From NCBI RefSeq assembly GCF_900187305.1, contig NZ_LT906434.1, positions 682,001-746,000 of the forward strand: a stretch of 64,000 nt of DNA, written 5' to 3'. Shown in pieces: positions 1-64,000 of this stretch; the first letter of the stretch is position 1; each line of letters begins with the position of its first letter. The DNA is from Neisseria zoodegmatis (GTDB lineage: Bacteria > Pseudomonadota > Gammaproteobacteria > Burkholderiales > Neisseriaceae). The position numbers and the translations under genes were made by a program. Below the pieces are notes generated by a model. That model was not told where the DNA came from. It did no database searches and saw nothing but the letters and a program-made list of their open reading frames with translations.

Positions 1-786
1 GTGCGGGCCGTACGACGGCACCAGTTCCACCAGCAGCCCGCCCGTTTCGTAACGGCCTACCGGCTGCAACACCGCTGCCACCGCCGACAGCCCCACGGCT
101 TCAATCGACGCCTGCGTGGTGATAAACGTGCGCAGCGTGTCTGTTTCACTGATGGCTTTTGCGCCGAGAATGCCTTCGTTTAATACGGCGGCGTCGATGA
201 GCGCGATTTCGTGCAGCACTTCCTTGCCCGAGGCGTCGTATTTGCAGATGTGCAGGCATTTGTTTGACCGCAAAGCCTCTTCACGCGGCACGTTTTCCGT
301 GGCATACAAACCCACCGCCCAAGCAGTGACGGTCACTTCGCGCATCGGCGGAAACGCATTGTTGGTGCCGGTGGAAATACCTGCGATGGGAACGCAGCCG
401 CAGCCTTTCATCACCGCGCGGTGCGTACCGTCGCCGCCCAGCACCAAAATGGCCGACACACCTTCTTCACGCATGATTTCAGCGGCTGCCACCGAGTCGT
501 TGGTGTCGTTGTTCACCGTCATGTCCACCCAGCGCAGGCGCGGCAGCGGATAATCCAATTCGCTCATCACCGCCGGCAGCCGACGCTCCAGCAGCATGCG
601 CAAACCTTCCATTTCCGGCATCAGCAACACTTCATCGACGCGGCACGCCGCCAGCGCGGACAAAATACGCACCAGCATATTCACACGTTCGCCCAGCGAC
701 AGCCCCGCCGCATGGGAAATAATCCGGCGGATATCGCGTGCGGAAACGGGGTTGGCGATGATGCCGACGCGGGTGGTGGCAGACAT
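1..786 (-). CDS. AcoX-like ATP-NAD kinase family protein (3' end cut by window)
   Basis: The minus strand reads open from an ATG at 786 to the window edge (262 codons, C-terminus missing). AAGGAGAAACATT precedes the ATG, a strong ribosome-binding site. The protein has the NAD-kinase/diacylglycerol-kinase fold signature: VLGGDGTHRAV at about residues 115-125 (the GGDGT nucleotide loop) and GISTGTNNAFP at about 136-146. These match the AcoX/ATP-NAD kinase-like family, found beside acetoin dehydrogenase genes in several bacteria, more closely than housekeeping NadK, in which the second motif is usually NTGRLGFL-like. The true substrate of AcoX proteins is not settled, so a role in acetoin catabolism is inference. 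What lies downstream of it is outside the window. Confidence 0.7.
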   Translation of the reverse strand, partial: MSATTRVGIIANPVSARDIRRIISHAAGLSLGERVNMLVRILSALAACRVDEVLLMPEMEGLRMLLERRLPAVMSELDYPLPRLRWVDMTVNNDTNDSVAAAEIMREEGVSAILVLGGDGTHRAVMKGCGCVPIAGISTGTNNAFPPMREVTVTAWAVGLYATENVPREEALRSNKCLHICKYDASGKEVLHEIALIDAAVLNEGILGAKAISETDTLRTFITTQASIEAVGLSAVAAVLQPVGRYETGGLLVELVPSYGPH

Positions 787-1106
787 AATGTTTCTCCTTG
801 CAGCACTTGCTGTTATTACCAACACAGCAAACCGCGTGCCTACAAGCAAATTAAAAAGTAACCAAATGATTTTAAAAGAAAGATTGATTTTGAAAACGTT
901 TCAGACGGCCTGATGTGACAGTAACACCAAGCCTGTGTGACAATCGAAATGTGACAGATGTGACGTCCGCCCTTATCGCTATGTTTCAGCGAAACCCGCA
1001 AGCCCGTTTTAGCGAAGCTCACTGCGCTCACTTTCAGACAGCCTTAGCCATTCTTCATCATGTACAATAGCGGGTTTAAGCATTCGCACAACACAACGGA
1101 GCAAAT
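787..1106. other. Intergenic region between divergent acoX-like gene and metY
   Basis: This 320-base stretch separates two divergently transcribed genes. It carries one uptake sequence near 900-911 and a plausible -10 hexamer TACAAT about 45 bases before the metY start. I see no small gene or structured RNA in it. Confidence 0.5.
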
Positions 1107-2378
1107 ATGAAACTCGAAACCCAAGCCATTCACGCCGGCTACAAGCCCGAACCCACCACCAAAGCCGCCGCCGTGCCGATTTACCAAACCACCAGCTACG
1201 CGTTTGACAACACTCAACACGGCGCTGATTTGTTTAACCTCAACGTGGCCGGCAACATCTACACCCGCATCATGAACCCCACTACCGCCGTTTTGGAAGA
1301 GCGTTTGGCCGCCATTGAAGGCGGTATCGCCGCCTTGTGCGTGGCCAGCGGCATGGCGGCGATTACCTACGCCATCCAAACCATCGCCGAAGCGGGCGAC
1401 AACATCATCGCCACCAAAACCCTTTACGGCGGCACCTTCAATCTGTTTGCCCACACCCTGCCCAAACAAGGCATCGAAGTGCGCTTTATCGACCCGGCCA
1501 AGCCCGAAGAAATCGCCGCCAACACCGACGCGCGCACCAAACTGGTTTACTGCGAAAGCATCGGCAACCCCGCCATCAATGTGGTTGACCTGCGCGCCTT
1601 CGCCGAAGCCGCACACGCGCAAGGTTTGCCTTTGGTAGTGGACAACACCGTCGCTTCGCCCGCCTTGTGCCGCCCGATTGAGCTGGGTGCCGACATCGTG
1701 GTGGAATCCCTCACCAAATACATCGGCGGCCACGGCACCAGCATCGGCGGCGCGATTATCGACGGCGGCAAATTCGACTGGACCAAAGGCGACCGCTTCA
1801 AAGTATTGACCACACCCGACGTGTCTTATCACGGCGTTAATTACAGCGAACACTTCGGCCCCGCCGCCTACATCGCTCGCGCCCGCGTCGTGCCGCTGCG
1901 CAACACCGGTGCCGCCATCAGCCCGATGAACGTATTTTTAATCCTGCAAGGTCTTGAAACACTAGCGCTGCGTATGGAACGCCACAGCGACAACGCGCTG
2001 AAAGTGGCCGAATTTCTGCAAAAACACCCGCAGGTGAATTGGGTAAACTACCCCGGCTTGGCCGACAGCCCCTACAAAGCCCTGATTGAGCGCGACTTCG
2101 CCGGCAAAGCCTCCGGCCTGCTCAGCTTCGGCATCAAAGGCGGCATCGAAGCCGGCGGCAAGTTTATCGACGCGCTGCAACTGTTCACCCGCTTGGTCAA
2201 CATCGGCGACGCCAAATCATTGGCCACCCACCCCGCCAGCACCACCCACCGCCAATTGAATGCCGAAGAATTGGCACAAGCAGGCGTGAGCGAAGACATG
2301 GTGCGCTTGTCTATCGGTATCGAACATATCGACGATTTGCTGGCTGATTTGGAACAGGCTTTGGCGGCTGCTAAATAA
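1107..2378 (+). CDS. metY: O-acetylhomoserine aminocarboxypropyltransferase (homocysteine synthase)
   Basis: This 423-residue protein belongs to the Cys/Met-metabolism PLP-dependent family. It makes homocysteine directly from O-acetylhomoserine and sulfide in methionine synthesis. The start is typical of MetY (ETQAIHAGY...PIYQTTSY). The family signature YTRIMNPTTAVLEERLA is at about 52-68, the PLP-stacking region around 80-110, and the Schiff-base lysine is K204 in SLTKYIGGHGTSIGG. The length is that of MetY (about 425) and longer than MetB/MetC (about 390). An AACGGAGCAA ribosome-binding site lies just upstream. It stands alone and ends in an uptake-sequence hairpin. Assignment as MetY rather than MetZ rests on length and these motifs. 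Confidence 0.93.
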   Translation: MKLETQAIHAGYKPEPTTKAAAVPIYQTTSYAFDNTQHGADLFNLNVAGNIYTRIMNPTTAVLEERLAAIEGGIAALCVASGMAAITYAIQTIAEAGDNIIATKTLYGGTFNLFAHTLPKQGIEVRFIDPAKPEEIAANTDARTKLVYCESIGNPAINVVDLRAFAEAAHAQGLPLVVDNTVASPALCRPIELGADIVVESLTKYIGGHGTSIGGAIIDGGKFDWTKGDRFKVLTTPDVSYHGVNYSEHFGPAAYIARARVVPLRNTGAAISPMNVFLILQGLETLALRMERHSDNALKVAEFLQKHPQVNWVNYPGLADSPYKALIERDFAGKASGLLSFGIKGGIEAGGKFIDALQLFTRLVNIGDAKSLATHPASTTHRQLNAEELAQAGVSEDMVRLSIGIEHIDDLLADLEQALAAAK

Positions 2379-2400
2379 ACCTTCTGCCGAAGTATGAACA

Positions 2401-2444
2401 AAGGCCGTCTGAAAACGAGCTATGCGGGTTTTCAGACGGCCTTT
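2401..2444 (+). terminator. Uptake-sequence hairpin terminator after metY
   Basis: AAGGCCGTCTGAAAAC and its inverse GTTTTCAGACGGCCTTT flank an 11-base loop, 22 bases after the metY stop. Inverted uptake-sequence pairs are common Neisseria terminators. Confidence 0.8.
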
Positions 2445-2700
2445 GGGTTTTACGCGAATTGCAAAGGCTGTCAAAACGGTTTCCACCTCTACCGCGTTAC
2501 ATCCCGACAAAAAACGTCACATGACAAAATAATAAACCTCCGCCTTCCGCATTCGGGCATAAAAACGACAAAAAATGTCAGATTTTTTACAATTAAAAAT
2601 CTAAAAAGCATAATGAATTAATCATAAAATGACTAAAACATAAAATTAAAATATATAAAAATCAATAATATAAAATTTATTTTTCAAAAATTATCAAATT
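2445..2700. other. AT-rich gene-free region upstream of the pilin promoter
   Basis: About 250 bases, becoming extremely AT-rich from about 2580 to 2700 with long A and T runs. No coding frame is convincing. Its position just upstream of a sigma-54 promoter fits an activator-binding or DNA-bending region, but I cannot identify a specific site. Confidence 0.4.
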
Positions 2701-2716
2701 TGGCACAAGCATTGCT
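2701..2716 (+). promoter_or_regulatory. Sigma-54 (-24/-12) promoter for pilE
   Basis: TTGGCACAAGCATTGCT (starting at the T of 2700) matches the sigma-54 consensus YTGGCACG-N4-TTGCW. The invariant GG is at 2702-2703 and GC at 2714-2715, with the required 10-base spacing. Predicted transcription would begin near 2726, giving a leader of about 195 bases before the pilin ATG. Sigma-54 control of pilin is known in Pseudomonas and has been reported for commensal Neisseria; gonococcal pilE uses sigma-70. I infer use here from the match and position. Confidence 0.75.
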
Positions 2717-2920
2717 TAATACATAACATCTGCAAAAGGCAGTGCCGAAAATCCAAAGCGAAGCAGCCCGCAGCAGAAAATACATTCCTTTCTTTTTCGT
2801 AGTTGTAACCAAGCAGTAAACAAAAAGACACCGTGCCAAACACATTACGGTATATAACGATACAAACAAGTTACTCACTTTATTCTTAAATTTTGATTTT
2901 TTTAAACTGGAGTTTTAAAC

Positions 2921-3427
2921 ATGAAAGCAATGCAAAAAGGTTTTACTTTGATCGAGTTGATGATCGTTGTAGCGATTATCGGTATTTTGGCAGCAGTTGC
3001 TCTGCCGATGTACCAAGATTACACTGCCCGTGCAAAAGTATCTGAAGTGGTATTGGCAGCATCTCAGTGCCGTACTGCAATTAGTGAAGCTGCACAAACA
3101 GGTTTTTTGGGTAATGCAAAAGCTAACGGCTTTGGTTGCGGCGAGAATGAAACGACTTCTCAATATGTGGCATCTGTTACCACTGCCGATACAGGTGTGA
3201 TTACGGTAACTGCGCAAAACATCAGCCAGCTTGGTACCAAAAATGTTTTGACTTTGACACCTTATAAAGATGCTGCGGGTACACAAGCTTTTGCTGCTGC
3301 AGACTTTAATCGTGCCAGCTTGGTTAACGGCGGTATTAAAGCATGGAAATGTACGGCTCCTATAGCCGGGTCGGGTAGGACCAGCAACGGTATTGAATCT
3401 AAATACCTTCCTTCATCTTGCCGTTAA
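2921..3427 (+). CDS. pilE: Type IV major pilin PilE
   Basis: A 168-residue type IVa prepilin. A short positive leader (MKAMQKG) precedes the PilD cleavage/N-methylation site G7/F8, with glutamate at mature position 5 (FTLIE) and the hydrophobic assembly helix [20 protein letters not shown]. The helix continues as [17 protein letters not shown], close to other neisserial pilins. Cysteines are at residues 50, 73, 144 and 167; the last pair would close the C-terminal D-region. CTGGAG lies 8 bases before the ATG. It is transcribed from the sigma-54 promoter and followed by a strong intrinsic terminator, so it is probably the main fibre subunit for DNA uptake, twitching and adhesion. Confidence 0.95.
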
Positions 3428-3460
3428 TTTTTAATTTAAGTAATCAAGATGTTGCAGAAG

Positions 3461-3490
3461 CCCTGCCCTTAACAAGGCAGGGTTTTCTTT
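3461..3490 (+). terminator. Intrinsic terminator after pilE
   Basis: CCCTGCC at 3461-3467 pairs with GGCAGGG at 3476-3482, followed by TTTTCTTT. It separates pilE from the second pilin and, unlike most terminators here, is not built from an uptake sequence. Confidence 0.85.
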
Positions 3491-3566
3491 AATCTTAAAA
3501 TTTGATTCAGGTTGTCTGTAATATTTTTTTTGAATAAACAGCCATTTGGGAATAGCAGATTTGATA

Positions 3567-4052
3567 ATGAAAACAAACAATACTCAAGGGTTTACTTTGA
3601 TTGAGCTTATGGTTGTAGTGGCAATTATTGCTATTTTGGCTGCACTGGCACTGTCTACTTACCAAGCCTACACAATCCGTGCCAAAGTCTCTGAGGCTAT
3701 TCTCGCCATGGCAAATTGTAAAGAGGCAGTTACAGAAGCATCGCAAACCGGCTTTATGAGTACTGTTACTGCGGCAAATGGTTTTAATTGCGGCAATTAT
3801 GGAGCTACAACATTTACGGTTGATATTGATACCGACAGCAACGGTAAAATTACGGCTCTACTTCATAACATCCCGGGGCTTGACACAAACAATAAAGTGG
3901 AACTGATTCCTTACACTGATGCTGCGATGACGACACCGGCGGTGGCGGCTGATTTTGTGAGGGCTACGGCAAAAGAGGTGAGAGCGTGGAAATGTGCTGT
4001 GCCTGAAGAAAATGGCATAGCAGCCTTATACTTGCCGGCAAGTTGCCGTTAA
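3567..4052 (+). CDS. Second type IV pilin, tandem paralogue of PilE
   Basis: A 161-residue type IVa prepilin starting at ATG 3567; an upstream in-frame TTG at 3546 is less likely because it would lengthen the normally short leader. The leader MKTNNTQG is followed by [29 protein letters not shown] helix residues, with E5 present. Four cysteines sit in the same arrangement as in PilE, and both proteins end in LP(A/S)SCR. The N-terminal third is very similar to PilE and the rest diverges. No clear Shine-Dalgarno sequence lies close to the ATG, and no promoter is evident after the preceding terminator. It may therefore be weakly expressed, a minor subunit, or a donor for pilin variation. Confidence 0.88.
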
Positions 4053-4089
4053 AAGGCAGTCTGAAAAATTATTTAACCAAGGGGATAAA

Positions 4090-4833
4090 ATGTCTAAACG
4101 TGTACGTTATTTTTTAGGCCATTTGGCAGTCTCTTTTATCTTGGCATGTTTGGTTACGGTGCTGGTTACCCTGTTTTGGTATCCGGCACCTTTATTTAAA
4201 GCTGCTGGCTTGGCCAAAATCTTTTTTATGCTGCTGGCTATTGATGTGTTGATTGGTCCTTTCTTTTCCTTGCTTGTTTATAAAGAGGGTAAAAAAACGC
4301 TGAAATTCGATTTGTCGGTTATTGTGTTGATTCAATTTTGTGCGTTTGCCTATGGTTTTTACAGTATTGCAGAAGGCAGGCCTGCGTGGATTGCATTCAA
4401 TAAAGACCGTTTCGAGTTGATACGGTTGAACGAGATTGATGATAGGGAAATAAACAAAGCATTGCCTGAATATCAAACTGCTTCATGGATGGAACCGAAA
4501 TGGGTAAAGGTGGCGTTAGAGAGGGAAAGTGTTGAGGTTCAAAATCAGGTATTGCTTGAGGAAGGAATGAGTGGCGGGATGTATTCTGTTGCTCAATCTC
4601 CAAGATTTTATCGCTCTATAGAGAATGCAGATTCAATGGCTTGGATGCAGAAAGCGCATCCTGTAACGGTTTTAAAAAAATACAATGATAAGCAAAAGGT
4701 GGATGCTGTTTTGGGTCGGTTTGCGGAGGCTGATTATTACCTTCCCTTAAAATCAAAAGGTTATGATATGGCGGTGCTCATTAACAGCAAAGATCCTACA
4801 TGGAAGCAGATTGTCGATTTACGTCCTTGGTAA
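4090..4833 (+). CDS. TfpX/TfpZ family type IV pilin accessory protein
   Basis: A 247-residue inner-membrane protein with AAGGGGAT before the ATG. Three hydrophobic segments are visible at about residues 8-30, 38-60 and 76-98. The segment LLAIDVLIGPFFSLLVYKEGKKTLKFDLSV is characteristic of TfpX/TfpZ (FimB-like) proteins, encoded next to pilin genes in Pseudomonas, Moraxella and Neisseriaceae. The remaining soluble part (about 100-247) would face the periplasm. In Pseudomonas such proteins affect pilus assembly in a pilin-specific way. The position 37 bases after the second pilin suggests co-transcription with it and a dedicated pairing with one of these pilins. Confidence 0.85.
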   Translation: MSKRVRYFLGHLAVSFILACLVTVLVTLFWYPAPLFKAAGLAKIFFMLLAIDVLIGPFFSLLVYKEGKKTLKFDLSVIVLIQFCAFAYGFYSIAEGRPAWIAFNKDRFELIRLNEIDDREINKALPEYQTASWMEPKWVKVALERESVEVQNQVLLEEGMSGGMYSVAQSPRFYRSIENADSMAWMQKAHPVTVLKKYNDKQKVDAVLGRFAEADYYLPLKSKGYDMAVLINSKDPTWKQIVDLRPW

Positions 4834-5135
4834 TGGGTTGGCAAAACAAACGCAACTTATGCTGGAGATATAGTCCGTAGCAAGTTCGCGGTACTTAATA
4901 TCCAGTATTAATTAAGGCCGTTTGAAAAAAAACAATTGCACATTCCGTATTTACCCGCGATGCCGTTTGAAAATAACCGCACTTTCGTAGGGGCGGATTA
5001 CATATCCGCCCGTGTGTGATTTTAGGGAATGCGTGGGAAATCGGGAATGTTTGCAGGTTGGTATGTGTGATGATTCGGGATGCGGGCATGGTGGGTTATG
5101 GATAATGCGCTTTGTCCACACGGTTGGGAAGATAT

Positions 5136-5344
5136 AAGGGCGGGCATCCTTGCCCGCCGCAACTGCTTGATGATTCAAACCAAGTAAAAGGCAGGCAGGG
5201 ATATTCCAACACAAATAAGAGAGGCCGTCTGAAAATTGGTTGATGAGTTTTCAAACGGATTCAGACGGCCTTTCATCTTTTGGATATTTTGTTTGCTGTT
5301 TCCTGTAAACAACTCGCAACGGCGGGCAGGGATGCCCGCCCTAC
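5136..5344. repeat. Composite palindrome/uptake-sequence repeat, long form copy 1
   Basis: Begins AAGGGCGGGCATCCTTGCCC and ends with the inverse, GGCGGGCAGGGATGCCCGCC plus CTAC, so it has terminal inverted repeats, each internally palindromic. The interior carries TTGATGATTCAAACCAAGTAA, a GGCAGGGATATTCCAACA segment and an inverted uptake-sequence pair (5222-5271). Confidence 0.75.
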
Positions 5345-5501
5345 CTGTGAAGAGGCCGTCTGAAAAACTTCTACCAAACTTTTTCAGACGGCCTCTGCTT
5401 TTGCATTCAAAATTATTGGGGCTATGTGCCCGTGTGCAAAATCAGATGATGTTTCACTCCGTTCTAAAACAAACCGTTTCGCCTCGAACATCCATCACGC
5501 G

Positions 5502-5705
5502 TAAGGCGGGCATCCCTGCCCGCCGTTTATTTGATGATTCAAACCAAGTAAGAGACAGGCAGGGATATTCCAACATAAATAAGAGAGGCCGTCTGAAAAT
5601 TGGTTGATGATTACAAGCAGTTTCAGACGGCCTTTCGTCTTTTGAATAGCTTATTTCCAGTTTCTGTAAGCAGCCCGAACCGGCGGGCAAGGATGCCCGC
5701 CCTAC
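5502..5705. repeat. Composite palindrome/uptake-sequence repeat, long form copy 2
   Basis: Same order as copy 1: the palindrome at 5505-5524, the TTGATGATTCAAACCAAGTAA segment, the GGCAGGGATATTCCAACA segment, an uptake-sequence hairpin (5586-5632) and the inverse palindrome at 5682-5701. The two copies diverge at scattered bases, so they are not recent assembly artefacts. Confidence 0.75.
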
Positions 5706-5710
5706 ATGGT

Positions 5711-5816
5711 TGTTGATGAGTTTTCAAACAGATTCAGACGGCCTTTCGTTTTTTGAATAGCTTATTTCCAGTTTCTGTAAGCAGCCCGAAACGGCGGGCA
5801 AGGATGCCCGCCCTAC
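5711..5816. repeat. Half copy of the composite repeat
   Basis: Repeats the right half of the unit at 5600-5705 (single uptake sequence, TTGAATAGCTTATTTCCAG, then the palindrome at 5793-5812 and CCTACATGG) almost base for base, arranged as a direct tandem of it. Confidence 0.75.
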
Positions 5817-5856
5817 ATGGTTATTCTATATAGCGAACAGAAAAGCCGCATACAAC

Positions 5857-5896
5857 AGGCCGTCTGAAAACCTTACAACGGGTTTTCAGACGGCCT
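5857..5896 (-). terminator. Uptake-sequence hairpin terminator after avtA
   Basis: AGGCCGTCTGAAAACC and the inverse GGTTTTCAGACGGCCT lie 44 bases beyond the avtA stop codon on the minus strand. Confidence 0.8.
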
Positions 5897-5939
5897 CATT
5901 CATGCTTCTCAATATTCGTTAAAGCTGCATTGCAAAACC

Positions 5940-7235
5940 TCAACGCGCTTCGTCGTAAACCGCCCGCACGGTTTCGCCGATGGCGGCGATGCCTTTGCGC
6001 AGGGTTTCTTTGTCTTGGGCGATGCTCATGCGGATACATTCGTGGGCATGGCGGTAATTTGTGGTGTCGAGGCCGACGAAGAAGTGTTCGCTCGGAATAA
6101 TCAGCGTGCCGGCGGCTTTCAGGCGTTCGTAGAGGGTTTGCGAGGAAACCGGCAGCCCTTCAAACCACAGCCACAGGAAAATCGCGCCTTCGGGTTTGTG
6201 GATTTTCATCGGATAGCCGGCCAGCTCTTTTTTCAGCAGCGACACGGCAAGGGCGGCCTGCTTGCGGTAAAACGGCTGCACCACGGTATCGGAGAGGGTT
6301 TTCAGACGGCCGTCGCGCAGCAGCGGAGTGGCGACGGCGGCACCGAAGCGGGTGGGGGCGAGGTTCACAATCGCATTTAGGGCGGTAACGGCTTTCACGA
6401 CTTCGGGGCTGGCGACGATGATGCCGGTACGCACGCCGGGCAGGCCGATTTTAGAGAGGCTGAAGCAGAGGATGATGTTGTCGTGCCAAGTCAGCGTGGC
6501 TTTGCTGTAAATGATGTTGGGGAAGGGCATGCCGTAGGCGTTGTCGATAATCAGCGGAATGCCGTGGGCTTGGGCCAGCTTGTCGAGGCGCGCCATTTCG
6601 TCGTCGGTGAGAACGTTGCCGGTGGGGTTGGTGGGGCGCGAGCAGCAGATGGCGCCGATTTTGCCGGCTTTCAGTTCGGGCAGGTTTTCCAGTGCTTCGA
6701 AATCGACGCGGTATTTGTAGAAGCCGCTCTCGCCTTCGTGTTCGACTTCTTCGATGTGCGGTGCGACGGAGATGAAATGTTTGCCTTCTACATGCGCATC
6801 GGCATAGCCGATGTATTCGGGCGCGAGCGGTAGCAGGATGGATTTGTCGGTGCTGCCGCCGTTTTTGTCGAAGCGTCCGCCGAAGAGATTGAAGAGATAG
6901 AAAAAGGCGTTTTGCGAGCCGTTGGTTAAGACGATGTTGTCGGCGGTGATGCCCCAGCCGTATTCGCGGTTGAAAAACTCGACCAGCGTGTCGATAAACG
7001 CCGCATCGCCCTGCGGAGTGGAGTAGTTGCCGATGCTTTCTACGGCGACTTCGTTATCGACCAATTCTTGCAGCACTTGCTTGTAAACGCGGTTGATGTC
7101 GCCGATACGCGCAGGGTTGCCGCCGCCGAGCATGTTGACGGGCTTGTCGCTGTTGAGCGCTTTGCCCAAATCATCCATCAATTGCAGGATGCCGCTGTTG
7201 CGGGTGAATTTTTGGCCGAAAGCGGAGAATTGCAT
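5940..7235 (-). CDS. avtA: Valine-pyruvate aminotransferase
   Basis: A 431-residue fold-type I PLP aminotransferase that interconverts valine plus pyruvate and 2-oxoisovalerate plus alanine. The N-terminus (FGQKFTRNSGILQLMDDLG) and the GGGNPARIGDI segment at about 37-47 are typical of AvtA. SRPTNPTGNVLT (199-210) is the aminotransferase class I substrate-binding segment, and D231 in IIDNAYG should contact the PLP ring nitrogen. The PLP lysine is K262 in FSLSKIGLPGVRTG. The length matches E. coli AvtA (about 417). It is a single-gene unit, divergent from the sit operon and ended by an uptake-sequence hairpin. Confidence 0.93.
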   Translation of the reverse strand: MQFSAFGQKFTRNSGILQLMDDLGKALNSDKPVNMLGGGNPARIGDINRVYKQVLQELVDNEVAVESIGNYSTPQGDAAFIDTLVEFFNREYGWGITADNIVLTNGSQNAFFYLFNLFGGRFDKNGGSTDKSILLPLAPEYIGYADAHVEGKHFISVAPHIEEVEHEGESGFYKYRVDFEALENLPELKAGKIGAICCSRPTNPTGNVLTDDEMARLDKLAQAHGIPLIIDNAYGMPFPNIIYSKATLTWHDNIILCFSLSKIGLPGVRTGIIVASPEVVKAVTALNAIVNLAPTRFGAAVATPLLRDGRLKTLSDTVVQPFYRKQAALAVSLLKKELAGYPMKIHKPEGAIFLWLWFEGLPVSSQTLYERLKAAGTLIIPSEHFFVGLDTTNYRHAHECIRMSIAQDKETLRKGIAAIGETVRAVYDEAR

Positions 7236-7392
7236 GGCGGGTTCCTTTTTATATCGAAATAAAAAGATTATAACCCTGTCTGCCGTTTTCTGTATGGGGT
7301 ATAACGGTTTAGCAGTTTGCTTGTGCGGCTTGCGGTTGCATGGTTTGACGGCTGTTTTTCTAACAGTTATCCGTAGATTTTATACCATTATT

Positions 7393-7411
7393 GAAAATAG
7401 TTCTCATTATT
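7393..7411 (+). promoter_or_regulatory. Candidate Fur box upstream of the sit operon
   Basis: GAAAATAGTTCTCATTATT matches the 19-base Fur consensus GATAATGATAATCATTATC at 13 positions and lies in an AT-rich stretch about 85 bases before sitA. Iron- or manganese-dependent repression is expected for a Sit/Yfe system; MntR could be the actual regulator. Confidence 0.5.
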
Positions 7412-7494
7412 GATATTATAAGCCAACCGGCAGATACGTTTTATCCATCTGCCGCTTCATTATTCTATTTATAGCTATCATCAGGAGAATCATC

Positions 7495-8376
7495 ATGCGC
7501 CGTTTAGCTACCGCAACATGTTTGTTGTTAACCGTTTTGGCAGCCTCACCCGCTTATGCGAAATTGAAAGTGGTTACCACTTTTACCGTGATTCAGGACA
7601 TCGCCCAAAACGTGGCCGGCGATGCGGCAACGGTGGAATCGATTACCAAGCCGGGAGCGGAAATTCACGATTACCAACCCACACCGCAGGATATTGCCAA
7701 AGCGCAGTCGGCCGATTTGGTGCTGTGGAACGGCATGAATCTGGAACGCTGGTTCGAGCGCTTTTTCCAAAATGTGAAAAACAAACCTGCGGTGGTGGTG
7801 ACCAAAGGCATCACGCCGATGTCGATTCACGAAGGGCCGTACAAAGGTATGCCCAATCCCCATGCTTGGATGTCAACCAGCAATGCTTTGGTTTATATCG
7901 AAAACATCAAAAACGCTTTGGCAAAACACGACCCGAAAAATGCGGCGGTATATGCCAAAAATGCGGCGGCATACAGCAGCAAAATCAAACAGCTCGACAA
8001 GCCTTTGCGTGCCAAATTGATGCAGGTGCCGCAAAACCAGCGTTTCTTGGTGAGCAGCGAAGGCGCGTTCAGCTATCTGGCGAAAGACTACGGCTTCAAA
8101 GAAGTTTACCTGTGGCCGATTAATGCCGAACAACAAGGCACGCCGCAACAGGTGCGCAAAGTAATCGAGGTGGTGCGCAAAAACAAAATTCCGGTGGTGT
8201 TCAGCGAGAGCACCATTTCGCCCAAGCCGATGCAGCAGGTGGCTAAGGAAACCGGTGCCAAATACGGCGGCGTATTGTATGTGGATTCGCTTTCCGCCAA
8301 AAACGGCCCGGTGCCGACTTATGCCGACCTGCTGAATACGACGGTATCAACAATTGTCAAAGGATTCGGAAAATAA
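7495..8376 (+). CDS. sitA: Periplasmic metal-binding protein of a SitABCD/YfeABCD-type transporter
   Basis: A 293-residue cluster A-I (ZnuA/SitA/TroA) solute-binding protein. The signal peptide ends at AYA (residue 22); there is no lipobox. Metal ligands expected for the Mn/Fe subgroup are present: H58 ([13 protein letters not shown]), H123 (NPHAWMS), E189 (SSEGAF) and D264 (YVDSLS). There is no His-rich loop as in zinc-specific ZnuA, which supports Mn2+/Fe2+ over Zn2+. TCAGGAGAATC precedes the start. It is the first gene of a tight four-gene operon; its stop codon overlaps the next start. Confidence 0.9.
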
Positions 8377-9305
8377 TGATGCTTTCCAACGCTGCTTCGA
8401 TTCACGTTAACGATGTTACCGTGCGCTACAACAACGGCCACACGGCCATTTATGATTTTTCGCTGGATTTGCAAGGCGGCATGACCTGTGCGCTGGTGGG
8501 CGTGAACGGCAGCGGCAAATCCACTTTGTTCAAAAGCCTGATGGGTTTGCTCAAGCCGCGCAAAGGCGATATCCGCTTGTGCGGGCTGCCCATCACCAAG
8601 GCGCTGCAAAGCAATCTCGTGTCTTATGTGCCGCAGAGTGAAGAAGTGGATTGGCAGTTTCCTGTTTCGGTTTACGATGTGGTGATGCAGGGGCGCTACG
8701 GCTACATGAATATGCTGCGCATTCCGAGTAAAACGGATAAGCAGCAGGTTCAGACGGCCATGGAGCGCGTCGACATCGCCCATCTTGCCGAACGGCAAAT
8801 CGGCGAACTTTCCGGCGGCCAGAAAAAACGCGTCTTTCTCGCCCGCGCGTTGGCGCAAGACAGCAAGGTGATTCTGCTGGACGAGCCGTTTACAGGCGTG
8901 GACGTGAAAACCGAAAACATGATTATGGATCTTCTCGGCCAGTTGCGCGCGGAAGGCCGTCTGATTTTGGTCTCCACACACAATCTGGGTGTTGTGCCCG
9001 ACTTTTGCGACCGCGTGGTAATGATCAACCGCACCGTGTTGGCGGCGGGCGCGACCGAATCGACGTTCAACCAGCATAACCTCGAAGATGCTTTCGGCGG
9101 CGTGTTGCGCCACTTCCAACTCGCCGGCAGCGATTTGCACGACGATGAAGACAAACGCGCCGTAACGGTATTGACCGACGACGAACGTCCGGCCGTGTTC
9201 TACGGCAAAACCAAAATCGACCCGCCCGCGTCGGCGGCGAAATATGCCGGCAGTCGCGACGAAGAAACAGAGCAAACGCCGACGGAAAACGGCAAAGAGG
9301 GCTGA
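8376..9305 (+). CDS. sitB: ATP-binding subunit of the Sit-type metal ABC transporter
   Basis: A 309-residue ABC ATPase. Walker [10 protein letters not shown] is at 42-50, the Q-loop glutamine in VPQSEE at about 87, the signature LSGGQ at 145-149, Walker B VILLDEP at 165-171, and the switch histidine in LVSTHNLG. The first ATG overlaps the sitA stop; a second ATG directly follows and could be the real start. The C-terminus carries about 50 extra charged residues rich in Asp/Glu beyond the ATPase domain, as in some YfeB/SitB proteins. It would power metal import through SitC and SitD. Confidence 0.93.
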
Positions 9306-9308
9306 ACC

Positions 9309-10172
9309 ATGCTGGATGTGTTACTGGAGCCGCTCGCTTACGAGTATATGGTTAAAGCCGTGGTCATCAGCGCCGCCGTGGGCGGGATATGTGCGTTTTT
9401 GTCGGCTTATCTGATGCTCAAAGGCTGGTCGTTAATCGGCGATGCTTTGTCGCATTCGGTGGTGCCCGGTGTGGCCATTACCTATTCGCTTTCACTGCCT
9501 TATTCGGTGGGTGCTTTCATTTCGGGCATCTTGGCGGCGTTGGCGATTTTGTGGATCAAAGCGGTGAGCAAATTGAAGGAAGATGCCATTATCGGCTTTA
9601 TTTTCACCACGTTTTTCGCACTCGGCCTGTTTATCGTTTCCATCAACCCCACCGCCGTCAACGTGCAGGAAATCGTGTTGGGCAATATCTTGGGCATTGC
9701 CGATGAAGACGTGGTTCAAGTCGGCATCATCATGGCGGTGTGCTTGGCCTTTTTATTGCTGTTTTGGAAAAACCTGCTGCTGGTGTTTTTCGACGAAACA
9801 CAGGCCGTTGCCGTGGGTTTGTCGCCGCTGCGCTATAAAATCCTGTTTTTCACCCTGCTCAGCGCCTGCGTGGTGGCGGCGCTGCAAACCGTGGGTGCGG
9901 TGCTGGTGATCGCTATGGTGATTACGCCGGGTGCCACCGCCTATCTGCTTACCGACAAATTCAGCAAGCTCGTAGGTATTGCCGTAGCGTTGGGCTTTTT
10001 GACCGGCGGCATCGGCGCGTATGCCAGCTATTTTCTCGACGGAGCCACCGGCGGCATCATCGTCTGCCTGCAAACGGCGCTGTTTCTGCTGGCCTTTATC
10101 TTCGCGCCCAAATACGGCTTGTTGAAACAGAAACAAACTGCGGCGCTGCAAGGAGAAACCGGCCATGGCTGA
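9309..10172 (+). CDS. sitC: Membrane permease SitC of the metal ABC transporter
   Basis: A 287-residue ABC-3 family (ZnuB/SitC/YfeC) permease with about eight to nine hydrophobic helices. Typical stretches are LMLKGWSLIGDALSHSVVPG near residue 36 and GAVLVIAMVITPGATAYLL near 200. It starts three bases after the sitB stop and overlaps the start of sitD. A second, related permease follows, the arrangement that defines Sit/Yfe systems against three-gene Znu/Mnt systems. Confidence 0.92.
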   Translation: MLDVLLEPLAYEYMVKAVVISAAVGGICAFLSAYLMLKGWSLIGDALSHSVVPGVAITYSLSLPYSVGAFISGILAALAILWIKAVSKLKEDAIIGFIFTTFFALGLFIVSINPTAVNVQEIVLGNILGIADEDVVQVGIIMAVCLAFLLLFWKNLLLVFFDETQAVAVGLSPLRYKILFFTLLSACVVAALQTVGAVLVIAMVITPGATAYLLTDKFSKLVGIAVALGFLTGGIGAYASYFLDGATGGIIVCLQTALFLLAFIFAPKYGLLKQKQTAALQGETGHG

Positions 10173-10992
10173 CATCATCAACTGGTTTGTCGAACCGCTG
10201 AGTTTTCCGTTTATGCAATACGCGCTGCTGACCGCGCTGATTGTGTCGGTGGTGTGCGGCATCTTATCGTGCTATCTGGTGCTGAAAGGCTGGTCGCTGA
10301 TGGGCGATGCCATTTCCCATGCCGTATTGCCCGGCATCATCGTTGCTTTTGTAACCGGCATCCCTTTGGTGGCAGGCGCATTCGTTTCCGGACTGGCCTG
10401 CGCCGTGGGTGTGGGCTATCTGAAAAACAACAGCCGTCTGAAAGAAGATACGGTGATGGGCATCGTGTTTTCGGGCATGTTTGCTTTCGGCTTGGTGCTG
10501 TTTACCAAAGTGGAAACCGACCAACACCTCACGCATATTTTGTTCGGCAACATTCTCGGCGTGAGCTATGAAGAGCTGATCCGCACGCTGATTATCTGCA
10601 CCCTTGTTTTTGCGGTGGTGATGCTGAAAAAAAGGGATTTGATGCTGTATTGCTTCGACCCCGTACAAGCGCGCATCGTCGGCTTGCCGCCCCGCGTTCT
10701 CCACTACGGACTGCTGATTCTGCTGGCGCTGACCATCATCAGCGCGATACAGGTGGCGGGCGTGGTGCTGGTCATCGCCATGCTGATTTCGCCGGGCATC
10801 ACCGCCTCCCTGCTGACCCGCCGTTTCGACCGCATGATGGTTATCGTGGTGGCGTGCTCCGTTATCACCGGTTTGGCCGGCACGATACTGAGCTACCATT
10901 TGGATGCCGCCACAGGGCCGGTGATTATTTTGTTACAGGCGGCGCTGTTTTTGTGTGCGTTGGGGTATTCCAAATTGCGGGAGAGTTTATAG
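10165..10992 (+). CDS. sitD: Membrane permease SitD of the metal ABC transporter
   Basis: A 275-residue ABC-3 permease paralogous to SitC, with LVLKGWSLMGDAISHAVLPG near residue 38 and GVVLVIAMLISPGITASLLT near 195. Its ATG lies inside the end of sitC (8-base overlap), so the pair is translationally coupled. SitC and SitD probably form a heterodimeric channel. An uptake-sequence hairpin follows as terminator. Confidence 0.92.
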   Translation: MADIINWFVEPLSFPFMQYALLTALIVSVVCGILSCYLVLKGWSLMGDAISHAVLPGIIVAFVTGIPLVAGAFVSGLACAVGVGYLKNNSRLKEDTVMGIVFSGMFAFGLVLFTKVETDQHLTHILFGNILGVSYEELIRTLIICTLVFAVVMLKKRDLMLYCFDPVQARIVGLPPRVLHYGLLILLALTIISAIQVAGVVLVIAMLISPGITASLLTRRFDRMMVIVVACSVITGLAGTILSYHLDAATGPVIILLQAALFLCALGYSKLRESL

Positions 10993-11021
10993 CTGTTTAG
11001 CAGAATGAAGTGAATGGGAAG

Positions 11022-11053
11022 AGGCCATCTGAAAAATGTTTTTCAGACGGCCT
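11022..11053 (+). terminator. Uptake-sequence hairpin terminator after sitD
   Basis: AGGCCATCTGAAAAA (one base off the usual uptake sequence) pairs with TTTTTCAGACGGCCT shortly after the sitD stop. Confidence 0.75.
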
Positions 11054-11060
11054 TAGTAAG

Positions 11061-11130
11061 TAGGGCGGGCATCCTTGCCCGCCGTTAGGCATTGTTGGGA
11101 GGAAAGGCGGGCAGGGATGGCCGCCCTACG
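11061..11130. repeat. Short form of the composite palindromic repeat, copy 1
   Basis: TAGGGCGGGCATCCTTGCCC... and the inverse GGCGGGCAGGGATGGCCGCC plus CTAC flank about 20 bases (GTTAGGCATTGTTGGGAGGA). One base of the right palindrome differs from the other copies. Confidence 0.75.
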
Positions 11131-11277
11131 GTTTGGTGGGTTGATGTGAAACGGTTTGGTTTGAAATAGAGCGGAACATCATTTGCTTTCACGAACCCGC
11201 GCGGAATCCAAATAATTTTGAATACAAGAGCAGAGGCCGTCTGAAAGGCTTGCCGACAAGTTTTCAGATGGCCTGCG

Positions 11278-11347
11278 TAGGGCGGGCATCCTTGCCCGCC
11301 GTTAGACATTGTTTGGGAGAGAGGCGGGCAGGGATGCCCGCCCTACG
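11278..11347. repeat. Short form of the composite palindromic repeat, copy 2
   Basis: Same 70-base head-to-head unit as at 11061, with core GTTAGACATTGTTTGGGAGA. Both termini begin or end with TAGGG/CCCTA. Confidence 0.75.
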
Positions 11348-11361
11348 GGGCTGCCGTCAAT

Positions 11362-11417
11362 AAAAGGCCGTCTGAAAAACCGTTTTATTACCACAAACAG
11401 TTTTTCAGACGGCCTTT
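11362..11417 (-). terminator. Uptake-sequence hairpin terminator after dnaE
   Basis: AAAGGCCGTCTGAAAAAC and the inverse GTTTTTCAGACGGCCTTT lie about 20 bases beyond the dnaE stop on the minus strand. Confidence 0.8.
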
Positions 11418-11435
11418 CCCATGTTTCCGCAAACC

Positions 11436-14400
11436 TTACCAATTCACCCGCACGGAGCGTCCCCCCAACAAGGTTTCCAGCTTGTCGAAAAGTTCCGCGC
11501 TCGGCGTTACCGTCCATTTGGGCGGAATCTTCAAATCGCCGCAGGCAGCGGCGTTGGCGTAGGAAAGGCTGATGGGGATATGGCCGGTATCGGGGCGGCG
11601 GTGGGTGTTCAGCAGTTGTGCCAAAGCGGGGATGTCGTGTTCGGGTTTCAGGCTCAGGCTCAGGCTGCGGGCGTAGCGTTCGCGGGCGGTTTGCAGCGCC
11701 ATCACTTGGTTGGCAACGATACGCAGGGTGTCGCCGCCGGTGTAGTCGTCGCGGCTGACTTTGCATTCCATAATCAGCACTTGGTCGGCTTTCAGACGGC
11801 CTGCGCTTTCTTCCAGCACGGGGCCGGTAATCATCACTTCTACTTGGTCGCTTTGGTCTTCGAGCGTGGCGAAGGCGATTTTGCCGCGTTTGCCCATCAT
11901 GGTGCGCACGGCGGTGGTGAAGCCGGCCACGCGCACGTTGTCTTGCGGTTTCAGACGGCTTAGGCGGGTGGGGGCGATTTGGCGCACTTCTTGAGCGTAG
12001 GGGCCGAAGGGGTGGCCGGATAGGTAGAAGCCGATAACGGTTTTTTCTTCGGCGAGCTTTTCCGATTCGCTCCATGCGGGTGCGGCTTGCAGTTCGATGG
12101 CGGCGATGGCATCTTCCATCATGTCGAACAGCCCGCCCTGATTGGCATTGGCGGCTTTTTGGTCGGCGTTGTTCATGGCCAGGTCGATGTTGGCGAGCAG
12201 CATGGCGCGGTTGGGCTCGATGCTGTCGAACGCGCCGCCGCGTATCAGGGCTTCGAGGGTGCGGCGGTTCATGTGTTCTTTGCCGACGCGTTCGCAGAAA
12301 TCGAGCAGCCCGGTGAATTTGCCGCCCTGTTTGCGTGCTTCCATGATGGAGGCTACCGCACCTTCGCCGGTGCCTTTGATGGCGCCGAGGGCATAGCGGA
12401 TTTGTTTGCGGTTGTTGGGGGTAAACAGGTAATCCGATTCGTTGATGTCGGGCGGCAGAAATTCGATGCCGTTGGCGCGCGCGTCGTCGTAGAAGTGTTT
12501 GAGCTGGTCGGTGTTGTCCAACTCGCTCGACATGGTTGCGGCCATGAATTCGGCGGGATAATGCGCTTTCAGCCAGGCGGTTTGGTAGGAAATCAGCGCG
12601 TAGGCGGCGGCGTGCGATTTGTTGAAGCCGTAGCCGGCGAATTTTTCCATGTAGTCGAAAATTTCATCGGCTTTTTTGCGGGAAATGGCTTTTTCTTCCG
12701 CGCCTTTGGCGAAAATTTCGCGGTGTTTCACCATTTCTTCGGGTTTTTTCTTACCCATGGCGCGGCGCAGCAAGTCCGCACCGCCGAGCGAGTAGCCGCC
12801 GATCACCTGCGCGGCCTGCATCACCTGTTCTTGGTAAACCATGATGCCGTAAGTCGGCTCCAACACCGGCTCCAGCAGCGGATGGATGTATTCAAACGCC
12901 TGCCCCTTCATGCGGGCGACGAAATCGGGAATGTTGTCCATCGGGCCGGGGCGGTAAAGCGATACGAAGGCAATCAACTCTTCAAACTTGGTGGTGTGCG
13001 CCGTTTTCAGCATTTTTTTCATGCCGGTCGATTCAAACTGGAAAACGGCGGTGGTGTTGGCATCGCGGAAAATTTTGTAGGCGGCTTGGTCGTCGAGCGG
13101 AATGGTGTTCACGTCGATTTCTTCACCGACGGTGTTTTTAATGTTTTCCTGCGCCATTTCGATAATGGTAAGGTTGCGCAAGCCCAAGAAGTCGAACTTC
13201 ACCAAGCCCACGTCTTCCACGTCGCCTTTGTCGTACATCGACACGGGCGAGGCTGATTCGTCGGCCTGATACACGGGGCTGAAGTCGGAAATTTTGCCCG
13301 GCGCAATCAACACGCCGCCTGCGTGCATGCCGAGGCCGCGGGTGAGGTCTTCCAGCTTTTGCGCCAGCGTCATCAACTCTTCCGCGCCTTCTTCTTCGAT
13401 CAGCTGGCGGATTTCCGGCTCCATTTCCATCGCTTTTTCAAGGCTCACGGGGCGGTTGGCTTCGAGCGGAATCAGTTTCGACAAGCGGTCGCACAGGCCG
13501 AACGGCAATTCCAACACACGGCCCACGTCGCGGATGACGGCTTTGGACGACATGGTGCCGAAGGTAACGATTTGGCTCACGGCATCGGCACCGTATTTTT
13601 CGCGCACATATTCAATCACGCGGCCGCGGTTGCTTTGGCAGAAGTCGATATCGAAGTCGGGCATGGAAACGCGCTCGGGGTTTAAGAACCGCTCGAACAG
13701 CAGCGCGTATTTCAACGGGTCGAGGTCGGTGATTTTCAGCGCATAGGCCACCAGCGAGCCTGCACCCGAACCGCGCCCCGGCCCCACCGGGCAGCCGTTG
13801 TTTTTCGCCCAGTTGATGAAGTCTTGTACGATGAGGAAGTAGCCCGGAAAGCCCATTTGGATGATGATGCCCAATTCAAAATCCAAGCGTGCCTGATATT
13901 CGGGCATTTTTTCGGCGCGTTCCGCTTCGTCGGGGTAAAGCTGCACCATGCGCTCTTGCAAACCTTCGTTGGAAAGTTGGGTCAGGTAGTCGTCGAGCGA
14001 CATGCCATCGGGCGTGGGGAACAGCGGCAAAAAGTTTTTGCCCAGCGTGAGCGTGAGATTACAGCGTTTGGCGATTTCCACCGTGTTTTGCAACGCTTCG
14101 GGCAGATCGGCGAAACGCTCCGCCATCTGCTCCGGCGAGGCGAAATATTGGCTCGGCGTGAATTCGTGCGGGCGTTTTTTGTCGGCCAGTACCCAGCCGC
14201 CGGCAATGCACACCCGCGCTTCGTGGGCGCTGAAGTCTTCTTGGTTGAGAAACTGGGTCGGATGGGTGGCGACTACGGGCAAATCCAATTCCGCGGCGAT
14301 TTCCAAGCTGCCGGATACCGAAGTTTCCCATTGCGGGCGTTCGGGCAGGCGTTGCAGTTCGAGGTAAAACGCATTGGGAAACCACGCCGCGTATTTCTGC

Positions 14401-14870
14401 GCCGCCGCTTTGGCTGCGTCGGGGTGACCGTTGATCAGGTTGACACCCACTTCGCCGTAATGCGCACCCGATAAGCAAATCAGGCCACTGTTGTCGCCTT
14501 CGGCCAGCCACGCCTGCCGCAGTTCGGCATGATCGACGTTGCGGTCTTTGCCCACATAGGCGGCGGTGAGCAGTTCGCTCAGGCGCAGGTAGCCGCTGTC
14601 GTTTTTTACAATCAACATGGCGCGGAAAGGTTTGTCGGGCGCAGCGGGGTTTTCGATCCACACGTCCGCCGCCGCCACCGGTTTGATGCCTGCGCCGCGG
14701 CAGGCTTTGTAGAATTTTACCAAGCCGAAAGTATTCATCAGGTCGCTTATGCCCAGTGCGGGCAGGCCGTCTGAAACGGCTTTTTTCACGGCATCTTTGA
14801 TGCGTACCGTGCCGTCGGTAATCGAAAATTCGGTGTGCAGACGCAGGGGGATGTAGATGGGATCGGTCAT
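11436..14870 (-). CDS. dnaE: DNA polymerase III alpha subunit
   Basis: The replicative polymerase catalytic subunit. Starting at the ATG at 14870 (MTDPIYIPLRLHTEFSI) gives 1144 residues, the expected size; a longer in-frame extension to 14924 adds 18 residues not typical of the family. The N-terminal PHP domain opens with LRLHTEFSITDGTV. The polymerase core carries GPGRGSGAGSLVAYAL and the catalytic PDFDIDF, followed by the fingers, helix-hairpin-helix, OB-fold (VRVAGFTTAVRTM) and tau-binding tail. The PHP motif has the first His but the whole active site is not obviously intact. It is a single-gene unit between two uptake-sequence terminators, with a MITE-like element upstream. Confidence 0.97.
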   Translation of the reverse strand: MTDPIYIPLRLHTEFSITDGTVRIKDAVKKAVSDGLPALGISDLMNTFGLVKFYKACRGAGIKPVAAADVWIENPAAPDKPFRAMLIVKNDSGYLRLSELLTAAYVGKDRNVDHAELRQAWLAEGDNSGLICLSGAHYGEVGVNLINGHPDAAKAAAQKYAAWFPNAFYLELQRLPERPQWETSVSGSLEIAAELDLPVVATHPTQFLNQEDFSAHEARVCIAGGWVLADKKRPHEFTPSQYFASPEQMAERFADLPEALQNTVEIAKRCNLTLTLGKNFLPLFPTPDGMSLDDYLTQLSNEGLQERMVQLYPDEAERAEKMPEYQARLDFELGIIIQMGFPGYFLIVQDFINWAKNNGCPVGPGRGSGAGSLVAYALKITDLDPLKYALLFERFLNPERVSMPDFDIDFCQSNRGRVIEYVREKYGADAVSQIVTFGTMSSKAVIRDVGRVLELPFGLCDRLSKLIPLEANRPVSLEKAMEMEPEIRQLIEEEGAEELMTLAQKLEDLTRGLGMHAGGVLIAPGKISDFSPVYQADESASPVSMYDKGDVEDVGLVKFDFLGLRNLTIIEMAQENIKNTVGEEIDVNTIPLDDQAAYKIFRDANTTAVFQFESTGMKKMLKTAHTTKFEELIAFVSLYRPGPMDNIPDFVARMKGQAFEYIHPLLEPVLEPTYGIMVYQEQVMQAAQVIGGYSLGGADLLRRAMGKKKPEEMVKHREIFAKGAEEKAISRKKADEIFDYMEKFAGYGFNKSHAAAYALISYQTAWLKAHYPAEFMAATMSSELDNTDQLKHFYDDARANGIEFLPPDINESDYLFTPNNRKQIRYALGAIKGTGEGAVASIMEARKQGGKFTGLLDFCERVGKEHMNRRTLEALIRGGAFDSIEPNRAMLLANIDLAMNNADQKAANANQGGLFDMMEDAIAAIELQAAPAWSESEKLAEEKTVIGFYLSGHPFGPYAQEVRQIAPTRLSRLKPQDNVRVAGFTTAVRTMMGKRGKIAFATLEDQSDQVEVMITGPVLEESAGRLKADQVLIMECKVSRDDYTGGDTLRIVANQVMALQTARERYARSLSLSLKPEHDIPALAQLLNTHRRPDTGHIPISLSYANAAACGDLKIPPKWTVTPSAELFDKLETLLGGRSVRVNW

Positions 14871-14934
14871 GGCGGGAAAATGTGCGGCGGAAATAAAGGC
14901 GTATTGTAGCAGGGTTTGGGGCAAGAATTAGGCC

Positions 14935-15077
14935 GAGACCTTTGCAAAACCCCCATCTGCGGCGCATTTCTGCGTTGTGCGCTGCTTGCTCGTTTGCCTA
15001 TCCATATGATATGTCTGCACTCGCTGTGCTGCTACGCCTTGAACTACATCCACATCTGAGGGTTTTGCAAAAGTCTC
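14935..15077. mobile_element. 143-bp MITE-like element with terminal inverted repeats
   Basis: The left end GAGACCTTTGCAAAACCCCC and the right end (read inward on the other strand) GAGACTTTTGCAAAACCCTC form about 21-base inverted repeats with two mismatches. The GAGACCTTTGCAAAA terminus resembles the ends of IS5-group elements in pathogenic Neisseria. There is no internal reading frame. AGGCC occurs immediately outside both ends (14930-14934 and 15078-15082), consistent with a 5-base target duplication, and the right copy is the first half of an uptake sequence. Confidence 0.65.
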
Positions 15078-15118
15078 AGGCCGTCTGAAAAACGGCAAAC
15101 GGTTTTTCAGACGGCCTT
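15078..15118 (-). terminator. Uptake-sequence hairpin terminator after the PepSY gene
   Basis: AGGCCGTCTGAAAAACGG and its inverse lie downstream of the minus-strand PepSY gene; the left arm abuts the MITE-like element. Confidence 0.75.
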
Positions 15119-15144
15119 TAGGGTATTGCACTGCCTATGCGGGC

Positions 15145-15483
15145 TTACATTTGCAGCGGCATATCATTGCTGTGATGGTGGTACTTTTTGTGGCCTTTGG
15201 TGTGAACGCCTAAGACTTTGCCGTCGTCGGCATCCACGATGACTTTGTGTTTCAAGCCGTTGGCCAGCACTTCTACTTCATAATGGCCGCCGGTGTGGTA
15301 GTTGTATTCAAAATCCACTTCTTTGGCGTAGCCGCCGGTTTGCGCCACGGCTGCGGCTGCGGCTTCTTTGCCGGAAACGGGAGAGAAAAAGCCTAATGAA
15401 AAGATGCCGAGAAAAACGGCGGCTACAACGCCTATGGCAATGAATAAAGCAACGGCGTTCAGAATTTTGCGTGTGGTGTACAT
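15145..15483 (-). CDS. Small membrane-anchored PepSY-domain protein
   Basis: A 112-residue protein starting at ATG 15483, which has GAGGAGG about 8 bases upstream; an upstream ATG at 15498 overlaps that ribosome site and is unlikely. Residues 6-33 form one hydrophobic helix, with the rest probably periplasmic. The segment EAAAAAVAQTGGYAKEVDFEYNYHTGGHYEVEVLANGLKHKV has the alpha-beta pattern of a PepSY domain, followed by VDADDGKVLGV, the typical hairpin. The C-terminus is His-rich (HKKYHHHSND) and could bind metal. Molecular function is unknown. Confidence 0.7.
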   Translation of the reverse strand: MYTTRKILNAVALFIAIGVVAAVFLGIFSLGFFSPVSGKEAAAAAVAQTGGYAKEVDFEYNYHTGGHYEVEVLANGLKHKVIVDADDGKVLGVHTKGHKKYHHHSNDMPLQM

Positions 15484-15584
15484 AATTATCCTCCTCATCG
15501 CTGAGTGAAATGAGTTAAAACTCTATGATGAGGTACATATTAAAAGCAGACAGTTAGTAGAGAATTAGGAAGTATAAAAGTCTC

Positions 15585-15663
15585 AGGCCGTCTGAAAACG
15601 GTTTGCACGGATACGGCGGGGAAAGTTGCCGTGTTTCGGTGCGATGTGTTTTCAGACGGCCTT
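15585..15663. repeat. Widely spaced inverted uptake-sequence pair
   Basis: AGGCCGTCTGAAAAC at the left and the inverse TTTTCAGACGGCCT at the right are about 50 bases apart, downstream of the DUF805 gene. The left flank AAAAGTCTC is identical to the right junction of the MITE-like element at 15069-15077. Confidence 0.55.
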
Positions 15664-15680
15664 CATGTTACCGAGCGGGA

Positions 15681-16032
15681 TTAAGCCACGCCTTTGGGAT
15701 TAGGGCCGTATTGGTTGGTGCCGGGTTGGCTGTCGAGGCAGGCCCAGTAGATCAACAGAATCCAGCCGATTACGGGAATAAAGCTGAGCAACAGCCACCA
15801 GCCGCTGCGGCCGATGTCGTGCAGGCGGCGTATGCTGACGCCCAAGCAGGGGAGAAAGACGGCCAGCGAATAAAGCAAGCTAATCAGACCGATGCCTGCC
15901 AAACTATCTATAATTGAGCAGATAATACAGGCGATGATGTGGAACAAAGTAAACATCCAAAATTCCTGACGGTGGGCGCGACCGTTAAAAAACAGCGTAT
16001 TTCTTTAATACTTCTACATACCAATTCATCAT
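15681..16032 (-). pseudogene. DUF805 membrane protein with a 1-base frameshift
   Basis: The downstream frame (from about 15985 to the stop at 15681) reads GRAHRQEFWMFTLFH, two membrane helices and SIRRLHDIGRSGWWLL, the DUF805 signature. The family start lies upstream in another frame: ATG at 16032/16029, after AGGAATGTA, gives MNWYVEVLKKYAVF and then a stop. The frames meet at a run of six T on the coding strand (15987-15992); five would join them into one normal protein of about 115 residues. The gene is therefore frameshifted, or switched off by a slipping homopolymer, or the read has an error. An ATG at 15956 could yield only a truncated protein. Confidence 0.75.
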
Positions 16033-16176
16033 TACATTCCTATGTTATTAAGATTTTTTTGACATGAAACGGCCGTTTAAGGCCGGTGCAATGCGGAATA
16101 ATGATAACAAAGTCGGCAGCAAAAAATAAATTTTTATTCACAATTTAACGTTATTTTGTTCAGTAAATACAGCCAT

Positions 16177-17031
16177 TTATGAATATTGGGTATGATTTTG
16201 GCCGAATCTGCCCACGGTAAGCCGGTTTAAACCTGCCAAGTCGTTAAGGGTTTCGACGTCTTTGAAACCGCCCTGTTCAAACAATGCCCTGACGGCGGCG
16301 CCTTGATTGTAGCCGTGTTCCACCATCAACATGCCGCCTTGCTTGAGATACAGGGGCGATTCGCTGACGAGTACGCGGATGCAGCTGAGGCCGTCTGAAA
16401 AATCGGTGAGCGCGGTTTGCGGTTCGAAACGCAAATCGCCTTGGCTCAGATGTTCGTCTCCGGCTTCAATGTAGGGCGGGTTGGACACGATGATGTCGTA
16501 AGTATGGTGTTCAGACGGCCTGCCCGCTTCAAACCACGAGCCTGAAACCCATTCGATGGCGGCGCCGAGACGTTGGGCGTTGAGCCGGGCGGTGTCGAGG
16601 GCTTGCGGGCTGATGTCGGATGCGCGCACGACGGCGTCGGGTCGTTCGAGTGCGACGGTAACGGCAATGGCGCCGCTGCCCGTGCCTAAATCCCATACTT
16701 TGCCTTGCGGCGGCAGATGTTGCAGCACGGCTTCGACCAAGTGTTCGGTTTCGGGGCGGGGGATTAATACGCCGGGGTTGACATGAAACATGCGCCCGTA
16801 AAATTCGCGTTCGCCCAAAATATAGGCCATCGGTTCGCCTTCGATGCGACGCCGGGCGAGGGTGTTGAGTGTTTGCAGGGTGGGTTCGTCTAATTCATCG
16901 CCGCCGCGGGTAATCAGTTGGGCGCGGGTGAGGCCGGTGCTGTGTTGTAGCAGCATCCGCGCTTCGAGTTTGGGCAGGGGGCAGCGGTTTAGCCACTCGG
17001 TGATGGTTTGCAGCATTTCAGACGGCCTCAT
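16177..17031 (-). CDS. prmC: Peptide chain release factor N5-glutamine methyltransferase
   Basis: It methylates the GGQ glutamine of release factors RF1/RF2. The 284-residue protein has the N-terminal helical domain and a SAM-dependent methyltransferase domain with motif I DLGTGSG at 114-120, the PRPETE segment at about 91-96, and the catalytic NPPY at 184-187. The 5' end is built from an uptake sequence: the ATG at 17031 is followed by AGGCCGTCTGAA and then a second in-frame ATG at 17016. The second ATG (MLQTITEWL) fits family N-termini better, giving 279 residues; neither has a good Shine-Dalgarno. Confidence 0.93.
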   Translation of the reverse strand: MRPSEMLQTITEWLNRCPLPKLEARMLLQHSTGLTRAQLITRGGDELDEPTLQTLNTLARRRIEGEPMAYILGEREFYGRMFHVNPGVLIPRPETEHLVEAVLQHLPPQGKVWDLGTGSGAIAVTVALERPDAVVRASDISPQALDTARLNAQRLGAAIEWVSGSWFEAGRPSEHHTYDIIVSNPPYIEAGDEHLSQGDLRFEPQTALTDFSDGLSCIRVLVSESPLYLKQGGMLMVEHGYNQGAAVRALFEQGGFKDVETLNDLAGLNRLTVGRFGQNHTQYS

Positions 17032-17070
17032 GTTTGGAAAGGAAAGGTTTGCATTATAAAGAAATTGATT

Positions 17071-17104
17071 GAGGCCGTCTGAAAAGGAAGTTTCAGACGG
17101 CCTC
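17071..17104 (-). terminator. Uptake-sequence hairpin terminator
   Basis: GAGGCCGTCTGAAA and TTTCAGACGGCCTC around a 6-base loop, downstream of the DUF4124 gene and upstream of prmC. Confidence 0.8.
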
Positions 17105-17142
17105 TATCGGCGGGTGCAAAGCTATCGAAGCTGTGGCGCGGT

Positions 17143-17760
17143 TTAGCGTTTCATCTCGGCTTTCATGGCGCGGATGCTGGCTTCACGGTCGCGCACGTCG
17201 CGTTCCAAACGGGCGATTTTGGCTTGGTCGCCTTTTTTGCGGGCAACGGCCAATTGTGCCTGCGTGCGCGTGAGCGCGGTTTGCTCGGTACGGATTTCGT
17301 TTTGCAGAATCTGATAGCGCGACATCTGCTGCTGCGCGGGCGCGGTGGTAACTTTGGGTACGACGATCACCGGCGCGCGACGCGCACCTTTGCCGGATTT
17401 CTGGTTGCGCAGTTTGATTTCCATCGCCGAGTTGGCGGTGTTGGTTACGGAAGTAACCGGCGCGTTGGGGTCGATTTTAATGTCGTCGTAGGGACCGGGT
17501 TTTTCGCTCGTCCAAATTTTTTCGATTTCTCCGGCATCTTTTTTCACGGTGGGCGAGGCGGCGGACGGGGCGGGCTGTTCTTCGATATCTTCAATCACGG
17601 TGATATTGCTGCCGTCCATTTTGGAAGGGTTGCAGCTGCTGTTGATTTTCTCGGAGGAAAACACGGCTTTGCCGCCGTCTTTGCAGATGTAGGTAACGGC
17701 ATGCGCGGGCAGGGCGGCGAGGCCGAGGGTAAACAGTGCGCTGTAAACAAATGCTTTCAT
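17143..17760 (-). CDS. Periplasmic DUF4124-like protein with C-terminal coiled coil
   Basis: A 205-residue protein with a clear Sec signal peptide (MKAFVYSALFTLGLAALPAHA). Residues 22-50 (VTYICKDGGKAVFSSEKINSSC) have the Y-x-C-x-D-G-K-x-xFS pattern of DUF4124. A Pro/Ala-rich middle section follows. The last about 60 residues (QILQNEIRTEQTALTRTQAQ onward) are a strongly charged heptad-like coiled coil. No enzyme motif is visible. Similar proteins are annotated hypothetical in Neisseria; a periplasmic scaffold role is only a guess. Confidence 0.7.
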   Translation of the reverse strand: MKAFVYSALFTLGLAALPAHAVTYICKDGGKAVFSSEKINSSCNPSKMDGSNITVIEDIEEQPAPSAASPTVKKDAGEIEKIWTSEKPGPYDDIKIDPNAPVTSVTNTANSAMEIKLRNQKSGKGARRAPVIVVPKVTTAPAQQQMSRYQILQNEIRTEQTALTRTQAQLAVARKKGDQAKIARLERDVRDREASIRAMKAEMKR

Positions 17761-17840
17761 TGATGGTGTGCGGAACAGAAAATTAGGTGGGAATTATACC
17801 TATAATGTATGTAAATGTAGGTTTGAGAATGAAACGGACT

Positions 17841-18464
17841 TCACAGGCCGTCTGAAAGATACGGCTGCCACGCGGCATCGGCGGGTGCGGTGATGTCGAA
17901 GTGTTCGCCATGATAGTCGAAACTCAAGTTGAGGGCGTGGAGAAACAGACGGTCGGCAGGTGTGCCGCCGTAGAGGGTATCGCCCAAAATCGGGCTGCCG
18001 ATGCTTTTGAGGGCAACGCGGAGCTGATGCGTGCGGCCGGTATGCGGATGCAGTTCAAACAGTCTGATGCCCGGCATGGCGCTACTGCTTTTAAATTCCG
18101 TCACTGCGGTGTGTTCGTTCGAGCGTGTGAGCTTCCATGTGCCGCGCCGCGATTTTTCCATGCCGCCTTTGATCCAGCCCTGTTTTTTCAGCGGTTTGCG
18201 GTCGCTTAAGGCAATATAGGTTTTTTGCATGGTGCGTTCGGCGAACTGCTGCGCCAACACGGAAGCAGCGGTTTCATTTAAGGCCAGCAGCAACACGCCG
18301 CTGGTGGGCTTGTCCAAACGGTGTACCAGCCATACGCGCGACACACAGAGTTGGGCGGCCAGTTGTTGCGTGAGGCCGTCTGAATCTTGGTCTTGATGAA
18401 CCGATACGTCGGCCGGTTTGTTAATCGCCACAAAATCGGCATGGCGCAGCAACACGGGAAACAT
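17841..18464 (-). CDS. RluA-family RNA pseudouridine synthase
   Basis: A 207-residue short RluA-type synthase without an S4 domain. The catalytic motif HRLDKPTSG holds D51, and the C-terminal motif RTHQLRVALKSIGSPILGDTLYGG is intact. Which uridine in rRNA or tRNA it modifies cannot be told from sequence. The final residues YLSDGL and the stop are encoded by an uptake sequence overlapping the gene end. It lies 10 bases from the UPF0016 gene and is probably co-transcribed with it. Confidence 0.88.
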   Translation of the reverse strand: MFPVLLRHADFVAINKPADVSVHQDQDSDGLTQQLAAQLCVSRVWLVHRLDKPTSGVLLLALNETAASVLAQQFAERTMQKTYIALSDRKPLKKQGWIKGGMEKSRRGTWKLTRSNEHTAVTEFKSSSAMPGIRLFELHPHTGRTHQLRVALKSIGSPILGDTLYGGTPADRLFLHALNLSFDYHGEHFDITAPADAAWQPYLSDGL

Positions 18465-18474
18465 GGGCGATAAC

Positions 18475-19047
18475 CTACTTTAAAGCAATGCCGCTGCCGA
18501 GCAAGGTAAATACGCCGAGCGCGCAGAACAATACGCAGGCGCCGATGCGCACGGTTTGGGCGGGCAGGCGTTTGATTAAGGTTTCCCCTAAATAGACCAC
18601 CGGTACATTGGCCAGCAGCAGCCCGATTACACTGCCGGTGATCACCCAAAACATTTCCTGATATTTGGCGGCCATCAGCATGGTAGCGACTTGTGTTTTG
18701 TCACCGATTTCCGCGATGAAAAACAAAATTGTGGTCGCGCCGAACGCACCGTATTTGAGCCAACGGCAGTCTAAATCGTTTTGCCGGCCGGGCAGCAGCA
18801 GCCACGCGCCCACCGCAATAAAACTGAGGCTGACCGCCCATTTCAAAGCATCGGGAGAAACTGTTTGTGCCAGCCCGACGCCGATTACTGCGGAAAAAAG
18901 GTGGTTCAGCAGAGTTGCCACAAACATGCCCGCCACGATGGCGTTTTTTTGGGAAAAGCGGGTTGCGAGAAACAAAGCCAGCAGCTGCGTTTTGTCGCCG
19001 ATTTCGGTGAACGCGATGCTGAATACAGATGAAACGAAAGCTTCCAT
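18475..19047 (-). CDS. UPF0016 (GDT1/TMEM165) family cation exporter, probably Mn2+
   Basis: A 190-residue membrane protein made of two homologous three-helix halves, each with the diagnostic EIGDKT motif (15-20 and 113-118). Family members move Mn2+ or Ca2+ in exchange for protons; bacterial MneA in Vibrio exports Mn2+. The window also holds a Sit-type Mn/Fe importer, so an export counterpart is plausible. A good promoter lies about 120 bases upstream, leaving a leader of about 115 bases. Confidence 0.88.
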   Translation of the reverse strand: MEAFVSSVFSIAFTEIGDKTQLLALFLATRFSQKNAIVAGMFVATLLNHLFSAVIGVGLAQTVSPDALKWAVSLSFIAVGAWLLLPGRQNDLDCRWLKYGAFGATTILFFIAEIGDKTQVATMLMAAKYQEMFWVITGSVIGLLLANVPVVYLGETLIKRLPAQTVRIGACVLFCALGVFTLLGSGIALK

Positions 19048-19170
19048 AAATTCAATCAGATACTCAAACCGTGCGGGCTTGGTCGAAACAAGTGAAGGCG
19101 GCGGCTTCTTTCAGAGCTTGCGTAGAGCATCCGATATGCCATACGAAAGCGGGCGCGCCAAAAATTCGCG

Positions 19171-19199
19171 ATTATAGGGCGGTTCGACAGCGAATACAA
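19171..19199 (-). promoter_or_regulatory. Sigma-70 promoter for the UPF0016 gene
   Basis: On the minus strand TTGTAT (19194-19199) and a perfect TATAAT lie 17 bases apart. Initiation near 19164 would give a leader of about 115 bases to the start at 19047. Confidence 0.65.
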
Positions 19200-19266
19200 T
19201 TCGATATTTATGCAAAACAAAAGATGCGGAGCAGTGTGGTTGCTCCGCATCTTCTTTCAGATGTTT

Positions 19267-20814
19267 TCAGACGGCCTTATCATGGTTTTCATGCCGATGC
19301 TGAAACAACTTTTTCTCCGCGAAATAAACCAGCAGCAACACAGGCACACCCATCAGCGCAGTCAGCGTAAAGAAGCCCGGATAGCCGATATTATCGACCA
19401 TAGCGCCCGAGTAGCCGCCCAGCGTTTTCGGCAACAGCGTCATCAGCGAGCTGAAAATAGCATACTGAACCGCGGTGAAACGGATGTCGGTCAAGGCTGA
19501 TAAAAAGGCTACAAACACCGCGCCGGCCAAGCCCGCAGCCAGATTGTCGAAGCCCACCGCCAGATACATAAATACAACATCGTGCCCGCGGTACGCCAGC
19601 GCCACAAACATCAGGTTGGTCAGCGCGGCCAACACCGCACCGGCCATCATCATTTTCATCAACGCGAATTTTTGTGCCAAGAAGCCGCCCAAGAAGCCGC
19701 CCACGACTGCCATCAACACCCCGAAAGTTTTGACCGCTGCGGCAATTTCTTCTTTGCTGAAACCCATGTCTTGATAAAACACGTTGGAAATCACGCCCGC
19801 CACGATATCCGAAATGCGGTACACGCCGATTAAGGCCAGCAGCAGTAATGCCGATTTACCGTAGCGTTGGAAGAAGTCGGTGACGGGATGAACCCAAGTA
19901 TCGACGGCAAGCTGCTTCGGCACCAGCCCGCTTTTCACCGTGAACATGCCGACGATAAGCGCAGCGATGGTAGAAAGCACCAATCGCAATCCTTCAACAC
20001 CCAAGCTGCTGAGCGGGCCGCCGCCTTGAGGCAACACCTTGCCCAGTTGCGAAAACGCTGCCACAAAAGCCGTTACCGACAGCACAAACAGCAGCACCAA
20101 GCGCAAATTATCAGACGCGGGGCGCGAAGCCGTGTGCGAGGCAGACGACGCAGGCTCGCGTATCAGCAGCGTTGTCAGCACGCCCACGCCCATGACCGCT
20201 GCCATAATCAAATACGTTTGCTGCCAAGCCGCATAATGATAAGCCTGCTCGTGCGAACCGAGTTTGGCGGCCAGAAACAATGCACCCGCGCCCGCCACAA
20301 TCATGCCCAAGCGGTAGCCGGCGTTGTAGGTTGCCGCCGTTACCGACTGCATCGCCGTATCGTCGCCCGCTACTTCGATTCGGTAGGCATCGATCACTAC
20401 GTCTTGTGTGGCCGATGAAAAGCCGAGCAATACTGCCGCCGCCGCCATTACCGTCAATGCCGCGGGGCCGACCGGATTCACCATCGCCATCCAACAAATG
20501 GCGGCGATAATCAGCAGTTGCGCCAACAGCAGCCAGCCGCGCCGCTTGCCTAAACCGCGCGTCAGCAGCGGCAGCGGCAGCGAGTCGATCAGCGGCGCCC
20601 AAACAAACTTAAACGAATAGGCCAAAGCCGCCCAGCTGAACATGGTTACCGTGTTACGCTCCACGCCTGCTTCACGCAGCCACAGCGACAAACTGGAAAA
20701 AATCAGCAATAAAGGCATACCGGCGGAAAAGCCGAGAAAAAACATCGTGATCGCACGACGGTCGATATAGGCGCCGGCCGCGGCCAGCCAGCTTTTGGAT
20801 GAAGTCTGCGTCAT
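19267..20814 (-). CDS. ampG: AmpG-type muropeptide permease
   Basis: An MFS transporter of about 515 residues starting at ATG 20814 (MTQTSSKSWL); a longer frame to 20871 is possible but less likely. ITMFFLGFSAGMPLLLIFSSLSLWLREAGV is the AmpG first-helix signature, with LPLLTRGLGKRRGWLL as the MFS loop 2-3 motif. About 14 hydrophobic segments are seen. AmpG imports anhydro-muropeptides from cell-wall turnover for recycling; in gonococcus its efficiency influences release of cytotoxic peptidoglycan fragments. The last codons and the stop (GCC GTC TGA) are supplied by an uptake sequence. Confidence 0.9.
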   Translation of the reverse strand: MTQTSSKSWLAAAGAYIDRRAITMFFLGFSAGMPLLLIFSSLSLWLREAGVERNTVTMFSWAALAYSFKFVWAPLIDSLPLPLLTRGLGKRRGWLLLAQLLIIAAICWMAMVNPVGPAALTVMAAAAVLLGFSSATQDVVIDAYRIEVAGDDTAMQSVTAATYNAGYRLGMIVAGAGALFLAAKLGSHEQAYHYAAWQQTYLIMAAVMGVGVLTTLLIREPASSASHTASRPASDNLRLVLLFVLSVTAFVAAFSQLGKVLPQGGGPLSSLGVEGLRLVLSTIAALIVGMFTVKSGLVPKQLAVDTWVHPVTDFFQRYGKSALLLLALIGVYRISDIVAGVISNVFYQDMGFSKEEIAAAVKTFGVLMAVVGGFLGGFLAQKFALMKMMMAGAVLAALTNLMFVALAYRGHDVVFMYLAVGFDNLAAGLAGAVFVAFLSALTDIRFTAVQYAIFSSLMTLLPKTLGGYSGAMVDNIGYPGFFTLTALMGVPVLLLVYFAEKKLFQHRHENHDKAV

Positions 20815-21159
20815 AGATACCTTAAAACCGCATGACGGCGGTTTGGGAAAAATAAAAACGTATTGTAGCAATAAGGCTTGAGGCCGTCTGAAAATGTTGG
20901 AAAGCTTAGAGCAAATGTTTATGGCTTTTGAACGGTTCAGACGGCCTCAAAAGCTTTGCGCTTGATGATGGGCGTTGCATAATATTGGCGGCTGGATTGC
21001 ACAAAGCATTGTTTGTCTTTGGCTTGGATATGCTCATAAAGGAAACCGCACCTTATTGCAAGATAAGGTGCAGTTTCTATTTTCAGACGGCCTCAAAGAG
21101 TGGAAAGCTTATCTATCAATGGTAGGCAATCAACAAGCTGTTATCGCTTAATACAGCTC
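20815..21159. other. Intergenic region between mlaA and ampG
   Basis: It holds an inverted uptake-sequence pair (20881-20947) that can terminate the mla operon, another single uptake sequence at about 21082-21093, and nothing gene-like. Confidence 0.6.
20881..20947 (-). terminator. Inverted uptake-sequence pair downstream of mlaA
   Basis: AGGCCGTCTGAAAA and TTCAGACGGCCT separated by about 40 bases; a candidate end point for the mla operon transcript. Confidence 0.5.
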
Positions 21160-22041
21160 TTAATAATAAGAAGCACCGAATATGCTGCTTTCCGGCTCCC
21201 ACAAAGTCAGTATTTCCGTGTGTTCTTCGGGAACATCCAAGCTGCTGCGGGGCATGTCGGTAACGGCTGCTTCGGGTTCTGCGGGTACATATTCCTGCGT
21301 TTCGGGTGCGCCTGATTCTTCGCCGACCAGCTCGTCGATATCGATGTCGTCATCGCTGCCTTGCGGCAAGCGTGCGCCGGTTTGCTTGGCGCGCATTCTC
21401 ATGAAGATGTCGCGGGTATAGGCGTATTTGTCGATTGCGGCATCTTGCAGGCTGTCGGTCAGGTCGAGATAGCGGTCGCGGGTGTCGATGCCGCCGACGA
21501 CTGTAGAGCCGATGCGCCCAGCAGTAGTTTCAAAAATGGCATTTTTCACCGGATACGCGTAAGTGATGGTGGAGCCTATGCTGTCGCGCAGAGTGGAAGG
21601 GCCGGTAAGCGGGTAAACGAAATAATTGCTGTTTTTCCAGCCCCACGAGGCAAAAGTGTCGCCCAAATTGTTTTTGTTGTTGGGAATGCCGCCGGCGTCG
21701 GCAACATTGATCAGGCCGCCCAAGCCGAAAGTGGTGTTGACGCCGACGCGCACCAAATCTTCGCTGGCGCGTTTGATGTCGAGCCGCAATAGGTTGCTGC
21801 CCATGCTGACGACGTCGCGCAGATTATCGAAAAAGTTGGTTACGCCTTGACGCACCGGGCGCGGCGTAACGGCGCGGTAGCCGCGGGTAATCGGCGTCAT
21901 TACATATTTGTCGGCCGTGTCGTTGATTTTGAACATCACGCGGTTGTACGGCTCATAGGGATCGGCAGGATTGCGTTCGGCCCATACAGGCTGTGCAACG
22001 GCCAAGACCGCGACTGCCAAACACAGGTTTTTTTTACTCAT
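21160..22041 (-). CDS. mlaA: Outer-membrane phospholipid-asymmetry protein MlaA (VacJ)
   Basis: A 293-residue MlaA homologue that removes phospholipids from the outer leaflet of the outer membrane. The start at 22041 overlaps the mlaB stop (ATGA). The core is recognisable: NPADPYEPYNRVMFKIND, VTNFFDNLRDV and FGLGGLINVADAGGIP. The signal sequence ends PVWA at about 21 and looks like a signal-peptidase I site. No lipobox cysteine is present, whereas E. coli MlaA is a lipoprotein (LVGC). The acidic C-terminal tail (about 215-293) is longer than in E. coli. Encoding it at the end of the transporter operon differs from E. coli, where it is unlinked. Confidence 0.93.
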   Translation of the reverse strand: MSKKNLCLAVAVLAVAQPVWAERNPADPYEPYNRVMFKINDTADKYVMTPITRGYRAVTPRPVRQGVTNFFDNLRDVVSMGSNLLRLDIKRASEDLVRVGVNTTFGLGGLINVADAGGIPNNKNNLGDTFASWGWKNSNYFVYPLTGPSTLRDSIGSTITYAYPVKNAIFETTAGRIGSTVVGGIDTRDRYLDLTDSLQDAAIDKYAYTRDIFMRMRAKQTGARLPQGSDDDIDIDELVGEESGAPETQEYVPAEPEAAVTDMPRSSLDVPEEHTEILTLWEPESSIFGASYY

Positions 22042-22316
22042 GGTGCGACCCATTCTTTGATTTCATATAGCTCGGCCAATGCTGCGACCGAATCGGGCAG
22101 GCCGCGCAAGGCAACGGACGAGGGTTTCAAACGCAATGCCGTCAGCAGCAGCGACACGCAAGACGAATCGGCACGGCTCACTTCCGACAAATCGACGGTA
22201 TGCGTTTCGTTCAGACGGCATTGCTGTTCGAAGCGGGCGTAATTGGCAGGCGTAATCGTTTTCACGGTTACTTCGCCTTTCACATACAGCACACCATCGC
22301 GTACTTCGGATTGCAT
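22038..22316 (-). CDS. mlaB: STAS-domain protein MlaB of the Mla transporter
   Basis: A 92-residue stand-alone STAS domain. VDLSEVSRADSSCVSLLLTAL (about 39-59) matches the STAS loop with the conserved Asp-Ser. MlaB binds MlaF and is needed for assembly and activity of the MlaFEDB complex. It lies 3 bases after mlaC and overlaps mlaA by 4 bases. Confidence 0.88.
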   Translation of the reverse strand: MQSEVRDGVLYVKGEVTVKTITPANYARFEQQCRLNETHTVDLSEVSRADSSCVSLLLTALRLKPSSVALRGLPDSVAALAELYEIKEWVAP

Positions 22317-22319
22317 GGT

Positions 22320-22919
22320 TTATTGACCGCCGTTTTTAGACTTCAGCTCGGCGATCAGGCCGTCGATGCCTTTGCTCTTGATGGTTTCGCCGAATTGGTT
22401 GCGGTAAACGGTAACCAAGCTCGCGCCTTCGATAGCGACGTTATAAGCGCGGTATTTGCTGCCGTTTTGGTAAGTGGTGAAGTCCATATTGACGGTTTTG
22501 CCGCCCGGAGGGGTGACTTCTGCGCGGACAACGATTTCTTTGCCGCTGCGGTTTACCACTGGATTGTCTTTAACCACGACTTTGGCGTTTTTGAATTTCA
22601 GCATGGTGCCGGAGTAAGTACGGATCAGCAGGGTTTGGAATTCTTTCGACAAAGCCTGTTTTTGCGTTGCCGTCGCTTCGCGCCAAGGGTTGCCGACGGC
22701 CAGTGCGGTCATGCGTTGGAAATCGAAATAGGGCAGGGCATAGTTTTCGGCCTGACGGCGCACGGCGGCATCGTTTCCGCCGTTGGCGTTTTTAAGGATG
22801 CTCAATACTTGGGTGGCGTTGTTACGCACTTGGTTAACTGCGTCGGCCGGGGCTGCAACGGCCAAGTTGATGCTCAAAACGGCCATGCCCAAGGCTGTGA
22901 ATAAAGATGATTTTTTCAT
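22320..22919 (-). CDS. mlaC: Periplasmic phospholipid shuttle MlaC
   Basis: A 199-residue protein with a Sec signal peptide (MKKSSLFTALGMAVLSINLA...). It has the MlaC/Ttg2 fold sequence YFDFQRMTALAVGNPWREAT and QKQALSKEFQTLLIRTYSGT. It ferries phospholipid between MlaA in the outer membrane and the MlaFEDB complex in the inner membrane. Confidence 0.93.
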   Translation of the reverse strand: MKKSSLFTALGMAVLSINLAVAAPADAVNQVRNNATQVLSILKNANGGNDAAVRRQAENYALPYFDFQRMTALAVGNPWREATATQKQALSKEFQTLLIRTYSGTMLKFKNAKVVVKDNPVVNRSGKEIVVRAEVTPPGGKTVNMDFTTYQNGSKYRAYNVAIEGASLVTVYRNQFGETIKSKGIDGLIAELKSKNGGQ

Positions 22920-22953
22920 GGATTCTTTTCTTTCTGTTTAAATATAAAACGGA

Positions 22954-23463
22954 TTATTCGGCCGCTGTGTTCGCGGCTTCCGAGGCGCTTGAACCGCCTG
23001 AGTTTTTCTCGGCAAAATTGGTCATGAATTTACCGATCAGGTTTTCCAGCACCATAGCCGAGCCGGTAATGGTAATGGTGTCGCCTGCCGCCAAATTCTC
23101 TTCATCGCCGCCTTGCTGCAAACCGATATATTGTTCGCCCAGCAGGCCGGAGGTGAGAATCTGCGCCGATACGTCGCTGCTGAATTGGTATTGTGTGTTC
23201 AAATTCAAGCTGACTTTTGCCTGATAGGTTTTCGGATCCAGCCGGATGCCGCCAACGCGACCGACCAAGACGCCGGATGCTTTCACCGGTGCGTTGACTT
23301 TCAAGCCGCCAATGTCGGTGAAATCGGCGTAAACCGTATAAGTCTGCCCCGAGCCGCCGCCCAGCGCCGCGCCGCCTGCCACGCGAAACGCGAGGAAACC
23401 GACGGCGATGACGCCCAGTAAGACAAATAAACCTACCCAAAATTCCAAAACATTCTTTTTCAT
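22954..23463 (-). CDS. mlaD: MCE-domain protein MlaD
   Basis: A 169-residue protein with an N-terminal membrane anchor (EFWVGLFVLLGVIAVGFLAF) and one MCE domain containing FTDIGGLKVNAPVKASGVLVG. MlaD forms a hexameric periplasmic ring on MlaE through which lipid passes. The C-terminal Ser/Ala/Glu-rich tail is low complexity. Confidence 0.94.
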   Translation of the reverse strand: MKKNVLEFWVGLFVLLGVIAVGFLAFRVAGGAALGGGSGQTYTVYADFTDIGGLKVNAPVKASGVLVGRVGGIRLDPKTYQAKVSLNLNTQYQFSSDVSAQILTSGLLGEQYIGLQQGGDEENLAAGDTITITGSAMVLENLIGKFMTNFAEKNSGGSSASEAANTAAE

Positions 23464-23481
23464 CGTATTACTCGTTGTGTG

Positions 23482-24261
23482 TTATTCGGTAAACATCAAT
23501 GCGGTCAGGATAAAATCGACCGCGAGCACGGTCAGCGCGGAAGACACGACGGTGCGCGTGCTGGCGCGCAAAATGCCTTCCGACGTCGGCACGCAATGGA
23601 AGCCTTGATGCACGGCAATCAGGGTAACGGCCACGCCGAAGACGCAGGATTTGATCAAGCCGTTGATGACATCGTATTGCAGCGAAATATTGCTCTGCAT
23701 TTGCGACCAGAAAATGCCGCTGTCCAAGCCCAGATATTGCACGCCGATCAGATACGCGCCGTAAATGCCGGCCACATTGAAAATCGAAGCCAGTAAAGGC
23801 ATCGACAACACGCCTGCCCAAAAGCGCGGTACGATCACGCGGGCAACGGGGTTCACAGCCATCACGTTCATGGCTTCCAGCTGCTCGGTGGTTTTCATCA
23901 GGCCGATTTCACTGGTCATCGCGCCGCCTGCGCTGCTGGCAAAGAGAATGGCCGCCAACACAGGCCCCAACTCGCGCAGCAGGCTGGCAGCCACCATAAA
24001 GCCGAGCACGTCGGCAGATTTGAATTTGGAAAGTTGCGTATAGCCCTGCAAGCCCAGCACCATGCCGACAAACAAGCCCGATACGGCGATAATCAGCACC
24101 GACAGCACGCCGGCAAAATACATTTGCCGCACGCTGAGGCGGAAGCGGCTTAAAGCTGTGCCCGATTTGGCAAGTATCTGTATCAGAAACAGACACACGC
24201 TGCCGAGCGCGCGGATGAAGTGAAGGGTATTTCGCCCTATGGTTTGGATAAAATTCATCAT
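23482..24261 (-). CDS. mlaE: Permease MlaE of the phospholipid transporter
   Basis: A 259-residue MlaE/YrbE permease with about five hydrophobic segments. ELGPVLAAILFASSAGGAMTSEIGLMKTTEQLEA is the family signature, and NVMAVNPVARVIVPRFWAG follows. It lies 18 bases before mlaD. An uptake-sequence hairpin sits between it and mlaF. Confidence 0.94.
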   Translation of the reverse strand: MMNFIQTIGRNTLHFIRALGSVCLFLIQILAKSGTALSRFRLSVRQMYFAGVLSVLIIAVSGLFVGMVLGLQGYTQLSKFKSADVLGFMVAASLLRELGPVLAAILFASSAGGAMTSEIGLMKTTEQLEAMNVMAVNPVARVIVPRFWAGVLSMPLLASIFNVAGIYGAYLIGVQYLGLDSGIFWSQMQSNISLQYDVINGLIKSCVFGVAVTLIAVHQGFHCVPTSEGILRASTRTVVSSALTVLAVDFILTALMFTE

Positions 24262-24276
24262 TTCTTTACATTAATC

Positions 24277-24314
24277 TTTTCAGACGGCCTCTGCTGCAAC
24301 AGGCCGTCTGAAAA
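24277..24314 (-). terminator. Uptake-sequence hairpin inside the mla operon
   Basis: A 14-base perfect inverted pair (TTTTCAGACGGCCT / AGGCCGTCTGAAAA) with a 10-base loop lies two bases after the mlaF stop and before mlaE. It could attenuate transcription between the ATPase and the rest of the operon. Confidence 0.65.
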
Positions 24315-24315
24315 C

Positions 24316-25122
24316 TTATTGCGCCTCCAGAAAATCTTGGCGCAAATCGGTTTGTGCCGGATAGCGGAACGGCACCGGCCCGTTGGGTAGTCCGCCGATA
24401 AATTGCTGTACCCAAGGCGAATCGAGTCTGCGCATTTCTTCCGGGCTGCCGGAAAACACTATCTCGCCGTGCGCCAGAAAAATCACTTGGTTCACAATGG
24501 CCAACGACTGCTCGATGTCGTGCGTTACCATCACGCTGGTGGAGCGCAACGCTTTGTTGGCGCGGCTGATCAAGTGGGCAATCACGCCCAGCGAAATCGG
24601 GTCCAGGCCGGTAAACGGCTCGTCGTAAATCATGATTTCGGGGTCGAGTGCGATGGTTCTGGCTAAGGCTACGCGCCGTGCCATGCCGCCGGAAAGTTCA
24701 GACGGCATCAGCTTTTCAATGCCCCGCAGGCCGACGGCGTTCAGCTTCAAAATCACCAAATCGCGGATAACGGCTTCGGGCAGCTTGGTCAGCTCGCGCA
24801 TGGGGAAGGCGACGTTGTCAAACACCGATAAGTCGGTAAACAGCGCGCCGTGCTGAAACAAAACGCCCATGCGGCGGCGGTGTTCGTATAATTCCGAAGC
24901 GCTCAGTTTGGCCAAGTCGCGCCCTTCCACCAGCACTTGGCCTTGCTGCGGATGGATTTGGCCGGTAATCAGGCGCATCAGCGTGGTTTTGCCGCTGCCC
25001 GAACCGCCCATCACGGCTGCAAAATTACCTTGTCGGATGGTGAAGTTGATGTTTTGAAGAATCGGGCGGTCGCCGTAGGCAAACGCCACGTTTTTCATTT
25101 CAATGAAGGGGCTGGTGGTCAT
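24316..25122 (-). CDS. mlaF: ATPase MlaF of the phospholipid transporter
   Basis: A 268-residue ABC ATPase. Walker A GGSGSGKTT is at about 35-43, signature LSGGMARRVALAR (the variant LSGGM typical of MlaF) near 142, and Walker B IMIYDEPFTGLD near 162. It starts the mlaFEDCBA operon. It drives phospholipid movement with MlaE, MlaD and MlaB; direction in vivo is mainly retrograde. Confidence 0.94.
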   Translation of the reverse strand: MTTSPFIEMKNVAFAYGDRPILQNINFTIRQGNFAAVMGGSGSGKTTLMRLITGQIHPQQGQVLVEGRDLAKLSASELYEHRRRMGVLFQHGALFTDLSVFDNVAFPMRELTKLPEAVIRDLVILKLNAVGLRGIEKLMPSELSGGMARRVALARTIALDPEIMIYDEPFTGLDPISLGVIAHLISRANKALRSTSVMVTHDIEQSLAIVNQVIFLAHGEIVFSGSPEEMRRLDSPWVQQFIGGLPNGPVPFRYPAQTDLRQDFLEAQ

Positions 25123-25435
25123 GCGCGTGAAATGTGTTGAAAGGTTTGCATTTTAATAACTTAAGGTAGGCATGGGCAATTTTTCAGACGGTCTTTTCAT
25201 GCAAAAATACACTACTGTATGTAAATTACTGAAATCATTCCGCTTATCATAAAATAAAAATAAGGCAAAAAATACAACAAGCTAAATCAAGTAATGATGA
25301 ACGGCATTGTAGTGTTTTAAACGGTATTCGGGCTGAAAAACGGGTGATTCCGATTGCAGCAAGCTCTTTTATGGATGCGCTTGAGTTGGACAATGCGGCT
25401 GTTCCCGATGCTTGATACGGGCGCAGCCGCAAATG
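25123..25435. other. Intergenic region between mlaF and the sensor kinase gene
   Basis: About 310 bases, AT-rich around 25200-25320, holding the presumptive mla promoter and one imperfect uptake sequence. No gene is supported. Confidence 0.45.
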
Positions 25436-26743
25436 TTAAGCGTTTGTGCATTCTTGCGGAAGCCAAATGCTGACTTTCAAGCCGTGCTCGAAGCGGGTTG
25501 AATCCGACAGGGAAATGGTGCCGCCGTAGCGCTCGGCAATCGTTTTGGCAATCGACAGCCCCAAGCCGCTGCCCTCGGTGCCGCTGCCCAATACGCGGTA
25601 AAACGGGTCGAACACACGCTCGCGTTCTTCGAGGGGGATGCCGGGGCCGTTGTCTTCCACTTCCAAACGCAGGCCGCCGTTTTCGATTTTGGCAGTCAGA
25701 TCGACTTGGCCGTTTTCGGGCGTGTAGAGGATGGCGTTTTCCAGCAGCGTTTTCAGCAGCGTGTAGATTTCGGTTTCGTCCACGCAAATATTGACGCTTT
25801 CGCAGTCGGCGCCCAAGTCGATGTTTTTGCCTTCGGCCAAGGGGTATAAATCCTGTATCAGTTTTTGGCAGAACTTGGCTAAATGGATGTTTTGTGCCGG
25901 CTGCTGGTTTTCATGCGCCTGCGCCCGCGCCATTGAGAGCAGCTGTTCCAGCAAACGGCGGTTGCGCCCTATGCCTTCGCGCAAGTCTTCAACCAGCGCG
26001 GCGGTGTCTTCCGGCAGCCCTTTTCCCGACAAACGTTCGGCCTGCAAGGAAAGTGCGGTCATGGGCGAGCGCAGTTCGTGGGCGGCATCGGCGATAAAAC
26101 GCTGCTGCTGGCGGATGCTTTCGCCCACGCGGTGAAGCAGATGGTTGATGGCTTCGGTAAAGCCGTAGATTTCCATCGGAATTTTGTGGGTGGAAAGCGG
26201 GGAAAAGTCGTTGTCTTTACGGTTTTCGGCCTGTTCGGAAAGCCGGGAAATCGGGCGCAGGCTCAGGTGGATAATCAGCATGGTCAGCAATACGGCCACC
26301 GGCACCAAGGTCAGCAGCGGCAGTACGGCAAACCACGCGCTGTCGAAGGCTACGTCGTCGCGGAACTCTGTTTCTTGGATAAACGCTACCAGCGTGTTGT
26401 CTTCATAGCGGTGGATGTAGGCGCGGTAGGTCTTTTTCTTTTGTTTGTCGGTGATGTTGAAAAAGCCTTCTTCGGGGTCGGACGGAATATTGAAGCGGCT
26501 TTCGTCGTCAACGGGCTGGATGTAGATGCGGGTGTCGTTGTCGATGTCGGTGTAGCCAGCTTCTTCCGGCAGCTCGTCTTTTCTGGTGAGCAGCGCGGCC
26601 TGCTTGAGCATGTCGTCTTGAAGCTCTTCCGCTTCTTCAAACATGGTGTAGAAGGTAACGACCCCTGAAATCAATGCGGTGGCAAGGATAATCAGGGTCA
26701 GAAAGACGGAAAGGCGTGCCTGAATAGATGGGTGGCGGAACAT
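25436..26743 (-). CDS. Membrane sensor histidine kinase without adjacent regulator
   Basis: A 435-residue QseC/PmrB-type kinase. Transmembrane segments are at about 10-31 and 137-159, flanking a periplasmic domain of about 105 residues. A HAMP-like linker (LRPISRLSEQAENR) is followed by the H box FIADAAHELRSPMTAL with phosphoacceptor H222. N box LLENAILYTPENG, G1 VEDNGPGIP and G2 GSGLGLSIAKTIAERYGG are intact. No response-regulator gene lies upstream or downstream, although these kinases are usually paired. The periplasmic domain is rich in acidic residues (EEAEELQDD, PSDPEEGFF), which might sense cations. The signal is unknown. Confidence 0.88.
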   Translation of the reverse strand: MFRHPSIQARLSVFLTLIILATALISGVVTFYTMFEEAEELQDDMLKQAALLTRKDELPEEAGYTDIDNDTRIYIQPVDDESRFNIPSDPEEGFFNITDKQKKKTYRAYIHRYEDNTLVAFIQETEFRDDVAFDSAWFAVLPLLTLVPVAVLLTMLIIHLSLRPISRLSEQAENRKDNDFSPLSTHKIPMEIYGFTEAINHLLHRVGESIRQQQRFIADAAHELRSPMTALSLQAERLSGKGLPEDTAALVEDLREGIGRNRRLLEQLLSMARAQAHENQQPAQNIHLAKFCQKLIQDLYPLAEGKNIDLGADCESVNICVDETEIYTLLKTLLENAILYTPENGQVDLTAKIENGGLRLEVEDNGPGIPLEERERVFDPFYRVLGSGTEGSGLGLSIAKTIAERYGGTISLSDSTRFEHGLKVSIWLPQECTNA

Positions 26744-27062
26744 AATATATGTATTTTCTCGGTGGGATTGCCATGCAATCGTTCAATTAACAGCCGTGCA
26801 GTTTTCTGTTTATACAGCATATTTTGCCACAAGACGCGGATTTTTTCAGACGGCCTTAATCAATGGAGTAAATACACTGCCGAAGGGTAGGGTGAAATTC
26901 GGCAAGCATACACGGCGGAAATTAGGTACGGATTAGGTATGCATTAGGTATGGCGGAAGTTTGGGAGCGGTTGTGATTGGCGGATTGGCTTGGCAAGGCA
27001 ATCTGATGCCGCCGACCGATATTTTCAGACGGCCTCTTAAGCCTATGCCTGTGCTGTTATCG
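26744..27062. other. Intergenic region between the sensor kinase and argA
   Basis: About 320 bases with two single uptake sequences (about 26845-26856 and 27023-27035). A short triplicated motif ATTAGGTA lies at 26920-26952. No regulator gene for the kinase is hidden here. Confidence 0.5.
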
Positions 27063-28376
27063 TTAGAGCGGATAGACAAACACTTTGGATTGGCGTTTGC
27101 TTTCGTGATATTCGTGCCGGCGTTCTGGGGGGAGGTCTTCGGGAGAGGCCGTCTGAAAACCGCGTTCGATAAACCATTCGCCGGTGTGGGTGGAGAGGGC
27201 GAACAGCTTGCGGATGTTGCGGCTGCGGGCTTGGGCGAGCAGGTGTTCGAGCAGCAGTTCGCCGTAGCCGCTGTCTTGCGCTTCGGGGGAAACGACCAAG
27301 CAGGCCAGTTCGCCGGATTGCCCGTCGGAGAAGGTTTTGAGCGCGACGCAGCCGTAAATTTGGCGGTCGTGTTCCAGCACGGAAAATTCGCCAATGTGGT
27401 TTTCGAGATATTCCCGGCTGCGGTGCAGCAAGATGCCTTGTTCCTCCAGCGGGCGGATGAGTGCGGCGATGTCGGGAATGTCGCCGCTTTGGGCTTGGCG
27501 TATGCTCATGAAGGCGTTGCGTGCCAGCGAAGTGCCGACGCCGTGGCGGGTGAACAGCTCGGCAATCAGGCTGCCGTTGCTGAGGCCGCTGAGTATTTGG
27601 GTGCGCTGTACGCCGTTTTCGACGGCATTAACGGCGGATTGCAGCAGGCGGTGTTGGGTGGGGTGGATGCTGCCGTTGTCCAACATACTGCGGGCTTCTT
27701 GGGCGGAAAGGTTGGATAACACATTGCCTTGTGCGTCCAATATACCTTCTTGATCCACCAGATAAATCAGTTTTTCGGCTTGCAGGGCGATGGCCGTACT
27801 TTCGGCGATATCGCCCATGCTGAGGTTGAAGGTTTTGCCGCTAAGCGAATGCCCCAGCGGGCTGATGAGCACCAGCGCGCCTTCGTTGAGGTTGCGCAAG
27901 ATGCTTTCGGTGTTGATTTTGCGAACGACGCCGGTGTAGCCCATGTCGATGCCGTCGATCACGCCGAGCGGGCGGGCGGAAACAAAATTGCCGCCGGCGA
28001 TGTTGAGGGGTTTGCCGCGCAAAGGGGTTTGGGAAAGGCCGAAGGATAGGGCGGCTTCTATGTCGCTGCGCACCATGCCGCAGGCTTGTTTGGCGTAAAC
28101 CAGCATGGCGTCGTCGGTGATGCGGCGGCCGTTGTGGTATTGCGGCGTGATACCGGCTGTTTCGGATAAGACATTGATTTGTGTGCGCGAACCGTGTACC
28201 ACCACCAACCGCACACCCAAGCTGGCGATTAAGTTTAAATCGGCGGCGAGCGTGGGCAGCGTAGCGCCGCCGATCAGGCCGCTCGCTATGCCCACAACCA
28301 GCGTTTTGCCGCGCAGGTAGTGGATATAGGGGGCGGCTTCGCGGAAGTCGCGGATGAAATCAACGGAAGTGGTCAT
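27063..28376 (-). CDS. argA: N-acetylglutamate synthase
   Basis: A 437-residue fusion of an amino-acid-kinase-like domain (about 1-290, IASGLIGGATLPTLAADL and VVVHGSRTQI) and a GNAT acetyltransferase domain (about 295-437). The GNAT part holds the acetyl-CoA loop QDSGYGELLLEHLLAQAR. This is the classical feedback-inhibited ArgA that starts arginine synthesis; the Neisseria gonorrhoeae enzyme was the first of this class with a crystal structure. It begins one base after the preceding gene's stop, so both are co-transcribed. Confidence 0.95.
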   Translation of the reverse strand: MTTSVDFIRDFREAAPYIHYLRGKTLVVGIASGLIGGATLPTLAADLNLIASLGVRLVVVHGSRTQINVLSETAGITPQYHNGRRITDDAMLVYAKQACGMVRSDIEAALSFGLSQTPLRGKPLNIAGGNFVSARPLGVIDGIDMGYTGVVRKINTESILRNLNEGALVLISPLGHSLSGKTFNLSMGDIAESTAIALQAEKLIYLVDQEGILDAQGNVLSNLSAQEARSMLDNGSIHPTQHRLLQSAVNAVENGVQRTQILSGLSNGSLIAELFTRHGVGTSLARNAFMSIRQAQSGDIPDIAALIRPLEEQGILLHRSREYLENHIGEFSVLEHDRQIYGCVALKTFSDGQSGELACLVVSPEAQDSGYGELLLEHLLAQARSRNIRKLFALSTHTGEWFIERGFQTASPEDLPPERRHEYHESKRQSKVFVYPL

Positions 28377-28377
28377 C

Positions 28378-28863
28378 TCAATTTAGTAACAACACTAGGT
28401 AGAAAAGCTGCATGATCAATACGGTTAGCGCAACCAATGTGGCCAGCGTCCAGTTGAAGCCGTCTTTTTTCGGCTCTTGCTGCGGCATGTGTACGGGCAT
28501 CGGGCCGGACGCGGGCATGGCGGGCGCAGGCTGGGCGGGGCCTTTCATTTTGGCTGCGGTAGCGGCTTTGGCGGAATTGCGGGCATCGCTCACCAGCATA
28601 TTGTCGAGCAGGTCGGCAATTTCATTTTTCGACAAAGTTTTGCGCGTGCGCACCTGCGGGCCGATGGAATGCACGAGTTTGGTATCGGTAACGGCGTTCA
28701 ACAGCAGGCTGGGGTCGATGTTTTTAGGTGTTTCGGCAATATGGTTTTTGGCCTGAAACAAGCCTTCGCATTTACGGCAAACCACGAAACCTTGCGCAAC
28801 ATTCAGTTGCGTATCTTTAACCCACAAACGGGTTTTGCAGTGAGGACAGACGCAGACGGGCAT
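28378..28863 (-). CDS. MJ0042-type zinc-ribbon protein with C-terminal membrane anchor
   Basis: A 161-residue protein. The N-terminal zinc ribbon has C6-x2-C9 and C29-x2-C32 (CPHCKTRLWVKDTQLN then VVCRKCEGLF), matching the MJ0042 motif. A Pro/Met-rich linker (about 105-130) leads to one hydrophobic helix near the C-terminus (about 140-160), making it a tail-anchored-type protein. Family members often carry a C-terminal DUF3426; this one is much shorter. It directly precedes argA. No catalytic function is visible. Confidence 0.75.
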   Translation of the reverse strand: MPVCVCPHCKTRLWVKDTQLNVAQGFVVCRKCEGLFQAKNHIAETPKNIDPSLLLNAVTDTKLVHSIGPQVRTRKTLSKNEIADLLDNMLVSDARNSAKAATAAKMKGPAQPAPAMPASGPMPVHMPQQEPKKDGFNWTLATLVALTVLIMQLFYLVLLLN

Positions 28864-29244
28864 AGTGTTGTAATTGAACGTTTATTATTAAAGGATGGGG
28901 CATTTTAAGGTTTTTCAGACGGCATGGGAAGTAAGCCGGGGCTGACGGTAGGGATTGGGGGCTGTTCGGCGCGATTTGTGTGTTTTTATTACCTATGATT
29001 ATGAAATTCCGCCTGTGTGCGGTGTGCGTTTGCTTTGTTTGGAACAGTGTTGCGCCGCCGTCTCTTTGGAATGGAACGAAACATGTGAAGTGTGGAACCG
29101 ACCAAAGGCCGTCTGACAAGTAAGGGTTCATGCTTTTCAGACGGCCTTGGTTCGATAGGGCAGGCAATCGCCTCGCCCGCCGCCGTTTCTGATTGATTCC
29201 GTTATAATCCACCCATCTATAACCTTTTCAGACGGCCTCATACC
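28864..29244. other. Intergenic region upstream of polA
   Basis: About 380 bases between divergent genes. It holds an inverted uptake-sequence pair at 29105-29148, a degenerate trace of the composite palindrome near 29156-29184, and a single uptake sequence directly before polA. No gene is supported. Confidence 0.5.
29105..29148. repeat. Inverted uptake-sequence pair upstream of polA
   Basis: AAGGCCGTCTGACAAG (one base off) and CTTTTCAGACGGCCTT, in a divergent intergenic region where neither neighbour needs a terminator. Confidence 0.6.
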
Positions 29245-32028
29245 ATGTCTCAAACCCTTCTTCTCGTCGACGGCTCTTCCTACCTCTACCGCGCGTTTCA
29301 TGCCATGGCACCGCTTACCGCGCCCGACGGCACGCCCACCGGCGCATTGTACGGCGTGCTCAACATGCTGCGCCGCCTGCGTGCCGATTATGTGCACGAC
29401 TATTGCGCGGTGGTGTTTGATGCCAAAGGCGAAAATTTCCGCCACAAGATGTATCCCGACTACAAAGCCACGCGCCCGCAGATGCCCGACGAACTGCGCC
29501 CGCAAGCCGAAATGCTGCCCGAACTGGTGCGGCTGATGGGCTGGCCGGTGTTGATTGTGCCGGATGTGGAAGCCGACGACGTGATCGGCACGCTGGCCAA
29601 ACAAGGAGAGGAAGCGGGCTGGAACGTGGTGATTTCCACCGGTGATAAGGATATGGCGCAGCTGGTGTCGGAGCACGTTACCCTCGTCAACACCATGAGC
29701 AACGAAAAGCTCGACATTGAAGGCGTGAAAAACAAATTCGGTGTTTGCCCCGACCAAATCATTGATTATTTAACCTTAATCGGCGACAAAGTGGACAACG
29801 TGCCGGGCGTGGACAAATGCGGCCCCAAAACCGCTGTGAAATGGCTGGATCAATACGGCACGCTGCAAAACGTGATGGACAATGCGTCTGAAATTAAAGG
29901 CAAAGTCGGCGAAAACCTGCAAGCCGCGCTGCCGCAGCTGCCCCTGTCTTACCAACTCGTTACCATCAAAACCGATGTGGACTTACACAGCGATCTTTCA
30001 GACGGCCTCGAAAGTCTGCGCCGCACCACGCCGAAATGGTCGCAACTGGCGGTGGAATTCAAACGCCTCAACTTCCGCACTTGGCTGAAAGAAGCCGAAG
30101 AGCGCATGCACGAAGGCAACGGCGATTTGTTCGGCGCGGCGCATATCGGCGAACAGGCTGCGCTCGCTGCCGAGAGGCCGTCTGAAAAGGAAATCGGCAT
30201 TGCCCAAGCCCCTGAAACGCTGGATTATCAAGCCGTTACCAACGAAGCCCAGTTTACCGCTCTGTTGAGCAAATTGTCGCAAGCCGACACCGTCGGCATC
30301 GACACCGAAACCACCAGCCTCAACCCGATGGAAGCGCAGCTCGTCGGCATCAGCATCGCTTTCAAAGCAGGCGAAGCCGTGTATATCCCGCTCGGCCACA
30401 CGCCCACCGCCGCGCCCGAACAGCTTAATTTGCAAGACGTATTAGGCCGTCTGAAACCCCATTTGGAGAATGCGGAACTCAAAAAAATCGGCCAAAACCT
30501 CAAATACGACCAACACATTTTCGCCAACTACGGCATTGGCCTGAACGGCATTGCCGGCGACGCCATGCTCGCGTCTTATATTATCGAAAGCCACTTGGGG
30601 CACGGCCTCGACGAACTTTCCCAACGCTGGCTCGGCCTGCCCACCATCACCTACGAATCCCTGTGCGGCAAAGGCGCCAAACAGATTTCGTTTGCCGATG
30701 TCGGCCTCGGACAAGCCACCGAATACGCCGCCCAAGATGCCGATTTCGCCCTGCGTATCGAAGGCTGGCTGAAAGCACAAATGGACGAAAAACAGCTTGA
30801 AATGTATCAACACATGGAGCTGCCCGTGGCTCAAGTGCTGTTTGAAATGGAGCGCAACGGCGTCCTCATCGACAAAAACGAACTCGCCCAACAAAGCCAC
30901 GAACTCGGCACCCAACTGCTGGCACTGGAGCAGCAAGCCTACGAAGCCGCAGGCCAGCCCTTCAATCTCAACTCGCCCAAACAACTGCAAGAAATCCTGT
31001 TCGACAAAATGGGCATTCCCACCAAAGGGCTCAAAAAAACCGCCTCCGGGGGCATTTCCACCAACGAAGCCGTGCTCGAACAACTCGCGCCCGACTACCC
31101 GCTGCCCAAAATCATCTTACAAAACCGCGGCCTAGCCAAACTAAAGTCCACCTACACCGACAAACTGCCCGAAATGATCAACCCACACACCGGCCGCGTG
31201 CACACCACCTACGCCCAAGCCGTCGCCATCACAGGGCGGCTGGCCAGCAACAACCCCAACCTGCAAAACATCCCCATTCGCACCGAAGAAGGCCGTCGTG
31301 TGCGCCGCGCCTTTACCGCCCCCACAGGCAGCGTAATCGTGTCCGCCGACTATTCCCAAATCGAACTGCGCATCATGGCGCATTTGAGCGGCGACAAAAC
31401 CCTGATCGAAGCCTTTAAAAACGGCGAAGACATCCACCGCCGCACCGCCGCCGAAGTGTTCGGCGTCGCACAAGAAAACGTCAGCAGCGAACAACGCCGC
31501 TACGCCAAAACCATCAACTTCGGCCTCATCTACGGCATGGGCCAATACGGCCTTGCCAAATCACTGGGCATCGACAACCTTTCCGCCAAAAACTTCATCG
31601 ACCGCTACTTCGCCCGCTACCCCGGCGTGGCCGACTACATGCAGCGCACCAAAGAACAGGCCGCCGCCCAAGGCTATGTAGAAACCCTGTTCGGCCGCCG
31701 CCTCTACCTGCCCGACATCCACAACAAAAACGCCAACGCCCGCGCCGGAGCCGAACGTACCGCCATCAACGCCCCCATGCAAGGCACCGCCTCCGACCTC
31801 ATCAAACGCGCCATGATCGCCGTGCGCAACTGGCTCGTTTCAGACGGCCTCCAAAGCAAACTCATCATGCAGGTGCATGATGAATTAGTGCTGGAAGTGC
31901 CCGAATCGGAAATGGATTTAGTGAAAACAAAACTGCCCGAGATTATGGCAAGCGTGGCAGAAGGCATGCTGGGCGTGCCGTTGGTGGCCGAAGTGGGCGC
32001 GGGGGAGAATTGGGAAGAGGCGCATTGA
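29245..32028 (+). CDS. polA: DNA polymerase I
   Basis: A 927-residue three-domain enzyme. The 5' nuclease domain (1-290) has VDGSSYLYRAFHA and the Asp cluster DVEADDVIGTLA...STGDKDMAQL. The 3'-5' exonuclease (about 325-500) has its Exo I motif intact at GIDTETTSLNP, so it should proofread. The polymerase domain has VSADYSQIELRIMAHLSGD, RRYAKTINFGLIYGMG and QVHDELVLEVPE. Uptake sequences occur in frame in both orientations (encoding SDGLESL, RPSEKE, GRLKP and SDGLQSK). It repairs gaps and removes RNA primers. Confidence 0.97.
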   Translation: MSQTLLLVDGSSYLYRAFHAMAPLTAPDGTPTGALYGVLNMLRRLRADYVHDYCAVVFDAKGENFRHKMYPDYKATRPQMPDELRPQAEMLPELVRLMGWPVLIVPDVEADDVIGTLAKQGEEAGWNVVISTGDKDMAQLVSEHVTLVNTMSNEKLDIEGVKNKFGVCPDQIIDYLTLIGDKVDNVPGVDKCGPKTAVKWLDQYGTLQNVMDNASEIKGKVGENLQAALPQLPLSYQLVTIKTDVDLHSDLSDGLESLRRTTPKWSQLAVEFKRLNFRTWLKEAEERMHEGNGDLFGAAHIGEQAALAAERPSEKEIGIAQAPETLDYQAVTNEAQFTALLSKLSQADTVGIDTETTSLNPMEAQLVGISIAFKAGEAVYIPLGHTPTAAPEQLNLQDVLGRLKPHLENAELKKIGQNLKYDQHIFANYGIGLNGIAGDAMLASYIIESHLGHGLDELSQRWLGLPTITYESLCGKGAKQISFADVGLGQATEYAAQDADFALRIEGWLKAQMDEKQLEMYQHMELPVAQVLFEMERNGVLIDKNELAQQSHELGTQLLALEQQAYEAAGQPFNLNSPKQLQEILFDKMGIPTKGLKKTASGGISTNEAVLEQLAPDYPLPKIILQNRGLAKLKSTYTDKLPEMINPHTGRVHTTYAQAVAITGRLASNNPNLQNIPIRTEEGRRVRRAFTAPTGSVIVSADYSQIELRIMAHLSGDKTLIEAFKNGEDIHRRTAAEVFGVAQENVSSEQRRYAKTINFGLIYGMGQYGLAKSLGIDNLSAKNFIDRYFARYPGVADYMQRTKEQAAAQGYVETLFGRRLYLPDIHNKNANARAGAERTAINAPMQGTASDLIKRAMIAVRNWLVSDGLQSKLIMQVHDELVLEVPESEMDLVKTKLPEIMASVAEGMLGVPLVAEVGAGENWEEAH

Positions 32029-32096
32029 GTTTATTTGACCCTATTATTCTTTCAGTATAGAATTAATCTCAAAAATAAATTATTGAGATATGAATT

Positions 32097-33419
32097 ATGA
32101 GAAAAGTAGAAAAGCCTAAAAATATCAGTGATTTAATGCAAAAGTATATAGCTCAATTTCATGAAGTGATGTCAGTTGACATGCCTGAATCTGATGAAGC
32201 TTATATTCATTGGGATAAATTGCGGCGTTTATCCAAGGATAATGATCTTAATGAAAAAAGATGGCTTAAGCTCAAACTTGTTAGAGAGGGTTCTTCTCGT
32301 AGTGTAAGATTAAAAGATAAATATGGATTCAATTTTAAGTTTAATATACCAAATAATTGCCACTCGCTACTCCATCAAATTGATGAATTAAGAGCTAGAT
32401 TATTAAATTTTTATATGGATAAAGCAAATAAGCATGAATTTTGGTCCAGTTCTTTGAAATATGAAGAATCTATTTCCAGCTCGCAATTGGAAGGCGCTGC
32501 TACTACTAGAGCTGTTGCCTTACAAATGCTTGAAGAGGAAAGAGCTCCTCAAAGTAACGATGAAAAGATGATTTTGAATAATTACCTTTTAATGAAACAG
32601 GTACTTGAAAAAAAAGATTGTAAATTAGATATTGATTTAATTTTAAATTTTCATTTGATTGCAACTCAAGGTATAGATGATAGAAAAATATCTCCTGGAA
32701 TGTTAAGGAATAAGGATGATGTCTATGTTAGTAATTACTACAATGAAATTTTACATCTGCCTCCTTCACACCAAGATTTATCAGAAAGATTACAAAAACT
32801 ATGTGACTTTGCTAATTATGAGCATAAAGAAAAGGAGTTTATTCATCCTATAATAAAAGCAATTATTTTGCATTTTATGTTAGGTTATGAACATCCTTTC
32901 TTTGATGGAAACGGTAGAACTGCAAGAGCATTATTTTATTGGTTTGTAATGAAAAATAATTACAATGAGTTTGAATATATTTCTATTAGTAAGCTCTTAA
33001 AAGAAGCACCTGCTAAATATGCAAAAGCTTATTTATATACAGAAACCGATGATAATGATTTAACTTATTTCATCGAACACCAATTGTATACAATAAAAAA
33101 ATCTATTGAAGAACTATTTAAATTCCTTGATAGAAAACATAAAGAGTTTACAGAGACATTAGCTTGGCTATCTAAGACATCTGTATATCACGATTTGAAC
33201 TCAAAAGAAATTATTTTATTAAAAAAAGCTATTAAAAATCCAGGTAAAGTATTCACTGCAAAAGAAGTCAAAAATTCATTAGGAGTTACAGATAACACGG
33301 CAAGAAAATATTTAGAACATTTATCAGAACACAAGATTTTATTAAAATCAATTTCGGATAGAACTTCTATTTACATTGCTAGACAAGATATAGTTAATTT
33401 GCTAAATCAAAGAAAATGA
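32097..33419 (+). CDS. Fic family AMPylase with N-terminal inhibitory helix and winged-helix C-terminus
   Basis: A 440-residue Fic protein. The catalytic motif HPFFDGNGRTAR (266-277) is intact and predicts AMP transfer to a target hydroxyl. The autoinhibitory motif [S/T]xxxE[G/N] is present as SSQLEG (128-133) ahead of the Fic core, a class II arrangement. LSPGMLRNK-type flap residues lie near 199-206. The C-terminal about 80 residues (ILLKKAIKNPGKVFTAKEVKNSLGVTDNTARKYL) resemble a winged helix, as in Fic proteins of the SoFic type. The gene is strikingly AT-rich, lacks uptake sequences and sits alone between polA and lysA, which points to horizontal acquisition. Its target is unknown. Confidence 0.88.
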   Translation: MRKVEKPKNISDLMQKYIAQFHEVMSVDMPESDEAYIHWDKLRRLSKDNDLNEKRWLKLKLVREGSSRSVRLKDKYGFNFKFNIPNNCHSLLHQIDELRARLLNFYMDKANKHEFWSSSLKYEESISSSQLEGAATTRAVALQMLEEERAPQSNDEKMILNNYLLMKQVLEKKDCKLDIDLILNFHLIATQGIDDRKISPGMLRNKDDVYVSNYYNEILHLPPSHQDLSERLQKLCDFANYEHKEKEFIHPIIKAIILHFMLGYEHPFFDGNGRTARALFYWFVMKNNYNEFEYISISKLLKEAPAKYAKAYLYTETDDNDLTYFIEHQLYTIKKSIEELFKFLDRKHKEFTETLAWLSKTSVYHDLNSKEIILLKKAIKNPGKVFTAKEVKNSLGVTDNTARKYLEHLSEHKILLKSISDRTSIYIARQDIVNLLNQRK

Positions 33420-33545
33420 TCTGTTAAACAAATTTTATAATAAGCCGTAGCCTGCAATGCACTTGATTACTTGTGTTTGCTGTTGCTGATCGACGGGTTG
33501 GTAACACAGTTGCTACTGATGTATTGATCAAGCCTCGAGAAGCAA

Positions 33546-33607
33546 AAAGGCCGTCTGAAAATAAACCGCCCTTTAAACTTTGGGCAATTCATTTTCAGAC
33601 GGCCTTA
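33546..33607 (-). terminator. Uptake-sequence hairpin terminator after lysA
   Basis: AAAGGCCGTCTGAAAAT and the inverse ATTTTCAGACGGCCTT flank about 30 bases that include a further partial stem, just beyond the lysA stop. Confidence 0.75.
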
Positions 33608-33646
33608 TCGCATCTCAACGATTTAAAACGCTATGGCCGATATTCG

Positions 33647-34867
33647 TTATAAACAGGCTTGTTCGTTGGCAAGTTGCTGTTCGATGGTTTCGCGGCGGCG
33701 GATGAGTTTGGCTTCTGCGCCGTTTACCAACACTTCGGCGGCGCGGTTACGGGTGTTGTAGTTGCTGGCCATGCTGCTGCCGTATGCGCCGGCGCTGCGG
33801 ATGGCGAGCAGGTCGCCGGCGGTGCAGGCGAGGGTACGGTTTTGGCCGAGGAAGTCGCCGGTTTCGCAGATGGGGCCGACGATATCGGCAGTAAACGGTG
33901 CGGTGTTGCCGGGTTCGACGACTTCGATGCGGTGGTAGGCTTCATAAAGGGCGGGGCGCATGAGATCGTTCATGGCGGCATCGACGATGACGAAATTCTT
34001 TTCTTCGCCTTGCTTGACAAATTCAACGCGGGTCAGCAATGTGCCTGCGTTGCCGACCAAACTGCGGCCGGGTTCGAGCATGAGTTTGAGGGGGCGGCCG
34101 GCCATGAGTTTGGCGACGGCTTGGGCGTAGGCTTTTAAGTCGGGCACGTCTTCGTTGTCGTACACGATGCCGACGCCGCCGCCTAAGTCGATGTGTTCGA
34201 GCGTGATGCCTTCGGCGGCGAGTTTATCGACCAGCAGCAGGGTGCGTTCGCAGGCTTCGACGAGGGGGCTTAGGTCGGTGAGCTGGGAGCCGATATGGCA
34301 GTCGATGCCGACGATTTTCAGACGGCCTAAACGGGCGGCGTGGCGGTAGGCTTCTAAGGCGTCGGCGTAGGCGATGCCGAATTTGTTGGACTTGAGGCCG
34401 GTGGAAATGTAGGGGTGGGTTTTGGCATCGACATCGGGGTTGATGCGCAGGGAAATGGGGGCGGTTTTGCCGAGGCGTTCTGCTACGGCTTGGATGCGGT
34501 CCAGCTCGGGCAGGCTTTCTACGTTGAAGCACAATACGCCGGCGTTGAGGGCGAACTCGATTTCGGCTTCGCTTTTGCCGACGCCGGAAAAGATGGTTTT
34601 GCCGGCATCGCCGCCTGCGGCCAATACGCGGGCGAGTTCGCCGCCGGATACGATGTCGAAGCCGCTGCCGAGTGAGGCGAAGTGTTTGAGTATGCTCAGG
34701 TTGCCGTTGGCTTTAACGGCGTAGCAGATCAGCGGTTGCAGGGCGGAGAAGGCGTCGGTGTAGGCTTGGAAGGCTTCGGTTAGCGCGGATTGGCTGTACA
34801 CGTAAAGCGGGGTGCCGAATTCGTCGGCCAAGCGGGCAAGCGGGATGTTTTCGCAGTGTAGGGTCAT
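33647..34867 (-). CDS. lysA: Diaminopimelate decarboxylase
   Basis: A 406-residue fold-type III PLP enzyme performing the last step of lysine synthesis. The PLP lysine is K52 in ICYAVKANGN. HIGSQLTDLSPLVEA supplies the substrate-side His, GGGVGI the phosphate loop, and EPGRSLV and the CETGDFLGQNR segment complete the active site across the dimer. It follows lptM with two bases between them, an order common in beta- and gammaproteobacteria (cyaY / lptM-lysA). Confidence 0.96.
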   Translation of the reverse strand: MTLHCENIPLARLADEFGTPLYVYSQSALTEAFQAYTDAFSALQPLICYAVKANGNLSILKHFASLGSGFDIVSGGELARVLAAGGDAGKTIFSGVGKSEAEIEFALNAGVLCFNVESLPELDRIQAVAERLGKTAPISLRINPDVDAKTHPYISTGLKSNKFGIAYADALEAYRHAARLGRLKIVGIDCHIGSQLTDLSPLVEACERTLLLVDKLAAEGITLEHIDLGGGVGIVYDNEDVPDLKAYAQAVAKLMAGRPLKLMLEPGRSLVGNAGTLLTRVEFVKQGEEKNFVIVDAAMNDLMRPALYEAYHRIEVVEPGNTAPFTADIVGPICETGDFLGQNRTLACTAGDLLAIRSAGAYGSSMASNYNTRNRAAEVLVNGAEAKLIRRRETIEQQLANEQACL

Positions 34868-34869
34868 GA

Positions 34870-35031
34870 TTATTGTGTGGGGGAGGTGGGTTCTTTGGTT
34901 TCGAATTGCAGGCCGGTCTGTATCACGCCGAAGCGGGCTTTGTCGTCTTCTTTGGGCAGGTATAAATCGCCTTTGTAGCCGCAGCCGCTCAAGATGAATG
35001 CGGCGGAGAGTAAAAACAGGGCTGGTTTCAT
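34870..35031 (-). CDS. lptM: LptM (YifL) family small lipoprotein
   Basis: A 53-residue lipoprotein, [17 protein letters not shown] then GYKGDLYLP. The lipobox LSGC places the lipidated cysteine at residue 17, and the CGxKGxLYLP signature right after it identifies LptM. In E. coli LptM helps oxidative maturation of LptD in the outer-membrane LPS translocon. It sits immediately upstream of lysA and divergent from cyaY, the conserved location of this gene. The start has only a weak ribosome site (AAAGAACAATC). Confidence 0.88.
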
Positions 35032-35106
35032 GATTGTTCTTTCATCACACGGGTGAATGTGGCAAGATTCGGTATCTTAAACAAAAACGCACCAATGCAC
35101 AAAGCC

Positions 35107-35433
35107 ATGATGACTGAAAGCGAATTTTTACAGCATTCCGATGCTTTATTTACCCATATTGAAGACCAAATCGACGAGGGCGGCTGGGATTTCGACTGCC
35201 GTCTGAACGGTAATGTGTTAACCATTGAAGCGGGCGACGGCACGCAGATTATTGTGAACCGGCACACGCCTAATCAGGAATTGTGGATTGCGGCGAAAAG
35301 CGGCGGCTATCATTTTGCGGAGAAGGACGGCCGGTGGCTGGCAACGCGCGACGGCAGCGAGTTTTTTGCGGTGTTGAATCAGGCGCTGACTGCGGCGGCG
35401 GGTGAAGAAGTATGCGTAGAGGCGTATCGTTGA
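35107..35433 (+). CDS. cyaY: Frataxin-like iron-sulfur assembly protein CyaY
   Basis: A 108-residue CyaY. Starting at ATG 35107 ([15 protein letters not shown]) fits the family; an in-frame ATG at 35053 would add 18 residues without similarity. The acidic first helix ([19 protein letters not shown]) and the strands [33 protein letters not shown] are characteristic. It modulates iron delivery and cysteine desulfurase activity in Fe-S cluster assembly. Confidence 0.94.
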
Positions 35434-35464
35434 TGCGCTGTTGATGGGTTAATGAAGATGATAA

Positions 35465-35497
35465 AGAGGCCGTCTGAAAATGTTCAGACGGCCTCTT
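35465..35497 (+). terminator. Uptake-sequence hairpin terminator after cyaY
   Basis: AAGAGGCCGTCTGAA and TTCAGACGGCCTCTT with a minimal loop, between cyaY and the convergent hydrolase gene; it can serve both. Confidence 0.8.
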
Positions 35498-35587
35498 GGT
35501 TTGCGAACGGCCTTTAGTCTGGAGTTTGATTGGATATCTGCTTTTATTTTTAAGAGAGCAGATATGGTTTTTCAGACGGCCTGATGT

Positions 35588-36883
35588 TTACGGCTTACGT
35601 TGTTCAAACAACCAATCGCGTATGCCTTCAATGGCATAGGCAATCCGCCAAGTGTTGGCGTGGCTGGCGGTGCCGTTGTCGGTTTGGCCGGCGGGCGCAA
35701 TCGTGCCTTTTTGCAGCACGGTGTAGTGGATATTGGCATTTTGTCCACGCATGGCAGAAACTTCGGCATCAAGTTCGGACGGTGTGGCCATGCCGCTCCA
35801 CATTTTTTTGGCTACTTTCGCACCGTGTTTTTCCAAAGAGGCGGTAATGGCATTCATGTTTTTATGGACTTTTTCATCGTCTTCCGCCACGACAATCCAC
35901 ATTTTGTTTTTAGCCAGCGGTGCGGCGGCTTTGGCGGCTTCCCATTGCGGGGCGATGAGGTAGGAAGCGGCAAAGAAATCGGGATTTTTGGCGTTCATGG
36001 CCATCTGCATCATGCCGCCGGCGGATTGGCCAGTGGCGTAGCGGCGTGCGGGGTCGATGCTGTATTCGGTTTCCAAATGTTTGATCAGGTTAACCACGGC
36101 TTCCGGTTCTTTGCCCGTTGCTTGGTGGCTCATAGACTTGCGGTCGAATTGCGGCGCCAGCACCAGCGCTTCGTGTTTGGCTTGCGATTCGGGAGAGGCC
36201 CACACCACTGCGCCCAAGCCTTGCTTCAAGGTGTTTTTCACGTCGTTGCCGGCCACGGCGGCATCGTGGATGAACAAAACCAGCGGATAGGATTTTTTCG
36301 CGTCGTAATTTTTCGGCACGAAAAGGTTGTAGTTGAGCGAAATGCCGGTGAGCGGGTCGGCAAATTGAGCCTGTTTGAAGTCGTCCACAATCAGGTTGGC
36401 GGCTTGTTTGGTTTCACGCTCTTTGCCGTCGGGGATAATCACGTTGCCCGCAGTATCGGCCACATCGCCGGTTTGGGTGATTCTCAATTCGGGGCGGCGG
36501 CGGATAATGTCGCGGCCTTCAACGCCGAATGCCACAGCGTCTTCGTCTTTTTGGGAAAGCTCTACCACTACATATTTGCCGTCTTTTGCATCGGATGCGG
36601 TAACGGGCGCGTCGTTGCCGTAAACCTTGGTTACCGTGCGGCCTGCGACGGCGAAGTCTTCCACATCAAGCGATTCATTGCTCACGGGCTGGTTGTATTG
36701 AACCACGGCTGCGGTAATTTTCTGCCCGTCGCCGAATACCTCGGTTACCGCGGTCACGTCTTCCACCGTTTCGGCAGCGGTTATGTTTTCGGCGGGTTTG
36801 GTTGCGGGTGCAGACATTATCTGACAGCCGGACAATGCGGCAAGGCATCCTGCGGCGGCTAAAGCAGTAGTGAGTTTTTTCAT
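35588..36883 (-). CDS. Lipoprotein alpha/beta-hydrolase (esterase/peptidase-like)
   Basis: A 431-residue protein. The signal ends in the lipobox LSGC with Cys20. Residues about 40-165 form a beta-rich N-terminal domain seen in related secreted esterases. The hydrolase domain (about 175-431) has an oxyanion-side segment YPLVLFIHDAAVAG and the nucleophile elbow ATGQSAGGMM with Ser287. Likely acid and base residues are in VVAEDDEKVH and SHANTW. It resembles the PHB-depolymerase/feruloyl-esterase-like group of serine hydrolases. Substrate is unknown; it probably acts at the outer membrane or cell surface. Confidence 0.75.
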   Translation of the reverse strand: MKKLTTALAAAGCLAALSGCQIMSAPATKPAENITAAETVEDVTAVTEVFGDGQKITAAVVQYNQPVSNESLDVEDFAVAGRTVTKVYGNDAPVTASDAKDGKYVVVELSQKDEDAVAFGVEGRDIIRRRPELRITQTGDVADTAGNVIIPDGKERETKQAANLIVDDFKQAQFADPLTGISLNYNLFVPKNYDAKKSYPLVLFIHDAAVAGNDVKNTLKQGLGAVVWASPESQAKHEALVLAPQFDRKSMSHQATGKEPEAVVNLIKHLETEYSIDPARRYATGQSAGGMMQMAMNAKNPDFFAASYLIAPQWEAAKAAAPLAKNKMWIVVAEDDEKVHKNMNAITASLEKHGAKVAKKMWSGMATPSELDAEVSAMRGQNANIHYTVLQKGTIAPAGQTDNGTASHANTWRIAYAIEGIRDWLFEQRKP

Positions 36884-37302
36884 TTAAGCAGACTTTCGGA
36901 AAATCGGGCAGGGCAGTTCCGTTGGGGTGCGGGATAGGGCTGCATCTCTTCTTCAAAACCGTGTAAAACAGCGGCTGCTGCGGCTTGGCTTGAACGCGGC
37001 GGGGCGATATACAGGCCGTCTGAAACGGAAGTTTACTGCCTTTCAGTTGCGGATATAAACCGTTTAACTATACTCAGCCGCTACACGTTTGTGTTTGTTT
37101 GTCGGCGGAGCGGTGGATTTATTGTGTTAAGCGTTGTTTTAGACAATACAATAGGCCGTCTGAAACCCTATTCAGACGGCCTATATGCCAACAAGTTTCT
37201 TAATTTCTGCTTTATATCATCAAAAAAGCATATTTCATCTTCGCCTGCGCTTTTGGCGCAAGGAAAAAGCGGTAATCCGATGCCCGTTTTCCGTTACCGC
37301 TG
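36884..37302. other. Intergenic region between hydrolase and DUF4112 genes
   Basis: About 420 bases with a single uptake sequence near 37015-37024 and an inverted pair at 37151-37183. No gene or RNA element is apparent. Confidence 0.5.
37151..37183 (-). terminator. Uptake-sequence hairpin
   Basis: ATAGGCCGTCTGAA and TTCAGACGGCCTAT around a 5-base loop, downstream of the DUF4112 gene. Confidence 0.7.
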
Positions 37303-37788
37303 TCAAGCGAAAAGCGTCGGCAGCCAATGGTAAAGCCATACCATCAAGGCCCAAGACCATTTCAGCAGTAACACGATGCCCGCCAACAGCAGCAAAATGC
37401 CTACTGCCGCCATCGCCGCTCTGCGGTTTACTTGGCTGATCACGGCTTTGTCGCCCAAGGCGAAACCTTCAATCAGGGCAAAATTGCGCTTGTGCGACTT
37501 ATTGATAAAGTCCAGCACGTCGCCCAAAAAAGGAATCAGGCCGATCAAGATGTCCATCAGGCTGTTGAACAGCACAACCACAGTCAATCTGGCCGAACGC
37601 AGTTTCACCGCCGCCAAATACAGAAACACGGCGTGAAAGCTTTGTGAAACCACATCGCCCGCCACGGGGATTAAACCCAGTATGCCGTCGATATAGTAGT
37701 CGTCAAGATAGCGGCTGATTTCTTTCGCCGCGTGATAGCTGCGGCTTCTTTGCAAAGCATCGTGTTTGATGGGGGTGGGATGGTTCAT
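37303..37788 (-). CDS. DUF4112 membrane protein
   Basis: A 161-residue protein with hydrophobic segments around 35-60, 68-92 and 122-150. DDYYIDGILGLIPVAGDVVSQ and GLIPFLGDVLDFINKSHKRN carry the paired G-L-I-P-x-x-G-D motif that defines DUF4112. The two GLIP-GD motifs look like an internal repeat. Function is unknown in any species I know. Confidence 0.8.
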   Translation of the reverse strand: MNHPTPIKHDALQRSRSYHAAKEISRYLDDYYIDGILGLIPVAGDVVSQSFHAVFLYLAAVKLRSARLTVVVLFNSLMDILIGLIPFLGDVLDFINKSHKRNFALIEGFALGDKAVISQVNRRAAMAAVGILLLLAGIVLLLKWSWALMVWLYHWLPTLFA

Positions 37789-37961
37789 GATTATCTTTAG
37801 ATTTATTTAAAACAAACAGTTGTGTGCGCTCAATATACGGCTAGGCGGCGGATATATGTTGCGCCGAATAGATTGCCGATGCTTGAAGCCGCAATATTAT
37901 TCACGCAACATCTGAGGCCGTCTGAATAAGATGACCGGCGGTAAAAATACAGAATATTCAT

Positions 37962-38002
37962 AAAAATCCCCGAGCATGTTATCAAGCATGTTCGGGGATT
38001 TT
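37962..38002 (-). terminator. Intrinsic terminator after ntrX
   Basis: On the minus strand AAAATCCCCGA...CATG pairs with CATG...TCGGGGATTTTT, followed by a T run, about 40 bases beyond the ntrX stop. It is not built from an uptake sequence. Confidence 0.8.
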
Positions 38003-38041
38003 GATAAGACACAGGAGGCCGTCTGAAATGTTCAGCGGGCT

Positions 38042-39328
38042 TTAATCGTCATTGGATTTGTCGCTGTTGCGGCGTGAGAAATTAATGCCCAGCTGTTTCA
38101 GTTTTCGGTAGAGGTGCGTTCTTTCCAAACCCACTTTCTGCGCCACGCGGCTCATGTTGTGGCTTTCTTGAACGATATGGTATTCAAAATAGCGTCGTTC
38201 CAACTCTTCGCGCAATTCACGCAAAGGCATATTGAAATTGAAACCGCCGACCATTTCCGAAACAGGCGCATGGTTCATTTGCCCGCCCAGCACTGCATTG
38301 ACGGCTTGCTCTTCCACCGCGCTGTTCTCGGCGGTGATGGCCAAATTTTTGACCACGCTGCGCAATTGGTCGAGATTGCCCGGCCAGTCGTATTGGCGCA
38401 GGATATTCAATGCACCGGTGCTGAATTTGACCAGCGGTATTTTTTGCGTTTCAGCCAGTTCGCTCAGAATTTGGTCAACCAAAAACACGATATCGTCGGC
38501 CTGATTACGCAAAGGCGGAATCTGAATCACACAAGCGGAAAGGGCTTCTTTCAGTTTGGTATCGATTATTGAATGTTCGGCCGATTCGTTTAAAGGGCGG
38601 CTGCTGGCGCAGATAATGCGCACATTGCTGCGTTCTGCTTTGGTCAGCAAAAAGGCGATACCTTGTTGGATGCTGCGGCTGTATTGGGCAATGTCGCCCA
38701 AATAGAGAATACCGCCGCCCGCTTTTTGCAAAAGCTCCAACGGAATATCGACGATGTGTTCGGTTTTGCCCGGTTCCACCCACGGCGTGCCGTTTTTATG
38801 GAAATAACGTGCCACCAATTCAAACGGAGAACCCGGTTCGCCGCAAAGTAAAACGGGTTTGTTTTGTTTCACAACAGCTTCAAGCGCGCGGTTTAGCTCT
38901 TGAATGGAAGGGCTGTTGCCGAGTTTGTCGAGCGATAAGCCCGATGCGGCCTGCATTTCGCCGTATTTCAGCGCGCGGTCTACGGTGCTGAGCAGTTTTT
39001 GCAGGGCGATGGGTTTTTCCAGAAAATCCAATGCGCCGATTTTGGTGGCTTCAACTGCGGTATCGATACTGGCGTGGCCGCTCATCATTACCACAGGCAT
39101 ATTGAGCTGGCCGTTTTTCGCCCATTCTTTTAATAGCGTGATGCCGTCGCAATCGGGCATCCAAATATCCAGCAACACCATGGCCGGACGGGTTTGGTGG
39201 CGGAGCTGGCGGGCTTCTTCGGCATTCTCGGCGAGGGTTACGGTGTAGCCTTCGTCTTGAAGAATCTCGGAGAGAAGATCGCGGATGCCGATTTCATCAT
39301 CAACAATTAAAATATCAGTACTGCGCAT
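38042..39328 (-). CDS. ntrX: NtrX-type response regulator with degenerate AAA+ domain
   Basis: A 428-residue protein with receiver, central and Fis-type DNA-binding domains. The receiver has the acidic pair D10/D11, phosphoacceptor D54 (VLLDIWMPD) and K105 (LEKPI). The central domain has lost what a sigma-54 activator needs: the Walker A region reads GEPGSPFE (163-170) without lysine, and the segment where GAFTGA should be is missing. The HTH (SRVAQKVGLERTHLYRKLKQLGI) is intact. It therefore probably acts as a DNA-binding regulator with sigma-70, as proposed for neisserial NtrX controlling respiratory genes. It lies 5 bases after ntrY. Confidence 0.9.
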   Translation of the reverse strand: MRSTDILIVDDEIGIRDLLSEILQDEGYTVTLAENAEEARQLRHQTRPAMVLLDIWMPDCDGITLLKEWAKNGQLNMPVVMMSGHASIDTAVEATKIGALDFLEKPIALQKLLSTVDRALKYGEMQAASGLSLDKLGNSPSIQELNRALEAVVKQNKPVLLCGEPGSPFELVARYFHKNGTPWVEPGKTEHIVDIPLELLQKAGGGILYLGDIAQYSRSIQQGIAFLLTKAERSNVRIICASSRPLNESAEHSIIDTKLKEALSACVIQIPPLRNQADDIVFLVDQILSELAETQKIPLVKFSTGALNILRQYDWPGNLDQLRSVVKNLAITAENSAVEEQAVNAVLGGQMNHAPVSEMVGGFNFNMPLRELREELERRYFEYHIVQESHNMSRVAQKVGLERTHLYRKLKQLGINFSRRNSDKSNDD

Positions 39329-39333
39329 AATGT

Positions 39334-41445
39334 TTATACCAATCTGGGTAAGACTATATTAACAGCGGCGCCGCCTTCAGGCAGGTTGGAGAGGCTGATG
39401 CGGCCGCCATGTTCTTCGATAATTTTCTTTACCACGGGCAAGCCTAAACCGGTGCCCGTCGGTTTGTCGGTAACATAAGGCTCGAATGCGTGCTGCAACA
39501 TTTCTTTGCTGAAACTTTTGCCGTTGTTGCTTACGGTCAGCAGCACTTGGTCGTCGTCGGCAGCTTGTGTGGATACACACACGCGGGGCGAAAGTTCGTC
39601 TTCGGCGGCTTCGGCTGCATTCTTGAAAATATTATGCAAAACCTGCCGCATGGCGGTGGTGTCGGCGGCGATTGAAAAAGATATATTACTCAAATCGGCC
39701 TCGAATGTACACTTACTGCCCTCATAGAGCAGCAAAACTTCCTCAATAATTTGGTTTAAATCAAGCTGTTCGAGTTTAAGTGCGGGCGCTCGGGCATAGT
39801 TTCGGAACGCTTCGACCATTTCTTTCAATGCCGCAACCTGTTTGACTATCGTGTCTGTAGAGCGCGTAAGGATCTGCGCGTCCTGACCGCTGAGCTTGTC
39901 ATGCAATTTCCATGCCAATCTTTCTGCCGAGAGTTGGATGGGGGTGAGGGGGTTGCGGATTTCGTGTGCCAGCCGTTTGGCGACTTCGCCCCAAGCCGCT
40001 TCTTTTTGCGCTCTAACCAAGGCGGTGATGTCGTCGAATACCATCACGATGCCGTTATCGTTGTCGTCGGGCAAAATGGTGGCTTTGGCCAGTAAGATGC
40101 GGGATTCGTCGGGAGCGGCATAGCTTAGCTGTACGGGTTTGTCGACCGGCGCGGTATCGATAATCGAAGCAAAGGTTTCGGCCAGCACGGACTGCTGCGG
40201 AGATTTTCCCTGCCATTCGTACCAGCTGCTGCCGATCATGTTTTCCAAGGAAATGCCGAGGATTTCTTCTGCACTGTGGTTGAATGTTTTCAGACGGCCT
40301 TTATCGTCTAGGGTAACGACGCCTGTGGTTAGGCTTTCCAGTACACACTCAAGATAATGGCGCGCGGCTTCTTGTTGCAGGCGGTTGCGTTCGTTGGCTG
40401 CTTGGGCAATGCTCAACTGCTCGGTCATGTGGTTGAAGAGATGGGTTAATCTGCCGAATTCATCGTTGCGGAAAATCGGCCGTTTTTGCGAGAAATCGCC
40501 TTGTGCTACGGCACGTGCGCCTTCTGCCAACGACAATATCGGCTCTACAAAACGGCGTGCGAAATACAGCGCCATCACCAAAGCCAGCATAATCGCCAGT
40601 AAGGTGGCTACCAGCAAAGTTACCAGAAAGAAGCGTTGCAGGCCTTGTTTGGCGTAGGTCAGCTCGGCGTATTTGGCGCGGGCGGCTTCAATCAGGATGG
40701 CATCTTTGGCTACATCGGCAGGTACGGCTTGGCGGAAGAATAAAGCGCGGGAACGGTTGGTACCGTCGTCCAAAATCATCCAGCCTTGTGCGTAAAGTGC
40801 GTTATTCAGGTTTTCGATGCTGCTGGCCGAGCCGGTATCGAGCAATGTTTTGCGTGAGGATTCGTCGAGTTTTGGTTCAGGCAGATTGCTGATGTTACGC
40901 ACGACATCTGCTTGATTACTTTGGATGTTGTAAACGGCGAGTTGGTCAAAACGTTGGTTGCCGGGCAGGTTTTTCAGCGTTTGGGGAAGGTTGTGCCCCA
41001 AAGAAGAGGCGCCGATTAAGTCGATTTGGATGGGCACAGCTTGGCGCACGGCGTTGTCGAGTGAGAGATTTAAAGCCGACTTACTTAAATTCAGGCCGCG
41101 CTCCAAGGCTTCGTGCGTATCGTTGCCGAACCAGGAATTGATGCTGTTGGAAATAAATTGGGCCGATACGCCAAACAGAAACAGCCCGGGCAACACGGCA
41201 ACCAGTGTGAACATACCAGCCAGCCTGCGGGCGATTTGAGAGCCGAACACGCCTTTGCGCACGTCGCGCAGCAGCAGCCGCACATAGCGCACCAGCAGCC
41301 CCAGCAATACGACAACTAAAGCGCCGCTGGCTGCAATAATCCACCAAAAATAATAGCTTAGATCGCTGTCGTTTTCCGTTGCCAGTGTCAGGATATACAG
41401 GGAAATAAAGGAAAGCAGTCCGGCAATCAGAAGAAAGTGACGCAT
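39334..41445 (-). CDS. ntrY: NtrY-type membrane sensor kinase
   Basis: A 703-residue kinase. Transmembrane helices lie near 5-22, 32-55, 85-107 and about 275-298, with a periplasmic sensor region between the last two. A HAMP segment (RRFVEPILSLAEGARAVAQGDFSQ), a PAS domain (VLESLTTGVVTLDDKGRLKTFNHSAEEILG) and the kinase core follow. The phosphoacceptor is H494 in LAHEIRNPLTPIQLSAERL. ATP-site boxes NIFKNAAEAAED and TGTGLGLPVVKKIIEEHGG are intact. It pairs with NtrX; the redox or nitrogen signal is not evident from sequence. Confidence 0.93.
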   Translation of the reverse strand: MRHFLLIAGLLSFISLYILTLATENDSDLSYYFWWIIAASGALVVVLLGLLVRYVRLLLRDVRKGVFGSQIARRLAGMFTLVAVLPGLFLFGVSAQFISNSINSWFGNDTHEALERGLNLSKSALNLSLDNAVRQAVPIQIDLIGASSLGHNLPQTLKNLPGNQRFDQLAVYNIQSNQADVVRNISNLPEPKLDESSRKTLLDTGSASSIENLNNALYAQGWMILDDGTNRSRALFFRQAVPADVAKDAILIEAARAKYAELTYAKQGLQRFFLVTLLVATLLAIMLALVMALYFARRFVEPILSLAEGARAVAQGDFSQKRPIFRNDEFGRLTHLFNHMTEQLSIAQAANERNRLQQEAARHYLECVLESLTTGVVTLDDKGRLKTFNHSAEEILGISLENMIGSSWYEWQGKSPQQSVLAETFASIIDTAPVDKPVQLSYAAPDESRILLAKATILPDDNDNGIVMVFDDITALVRAQKEAAWGEVAKRLAHEIRNPLTPIQLSAERLAWKLHDKLSGQDAQILTRSTDTIVKQVAALKEMVEAFRNYARAPALKLEQLDLNQIIEEVLLLYEGSKCTFEADLSNISFSIAADTTAMRQVLHNIFKNAAEAAEDELSPRVCVSTQAADDDQVLLTVSNNGKSFSKEMLQHAFEPYVTDKPTGTGLGLPVVKKIIEEHGGRISLSNLPEGGAAVNIVLPRLV

Positions 41446-41448
41446 GGC

Positions 41449-42042
41449 TTACTCCTTCGTGATGGTAAGGGACTGCCAGCCGGAATCCAGCTGCCAGCTT
41501 TTCGAAGTCAGCGCATTAATCTGAAAAGGTTTGGGAAGTTGGGAGGTGCTTAATGAAAGCCTGATTTCGGCCTTGGTTTCTTTGGGCGAAACGCCGCTAA
41601 GCGCTCCATTGTGCAGCACCCGCCAGTTGGCTACGGCGCCGATACCGCGCAAGGCCGTTTCCAAGCTGTTGTATTCTGTGGAAAAAGTGCCCACGGTAAC
41701 GCGGTAGCGGTTGGTTAGCGGATGGTAGGAAAGTTTGTATTGAATGGTGTTGCCGCTGCCGACCAGATGCTCGAGTTTGAAACGGTAGGAGGCAATGGTA
41801 GGCGCGGAAAGCTGGTAATTCAGCGTGAAATTCAAAGGTACGCCCTGATTGAGGGCCTGTTTGAGCTGGTCGGGCAGCGTGGTTGAGAAACGGCTGCTGA
41901 CCGACATTTGCCCCGATGAGGTTAAGGTGGCTAAAGAGCGGGTTGCACTTATCCCTTCTGCGGCCGTCTGAAAAGATAAGGCCAGCAGAATGGGCAATAA
42001 CAGTAGTTTACTGTTTTTGAATAAGCGCGTAATAAAAGCCAT
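41449..42042 (-). CDS. DUF4390 exported protein
   Basis: A protein of about 197 residues starting at ATG 42042 (MAFITRLFKNSK), inside the 3' end of rsmB. A signal-like hydrophobic segment (LLLLPILLALSFQTAAEG) leads to a beta-rich domain with RFSTTLPDQLKQALNQGVPLNFTLNYQL and YHPLTNRYRV, diagnostic of DUF4390. The family is almost always encoded between rsmB and ntrY in betaproteobacteria, as here, suggesting a link to the NtrY periplasmic sensor. Part of the signal region is encoded by an uptake sequence (SFQTAAE). Confidence 0.82.
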   Translation of the reverse strand: MAFITRLFKNSKLLLLPILLALSFQTAAEGISATRSLATLTSSGQMSVSSRFSTTLPDQLKQALNQGVPLNFTLNYQLSAPTIASYRFKLEHLVGSGNTIQYKLSYHPLTNRYRVTVGTFSTEYNSLETALRGIGAVANWRVLHNGALSGVSPKETKAEIRLSLSTSQLPKPFQINALTSKSWQLDSGWQSLTITKE

Positions 42043-43267
42043 CTTGCTGTTTGTTGGGTAAAAGCACATGTGACTCTACACATCGGGCGTCGGCATGGCG
42101 GTTTAAAAATTTTTGTAGCTGTTGTTCGTTTTCTTCTACGAATATCGAGCAGGTTGCTAAAAGCATTCTGCCGTTTTTCGTCAGGGTTTGCCAGAGTGCG
42201 TCGAGCAACGCTTCCTGCTGGCGCGCGGTTTTGACGGCATCGCCGGGGCGGCGCAGCCATCTGATGTCGGGATTGCGTTTTAACACACCCGAGGCGGTGC
42301 AGGGTACGTCGGCTAGGATGGCATCGAAAGGCCGGCCGTCATACCATTTTTCAATGTCTTGTGCGTCGGCACATATGAGCGCTTCGGCATGGGCATTCAA
42401 TCGATTTAAGTTGTCGGCCACCCGTTTCAGACGGCCTTCATCGATATCTAAGGCGGTCAGGTTGCAGTCGGCGAGTTCCAATATGTGGCCGGTTTTGCCG
42501 CCGGGTGCGGCGCAGGCATCGAGAATGCGTTCGCCGTTTTGCGGGTTCAGCAGGTAGCCTGCTTGCTGTGCGCCGAAATCTTGTACCGATACGAGGCCGT
42601 CTGAAAAACCGGGCAGGCGGTTGACCGGTACGGCTTCCGCCAACATGACGGCATAGTCGTCTAAAGCGGTGGCGGCGATGCCTTCTTGCGCCAACAGTTT
42701 CAGATAAGTTTGGGCGTCGCTTTTACGGCGGTTGATGCGCAAAGTCATCGGCGGGTGCTGCTGCCATGCGGCAACCATGTTGTGCCAATGTTTCGGATAA
42801 TGGTTTTGCAGATAGCGAACCCACCATTCGGGCAAGTTGTATTTGGCAACATCGTTATGCTTACAGCCGGCATTCAGTTTTTCGCGTTCGCGCAGAAAGC
42901 GGCGCAATATGGCGTTGGTAAACGAACGGTATTGCCCTTTGCCGATTTTGGCGGCTGTATCAACGGCTTCGTTGACCACCGCATGAGGAGCGTTGGCGGT
43001 GTGGTTCAGTTGATACAGTGCGGCAATCAGGAGGCTTTCGAGTTTGGGTTCGGTAATGGGCTTATTGAGCATTTTGCCCAACATATAACGCAAACTGCCG
43101 CCGTAGCGTTGGCAGCCGTAGGCAATGTCTTGCAGAGCGCCGTTTTCCTGCGGGCTTAGTTCTGGATGCGCGGCACGGACGTTTGCCAGTGCATCTTGCA
43201 GGTTTTGCCCGGATGCAACTGCCGTTATTGTATCTGCCGCCAACTTTTGCGCCAAAGCCATACTCAC
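42008..43267 (-). CDS. rsmB: 16S rRNA m5C967 methyltransferase
   Basis: A 419-residue NusB-plus-SAM-methyltransferase protein. The N-terminal NusB-like domain is at 1-150. The catalytic domain has DACAAPGGKTGHILEL, ADVPCTASGVLKRNPDIRW with the first catalytic cysteine, and LLATCSIFVEENEQQLQ with the second. The GTG at 43267 overlaps the fmt stop (GTGA) and has GGGAGA upstream; an ATG two codons later is an alternative start. It modifies C967 of 16S rRNA. Confidence 0.94.
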   Translation of the reverse strand: MSMALAQKLAADTITAVASGQNLQDALANVRAAHPELSPQENGALQDIAYGCQRYGGSLRYMLGKMLNKPITEPKLESLLIAALYQLNHTANAPHAVVNEAVDTAAKIGKGQYRSFTNAILRRFLREREKLNAGCKHNDVAKYNLPEWWVRYLQNHYPKHWHNMVAAWQQHPPMTLRINRRKSDAQTYLKLLAQEGIAATALDDYAVMLAEAVPVNRLPGFSDGLVSVQDFGAQQAGYLLNPQNGERILDACAAPGGKTGHILELADCNLTALDIDEGRLKRVADNLNRLNAHAEALICADAQDIEKWYDGRPFDAILADVPCTASGVLKRNPDIRWLRRPGDAVKTARQQEALLDALWQTLTKNGRMLLATCSIFVEENEQQLQKFLNRHADARCVESHVLLPNKQQDGFYYALIQKQ

Positions 43268-44187
43268 AGGCGTTCTCCCGTTTCAATACGGTTTCCCGTC
43301 GCAAAAGCAGCTATATTCATGCGTTTGCTGCCTGCCGGCTGTAATTCGGTAATTTTCAGGGCGTGTTGTCCGCACGCGACAATCAGGCCGTCTGAACGGC
43401 ATTGCAGTACTGTACCGGCTTCTCCCTGACCTTCCACTACTTCGGCTTGCCAGATTTTCAGAGGTTTACCTTGGTATTCCGTCCAAGCGGCGGGCACGGG
43501 GTTGAACGCCCTGATTTTGCGCTCGATGATGTGGGCGGGTTCGCTCCAATTGATGCGGGCTTCTTCTTTGTTTAATTTGTTGGCGTAGGTGACGCCGTTT
43601 TCCGGCTGGGGCGTGCTGTTCAGACGGCCTTCTTGTTGCAGACGTTGCAAATCGGCCACGATGGCTTGCGCGCCTATATGTGCCAAAGCGTCGTGCACAT
43701 TGCCGGCGGTATCGGTGCTTTGAATAGTGTAGCGGTGTTCGCTGACCACGTTGCCGGTATCCAAGCCTGCATCCATTTGCATGATGCAAACGCCTGTTTC
43801 GGCGTCTCCCGCTTCAATAGCACGTTGGATGGGCGCGGCGCCCCGCCAGCGCGGCAGAAGCGAAGCATGGATGTTTAAGCAGCCATGCGTGGGAATGTCG
43901 AGGACGGCTTGGGGCAGAATAAGGCCGTAAGCGGCTACCACCATCACGTCGGCGTGTTGTTTACGCAACAGTTCTTGTGCGTCTTCATGGCGCAGGCTTT
44001 GCGGTTGGGCTACGGTTAAACCCAGCTCCAAAGCCGTTTGCTTTACAGGGCTGGGCTGGAGCTGCATGCCGCGTCCTTTGGGGCGGTCGGGTTGGGTCAG
44101 CACCAAAGGAATGTCAAAGCCTGCCTCGGCGATGGCTGATAAGGCGGATGCGGCGAAATCGGGCGTGCCGGCAAAAATCACTTTCAT
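43264..44187 (-). CDS. fmt: Methionyl-tRNA formyltransferase
   Basis: A 307-residue enzyme that formylates initiator Met-tRNA. The start MKVIFAGTPDFAASAL, the catalytic NIHASLLPRWRGAAPIQRAI (Asn, His) and the aspartate-containing MDAGLDTGNVV are canonical. The C-terminal OB-like tRNA-binding domain follows (VCGQHALKITELQPAGSKRMN-like). It lies between def and rsmB, the conserved def-fmt-rsmB order. Confidence 0.96.
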   Translation of the reverse strand: MKVIFAGTPDFAASALSAIAEAGFDIPLVLTQPDRPKGRGMQLQPSPVKQTALELGLTVAQPQSLRHEDAQELLRKQHADVMVVAAYGLILPQAVLDIPTHGCLNIHASLLPRWRGAAPIQRAIEAGDAETGVCIMQMDAGLDTGNVVSEHRYTIQSTDTAGNVHDALAHIGAQAIVADLQRLQQEGRLNSTPQPENGVTYANKLNKEEARINWSEPAHIIERKIRAFNPVPAAWTEYQGKPLKIWQAEVVEGQGEAGTVLQCRSDGLIVACGQHALKITELQPAGSKRMNIAAFATGNRIETGERL

Positions 44188-44214
44188 AGTTTAAAAGGCC
44201 GTCTGAACAAGGGA

Positions 44215-44718
44215 TTACAGATTGTGCTTGGCACGTTTTTTCAGCTTGGTTTTGATGCGGTTTTGCTTCAATGTGGATAAATATTCCACAAACACTTTAC
44301 CTGCCAAGTGATCCAGCTCGTGTTGAATGCAGATAGCCAGTAGACCGTCGGCTTCCAGCGTGAATTTTTCACCTTTTTCATTCAAGGCTTCTACTGTGAC
44401 ACGTTCCGCACGGGTTACGGTGTCGTAGATGCCGGGCACGGACAAACAGCCTTCTTCATAAGTGGTTTCGCCGTCTTTGTGGGTGATGATCGGATTGATG
44501 AATACCCGCGGTTCGTTTTGTTCTTCCGACAAATCCATCACGACCACGCGCTCATGCACATTGACTTGCGTGGCAGCCAAGCCGATGCCGCGTGCTTCGT
44601 ACATGGTTTCCAGCATATCGCCGACCAGCGTTTGGATGCGCCCGTCGATTTCGGCTACCGGTTTTGCAACAGTGTGCAGGCGCTCGTCGGGATACTGGAG
44701 AATGTTAAGTAATGCCAT
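44215..44718 (-). CDS. def: Peptide deformylase
   Basis: A 167-residue metalloenzyme that removes the N-formyl group from nascent proteins. All three motifs are present: [22 protein letters not shown] with the metal cysteine, and [12 protein letters not shown] with the HEXXH metal ligands. It starts the def-fmt-rsmB-DUF4390-ntrY-ntrX gene run. Confidence 0.97.
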
Positions 44719-44885
44719 AGTTGAATCTCTAATGTAAAAATATGTGTGTTTGATGCTATGATAACGGCAATATTCAGTGATAAAATATTACGCAGATTTT
44801 ATTACATGTCCTATCCGCAAAGAGCCATTATGCTCATTGTTAAAGTTAATTAAAGACAATCAATTCGATTTCAAGGGGAGCAGTC

Positions 44886-46163
44886 ATGCAAAAACGTATT
44901 ATAACCCTGCTTTGTACCTTAGGCTTGGCATTTTCCGGCCACGCCGCGGCAGCCGGACTGAAGGTTCGCCCCGATGCGCCTAAGCGTTATGTGGTCAAGC
45001 AAGGGGATACATTATGGGGTATTTCAGGCAAATACCTTTACAGCCCGTGGCAATGGAACCGCCTGTGGGGTGCCAACCGCAGCGAAATCCGCAATCCGCA
45101 CATGATTTATCCGGGGCAGGTGCTGGTGTTGCGTTATGTGAACGACCAACCGCGCTTGGGTTTTGATAATGCCGCGTCCTATAACGACGGCATTCCGGTG
45201 GTGAAATTGGCGCCGCGCGTACGCGAAGTGTCTTCGGGTTACGGCATCCAAACCGTTAATGTGAATTTCTACCGTATGTTTATGCAGCATCCGCAAGTGA
45301 TTCCGCAAATGCAGACGCAAGATTCGCCCCGCCTGATCGACGGCCCCGACAACCGCATTCTGTACAGCAAAGGCGACCGTGTGTACGCATACGGAATCAC
45401 CGAGCCGGGTCGTTATTTGGTGTATCGAGCGCGCAAAGATATTGTTGATCCCGAGACCAAGAAATATTTGGGACAAGAAGTGGTGTTCAGCGGCATCGTC
45501 AGCACGTTGCCCTACACCAATAGCGCTTTGGATGCGCGCAGTGAGAAAGATGCGGAATCTTTACCTGGCAACGAATATTACACCCGCCTGCATCCTTTGG
45601 TAAAAGTGCCTACCCAAACCGCACAGCCTATGGTGGTAGAAGAAGCCGTGTCTGAAGTACGCAAGGGTGACTTCCTATTGAAAATGACGGATGAGCGCGA
45701 CAGTTTCCAAATGATGCCGCATGCACCAAGCCGCCATATTGATGCAAAAGTCGTGTCTATTTTTGACGGCGTGAGTGAAGCCGGCCAATTCCAAACCATT
45801 ACCTTGAATAAAGGCGAAGCCGACGGCTTGGACAAAGGTACGGTTTTGAGCTTATACAAGCGCAGCCGCCAAGTAAAAGTAGATTTGGAAAACGGCGGCA
45901 AAGGCCGCAGCGTGGTGAAATATGTTTCTATCCCGGCCGAAGAAGTGGGTTTGGCGATGGTTTACCGCACTAGCGAGCATTTGGCTTCAGCCATCATATT
46001 GGAGAGTTTAACCAATATTAACATTGGGGATGCCGCTTCCGAACCGGGTCAAGACTTGGACAACATGGCAGATGATGTGAAACATGTACCGAATGCGCCA
46101 CAAGAGTCGCATGATACGGAGCATAATGAATACAACATTAAAAGCAATATAAACCCCTATTAA
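44886..46163 (+). CDS. Exported LysM-domain protein
   Basis: A 425-residue protein with a Sec signal peptide ending near HAAAAG. One LysM domain (about 33-80) carries YVVKQGDTLWGISGKYLYSP and NPHMIYPGQVLVL, so it should bind peptidoglycan. The remaining about 340 residues are beta-rich, with no enzymatic motif I recognise. AAGGGGAGCAGTC precedes the ATG. It is the gene divergent from def and upstream of dprA, as in other Neisseria. Loss of such proteins commonly affects envelope integrity; that is inference here. Confidence 0.88.
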   Translation: MQKRIITLLCTLGLAFSGHAAAAGLKVRPDAPKRYVVKQGDTLWGISGKYLYSPWQWNRLWGANRSEIRNPHMIYPGQVLVLRYVNDQPRLGFDNAASYNDGIPVVKLAPRVREVSSGYGIQTVNVNFYRMFMQHPQVIPQMQTQDSPRLIDGPDNRILYSKGDRVYAYGITEPGRYLVYRARKDIVDPETKKYLGQEVVFSGIVSTLPYTNSALDARSEKDAESLPGNEYYTRLHPLVKVPTQTAQPMVVEEAVSEVRKGDFLLKMTDERDSFQMMPHAPSRHIDAKVVSIFDGVSEAGQFQTITLNKGEADGLDKGTVLSLYKRSRQVKVDLENGGKGRSVVKYVSIPAEEVGLAMVYRTSEHLASAIILESLTNINIGDAASEPGQDLDNMADDVKHVPNAPQESHDTEHNEYNIKSNINPY

Positions 46164-46187
46164 AACAAGCCGGTTAAAGGCCGTCTG

Positions 46188-46218
46188 AAAAAAGCACACA
46201 GCAATGTGTGCTTTTTTA
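46188..46218 (+). terminator. Intrinsic terminator after the LysM gene
   Basis: AAAAAGCACACA pairs with TGTGTGCTTTTTT around a 4-base loop; a single uptake sequence directly precedes it. Confidence 0.85.
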
Positions 46219-46379
46219 TTGGCATTTTCACGACACATTTTTCACTTTTCCAACCTGTTTTTCGTAAATTATTCTTGAAAATGGTTAACAAACCATTACA
46301 AATTATATAAAATGTGAAACATAAAAATATAACGCACATTACTATTTTATGTGCATATGCAAACATTACGGGGTTTGCC

Positions 46380-47522
46380 ATGAATGATTCAGAAAGATTC
46401 GCTTGGATACAGCTTGCACTAACACCGTATATCGGAGCAGAAAGTTTTTTAGCGCTGATAAAGTATTACGGTAGTGCGCAAGCTGCTTTGGCGGCACCGG
46501 CTGAAAGAGTGAGGCAACTGGCTCACCACAAACAGGCTGTTGCAGCATGGGAAGGAGAGAATGCGCAAGCCGTCAAAGCCGCAGAAGCAGCTTTGGAGTG
46601 GGAACAACAAGCAAATTGCCGTTTGATGTTGCTGTGCGATAACGACTTCCCCGTTATGCTGACCGAAGGCATTACACCTCCGCCATTGCTGTTTTTACGG
46701 GGGCGCGTTGAGCTTTTACACCGTTCTTCTGCTGCCATTGTTGGAAGCAGACATGCGACACCTCAAGCTATGCGGATTGCCCGCGATTTCGGTAAAGCAT
46801 TGGGAGAGCAAGGTATCAGCGTTGTTTCAGGTATGGCTTCCGGTATTGATGCGGCAGCCCATCAGGGCGCGCTGGAAACACAAGGCAGTACAATTGCGGT
46901 ATGGGGTACGGGGATAGATAGAATCTACCCGCAGGCAAATAAAGATTTGGCTTACCGGATTGCTGAAAACGGGTTGATTGTGAGCGAATTTCCGCTCAAT
47001 ACCCGTCCGCTGGCAGGCAATTTCCCCCGCCGCAACCGCCTCATCGCAGCTTTATCGAAAGCCGTATTGGTAGTGGAAGCCGCTCCGGAGTCCGGTTCGC
47101 TGATTACCGCCAAGTTGGCTGCGGATATGGGGCGGGAAGTGATGGCAGTACCCGGCTCGATTGATAACCCGCACAGCAAAGGTTGTCACAAGCTGATAAA
47201 AGAAGGTGCGAAATTAGTAGAATGTTTAGACGACATTTTGCTCGAATGCCCGCAATTGTTGCAATCGTTGCCTCCGATGGAGACAAATAAGCAAACAATT
47301 CGGCAGGAAAAGCAGAAAAAAGAAAACTATACCCAAACACACACAACGGGGCCGTCTGAACATCCACTTTTGGCCGCACTGGGATATGCCCCTGTTCACC
47401 CCGACACTCTGGCGCAGCAGTTAAACCTGCCTGCTGCCGACATATACGCGCAGTTGATTGAACTTGAACTGGAGAAAATCGTCTCCCCGATGCCGGGTGG
47501 ACGCTATCAAAGAATCAAATAA
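46380..47522 (+). CDS. dprA: DNA-processing protein DprA (Smf)
   Basis: A 380-residue competence protein that loads RecA on incoming single-stranded DNA. The start at 46380 (MNDSERFAWIQLAL) is the family start; upstream in-frame codons to 46314 lie in promoter-like AT-rich DNA. The N-terminal SAM-like domain is followed by the Rossmann fold with AAIVGSRHATPQA, SGMASGIDAAAHQGAL and NRLIAALSKAVLVVEAAPESGSLITA. A C-terminal winged helix (APVHPDTLAQQLNLPAADIYAQL) completes it. With type IV pili and uptake sequences it supports natural transformation in this organism. Confidence 0.95.
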   Translation: MNDSERFAWIQLALTPYIGAESFLALIKYYGSAQAALAAPAERVRQLAHHKQAVAAWEGENAQAVKAAEAALEWEQQANCRLMLLCDNDFPVMLTEGITPPPLLFLRGRVELLHRSSAAIVGSRHATPQAMRIARDFGKALGEQGISVVSGMASGIDAAAHQGALETQGSTIAVWGTGIDRIYPQANKDLAYRIAENGLIVSEFPLNTRPLAGNFPRRNRLIAALSKAVLVVEAAPESGSLITAKLAADMGREVMAVPGSIDNPHSKGCHKLIKEGAKLVECLDDILLECPQLLQSLPPMETNKQTIRQEKQKKENYTQTHTTGPSEHPLLAALGYAPVHPDTLAQQLNLPAADIYAQLIELELEKIVSPMPGGRYQRIK

Positions 47523-47537
47523 CAACAAGGATATATC

Positions 47538-47993
47538 ATGGCTGATGTAATCGCCTTTTTAATCAAACACTTTTACGACTTAGATGCCTGCCCTCCGCCT
47601 TCTGATTTAGGGCAGATTCTGGAAGACATCGGTTTCAATGATATTGAAATCAATCAAGCCTTGATGTTGCTGGAAGTGTTGGCCAACAGCCCGGAAGTAG
47701 AAGAAACTCAATACCGCAGCGGCGTTATGCGCGTTTATTGTTGGGAAGAATTGGAGTCTTTACCGCAAGACGTGGTTAATTTGCTCTATTTCTTAGATCA
47801 CGCCCAAGCCATTAATGGCGAACAACGTGAATTTGTCGTACATGCTCTGCTGCACTTGCCGCCGGATGAAATTACCGTAGATATGGCAAAAGTGCTGACC
47901 CTGCTGGTTTTATGGGCGCATAAAGCCGAGTTGCCCGCTTTGATCGGTGAAGAATTGATGATGGCTTTGCATGGTAAAGCAGTTATGCACTGA
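47538..47993 (+). CDS. smg: Smg (DUF494) protein
   Basis: A 151-residue acidic protein matching the Smg family: MADVIAFLIKHFYD at the start, LEDIGFNDIEINQALMLLE and WEELESLPQDVVNLLYFLD. The family is linked to dprA and topA in many betaproteobacteria, and the 15-base gap here indicates co-transcription with dprA. Biochemical function is unknown. Confidence 0.9.
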   Translation: MADVIAFLIKHFYDLDACPPPSDLGQILEDIGFNDIEINQALMLLEVLANSPEVEETQYRSGVMRVYCWEELESLPQDVVNLLYFLDHAQAINGEQREFVVHALLHLPPDEITVDMAKVLTLLVLWAHKAELPALIGEELMMALHGKAVMH

Positions 47994-48105
47994 TACCGAC
48001 ACCAGCGCGGAAATGGATATAAAATCTTGTTGTAATCAATAAAAACAAGGCTAAACTGTATTGCAGTTTCTTGCCTAAAACATGATTCATGATTATTGAT
48101 AGTAG

Positions 48106-48132
48106 AAAAACCCGCTTTGTGCGGGTTTTTTT
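48106..48132. terminator. Bidirectional intrinsic terminator between smg and csbD
   Basis: AAAAACCCGC and GCGGGTTTTT around a 5-base loop, with a T run on the smg side and an A run on the other, between two convergent genes. Confidence 0.9.
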
Positions 48133-48171
48133 GTTTCAATTTAACAATTGAGCATTATAAATTAATTGGGA

Positions 48172-48369
48172 TTAATTGCTGTTCATCCAATCATCCAACT
48201 CTTTTTCAGCTTGCTCTTTGGTATAACCATAGCGCTCTTGAAGCTTTCCGGCGAGTTGGTCGCGTTTGCCTGCAGCAACAGTCAAATCGTCATCAGTCAA
48301 TTCGCCCCATTTTTCTTTCGCTTTTCCAACAAGCTGCTCCCATTTACCTTCGATTTGATCCCAATTCAT
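48172..48369 (-). CDS. CsbD family stress-response protein
   Basis: A 65-residue protein starting at ATG 48369 (MNWDQIEGKWEQLVGKAKEKW) after AGGAAAGGAATCCAC. The GKWEQLVGKAKEKWGELTDDDL motif identifies CsbD, small highly charged proteins induced in general stress in many bacteria. Its molecular role is not known. It lies near, and divergent from, a DUF1328 gene, and the two families often appear together in stress regulons. Confidence 0.9.
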   Translation of the reverse strand: MNWDQIEGKWEQLVGKAKEKWGELTDDDLTVAAGKRDQLAGKLQERYGYTKEQAEKELDDWMNSN

Positions 48370-48889
48370 GTGGATTCCTTTCCTTAAAGATTTATATATA
48401 AATAATGATGTGTGCACCGTTTCGGTGTAAGAAACAAGTAAGGCAGCGATATGGTTTTTTCAAGAAAAATTCAAACGTCTTAACAAAAATCTATTTAAAA
48501 GTTATATAAAATCATATGGTTAGTTATGTTTTTTTTAAATCGATTTACTAAAATTGCAGATTTGTCAGCAATGTTTAATTTCGTACTTATATCAGAAAAA
48601 TATAAAATTTCAATTTTATCAATTAGTTATTTTATTTTGCTTTCAATTGAAGAATTTTATACGGCCATTTTTTTTACTTTTTGTTTATTCAATTTTTATC
48701 TATATGGTGTTAATTCTGTCAAAAGTGCGATTTAAGTAAACATATGCAATTGGAGAGTGTTGTGCTGTGTGTTAATGTGATGGCAATCCGTAGCTTCTTC
48801 ATGTTTTTCAATAAGATGTGAGAAGCGGGAAAGCGGTATTTTGAGATGTCACACATCGAATTTATAACACTTAAAAAAAGGAAAAAACC
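48370..48889. other. AT-rich intergenic region between csbD and the DUF1328 gene
   Basis: About 520 bases, very AT-rich at 48470-48740. It must hold the divergent promoters. An open frame at 48526-48735 lacks a ribosome site and looks non-coding. A structured RNA cannot be excluded. Confidence 0.45.
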
Positions 48890-49045
48890 ATGTTGCGTTA
48901 TTCTGTAATCTTTTTTGTTATTGCCATCATTGCTGCGGTTCTCGGTTTCGGCGGTATTGCCGGAAGTGCTGCGGGCATTGCGAAAATCCTCTTTATCGGT
49001 TTCTTGATTTTGGCCGTACTTTCCTTGATTTTCGGTCGTAAGTAA
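48890..49045 (+). CDS. DUF1328 (YtjA) small membrane protein
   Basis: A 51-residue protein preceded by AAAAGGAAAAAACC. It begins [20 protein letters not shown] and continues [15 protein letters not shown], giving two hydrophobic helices joined by the glycine-rich turn typical of DUF1328. It ends GRK. Function is unknown; family members are often stress-induced. Confidence 0.9.
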
Positions 49046-49080
49046 CGGTCTTTTTAATACTTTCAACGAAACATAAATCA

Positions 49081-49110
49081 AGGCTGTCTGTTGTTCAGAC
49101 GGCCTTTTTG
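49081..49110 (+). terminator. Imperfect uptake-sequence hairpin terminator
   Basis: AGGCTGTCTG pairs with CAGACGGCCT (one mismatch) followed by TTTTTG, after the DUF1328 gene. Confidence 0.75.
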
Positions 49111-49165
49111 TTGGAATTTTAAGCTTAAGTATAAAATGTTGTGTTTGTTAATAACCGGTTTAAAC

Positions 49166-49196
49166 AAAAAAGCACCGTGATGATACGGTGCTTTTT
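49166..49196 (-). terminator. Intrinsic terminator after the PotF-like gene
   Basis: AAAAAGCACCGT and ACGGTGCTTTTT form a perfect 12-base stem with a 6-base loop between convergent genes; it can work in both directions. Confidence 0.85.
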
Positions 49197-49233
49197 AATG
49201 CAAGTATTTTTCAGACGGCCTATTTGAAAGCAG

Positions 49234-50400
49234 TTATTGACCTGCTTTCAAACCTTGCCACAAACGTACATTCAATTTAACTGCATCGGGTGATTTGGGT
49301 AAAACGACGAAGCTCTTGGCTTTGACTTCATCGCTCGGGAAAATAGAGTTGTCGCTTGCGAAATCTTTTTCCATCAAATCACGGGCAGGTTTGCTGGCCG
49401 GTGCATAGGTAACGAAATTACCGTTTTTCGCGGCTACTTGCGGATCAAGCGTGTGGCTGATGTATTTGTGGGCATTGGCAACGTTTTGCGCGTCTTTAGG
49501 AATCATAAACGAATCAATCCAGATACCCACGCCTGTTTGGGGCGTTAATACTTGGATATTCACACCGTTTTTGGCATCTTTGGCACGGTTTTTGGCAATG
49601 TTCAAGTCGCCGCCGTAACCTACTGCCACACACAGGTTGCCTGCTGCCATATCGTCGATATAGCCGGAAGAACTGAAGCGCTTCACATCGGGGCGCACTT
49701 TTTTCATCATTTCCACAGCCGCTTTCAAATCATCGGCGGTTTCGCTGTTGGGGTCTTTGCCGATGTAGTTCAGCGCCAGCGGAATTTGCTCGGTGGGGCT
49801 GTCGAGGAAGCTGATGCCGCATGATTTCAATTTAGCGGTGTATTCGGGGTTGAATACTAAATCCCATTCGTTTTCAGGCAGTTTGTCGCTGCCCAAAGCT
49901 TTGGTTACTTGGTCTTTGTTGATGGCCAACGTGTTGACGCCCCAGAAGTAGGGCACGGCGTATTTGTTACCCGGATCAACTTTGTCCATCATAGACAACA
50001 ATTCGGGATCGATATTGTTGTAGTTGGGAATCAGGTTTTTGTCGATTTCCTGATAAGCGCCGGCTTTGATTTGGCGGCCTACGTTGGCAATCGAGGGGGC
50101 AACCAAATCGTAGCCCGATTTGCCGGTAAGCACTTTGGCTTCCAGCGTTTCGTTGCTGTCGTAGAAGTCGTAGCGCACTTTAACACCGTTGGCTTTTTCA
50201 AAATCGCTCACGGTAGATGAATCGACATAATCCGACCAATTGTAAATGTTCAGTTTGCCTGTTGCCGGAGCGGCTGCCGTTTGCTGCCCGCTGCTTGCTG
50301 CCGTATTTTCCGCAGTTTTTTGCGCTTCAGTATTACCCGAACCGCCGCATGCGGCTAAAAATAATCCTGCCGCAGCAGAAACCAACCAAGTTTTTTTCAT
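49234..50400 (-). CDS. potF: Polyamine-binding lipoprotein (PotF/PotD-like)
   Basis: A 388-residue solute-binding protein. The lipobox LAAC puts the lipidated cysteine at residue 18, followed by a Ser/Thr/Ala linker. The mature domain starts LNIYNWSDYVDSSTVSDFEKANGVKVRYD, the hallmark of spermidine/putrescine-binding proteins. Aromatic and acidic residues expected in the polyamine pocket (NWSDY, SYD-like GYDLVAPS, YFWGVNTLAIN, WIDSF) are present, favouring PotF over PotD. No pot ATPase or permease genes are adjacent. Polyamine choice is inferred. Confidence 0.85.
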   Translation of the reverse strand: MKKTWLVSAAAGLFLAACGGSGNTEAQKTAENTAASSGQQTAAAPATGKLNIYNWSDYVDSSTVSDFEKANGVKVRYDFYDSNETLEAKVLTGKSGYDLVAPSIANVGRQIKAGAYQEIDKNLIPNYNNIDPELLSMMDKVDPGNKYAVPYFWGVNTLAINKDQVTKALGSDKLPENEWDLVFNPEYTAKLKSCGISFLDSPTEQIPLALNYIGKDPNSETADDLKAAVEMMKKVRPDVKRFSSSGYIDDMAAGNLCVAVGYGGDLNIAKNRAKDAKNGVNIQVLTPQTGVGIWIDSFMIPKDAQNVANAHKYISHTLDPQVAAKNGNFVTYAPASKPARDLMEKDFASDNSIFPSDEVKAKSFVVLPKSPDAVKLNVRLWQGLKAGQ

Positions 50401-50693
50401 GTTCTTATCCTTTAAAAAACGTACCGTAGGCGGTACAAAAAAATATAAACCATGCAGAGGCAGTGAGGCTGCGTGCAGCAGGGCGAATTAAACGGCAAAA
50501 TCCTTTGAGATGCAAGACCTTACAACGTAAAAACAAACATTTTTTAACACGGCTTCGGATAGGTTTTTCATCATAAACAATAATTTTTTCAGACGGCCCC
50601 GAACGGGAGGCGCCGCTTGTGGATAAATTTGTCAAACCGCTCGCATTTATGGGAAAATCACGCGATTGGATTTTACGCAAAGGGCGACAAAAA

Positions 50694-51212
50694 ATGCTGG
50701 ATAGAGAAGGATATCGCCCCAATGTCGGTATTATATTGACCAACGACCGCAACGAAGTATTTTGGGGCAAGCGCGTGCGCGAGCATTCGTGGCAGTTTCC
50801 GCAAGGCGGCATCAAGCCGGGCGAAAGCCCCGAAACGGCGATGTATCGGGAGCTTCTGGAAGAAGTCGGCCTGCTGCCGCACCACGTTAAGATACTCGGC
50901 CGCACGCGTGATTGGCTGCGCTACGACGTACCTACCCATTGGGTGCGACGGGAATGGCGCGGCTCGTACCGCGGGCAAAAGCAGATTTGGTATCTGTTGC
51001 GCTTGGTAGGCCGTGAAAGCGACGTGCATCTGCGCGCGACCAGCCACCCCGAATTCGACGGCTGGCGTTGGCATCAATATTGGGCACCGATAGACGAAGT
51101 GATTGATTTCAAACGCGGAGTATATGAAGGTGCATTGAGCGAACTTTCCCGCTTTCTGCGCGGTTTGGAAACGTTGGAAGAATTCACCCGCCGCCAATTG
51201 GAACTCAAATAA
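50694..51212 (+). CDS. rppH: RNA pyrophosphohydrolase
   Basis: A 172-residue Nudix hydrolase that converts 5'-triphosphate mRNA ends to monophosphate and triggers decay. The start [15 protein letters not shown] is that of the family, with AAAGGGCGAC upstream; an in-frame extension to 50619 is unlikely. The Nudix box [22 protein letters not shown] is complete at 38-59. HSWQFPQ and [12 protein letters not shown] are RppH-specific. Confidence 0.94.
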
Positions 51213-51220
51213 TCCCTCCA

Positions 51221-51268
51221 AACGCTTTCAGGCCGTCTGAAAGCGTTTTTTATTTTCAGACGGCCTCA
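51221..51268 (+). terminator. Nested terminator built on an uptake sequence after rppH
   Basis: AACGCTTTCAG and CTGAAAGCGTT form a perfect 11-base stem with loop GCCGT, followed by a T-rich tract; the uptake sequence AGGCCGTCTGAA spans the loop. A second, inverse uptake sequence at 51254-51267 offers an alternative hairpin. Confidence 0.85.
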
Positions 51269-51302
51269 CTGATTAAAACCTGCCACAAACATACCGCCCG
51301 CC

Positions 51303-52007
51303 ATGACCCGCTCCGAACGCCTGCTCAACCTGTTGCAACTGCTGCGCAACCACCGTCTCCCCGTTACCGCCGATACACTGGCGGAAACGCTTTCCGTGAG
51401 CGTGCGCACCATATACCGCGACATCGAAACCCTGTGTCGTCAGGGAGCGGATATACGCGGCGAGGCGGGTGTCGGTTTTATTCTCCACAAAGATTTTCTG
51501 CTGCCGCCGCTTTCGTTCAACGCCAACGAAATCGAAGCCCTCGTGCTCGGCATGCGTTGGGTGCTGGCTTATACCGACAACGCATTGGCGCAAGATGCCA
51601 AATCGGTGTTGGCGAAAGTGCAGGCCGTGCTGCCGGAAAACATGGCGGATTTATTGGACAGCCAAGCCTTGTTTCCCGTTCGCGATCATGCGGAATACGG
51701 CGAACACGAGCAGCATGTTCTCAACACCATTCGCGCCGCCATCCGCAGCAACCGCAAACTCGAATTCGACTACATCGATGCCGAAAACCGCCCGAGCCGC
51801 CGCACCGTGTGGCCGTTTTCCATCGGCTATTTCGACGACGCGCGGCTGGTGTCGGCTTGGTGCGAACTGCGGCAGGATTTCCGCCATTTCCGTTCCGACC
51901 GCATCGGCAAAGCCGTGATCGGCGACATTTATCCTACCCCGCGCATGCTTTTGCTGGACGAATGGCGGCGCAGGGAAGGCATCGACCTGCATCCGTTCGA
52001 TTTTTGA
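51303..52007 (+). CDS. WYL-domain transcriptional regulator (YafY family)
   Basis: A 234-residue regulator. The N-terminal DeoR-like winged helix (RLLNLLQLLRNHRLPVTADTLAETLSVSVRTIYRDIETL) is followed by a WYL domain with LEFDYIDAENRPSRRTVWPFSIGYFDDARLVSAWCELRQDFRHFRSDRI. WYL domains bind small ligands or nucleic acids. It sits 82 bases upstream of a glutathione transferase gene in the same direction and may regulate it. Confidence 0.9.
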   Translation: MTRSERLLNLLQLLRNHRLPVTADTLAETLSVSVRTIYRDIETLCRQGADIRGEAGVGFILHKDFLLPPLSFNANEIEALVLGMRWVLAYTDNALAQDAKSVLAKVQAVLPENMADLLDSQALFPVRDHAEYGEHEQHVLNTIRAAIRSNRKLEFDYIDAENRPSRRTVWPFSIGYFDDARLVSAWCELRQDFRHFRSDRIGKAVIGDIYPTPRMLLLDEWRRREGIDLHPFDF

Positions 52008-52089
52008 GGCCGTCTGAAACCCTGCTGACAAAAACTGACACGCGCCGCCCGTAAAATCTTCCTACCCTTCCCGATATTTGGAGAACGAC

Positions 52090-52689
52090 ATGAAAGACTT
52101 TACCCTCTACACCGTACCCCAATCACGCGGCGGCATGGTTTTGTGGATGCTTGAAGAATGCGGCGCCGATTACGATACCGTGGTGTTGTCTTACGACAGC
52201 GTCAAATCCCCCGACTATCTCGCCGTCAATCCGATGGGCAAAGTGCCTGCCTTAAAACACCGCGGCCAAGTGCTGACCGAATCGGCCGCCATCGTTACCT
52301 ACCTTGCCGAACAGTTTCCCGAAAAAAATCTGATTCCCGCCGCCGGCAGCGAAGAGCGCGGGCAATATTACCGCTGGCTCTTGTTTGCTGTTCATCTCGA
52401 ATATGCCGGTGTGGACAAAATGCGCGGTTTGGAAAGCGACGAAAACATCCGCCGTGCCATCGGCTACGGCGACTTAAACACCGCCGTAAACACCTTGCGC
52501 CAACACCTCGACGGCCGCGAATATATGGTCGGCAACCACTTTACCGCGCTCGACCTTTACTACACCGGCTTGCTGGATTGGACGGTCAACCACACCGGCG
52601 CGCTGCCCGCCGATCCCGTGTTCACAAGCTATATCAACCGCCACGCCCAACGACCCGCGGCGGTGCGTGCTGCGGAATGGAATGGTTGA
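52090..52689 (+). CDS. Glutathione S-transferase family protein
   Basis: A 199-residue protein starting at ATG 52090 after GGAGAACGAC. The thioredoxin-like N-terminal half has YTVPQSRGGMVLWMLEECG, in which Ser takes the place of the catalytic Ser/Tyr/Cys, and the cis-Pro/glutathione segment NPMGKVPAL then LTESAAIVTYLAEQFP. The helical C-terminal half has ALDLYYTGLLDW. Substrate is unknown; the neighbouring WYL regulator suggests a shared stress response. Confidence 0.88.
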   Translation: MKDFTLYTVPQSRGGMVLWMLEECGADYDTVVLSYDSVKSPDYLAVNPMGKVPALKHRGQVLTESAAIVTYLAEQFPEKNLIPAAGSEERGQYYRWLLFAVHLEYAGVDKMRGLESDENIRRAIGYGDLNTAVNTLRQHLDGREYMVGNHFTALDLYYTGLLDWTVNHTGALPADPVFTSYINRHAQRPAAVRAAEWNG

Positions 52690-53005
52690 TTGGTAAAACA
52701 GTGTTTGTCATAACAGCGTGAAGCCGTCTGAAAAAAGGCCAGTTCTTGGTAAAAAATTTTGCGATATCTAAGCTGAAGCGTTGGTATAACCGGGCATTCA
52801 CTTTGTTGTCACATTGAAATAGGAAGTGGCCGATGAATATATCGGCTGCTATCACCATAAGTCAGTACGGTTTGAGTAAAAAAACTGAGCCCTGCGTCAT
52901 GCAGAACTCAGTTTCTCTCCGCCGTTTGAATGATTCAAATATATCTGTAAGTATTCAGAGCGGTTCACTGTTATCGTGATTTCTCACTTGCGGCAGTCAA
53001 AGGAT
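52690..53005. other. Intergenic region between the GST and C25 protease genes
   Basis: About 315 bases between convergent genes, with one single uptake sequence near 52724-52733 and a hairpin terminator at 52878-52914. No gene is seen. Confidence 0.5.
52878..52914 (-). terminator. Intrinsic terminator after the C25 protease gene
   Basis: AAACTGAG pairs with CTCAGTTT, with an inner CTGC/GCAG stem. On the minus strand the hairpin is followed by TTTTTTT. It is about 90 bases beyond the protease stop. Confidence 0.75.
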
Positions 53006-55333
53006 TCAAGCTGCTTTGCGTTTTCCTTTTTTCTTTCTCCTTTTTTTCCTTTGAGCAGTCCATCCGAATGGATAACTAAACTCCCAGCCTGATCCCGAAA
53101 TGCGGGTCAGTTTGCAAGTATCAACGTATCCCACAAACCGCTTGTAGTAGGAAGATGAGAACTTAATCCGGAATTCGAATTTGTGATCGCTTCGCACGGA
53201 ACTTACACCCGGTTGGGCAGGAGAGAATCCTCCCAGAGTTCCCTCGAAGGAGTAGCTGTGGTTTCTATTAACATACTGACCAGAAATACTCCAAACCGGT
53301 GCTTGCAGACCAGAAGGGGAGGTTTCTACACGGTAGTTCCAAATTCTGTCTACTTTCAGGGTGCCTTTCCATTTGTCGTAGAGGAATTCCCAACGACCCC
53401 TCAACCATTCGGCATTGCTGGCTACATGAGCGGTAAGCTCGCCGAAAAGGTTGTACATAAGCATGTTGTCCATATGATAGACGGAATTTGGGTGGTTTCG
53501 TATCATCATGGTTTTGGCATAGCGAACAATGGCAGCCGGAGTGGCACATTTGCCACTTATCACAGCATCCAATAAATACCTGGCGAAGTCATTATTGGGA
53601 TGAGTCCACGAATCGCGCGAACTGGCAAACACAGAAATGGCTTTACGCCTGCGGATAAATGTTTCCGTAATGGTTTCGAGATGATTGAAGTCCACCGCAC
53701 CGTTCGAGCAGCATACGCTCAGCACGAAAGGAGGAAAACATCCGTTGGAAAGCTGCTCAACATCTTCACAGCGGAGCCCGTTGCTGGATGACCACTCCGT
53801 TACGTCGCCGTGCCCACGATAAAGTGCCATCACAACTCCGTTGTTCATCGTATTGATCACATCTTGCCTAGAAGTGTCTGTGGCATATCGTTTGATAGTA
53901 TTGTAGCGATGATGGATTCGATCGTAGATTTCGTCGCAGTTGTCTCTGTATACAGAATCTTTGTGAGAACACAACATCACCCGATTCTGCCAGCCGCCCC
54001 AATCTCCCCTACGACGATTTGCGTATCCGGTGAGGTGTCTACAGACTTGTTTGAGGACAGCAGGATCGGAAGTAGGAATACGCGAGAGTGCCAATTCAGG
54101 CACAAGATCGTCGGAAACATCAGTGTAATAATGGTCAGAGAGATAACCTCTTTCATAGGTATGCATAGGGATAACATCTGTATCACCTGCCAAGACGACA
54201 AAACGGGGAGGAACCCACCAGTTGTTGGTTGCCCATGTAATAAATGCTTTGATTGATTCTTTCAAATCCGAACCGGAGTGCGGAAACTCTTTCTGAATGT
54301 CTTCAGTCAGCGCAACTTTGGCGTAAAACGGCCATCCTGTTTTTGCTCTCCGCAATGGTTCGACCGCATTTTCAAGAGCCCGGGTTGTAATAATCACATA
54401 CTCAGCGATGAGCCCGGCTATCTTCAGTTTGGGGCGAGGAAAAGCTGTCGGCCTTCTTGCGGTTAGACTGCGTTCTACTGGAGCCGACGTAATCAAAACT
54501 TCGTCTTCCGTTGTTTCCAGGTATGAAGCTTTATCAAGTTCATCTGGCGGCAACTCTGCTTCGGCTTCCAGTTTTTCAATAAATTCTCGATCCAGCCCTT
54601 CAAAATCTTCAATGATTGATGAATAATCGGCTTGGTCGTCCAGCAGATCTAAACCTAAAATGAGATCGGTTTCGGGCATTTGACGCGGTTTGCGGCCAAG
54701 TTTGCGGGCGCTACGCTTTTTGCCAGAAATGCTGTCGGTATCGTGTGGCGTATGGTAAGAAACTTCAAGAACGATTGACTGAACGACTTCCATGCTTTTA
54801 GATACAGGCCGGTATTGCCCCAAGTAAACAAGGATATGAGCGACTTTTACACCGGCAACAGTCTTTAAGCCCAAAAAGTCGAAATCGCGTCCGGGATAGG
54901 GTTCGTCCGAGCCATATATAGACGGATCGGGCTTATACACCTCCTTGAACTCTGATTCAATAAACTGTTTGGGAGCGGGGGCGATTTCAAGCTCGCGATC
55001 GATGGCGGTTGTGGACTTTTCAACAACGCGGACTTGCACATCCTCGGCATCCATAGGTAAAGCTACAAAGATACCGTCTTTGGGTACGGAGGGGGCTCCC
55101 TCTACGTCTATGAATGTAGTTTCGGGTATCTCCAAGCGCTTAAAGTCTGCGACCGTACCTTCCCATGCACCTGAAATGGTATATCGAACCGTTACAGCCT
55201 TATGTTGCTCTACATCATGCAGACTGCGTGCTCTAGGAGCGGCAGAGGATGTGACTGCTTTGTTAACTTCGATTTTAGGCGGTTCATTGACTTCAGAGGT
55301 ACTTTGAAAGCTAAGCCATTTTTTCTCGCTCAT
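53006..55333 (-). CDS. Gingipain-like C25 caspase-fold protease without signal peptide
   Basis: A 775-residue protein starting at ATG 55333 (MSEKKWLSFQ) after AAAAGGAGAG. Residues about 45-195 resemble the gingipain propeptide (GAPSVPKDGIFVALPMDA; YPGRDFDFLGLKTVAGVKVA; PVSKSMEVVQSIVLEVSY). Residues about 375-635 form the C25 domain: RFVVLAGDTDVIP, the catalytic His508 in YRGHGD, Cys542 in LSVCCSNG, then SVFASSRDSWTHP and MYNLFGE. A beta-rich domain follows (about 645-757) and a very basic tail (QRKKRRKKKGKRK). There is no Sec signal or membrane helix, and no type IX sorting domain. It is a single-gene unit lacking uptake sequences and probably acquired. A cytosolic or type VI-delivered role is speculation. 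Confidence 0.85.
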   Translation of the reverse strand: MSEKKWLSFQSTSEVNEPPKIEVNKAVTSSAAPRARSLHDVEQHKAVTVRYTISGAWEGTVADFKRLEIPETTFIDVEGAPSVPKDGIFVALPMDAEDVQVRVVEKSTTAIDRELEIAPAPKQFIESEFKEVYKPDPSIYGSDEPYPGRDFDFLGLKTVAGVKVAHILVYLGQYRPVSKSMEVVQSIVLEVSYHTPHDTDSISGKKRSARKLGRKPRQMPETDLILGLDLLDDQADYSSIIEDFEGLDREFIEKLEAEAELPPDELDKASYLETTEDEVLITSAPVERSLTARRPTAFPRPKLKIAGLIAEYVIITTRALENAVEPLRRAKTGWPFYAKVALTEDIQKEFPHSGSDLKESIKAFITWATNNWWVPPRFVVLAGDTDVIPMHTYERGYLSDHYYTDVSDDLVPELALSRIPTSDPAVLKQVCRHLTGYANRRRGDWGGWQNRVMLCSHKDSVYRDNCDEIYDRIHHRYNTIKRYATDTSRQDVINTMNNGVVMALYRGHGDVTEWSSSNGLRCEDVEQLSNGCFPPFVLSVCCSNGAVDFNHLETITETFIRRRKAISVFASSRDSWTHPNNDFARYLLDAVISGKCATPAAIVRYAKTMMIRNHPNSVYHMDNMLMYNLFGELTAHVASNAEWLRGRWEFLYDKWKGTLKVDRIWNYRVETSPSGLQAPVWSISGQYVNRNHSYSFEGTLGGFSPAQPGVSSVRSDHKFEFRIKFSSSYYKRFVGYVDTCKLTRISGSGWEFSYPFGWTAQRKKRRKKKGKRKAA

Positions 55334-56080
55334 GTTTACTCTCCTTTTCATACAGTGGGGTAGATTTAGTTTTGTCGGCAAAGCTCACTTGTTTTAGGAG
55401 GCAGCCTTACTATTTAAAATGAGGCGACTCCGTAAAGCTAAGCATCAAACATCGATACAGTTGTAAGCACTTGCCGCCGAAATGCACAAGGCATTGGCTT
55501 TCCAAACAACAGTTACAACAAAACATACAAACCGGCACCGTGGCCTACAGTTGTTGTGCTTGGTTAAGGTTTAAAACCTTATGGCACAAACGTATGTGTT
55601 ACTGTGGGCAGCATCTTATAAATGATGCATTCATTAAATGTTATTATCATAAATAATACTTTATAAATAATAACTTATGATATAACTTTACGTTGCAATC
55701 TTGATCGGCCTGTGTCAATAAGGATTGATTTTGTTTTTCTCCTTGATCTGAAAATTGAGTACAAAAGTTGATATAAGACAATTTTTATATGAGTCAGGAC
55801 TGGCGGGCGTTCTCAAAAATGGTCATCTATTCAGAACTTTTGAAGAGGTTTTTTGCCTTGAAATAGGAATAGAACTAAATGCTTTCAGGCCGTCTGAAAA
55901 CGTTTTTGATTTTCAGACGGCCTCATTTGCTTCAGCACCCAATCCGCTTTTCCGATGCCGTCTGAAACCCCGTTTGAATCATGTTAAAATCCCGCCCGAT
56001 TGCAAGACTTTCTTATTTTTCAGACGGCCTGCCGCAAGAGGCCATCTGAAACCGCTTAAACATTTGACTGCGTAACCCTC
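55334..56080. other. Long intergenic region between the C25 protease and parE
   Basis: About 750 bases. The half next to the protease is AT-rich (strongest near 55600-55700) and should hold its promoter. The half next to parE holds an inverted uptake-sequence pair (55887-55924) and further single copies. I see no convincing small gene. Confidence 0.5.
55887..55924. repeat. Inverted uptake-sequence pair upstream of parE
   Basis: AGGCCGTCTGAAAACG and the inverse TTTTCAGACGGCCT, between divergent genes. Confidence 0.65.
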
Positions 56081-58063
56081 ATGACCACACCCCAATACAG
56101 CGAATCCAGTATCACCGTCCTCAAAGGCTTGGAGCCGGTAAAAGAGCGACCGGGCATGTACACCCGCACCGACAGCCCCACCCACATCTGCCAAGAGGTG
56201 ATCGACAACGCCGCCGACGAAGCGCTCGGCGGTTTTGCCGACGAAATCAAAGTGGAAATCCATGAAGACGGCTCGCTTTCCGTACGCGACAACGGGCGCG
56301 GCATTCCGGTGGGGCTGCATCCGGTGGAAGGTTTGCCGGTGGTGGAGCTGGTGTTCACTCAGCTTCATGCGGGCGGTAAGTTCAACAAGAAAGACGGCGG
56401 CAGCGCGTATGCCTTTTCAGGCGGCCTGCACGGGGTGGGCGTATCGGTAACCAACGCGCTTTCCAAACGCCTCGAAGTGACCGTGAAGCGCGAAGGCAAA
56501 ATCCACCGCATCGTGTTTGCGGGCGGCGCGGTGGTGGAGCCGTTGGCCGAGGTCGGCAAATGCGCGGTGAAAGACAGCGGCACCGAAGTGCGCGTGTGGC
56601 CGGACGGCAAATATTTTGAAAGCCCGCAATACAGCATCGCCGAGCTTGAGCGCCTGTTGCGCGCCAAAGCCGTGCTGCTGCCGGGCGTTACCGTGTCGCT
56701 CACCCGCCCCGTCAAAGGCCAGCCCGAGCCGCACGTGCAGACATGGCATTACCCCAACGGCCTGAAAAGCTATCTGCTCGACTTAATCAGCGAGGCGCAA
56801 GAAGCCGTGCCGGTGTTCGCTTCGGAAAACTATCTTTCAGACGGCCACGACAGTGATTTCAGCGCAGGCGAAGGCGCGGCGTTTGCGCTCACTTGGCTGG
56901 AAGAAGGCTCGTGCAACAGCGAAAGCTATGTGAACCTGATTCCCACCCCGCTCGGCGGCACGCACGAAGCCGGTTTGAAACAAGCCGTGTTCCAAGCGGT
57001 GAACAACTTCATCAACCACCACAATCTGCTGCCACGCGGCGTGAAAGTGCAGAGCGACGACGTGTTCGGCCGCGTGGCATTCGTGTTGTCCGCCCGCGTG
57101 CTCGACCCGCAATTCCAAGGCCAAACCAAAGACAAGCTCACCAACCGCGACGCGCTCAAACTCGTGGCCGCCGTATCGGGCGACCCGCTGGAATTGTGGC
57201 TCAACCAAAACGTCGAAGCCGGTAAAAAAATCGCCGAACTCGCCATCAAGCAGGCGCAGGCGCGGATGCGTTCGGTGAAGAAAATCGAAAAGAAAAAAGG
57301 CAGCGGTGTGGCCGTGCTGCCCGGCAAGCTCACCGATTGCGAAAGCGAAGACATCCGAGAAAACGAACTCTTCTTAGTGGAGGGCGATTCGGCAGGCGGT
57401 TCGGCCAAACTCGCGCGCGACAAAGCCACCCAAGCCATTTTGCCCTTGCGCGGCAAAGTGTTGAACAGCTTTGAAGTGCATCAAGACCAACTGTTCGGCA
57501 ATGCCGAAATCCACGACATCGCCGTCGCCATCGGCGTTGATCCGCACGGTGCGAATGACAACCCCGATTTAAGCGGCCTGCGTTACGGCAAAATCGCCAT
57601 CCTCTCCGATGCCGACGTGGACGGCTCGCACATCCAAGTGCTGCTGCTTACCCTGTTTTACCGCCACTTCCCCAAACTGGTTTCAGACGGCCATATTTAT
57701 GTCGCCCAACCGCCGCTGTTCCGCGTGGATGTCAACGCCCAAGGCAAAAGCAAGCCCGCGCGCAAATTCTACGCGCTCGATCAGGGCGAGTTGGACGGCA
57801 TTTTGGAGCGCCTGCAAAAAGAAGGCGTGAAAGAAACCGCCTATTCCATCAGCCGCTTCAAAGGCTTGGGCGAGATGAACCCCGACCAGCTCAAAGACAC
57901 CACCATGCACCCCGACACCCGCCGCCTGTTGCAGGTGCAGATTCCCGAAACGGCGCACGAACAAACCCACAGCATCTTTGTCAAATTGATGGGCAAAGGC
58001 GAAGCCGCCAGCCGCCGCGCGTGGATGGAGGCCGAAGGCGATACGGCAGAAGTGGATATTTAA
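56081..58063 (+). CDS. parE: DNA topoisomerase IV subunit B
   Basis: A 660-residue GHKL ATPase plus TOPRIM protein. The ATP site shows EVIDNAADEALGG and RDNGRGIPVG, with GGKFNKKDGGSAYAFSGGLHGVG as the lid region. The TOPRIM acidic motif ELFLVEGDSAGGSAK and the DADVDGSHI motif are intact. The shorter length and the KPARKFYALDQGELDGIL segment distinguish ParE from GyrB (about 800). It decatenates daughter chromosomes with ParC. Two in-frame uptake-sequence variants encode SDGHDSD and SDGHIYV. Confidence 0.95.
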   Translation: MTTPQYSESSITVLKGLEPVKERPGMYTRTDSPTHICQEVIDNAADEALGGFADEIKVEIHEDGSLSVRDNGRGIPVGLHPVEGLPVVELVFTQLHAGGKFNKKDGGSAYAFSGGLHGVGVSVTNALSKRLEVTVKREGKIHRIVFAGGAVVEPLAEVGKCAVKDSGTEVRVWPDGKYFESPQYSIAELERLLRAKAVLLPGVTVSLTRPVKGQPEPHVQTWHYPNGLKSYLLDLISEAQEAVPVFASENYLSDGHDSDFSAGEGAAFALTWLEEGSCNSESYVNLIPTPLGGTHEAGLKQAVFQAVNNFINHHNLLPRGVKVQSDDVFGRVAFVLSARVLDPQFQGQTKDKLTNRDALKLVAAVSGDPLELWLNQNVEAGKKIAELAIKQAQARMRSVKKIEKKKGSGVAVLPGKLTDCESEDIRENELFLVEGDSAGGSAKLARDKATQAILPLRGKVLNSFEVHQDQLFGNAEIHDIAVAIGVDPHGANDNPDLSGLRYGKIAILSDADVDGSHIQVLLLTLFYRHFPKLVSDGHIYVAQPPLFRVDVNAQGKSKPARKFYALDQGELDGILERLQKEGVKETAYSISRFKGLGEMNPDQLKDTTMHPDTRRLLQVQIPETAHEQTHSIFVKLMGKGEAASRRAWMEAEGDTAEVDI

Positions 58064-58104
58064 AGTCTTCGCCTTAATAAATAGAATCAGCTTTGATAAG
58101 TAAG

Positions 58105-58138
58105 CAGGTCGTCTGAAAAAAGGTTTTCAGACGGCCTG
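58105..58138 (+). terminator. Uptake-sequence hairpin terminator after parE
   Basis: CAGGTCGTCTGAAAA (one base off) and TTTTCAGACGGCCTG with a short loop, 42 bases after the parE stop. Confidence 0.8.
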
Positions 58139-58290
58139 AAACCTTTGCGGAATAGTTAAGGCATATCGGTTTGAGTGAGCGCGGCATTCATTGCCTGCCT
58201 AAAGCAGCCGGTTTGCCCAAGCCGCATTTCCGCTTCTCTTATTTGGCCGTCTGAAAGCAAAAGAAATTTGTACAAAAACACAAAACAGGG

Positions 58291-58318
58291 CTTGAATTTA
58301 CCGTTTACAGCCTTATTT
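58291..58318 (+). promoter_or_regulatory. Candidate sigma-32 heat-shock promoter for groESL
   Basis: CTTGAAT and CCTTATTT lie 13 bases apart, close to the sigma-32 consensus CTTGAAA-N13-15-CCCCATNT. The leader to groES would be about 110 bases. Confidence 0.45.
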
Positions 58319-58434
58319 TGCCTTTCGTTCATACTAGAAAATGTTGGGCTTGCCTTTCGTGCACAACATTTCATTTTTTAACAGCCTGAATATTCAGGTA
58401 TTTGTTTGACTATTTATGATATTGGAGCATACAC

Positions 58435-58722
58435 ATGACCATCCGTCCCTTACACGACCGCGTAGTTGTGAAACGCTTGGAAGCTGAAGAAAAAACCGCA
58501 TCCGGCATCGTATTGCCGGGCGCCGCAGCCGAAAAACCCGACATGGGCGAAGTGATTGCCGTAGGTGCGGGCAAAGTTGGTAAAGACGGCCAACGCCGTG
58601 CGCTGGATGTGAAAGTCGGCGACAAAGTGATCTTCGGCAAATACAGCGGCCAAACCGTTAAAGCAGACGGCGAAGAGTTGCTGGTAATGCGCGAAGAAGA
58701 CATCTTCGGTATCGTGGAATAA
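58435..58722 (+). CDS. groES: Co-chaperonin GroES
   Basis: A 95-residue GroES forming the heptameric lid of GroEL. The start [31 protein letters not shown] includes the mobile loop that binds GroEL, and [13 protein letters not shown] is canonical. It is the first gene of the groESL operon; a short uptake-sequence hairpin separates it from groEL and could adjust the ratio of the two. Confidence 0.98.
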
Positions 58723-58741
58723 TCGGCAAACAACATTGTTC

Positions 58742-58770
58742 AGGCCGTCTGAAACGGTTTCAGACGGCCT
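58742..58770 (+). terminator. Uptake-sequence hairpin between groES and groEL
   Basis: AGGCCGTCTGAAAC and GTTTCAGACGGCCT with almost no loop; no T run follows, so it is more likely a partial attenuator or mRNA processing/stability element. Confidence 0.6.
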
Positions 58771-58784
58771 CTTGAAAAATTTAA

Positions 58785-60446
<1,662 letters not shown>

Positions 60447-60476
60447 GAGACCGTCTGAAAAAGCCGTACCAAACCA

Positions 60477-60508
60477 AAATCCCGCATGCTTGGCATGCGG
60501 GATTTTTT
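60477..60508 (+). terminator. Intrinsic terminator after groEL
   Basis: AATCCCGCATGC and GCATGCGGGATT form a perfect 12-base stem with loop TTG, followed by TTTT. Confidence 0.92.
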
Positions 60509-60741
60509 GCGTCTTCACGGATTGCTTGTCTGCATGAGAGGCCGTCTGAAATGAACTTCATTTAATCTAAAAGAGTTGTCATGTTGTATTTCTTTCAATG
60601 GCGTTGGAAAAAAGAAATACTGGAATGGTGTATCGAAGCTTCAAAGTGGATTTGATGTTTTGTTTATTTAAATCATATAGTTGAAATAAAGATTAGATTG
60701 CTGTTTTCAGTTAAAAATTAGAGCGTTTGAATGAGACTGAT

Positions 60742-60771
60742 TTGTGAAAATATGATAAAGCAATGTAGAAT
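60742..60771 (+). promoter_or_regulatory. Candidate sigma-70 promoter for the PAAR operon
   Basis: TTGTGA (60742-60747) and TAGAAT (60766-60771) are 18 bases apart, about 37 bases before the PAAR start codon. Confidence 0.45.
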
Positions 60772-60807
60772 GCTGGCATTCTATTCTCAGTATTAAGGAA
60801 CGGTTCT

Positions 60808-61071
60808 ATGAAAGGAATTATCCGCTTGGGCGATGCGACCACCCACGGTGGAAATGTCATTCAGGCCTCATCGCAAATGGTTATTGATGGCAAGCCGGCG
60901 GCTTTGGTGGGTGATATGGTCAGCTGCCCGGTGCCCGGCCATGGTGTGAATCCCATTATTGAAGGAAGCACTTTTATGTCTTTTCAAGATAAAGCGGTTG
61001 CCGTTGAAGGGTGTAAATGTGCTTGTGGCTGCGCGTTGATCAGCAGCATGCCGTCTGTGGGGAGTGATTGA
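60808..61071 (+). CDS. PAAR-domain type VI secretion spike-tip protein
   Basis: An 87-residue PAAR protein. IIRLGDATTHGGNVIQASSQMVIDGKPAALVGDMVSCPVPGHG holds the proline/glycine motifs and the His/Cys zinc ligands. The C-terminal CKCACGC cluster is typical of the short DUF4150/PAAR subgroup. Such proteins cap VgrG and sharpen the puncturing tip; with no C-terminal extension this one carries no effector itself. AAGGAACGGTTCT precedes the ATG. The next gene starts inside its stop codon, so both are translationally coupled. Confidence 0.9.
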   Translation: MKGIIRLGDATTHGGNVIQASSQMVIDGKPAALVGDMVSCPVPGHGVNPIIEGSTFMSFQDKAVAVEGCKCACGCALISSMPSVGSD

Positions 61072-62246
61072 TGGACTGGCCGATTCCTGATATTCCTGAA
61101 GTGGTAAAGCTGGAAAAATATCGCTTTGATAAGCCCTTATTTTGGTTTGCGGGCTTGTTTATTATATTTTTGCTGAGTGTGCCGGTTATCTTATCTCTTT
61201 GGCAAAACAGACCTTTTTCGCTGCTTTTTTGGGTATTGTTGTTTGGCGTCCCTTTATTGTTGTGGGGGAGCTTACGCTTGATGTTTTTTTCTTGGGAATA
61301 CAGCCGGAAAAGCCAATTTGATGCGTGGGAAGTGGAAAAAAACAGAATCCGCCAGCATTGGCAAAATTGGGCGCAAAAAAATATTGCGGTAGTCGGCTCG
61401 GGTATTTATTTGCCTGAAAGTCTGAATGTGTCGGATGTGCTGGCTCAGCAGGGAGAAATGCGAAAAGGCAGCCCTGCCGTATTTGACCGTGCGGAAAAAG
61501 ATGATTATGAAATTAAGGAAGACATATTCAAAGAGTTTGGCGGATTTGTTGAGAGTATGTTAGCCGCTCTTCCTTATAAAGAGTTGCTTGTTTGCTTAGA
61601 TGTAGCCAATGAATATTCGAAAGAGGAAGATTTTCAAGCGCTTTCTGATTATTTGAATTACTCCGGTATTTCAGAGCAAGTCCAAACTGAAATCAGCTTG
61701 TTGGAGCACGGGATCGAGGCATTAGGTAATTGGATTCAAACTACACCTGAAAAGTTAGTTGTAGTTTTATCTTTGGCATTAAATGAAGATGAAGATAATG
61801 CTGCTCCTGAAAGTGCAGCTTGGTTTGCGTTTGTTCCCAAGCAGTCTGCGGCAAAACAGCAAGCAAATATTCAAGGATATGTGTTTAGGCAGATTGAATT
61901 GAATTATGAAGATAATGAAGCTTTAGGGGAGTTGGTGAGAAAAAAATACGCCCCTTATGCTTTAAAAGACAAAGAGCCGAGTGCGATGTGGCTGGGTAAT
62001 ATTGCGCCGGATAAGATGTCGGTTTTATTAGAGAATCTTTATGCTTCCGGCTTGAAGTTTTGGCGTGGCAAAGACGGCGTAGAGGTTCTTACGACAGATC
62101 GTTATTTCGATGGAGCCGTGAATTCGCATTGGCTGGTGTTGTGGTTTGCGCTCAATAGCGAGATGTCAGGTAAGGATGTTCTGTGGTTGGCGGGCGATCA
62201 GCAGAAGGTGTATTTGGGATTGGTTTCTTTTTCACATACCTCATAA
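61071..62246 (+). CDS. Unknown membrane protein linked to PAAR and TssM
   Basis: A 391-residue protein whose ATG at 61071 overlaps the PAAR stop (TGATG). Two transmembrane helices lie near 25-45 and 51-72 (WFAGLFIIFLLSVPVIL; LFWVLLFGVPLLLWGSLRL). The remaining about 320 residues are soluble, with an alpha/beta look and a run VVVLSLALNEDEDNAAPESAAW. I recognise no enzymatic motif. Proteins of this layout occur in type VI clusters of Acinetobacter-like type next to PAAR and TssM, which would suit an inner-membrane structural or accessory part. An effector role is also possible. Confidence 0.55.
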   Translation: MDWPIPDIPEVVKLEKYRFDKPLFWFAGLFIIFLLSVPVILSLWQNRPFSLLFWVLLFGVPLLLWGSLRLMFFSWEYSRKSQFDAWEVEKNRIRQHWQNWAQKNIAVVGSGIYLPESLNVSDVLAQQGEMRKGSPAVFDRAEKDDYEIKEDIFKEFGGFVESMLAALPYKELLVCLDVANEYSKEEDFQALSDYLNYSGISEQVQTEISLLEHGIEALGNWIQTTPEKLVVVLSLALNEDEDNAAPESAAWFAFVPKQSAAKQQANIQGYVFRQIELNYEDNEALGELVRKKYAPYALKDKEPSAMWLGNIAPDKMSVLLENLYASGLKFWRGKDGVEVLTTDRYFDGAVNSHWLVLWFALNSEMSGKDVLWLAGDQQKVYLGLVSFSHTS

Positions 62247-62536
62247 TTAAGTAAGAAAGAAACGTGAAATTGGGTTGTGGTAAAAAGGTTTCAATAACAT
62301 AGTAACGCCAATATCATAAAATAACCGCTTAACATAAACTGATTGATTTTTTCATGCGTGTTGAATAATCTTACGCCTGCGAGGAAAGTTTTTAATCGTT
62401 TGTCGTATATGTTAACGATTGAATGTGCTTGTCTATTAAAGAAATTTTAATAATGACACCAAAAAAGGAATCGCGAGATTCCTTTTTTATTTCACGTTAG
62501 TTTTACTCTTGTTGGATTTTTTGGAAATTAAAAATC
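62247..62536. other. Intergenic region before tssM
   Basis: About 290 AT-rich bases with a strong terminator near its end and no gene. Confidence 0.5.
62461..62490 (+). terminator. Perfect hairpin terminator upstream of tssM
   Basis: AAAAAAGGAATC and GATTCCTTTTTT form a 12-base perfect stem with loop GCGA. It ends the PAAR transcript, so tssM needs its own promoter or read-through. Confidence 0.88.
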
Positions 62537-64000
62537 ATGAGACCACTTTTTCTGGGTTTAATCCTTCTTGTTATCAGCATTCTATCCGGATGTTTAGTTT
62601 ATTTTTTCGGCTCTAAAATAGGCCTCGAAGGCTCAATGCAAAAAACAGTTGTTTGGATGTGCTTGGTAGTCATCACTTCACTGATTTTCCTAATGCCTAT
62701 GATCATTCGTTATGTATGGTCTGGCTGGTCGGGCCGATATGCGGGCGCAAGAAAATTAATCACAGAAGAATTGAAAGAAGAGCCTTCCGAATCCATCCGT
62801 TTACTCGGAAATGTTCAACGTTGGGAGCAGCTTCAACAAATTTACACTTTGACGACCCAATATAAAAACCATAGAAAACCTTGGATATTCGTTGATGGTT
62901 CGGATGAAGTGGTTCTGCAAGTATTCCCTGAAATTAAAACCCATTTGTGGGTAGAAAGCCATTCAGCTTTTTGGATTGATCTCCATGCTCCGGAGCCGCT
63001 TGAAGGATGGAATGGCCTGCGTGGTCAGGGTGTGCAGCCGGCTGAAGGGATTGTGTATTTGTCAGATGAAATCAATTCTGCAGAACAATTTTCCGGTGCT
63101 ATTAAATCGTTTATGGATAAGTTGGGATGGTTGCTGCCTGTTAACATGGTTTACGTTGATAGAAACCATCAGCATACCCAACCTTATTCTGTTACCCATC
63201 GCGTTTTGGAAACGAAGCAAGAAAATATTCAAAAAGATTTGGATCGATTTGCTTTTGAATTGTCTGGTATTGGTACGTTTTCGATTGAGGAGAAGCCTAC
63301 ATCGGCTGCAGCTGCGTTGTTGTCACGAAAATTACAGGTTTCAAATGGCATTATTGCAGAGAAGCTTTCTCTGAATAAAAAAGAGATGGGTAAGTCAGAC
63401 AGCCTTAATACTGTTGCTTTTGTTCATGCTAGACAGCAGGACTTGCTGCCTGATTTGATTTATCAATCTTTCAACAGTATTGCCGACTTCAATAAAGGCA
63501 AGAAATTGAAATGGACTCAGCCCGATAAAATTTACGGAGGGTTAAGCATCCTTGCTGTGTTGGCAACAGTGGGTTTCTCAATGGCTGCTTATAACAGCCA
63601 CAAAGATATGGCGACATTGCAGCAAAGTATCATGCAGTTGAAGCAGAATTCTTCTTCAATTAATAACTTAGCCGATATCATTAAATTACAAAAACAGATT
63701 ACTTACCTTGAAGAGAAAAAAGCCAGTACTTCAGGAAAAATATTGACTGCCGTAGGTTACAACCATAGTAAAGAATTGCTTGATACGGCCTATCTCGAAT
63801 ATGGCAAAGCGGTTAAAGCGGCCGTGGTTTCACCTGTTTTACAAAAATGGACTGATCATTTGTCTTATTTAGACGGATATAACAGCGCCAGTATTGAGAA
63901 TGGCGATGAGTATTACAATATCTTAAAAGCCTATCTGATGGTAACTGATAGAACCGATAAAGTAGATCCACAGTTCTTGGCTTCAAATATGCTTTTGATA
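62537..64000 (+). CDS. tssM: TssM/IcmF-like type VI secretion membrane protein (3' end cut by window)
   Basis: The frame is open from ATG 62537 to the window end (488 codons). Two N-terminal helices (about 3-24 and 38-58) and a third near 335-351 (YGGLSILAVLATVGFSMAAY) bracket a cytosolic domain. After the third helix the pattern ELLDTAYLEYGKAVKAAVVSPVL and YYNILKAYLMVTD is typical of IcmF/TssM periplasmic regions. TssM with TssL and TssJ forms the envelope-spanning complex. Where canonical TssM has PWYLVxGxxGxGKT, this protein has PWIFVDGSDEVVLQ, so the P-loop is gone. The ribosome site is weak (GGAAATTAAAAATC). Confidence 0.75.
   Translation, partial: MRPLFLGLILLVISILSGCLVYFFGSKIGLEGSMQKTVVWMCLVVITSLIFLMPMIIRYVWSGWSGRYAGARKLITEELKEEPSESIRLLGNVQRWEQLQQIYTLTTQYKNHRKPWIFVDGSDEVVLQVFPEIKTHLWVESHSAFWIDLHAPEPLEGWNGLRGQGVQPAEGIVYLSDEINSAEQFSGAIKSFMDKLGWLLPVNMVYVDRNHQHTQPYSVTHRVLETKQENIQKDLDRFAFELSGIGTFSIEEKPTSAAAALLSRKLQVSNGIIAEKLSLNKKEMGKSDSLNTVAFVHARQQDLLPDLIYQSFNSIADFNKGKKLKWTQPDKIYGGLSILAVLATVGFSMAAYNSHKDMATLQQSIMQLKQNSSSINNLADIIKLQKQITYLEEKKASTSGKILTAVGYNHSKELLDTAYLEYGKAVKAAVVSPVLQKWTDHLSYLDGYNSASIENGDEYYNILKAYLMVTDRTDKVDPQFLASNMLLI

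Follow-up and report, generated by a model that had tools for sequence, protein, structure and literature searches.

Gingipains are the tissue-degrading proteases of gum-disease bacteria, and the C25 proteases in general are known as exported virulence enzymes and as the type IX sortase. Within the 64,000 nucleotides of Neisseria zoodegmatis analyzed here (the window), a gene on the minus strand codes for a C25 protein that departs from these systems in several respects. Compared to RgpB and Kgp of Porphyromonas gingivalis (MEROPS C25), it has neither a Sec leader nor a type IX tail, and a linker of about 100 residues separates its prodomain from the enzyme. An avidin-like-looking barrel appears to stand where RgpB carries an Ig-like domain, and by alignment the column of Arg126, which plugs the S1 pocket in RgpB, is occupied by a Glu that is invariant in the family of the window protein. 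The type IX sortase PorU also contains a C25 domain, but the window protein matches NCBIfam NF033707 weakly (55.5 bits against a cut-off of 420), has no leader, and belongs to a genome where the type IX tail family PF18962 was not found. The fold score places it much closer to C25 than to the clan CD proteases separase and Csx29/TPR-CHAT of Craspase, and Pfam detects in it neither helical repeats nor any link to a CRISPR or cohesin partner. Finally, unlike avidin, streptavidin and other calycin-type barrels, its barrel is part of a protease chain. We read this protein, with a probability of roughly 0.42, as a horizontally acquired member of a C25 family devoid of export signals and as a proposed gated cytosolic zymogen.

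The gene and its parts are the following:

53006..55333, minus strand: C25-family protease gene, 775 aa (open reading frame, Pfam, family members and fold)
55339..55346, minus strand: Shine-Dalgarno-like AAGGAGAG, read from the sequence just upstream of the protease ATG
54737..55333, minus strand: prodomain-like domain, residues 1-199, which holds the invariant E126
54437..54736, minus strand: linker, residues 200-299 (from pLDDT and column counts)
53441..54400, minus strand: C25 catalytic domain, residues 312-631
53933..53935, minus strand: Asp467 codon, aligned with RgpB Asp163
53810..53812, minus strand: catalytic His508 codon (RGHG)
53708..53710, minus strand: catalytic Cys542 codon (CC[QSEK]N)
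53042..53416, minus strand: C-terminal beta barrel, residues 640-764, avidin/calycin-like fold (predicted structure)
53009..53041, minus strand: basic tail, residues 765-775, Neisseria copies only
52878..52918, minus strand: terminator-like hairpin 3' of the protease gene (-25.2 kcal/mol, z -5.3)

The frame is open from the ATG at 55333 to the stop at 53006, and its product is the sole C25 match at E 0.001 in its own 2.55-Mb genome. Consistently with the preliminary description of a gingipain-type C25 protease with propeptide, Pfam identifies Peptidase_C25 (PF01364) at residues 312-631 (E=1.1e-52; 180 bits against a curated cut-off of 23) and Propeptide_C25 at residues 64-199 (E=8.5e-8), and the predicted structure shows a C25 fold preceded by an N-terminal prodomain of gingipain fold. 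The assignment of fold and family is well supported. The linker contains a basic RKPR cluster at 214-217, and model confidence (pLDDT) is low at 265-297. The C-terminal region, first described as beta-rich, is predicted to form a beta barrel that is avidin-like when folded alone, and the structural alignment with RgpB also extends to residue 767; no convincing sequence similarity between this barrel and avidin- or calycin-type proteins was found. From the model, it looks like a barrel of the ligand-binding type. The strongly basic tail is indeed present, in the window protein alone among the 46 aligned sequences and also in the other Neisseria copy. Concerning the 3' end, none of 200 shuffles gave a hairpin as good as that at 52878..52918, which is absent from the list of a simple scanner, and no Rfam family matched at gathering scores within 52000-56200.

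The His508-Cys542 pair aligns with the catalytic residues of RgpB and Kgp and is kept in 46 of 46 aligned sequences, the window included, as had been proposed from the motifs. These and the following residue matches come from a profile alignment, with positions counted along it by hand. According to section 13 of PMC4357240, RgpB Asp163 forms a salt bridge with the P1 Arg, while Trp284 covers the pocket; this source numbers the catalytic His as 221, which in the aligned chain is residue 211, between Gly210 and Gly212. The window protein keeps both the S1 Asp (Asp467) and the lid Trp (W576, aligned with Trp284) of Arg-gingipains. Since the first column has Asp in 39/46 sequences and Asn in 7/46, and the second Trp in 34/46 and Pro in 12/46, a preference for Arg is likely for the main clade only. 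A second clade (P0036-P0049) has Pro for the lid Trp, and some of its members have their acid shifted at 467-468, so that it may differ in specificity. D459 of the window protein aligns with Kgp D388 and RgpB E152, whose roles we assume here; it was considered as a third catalytic acid and is not relied on, the family having mostly Ser or Ala at this position.

In gingipain R, the prodomain is described in PMC4357240 as pushing Arg126 into S1. All 46 aligned sequences have Glu126 in this column (Lys in Kgp), a correspondence that relies on a weak RgpB prodomain match (E 0.02) and on our own reckoning of a chain offset of 19, the loop alignment being possibly shifted. The prodomain brake, if any, therefore probably differs in mechanism from the basic plug of RgpB.

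We found that a single chain with prodomain and catalytic domain, the His-Cys pair and no leader is the common arrangement of the 46 aligned sequences. The window protein starts with MSEKKWLSF and has no hydrophobic leader by hydropathy, its highest 19-residue mean (1.53) lying inside the prodomain. The only in-frame upstream extension, of 16 residues from TTG 55381, is not signal-peptide-like. No leader was seen by hydropathy and eye in any of the aligned relatives, most of which start like MSEKKWISF; the Methanosarcina sequence P0009 begins later in the alignment, making its true start unsure, and three members (P0004, P0008, P0043) reach 19-residue means of 1.85-1.99. Likewise, no type IX C-terminal domain was matched in the window protein by Pfam or NCBIfam. 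In the whole genome, neither PF18962 (found in 1/14 controls) nor SprA_N (found in no control either, which makes its absence uninformative) gave a match. The absence of both export signals noted in the preliminary description thus holds, and that of a signal peptide is common to the relatives. A cytosolic location is likely, and the general idea of a putative intracellular zymogen is supported.

A protein search gave at least 56 matches among 7994 candidates scored, of which at least 53 (P0001-P0053) belong to the same family and three are distant; apart from P0001, the window protein's own cluster, the family members are 38-66% identical to it. Searching with a profile yielded two further fragments, as well as five sequences that are more distant. 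The protein is therefore not unique, being one of a leaderless C25 family, and its gingipain-like C25 nature with a prodomain stands. The few named members come from a Desulfobacteraceae MAG, Desulfobacter curvatus, Methanosarcina sp. KYL-1 and a Phycisphaerae MAG. Desulfobacter are sulfate-reducing bacteria, and Methanosarcina is a methane-making archaeon. The alignment comprises the window protein and 45 of the 56 matches (46 rows), leaving out P0001, the partial or truncated P0033, P0034, P0040, P0042 and P0051-P0053, and the three distant sequences.

The distribution of the gene is patchy: it is carried by 2/46 Neisseria genomes and 2/83 genomes of Neisseriaceae, and full-length members were found in 1/398, 1/369 and 1/399 genomes of the phylum, class and order samples, respectively, each time the window's own. 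A contig search with the window protein matched the Neisseria relative only. In a tree of 55 rows, the 47 family rows form one group (100/99), to which eight other C25 proteins do not belong. Both Neisseria copies are placed among 14 rows that include the Desulfobacteraceae, D. curvatus and Methanosarcina sequences (96/94). Only grouping is claimed, given the midpoint root and the length of the outside branches. Patchy occurrence and tree placement together make it well supported, from sequence comparison, that the protease reached Neisseria by horizontal transfer. No match to the protease was found in plasmid and phage records, and no relative in viral contigs searched with queries A1, P0007 and P0043. 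In the class sample, four other genomes have partial C25-like matches, three of them proteins with a leader-like hydrophobic start and the fourth a frame cut by the locus end. A gammaproteobacterial C25 protein of 715 aa (L043), whose start is leader-like and which by eye contains a prodomain-like segment resembling that of the family, is possibly an exported cousin.

The surroundings of the gene were compared with those in related genomes, which delimits an insert:

52733..55884: inserted segment of about 3.15 kb, absent from the near relative G002 (BLAST and junction comparison)
52723..52732, plus strand: DNA uptake sequence core at the left edge of the insert, after gst
55889..55898, plus strand: DNA uptake sequence core at the right edge of the insert, before parE

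G002, whose parE is 97% identical over 820 bases searched, lacks both the protease cassette and a WYL-regulator stretch (about 51300-52047), and the locus of G042 is missing about 51243 to 55883, gst included; the NUDIX-parE stretch (window 51243-55884; L011, L010) is therefore a variable slot. The second carrier, Neisseria sp. MVDL19-042950 (L002, G028:C44), likewise has its protease between gst and parE, and its contig continues for at least 59 kb on both sides. The protease gene is alone among likely ORFs of at least 80 aa in the insert, and natural transformation would fit as its route of acquisition. It had been pointed out that the gene is free of uptake sequences; the gap (52723 to 55889, 3166 bp) is real, and no other in the window is longer, but it has little weight as evidence, because with 90 copies in 64 kb random scatter is expected to leave about one such gap, and we rejected it as proof of foreign origin. 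Base composition was rejected as well, as its deviation is too mild: G+C is 0.476 in the gene against 0.511 in the window, and third-position G+C 0.466 against 0.479-0.740 in five neighbouring genes.

Between the two Neisseria alleles (L002 8001-10346 and window 53006-55333) there are 41 substitutions and an insertion of six residues, which follows residue 393. Within six residues of six cleft anchors (467, 507-509, 542, 576) lie 12/41 substitutions against 2.9 expected, and 4/54 synonymous codons against 3.8 expected (Fisher p 0.006; 0.027, 0.008 and 0.023 at radii 4, 8 and 10), p-values that are optimistic because the anchors were chosen after the differences had been seen, though on grounds of RgpB contacts. 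For the gene as a whole, dN/dS is 0.25. The set of 54 cleft codons gives 0.63, the prodomain 0.08 and the barrel 0.09 (dN 0.0031, dS 0.0334). As synonymous divergence is uneven, with 0.20 in the C25 domain against 0.03 in the barrel, imported DNA may explain part of this pattern. Of the 162 columns in which at least 43 of the other 45 sequences agree, the window copy departs from the family at 12. These include positions 456, 457, 546 and 549 of the catalytic domain as well as 740 and 751 of the barrel. More departures are seen in P0050 and P0035 only, and 20 of the 31 relatives P0002-P0032 show 0-3.

A gated cytosolic zymogen would work as follows. The protease would stay in the cytosol, where the prodomain would keep the enzyme shut by contacts other than an RgpB-type basic plug, until some signal releases it, perhaps the binding of a ligand or partner to the barrel. 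By cutting itself in its basic linker, near RKPR 214-217 or K304, the protein would then free an enzyme able to cut cellular proteins after Arg. The cleft appears to have been remodelled in Neisseria, so that the enzyme probably acts on other targets there than in the bacterial and archaeal relatives. A larger proposal seems rather unlikely to us: an intracellular family of ligand-gated gingipain zymogens in bacteria and archaea, in which an avidin-like sensor barrel would switch a clan CD protease carried by a single gene moved between phyla, with self-cleavage regulated as in caspases (phage or stress being possible triggers) and a Neisseria branch re-aimed by fast cleft change.

Other explanations account for part of the same data. 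A constitutive intracellular processing or quality-control peptidase, with the prodomain as folding scaffold only and the barrel binding substrate, is conceivable if doubtful; the conserved all-in-one architecture, the terminator-like hairpin behind a gene that has no likely partner in the insert, and the S1 plug missing by alignment would all agree with it, but the occurrence in the window's own genome only of each larger sample is unlike that of a housekeeping enzyme. We consider it clearly unlikely that the protein is a conflict enzyme with an anti-phage or suicide role, which would shut down the cell once triggered through the barrel. It matches 0 PADLOC families at E 1, no defence genes were recognised by eye beside it in Neisseria, and its fold is that of clan CD proteases in general. 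A recent passenger without selected function in Neisseria, which its rarity in the genus and its 12 departures from conserved columns might suggest, is the least probable explanation of all, as both alleles are intact despite their substitutions and six-codon length difference, and dN/dS is 0.25 overall and 0.08 in the prodomain.

The preliminary description had also raised delivery by a nearby type VI locus. Its genes are real: a PAAR gene stands at 60808, and the cluster occupies 60808-64000 and runs on beyond the window (L038), with TssM, TssA, TssF, TssG and TssJ presumably present judging by size and order. A secreted effector or virulence protease, exported by this system about 5.5 kb away or by another Sec-leaderless route, would suit the Neisseria-specific basic tail and the cleft that varies between the two carriers, yet such delivery is not supported and appears improbable. 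In the one other carrier found, the protease occupies the same gst-parE site on contig C44, while the related TssM, 49% identical to that of the window cluster, is on C12. According to Pfam, the protein contains neither PAAR nor VgrG nor any other domain for recruitment, the insert has no likely immunity gene among ORFs of at least 80 aa, and the aligned relatives are leaderless too, one of them archaeal; we found nothing tying the protease to the type VI system. A further, distant TssM-like gene is present in the window's own genome (G000:C1:1950052-1952280).

A gated cytosolic zymogen stays our preferred reading, within a branch of C25 that appears to live inside the cell. This little-studied branch is common to Neisseria, sulfate-reducing bacteria and a methane-making archaeon, and, judging by titles and abstract openings, we found no description of an intracellular C25 branch in the literature searched, which included PMC10210955 and PMC3482391 and did not extend to subscription journals and preprints. 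Its conservation without export signals across phyla would show an intracellular life of this protease type, and the window protein allows three questions to be tested directly: how a C25 prodomain may inhibit without a basic plug, to what the barrel might respond, and what made the clefts of two Neisseria strains so different.

Concerning the barrel, candidate stand-alone genes (P0064-P0070) proved to be only short pieces of 113-210 aa, and no separate barrel family was found. P0034/P0067 and P0040/P0065 are pairs of metagenome copies of the family on equally sized contigs (5153 and 2484), and look like frameshifted or split copies of one gene broken before the barrel, through either sequencing error or gene decay.
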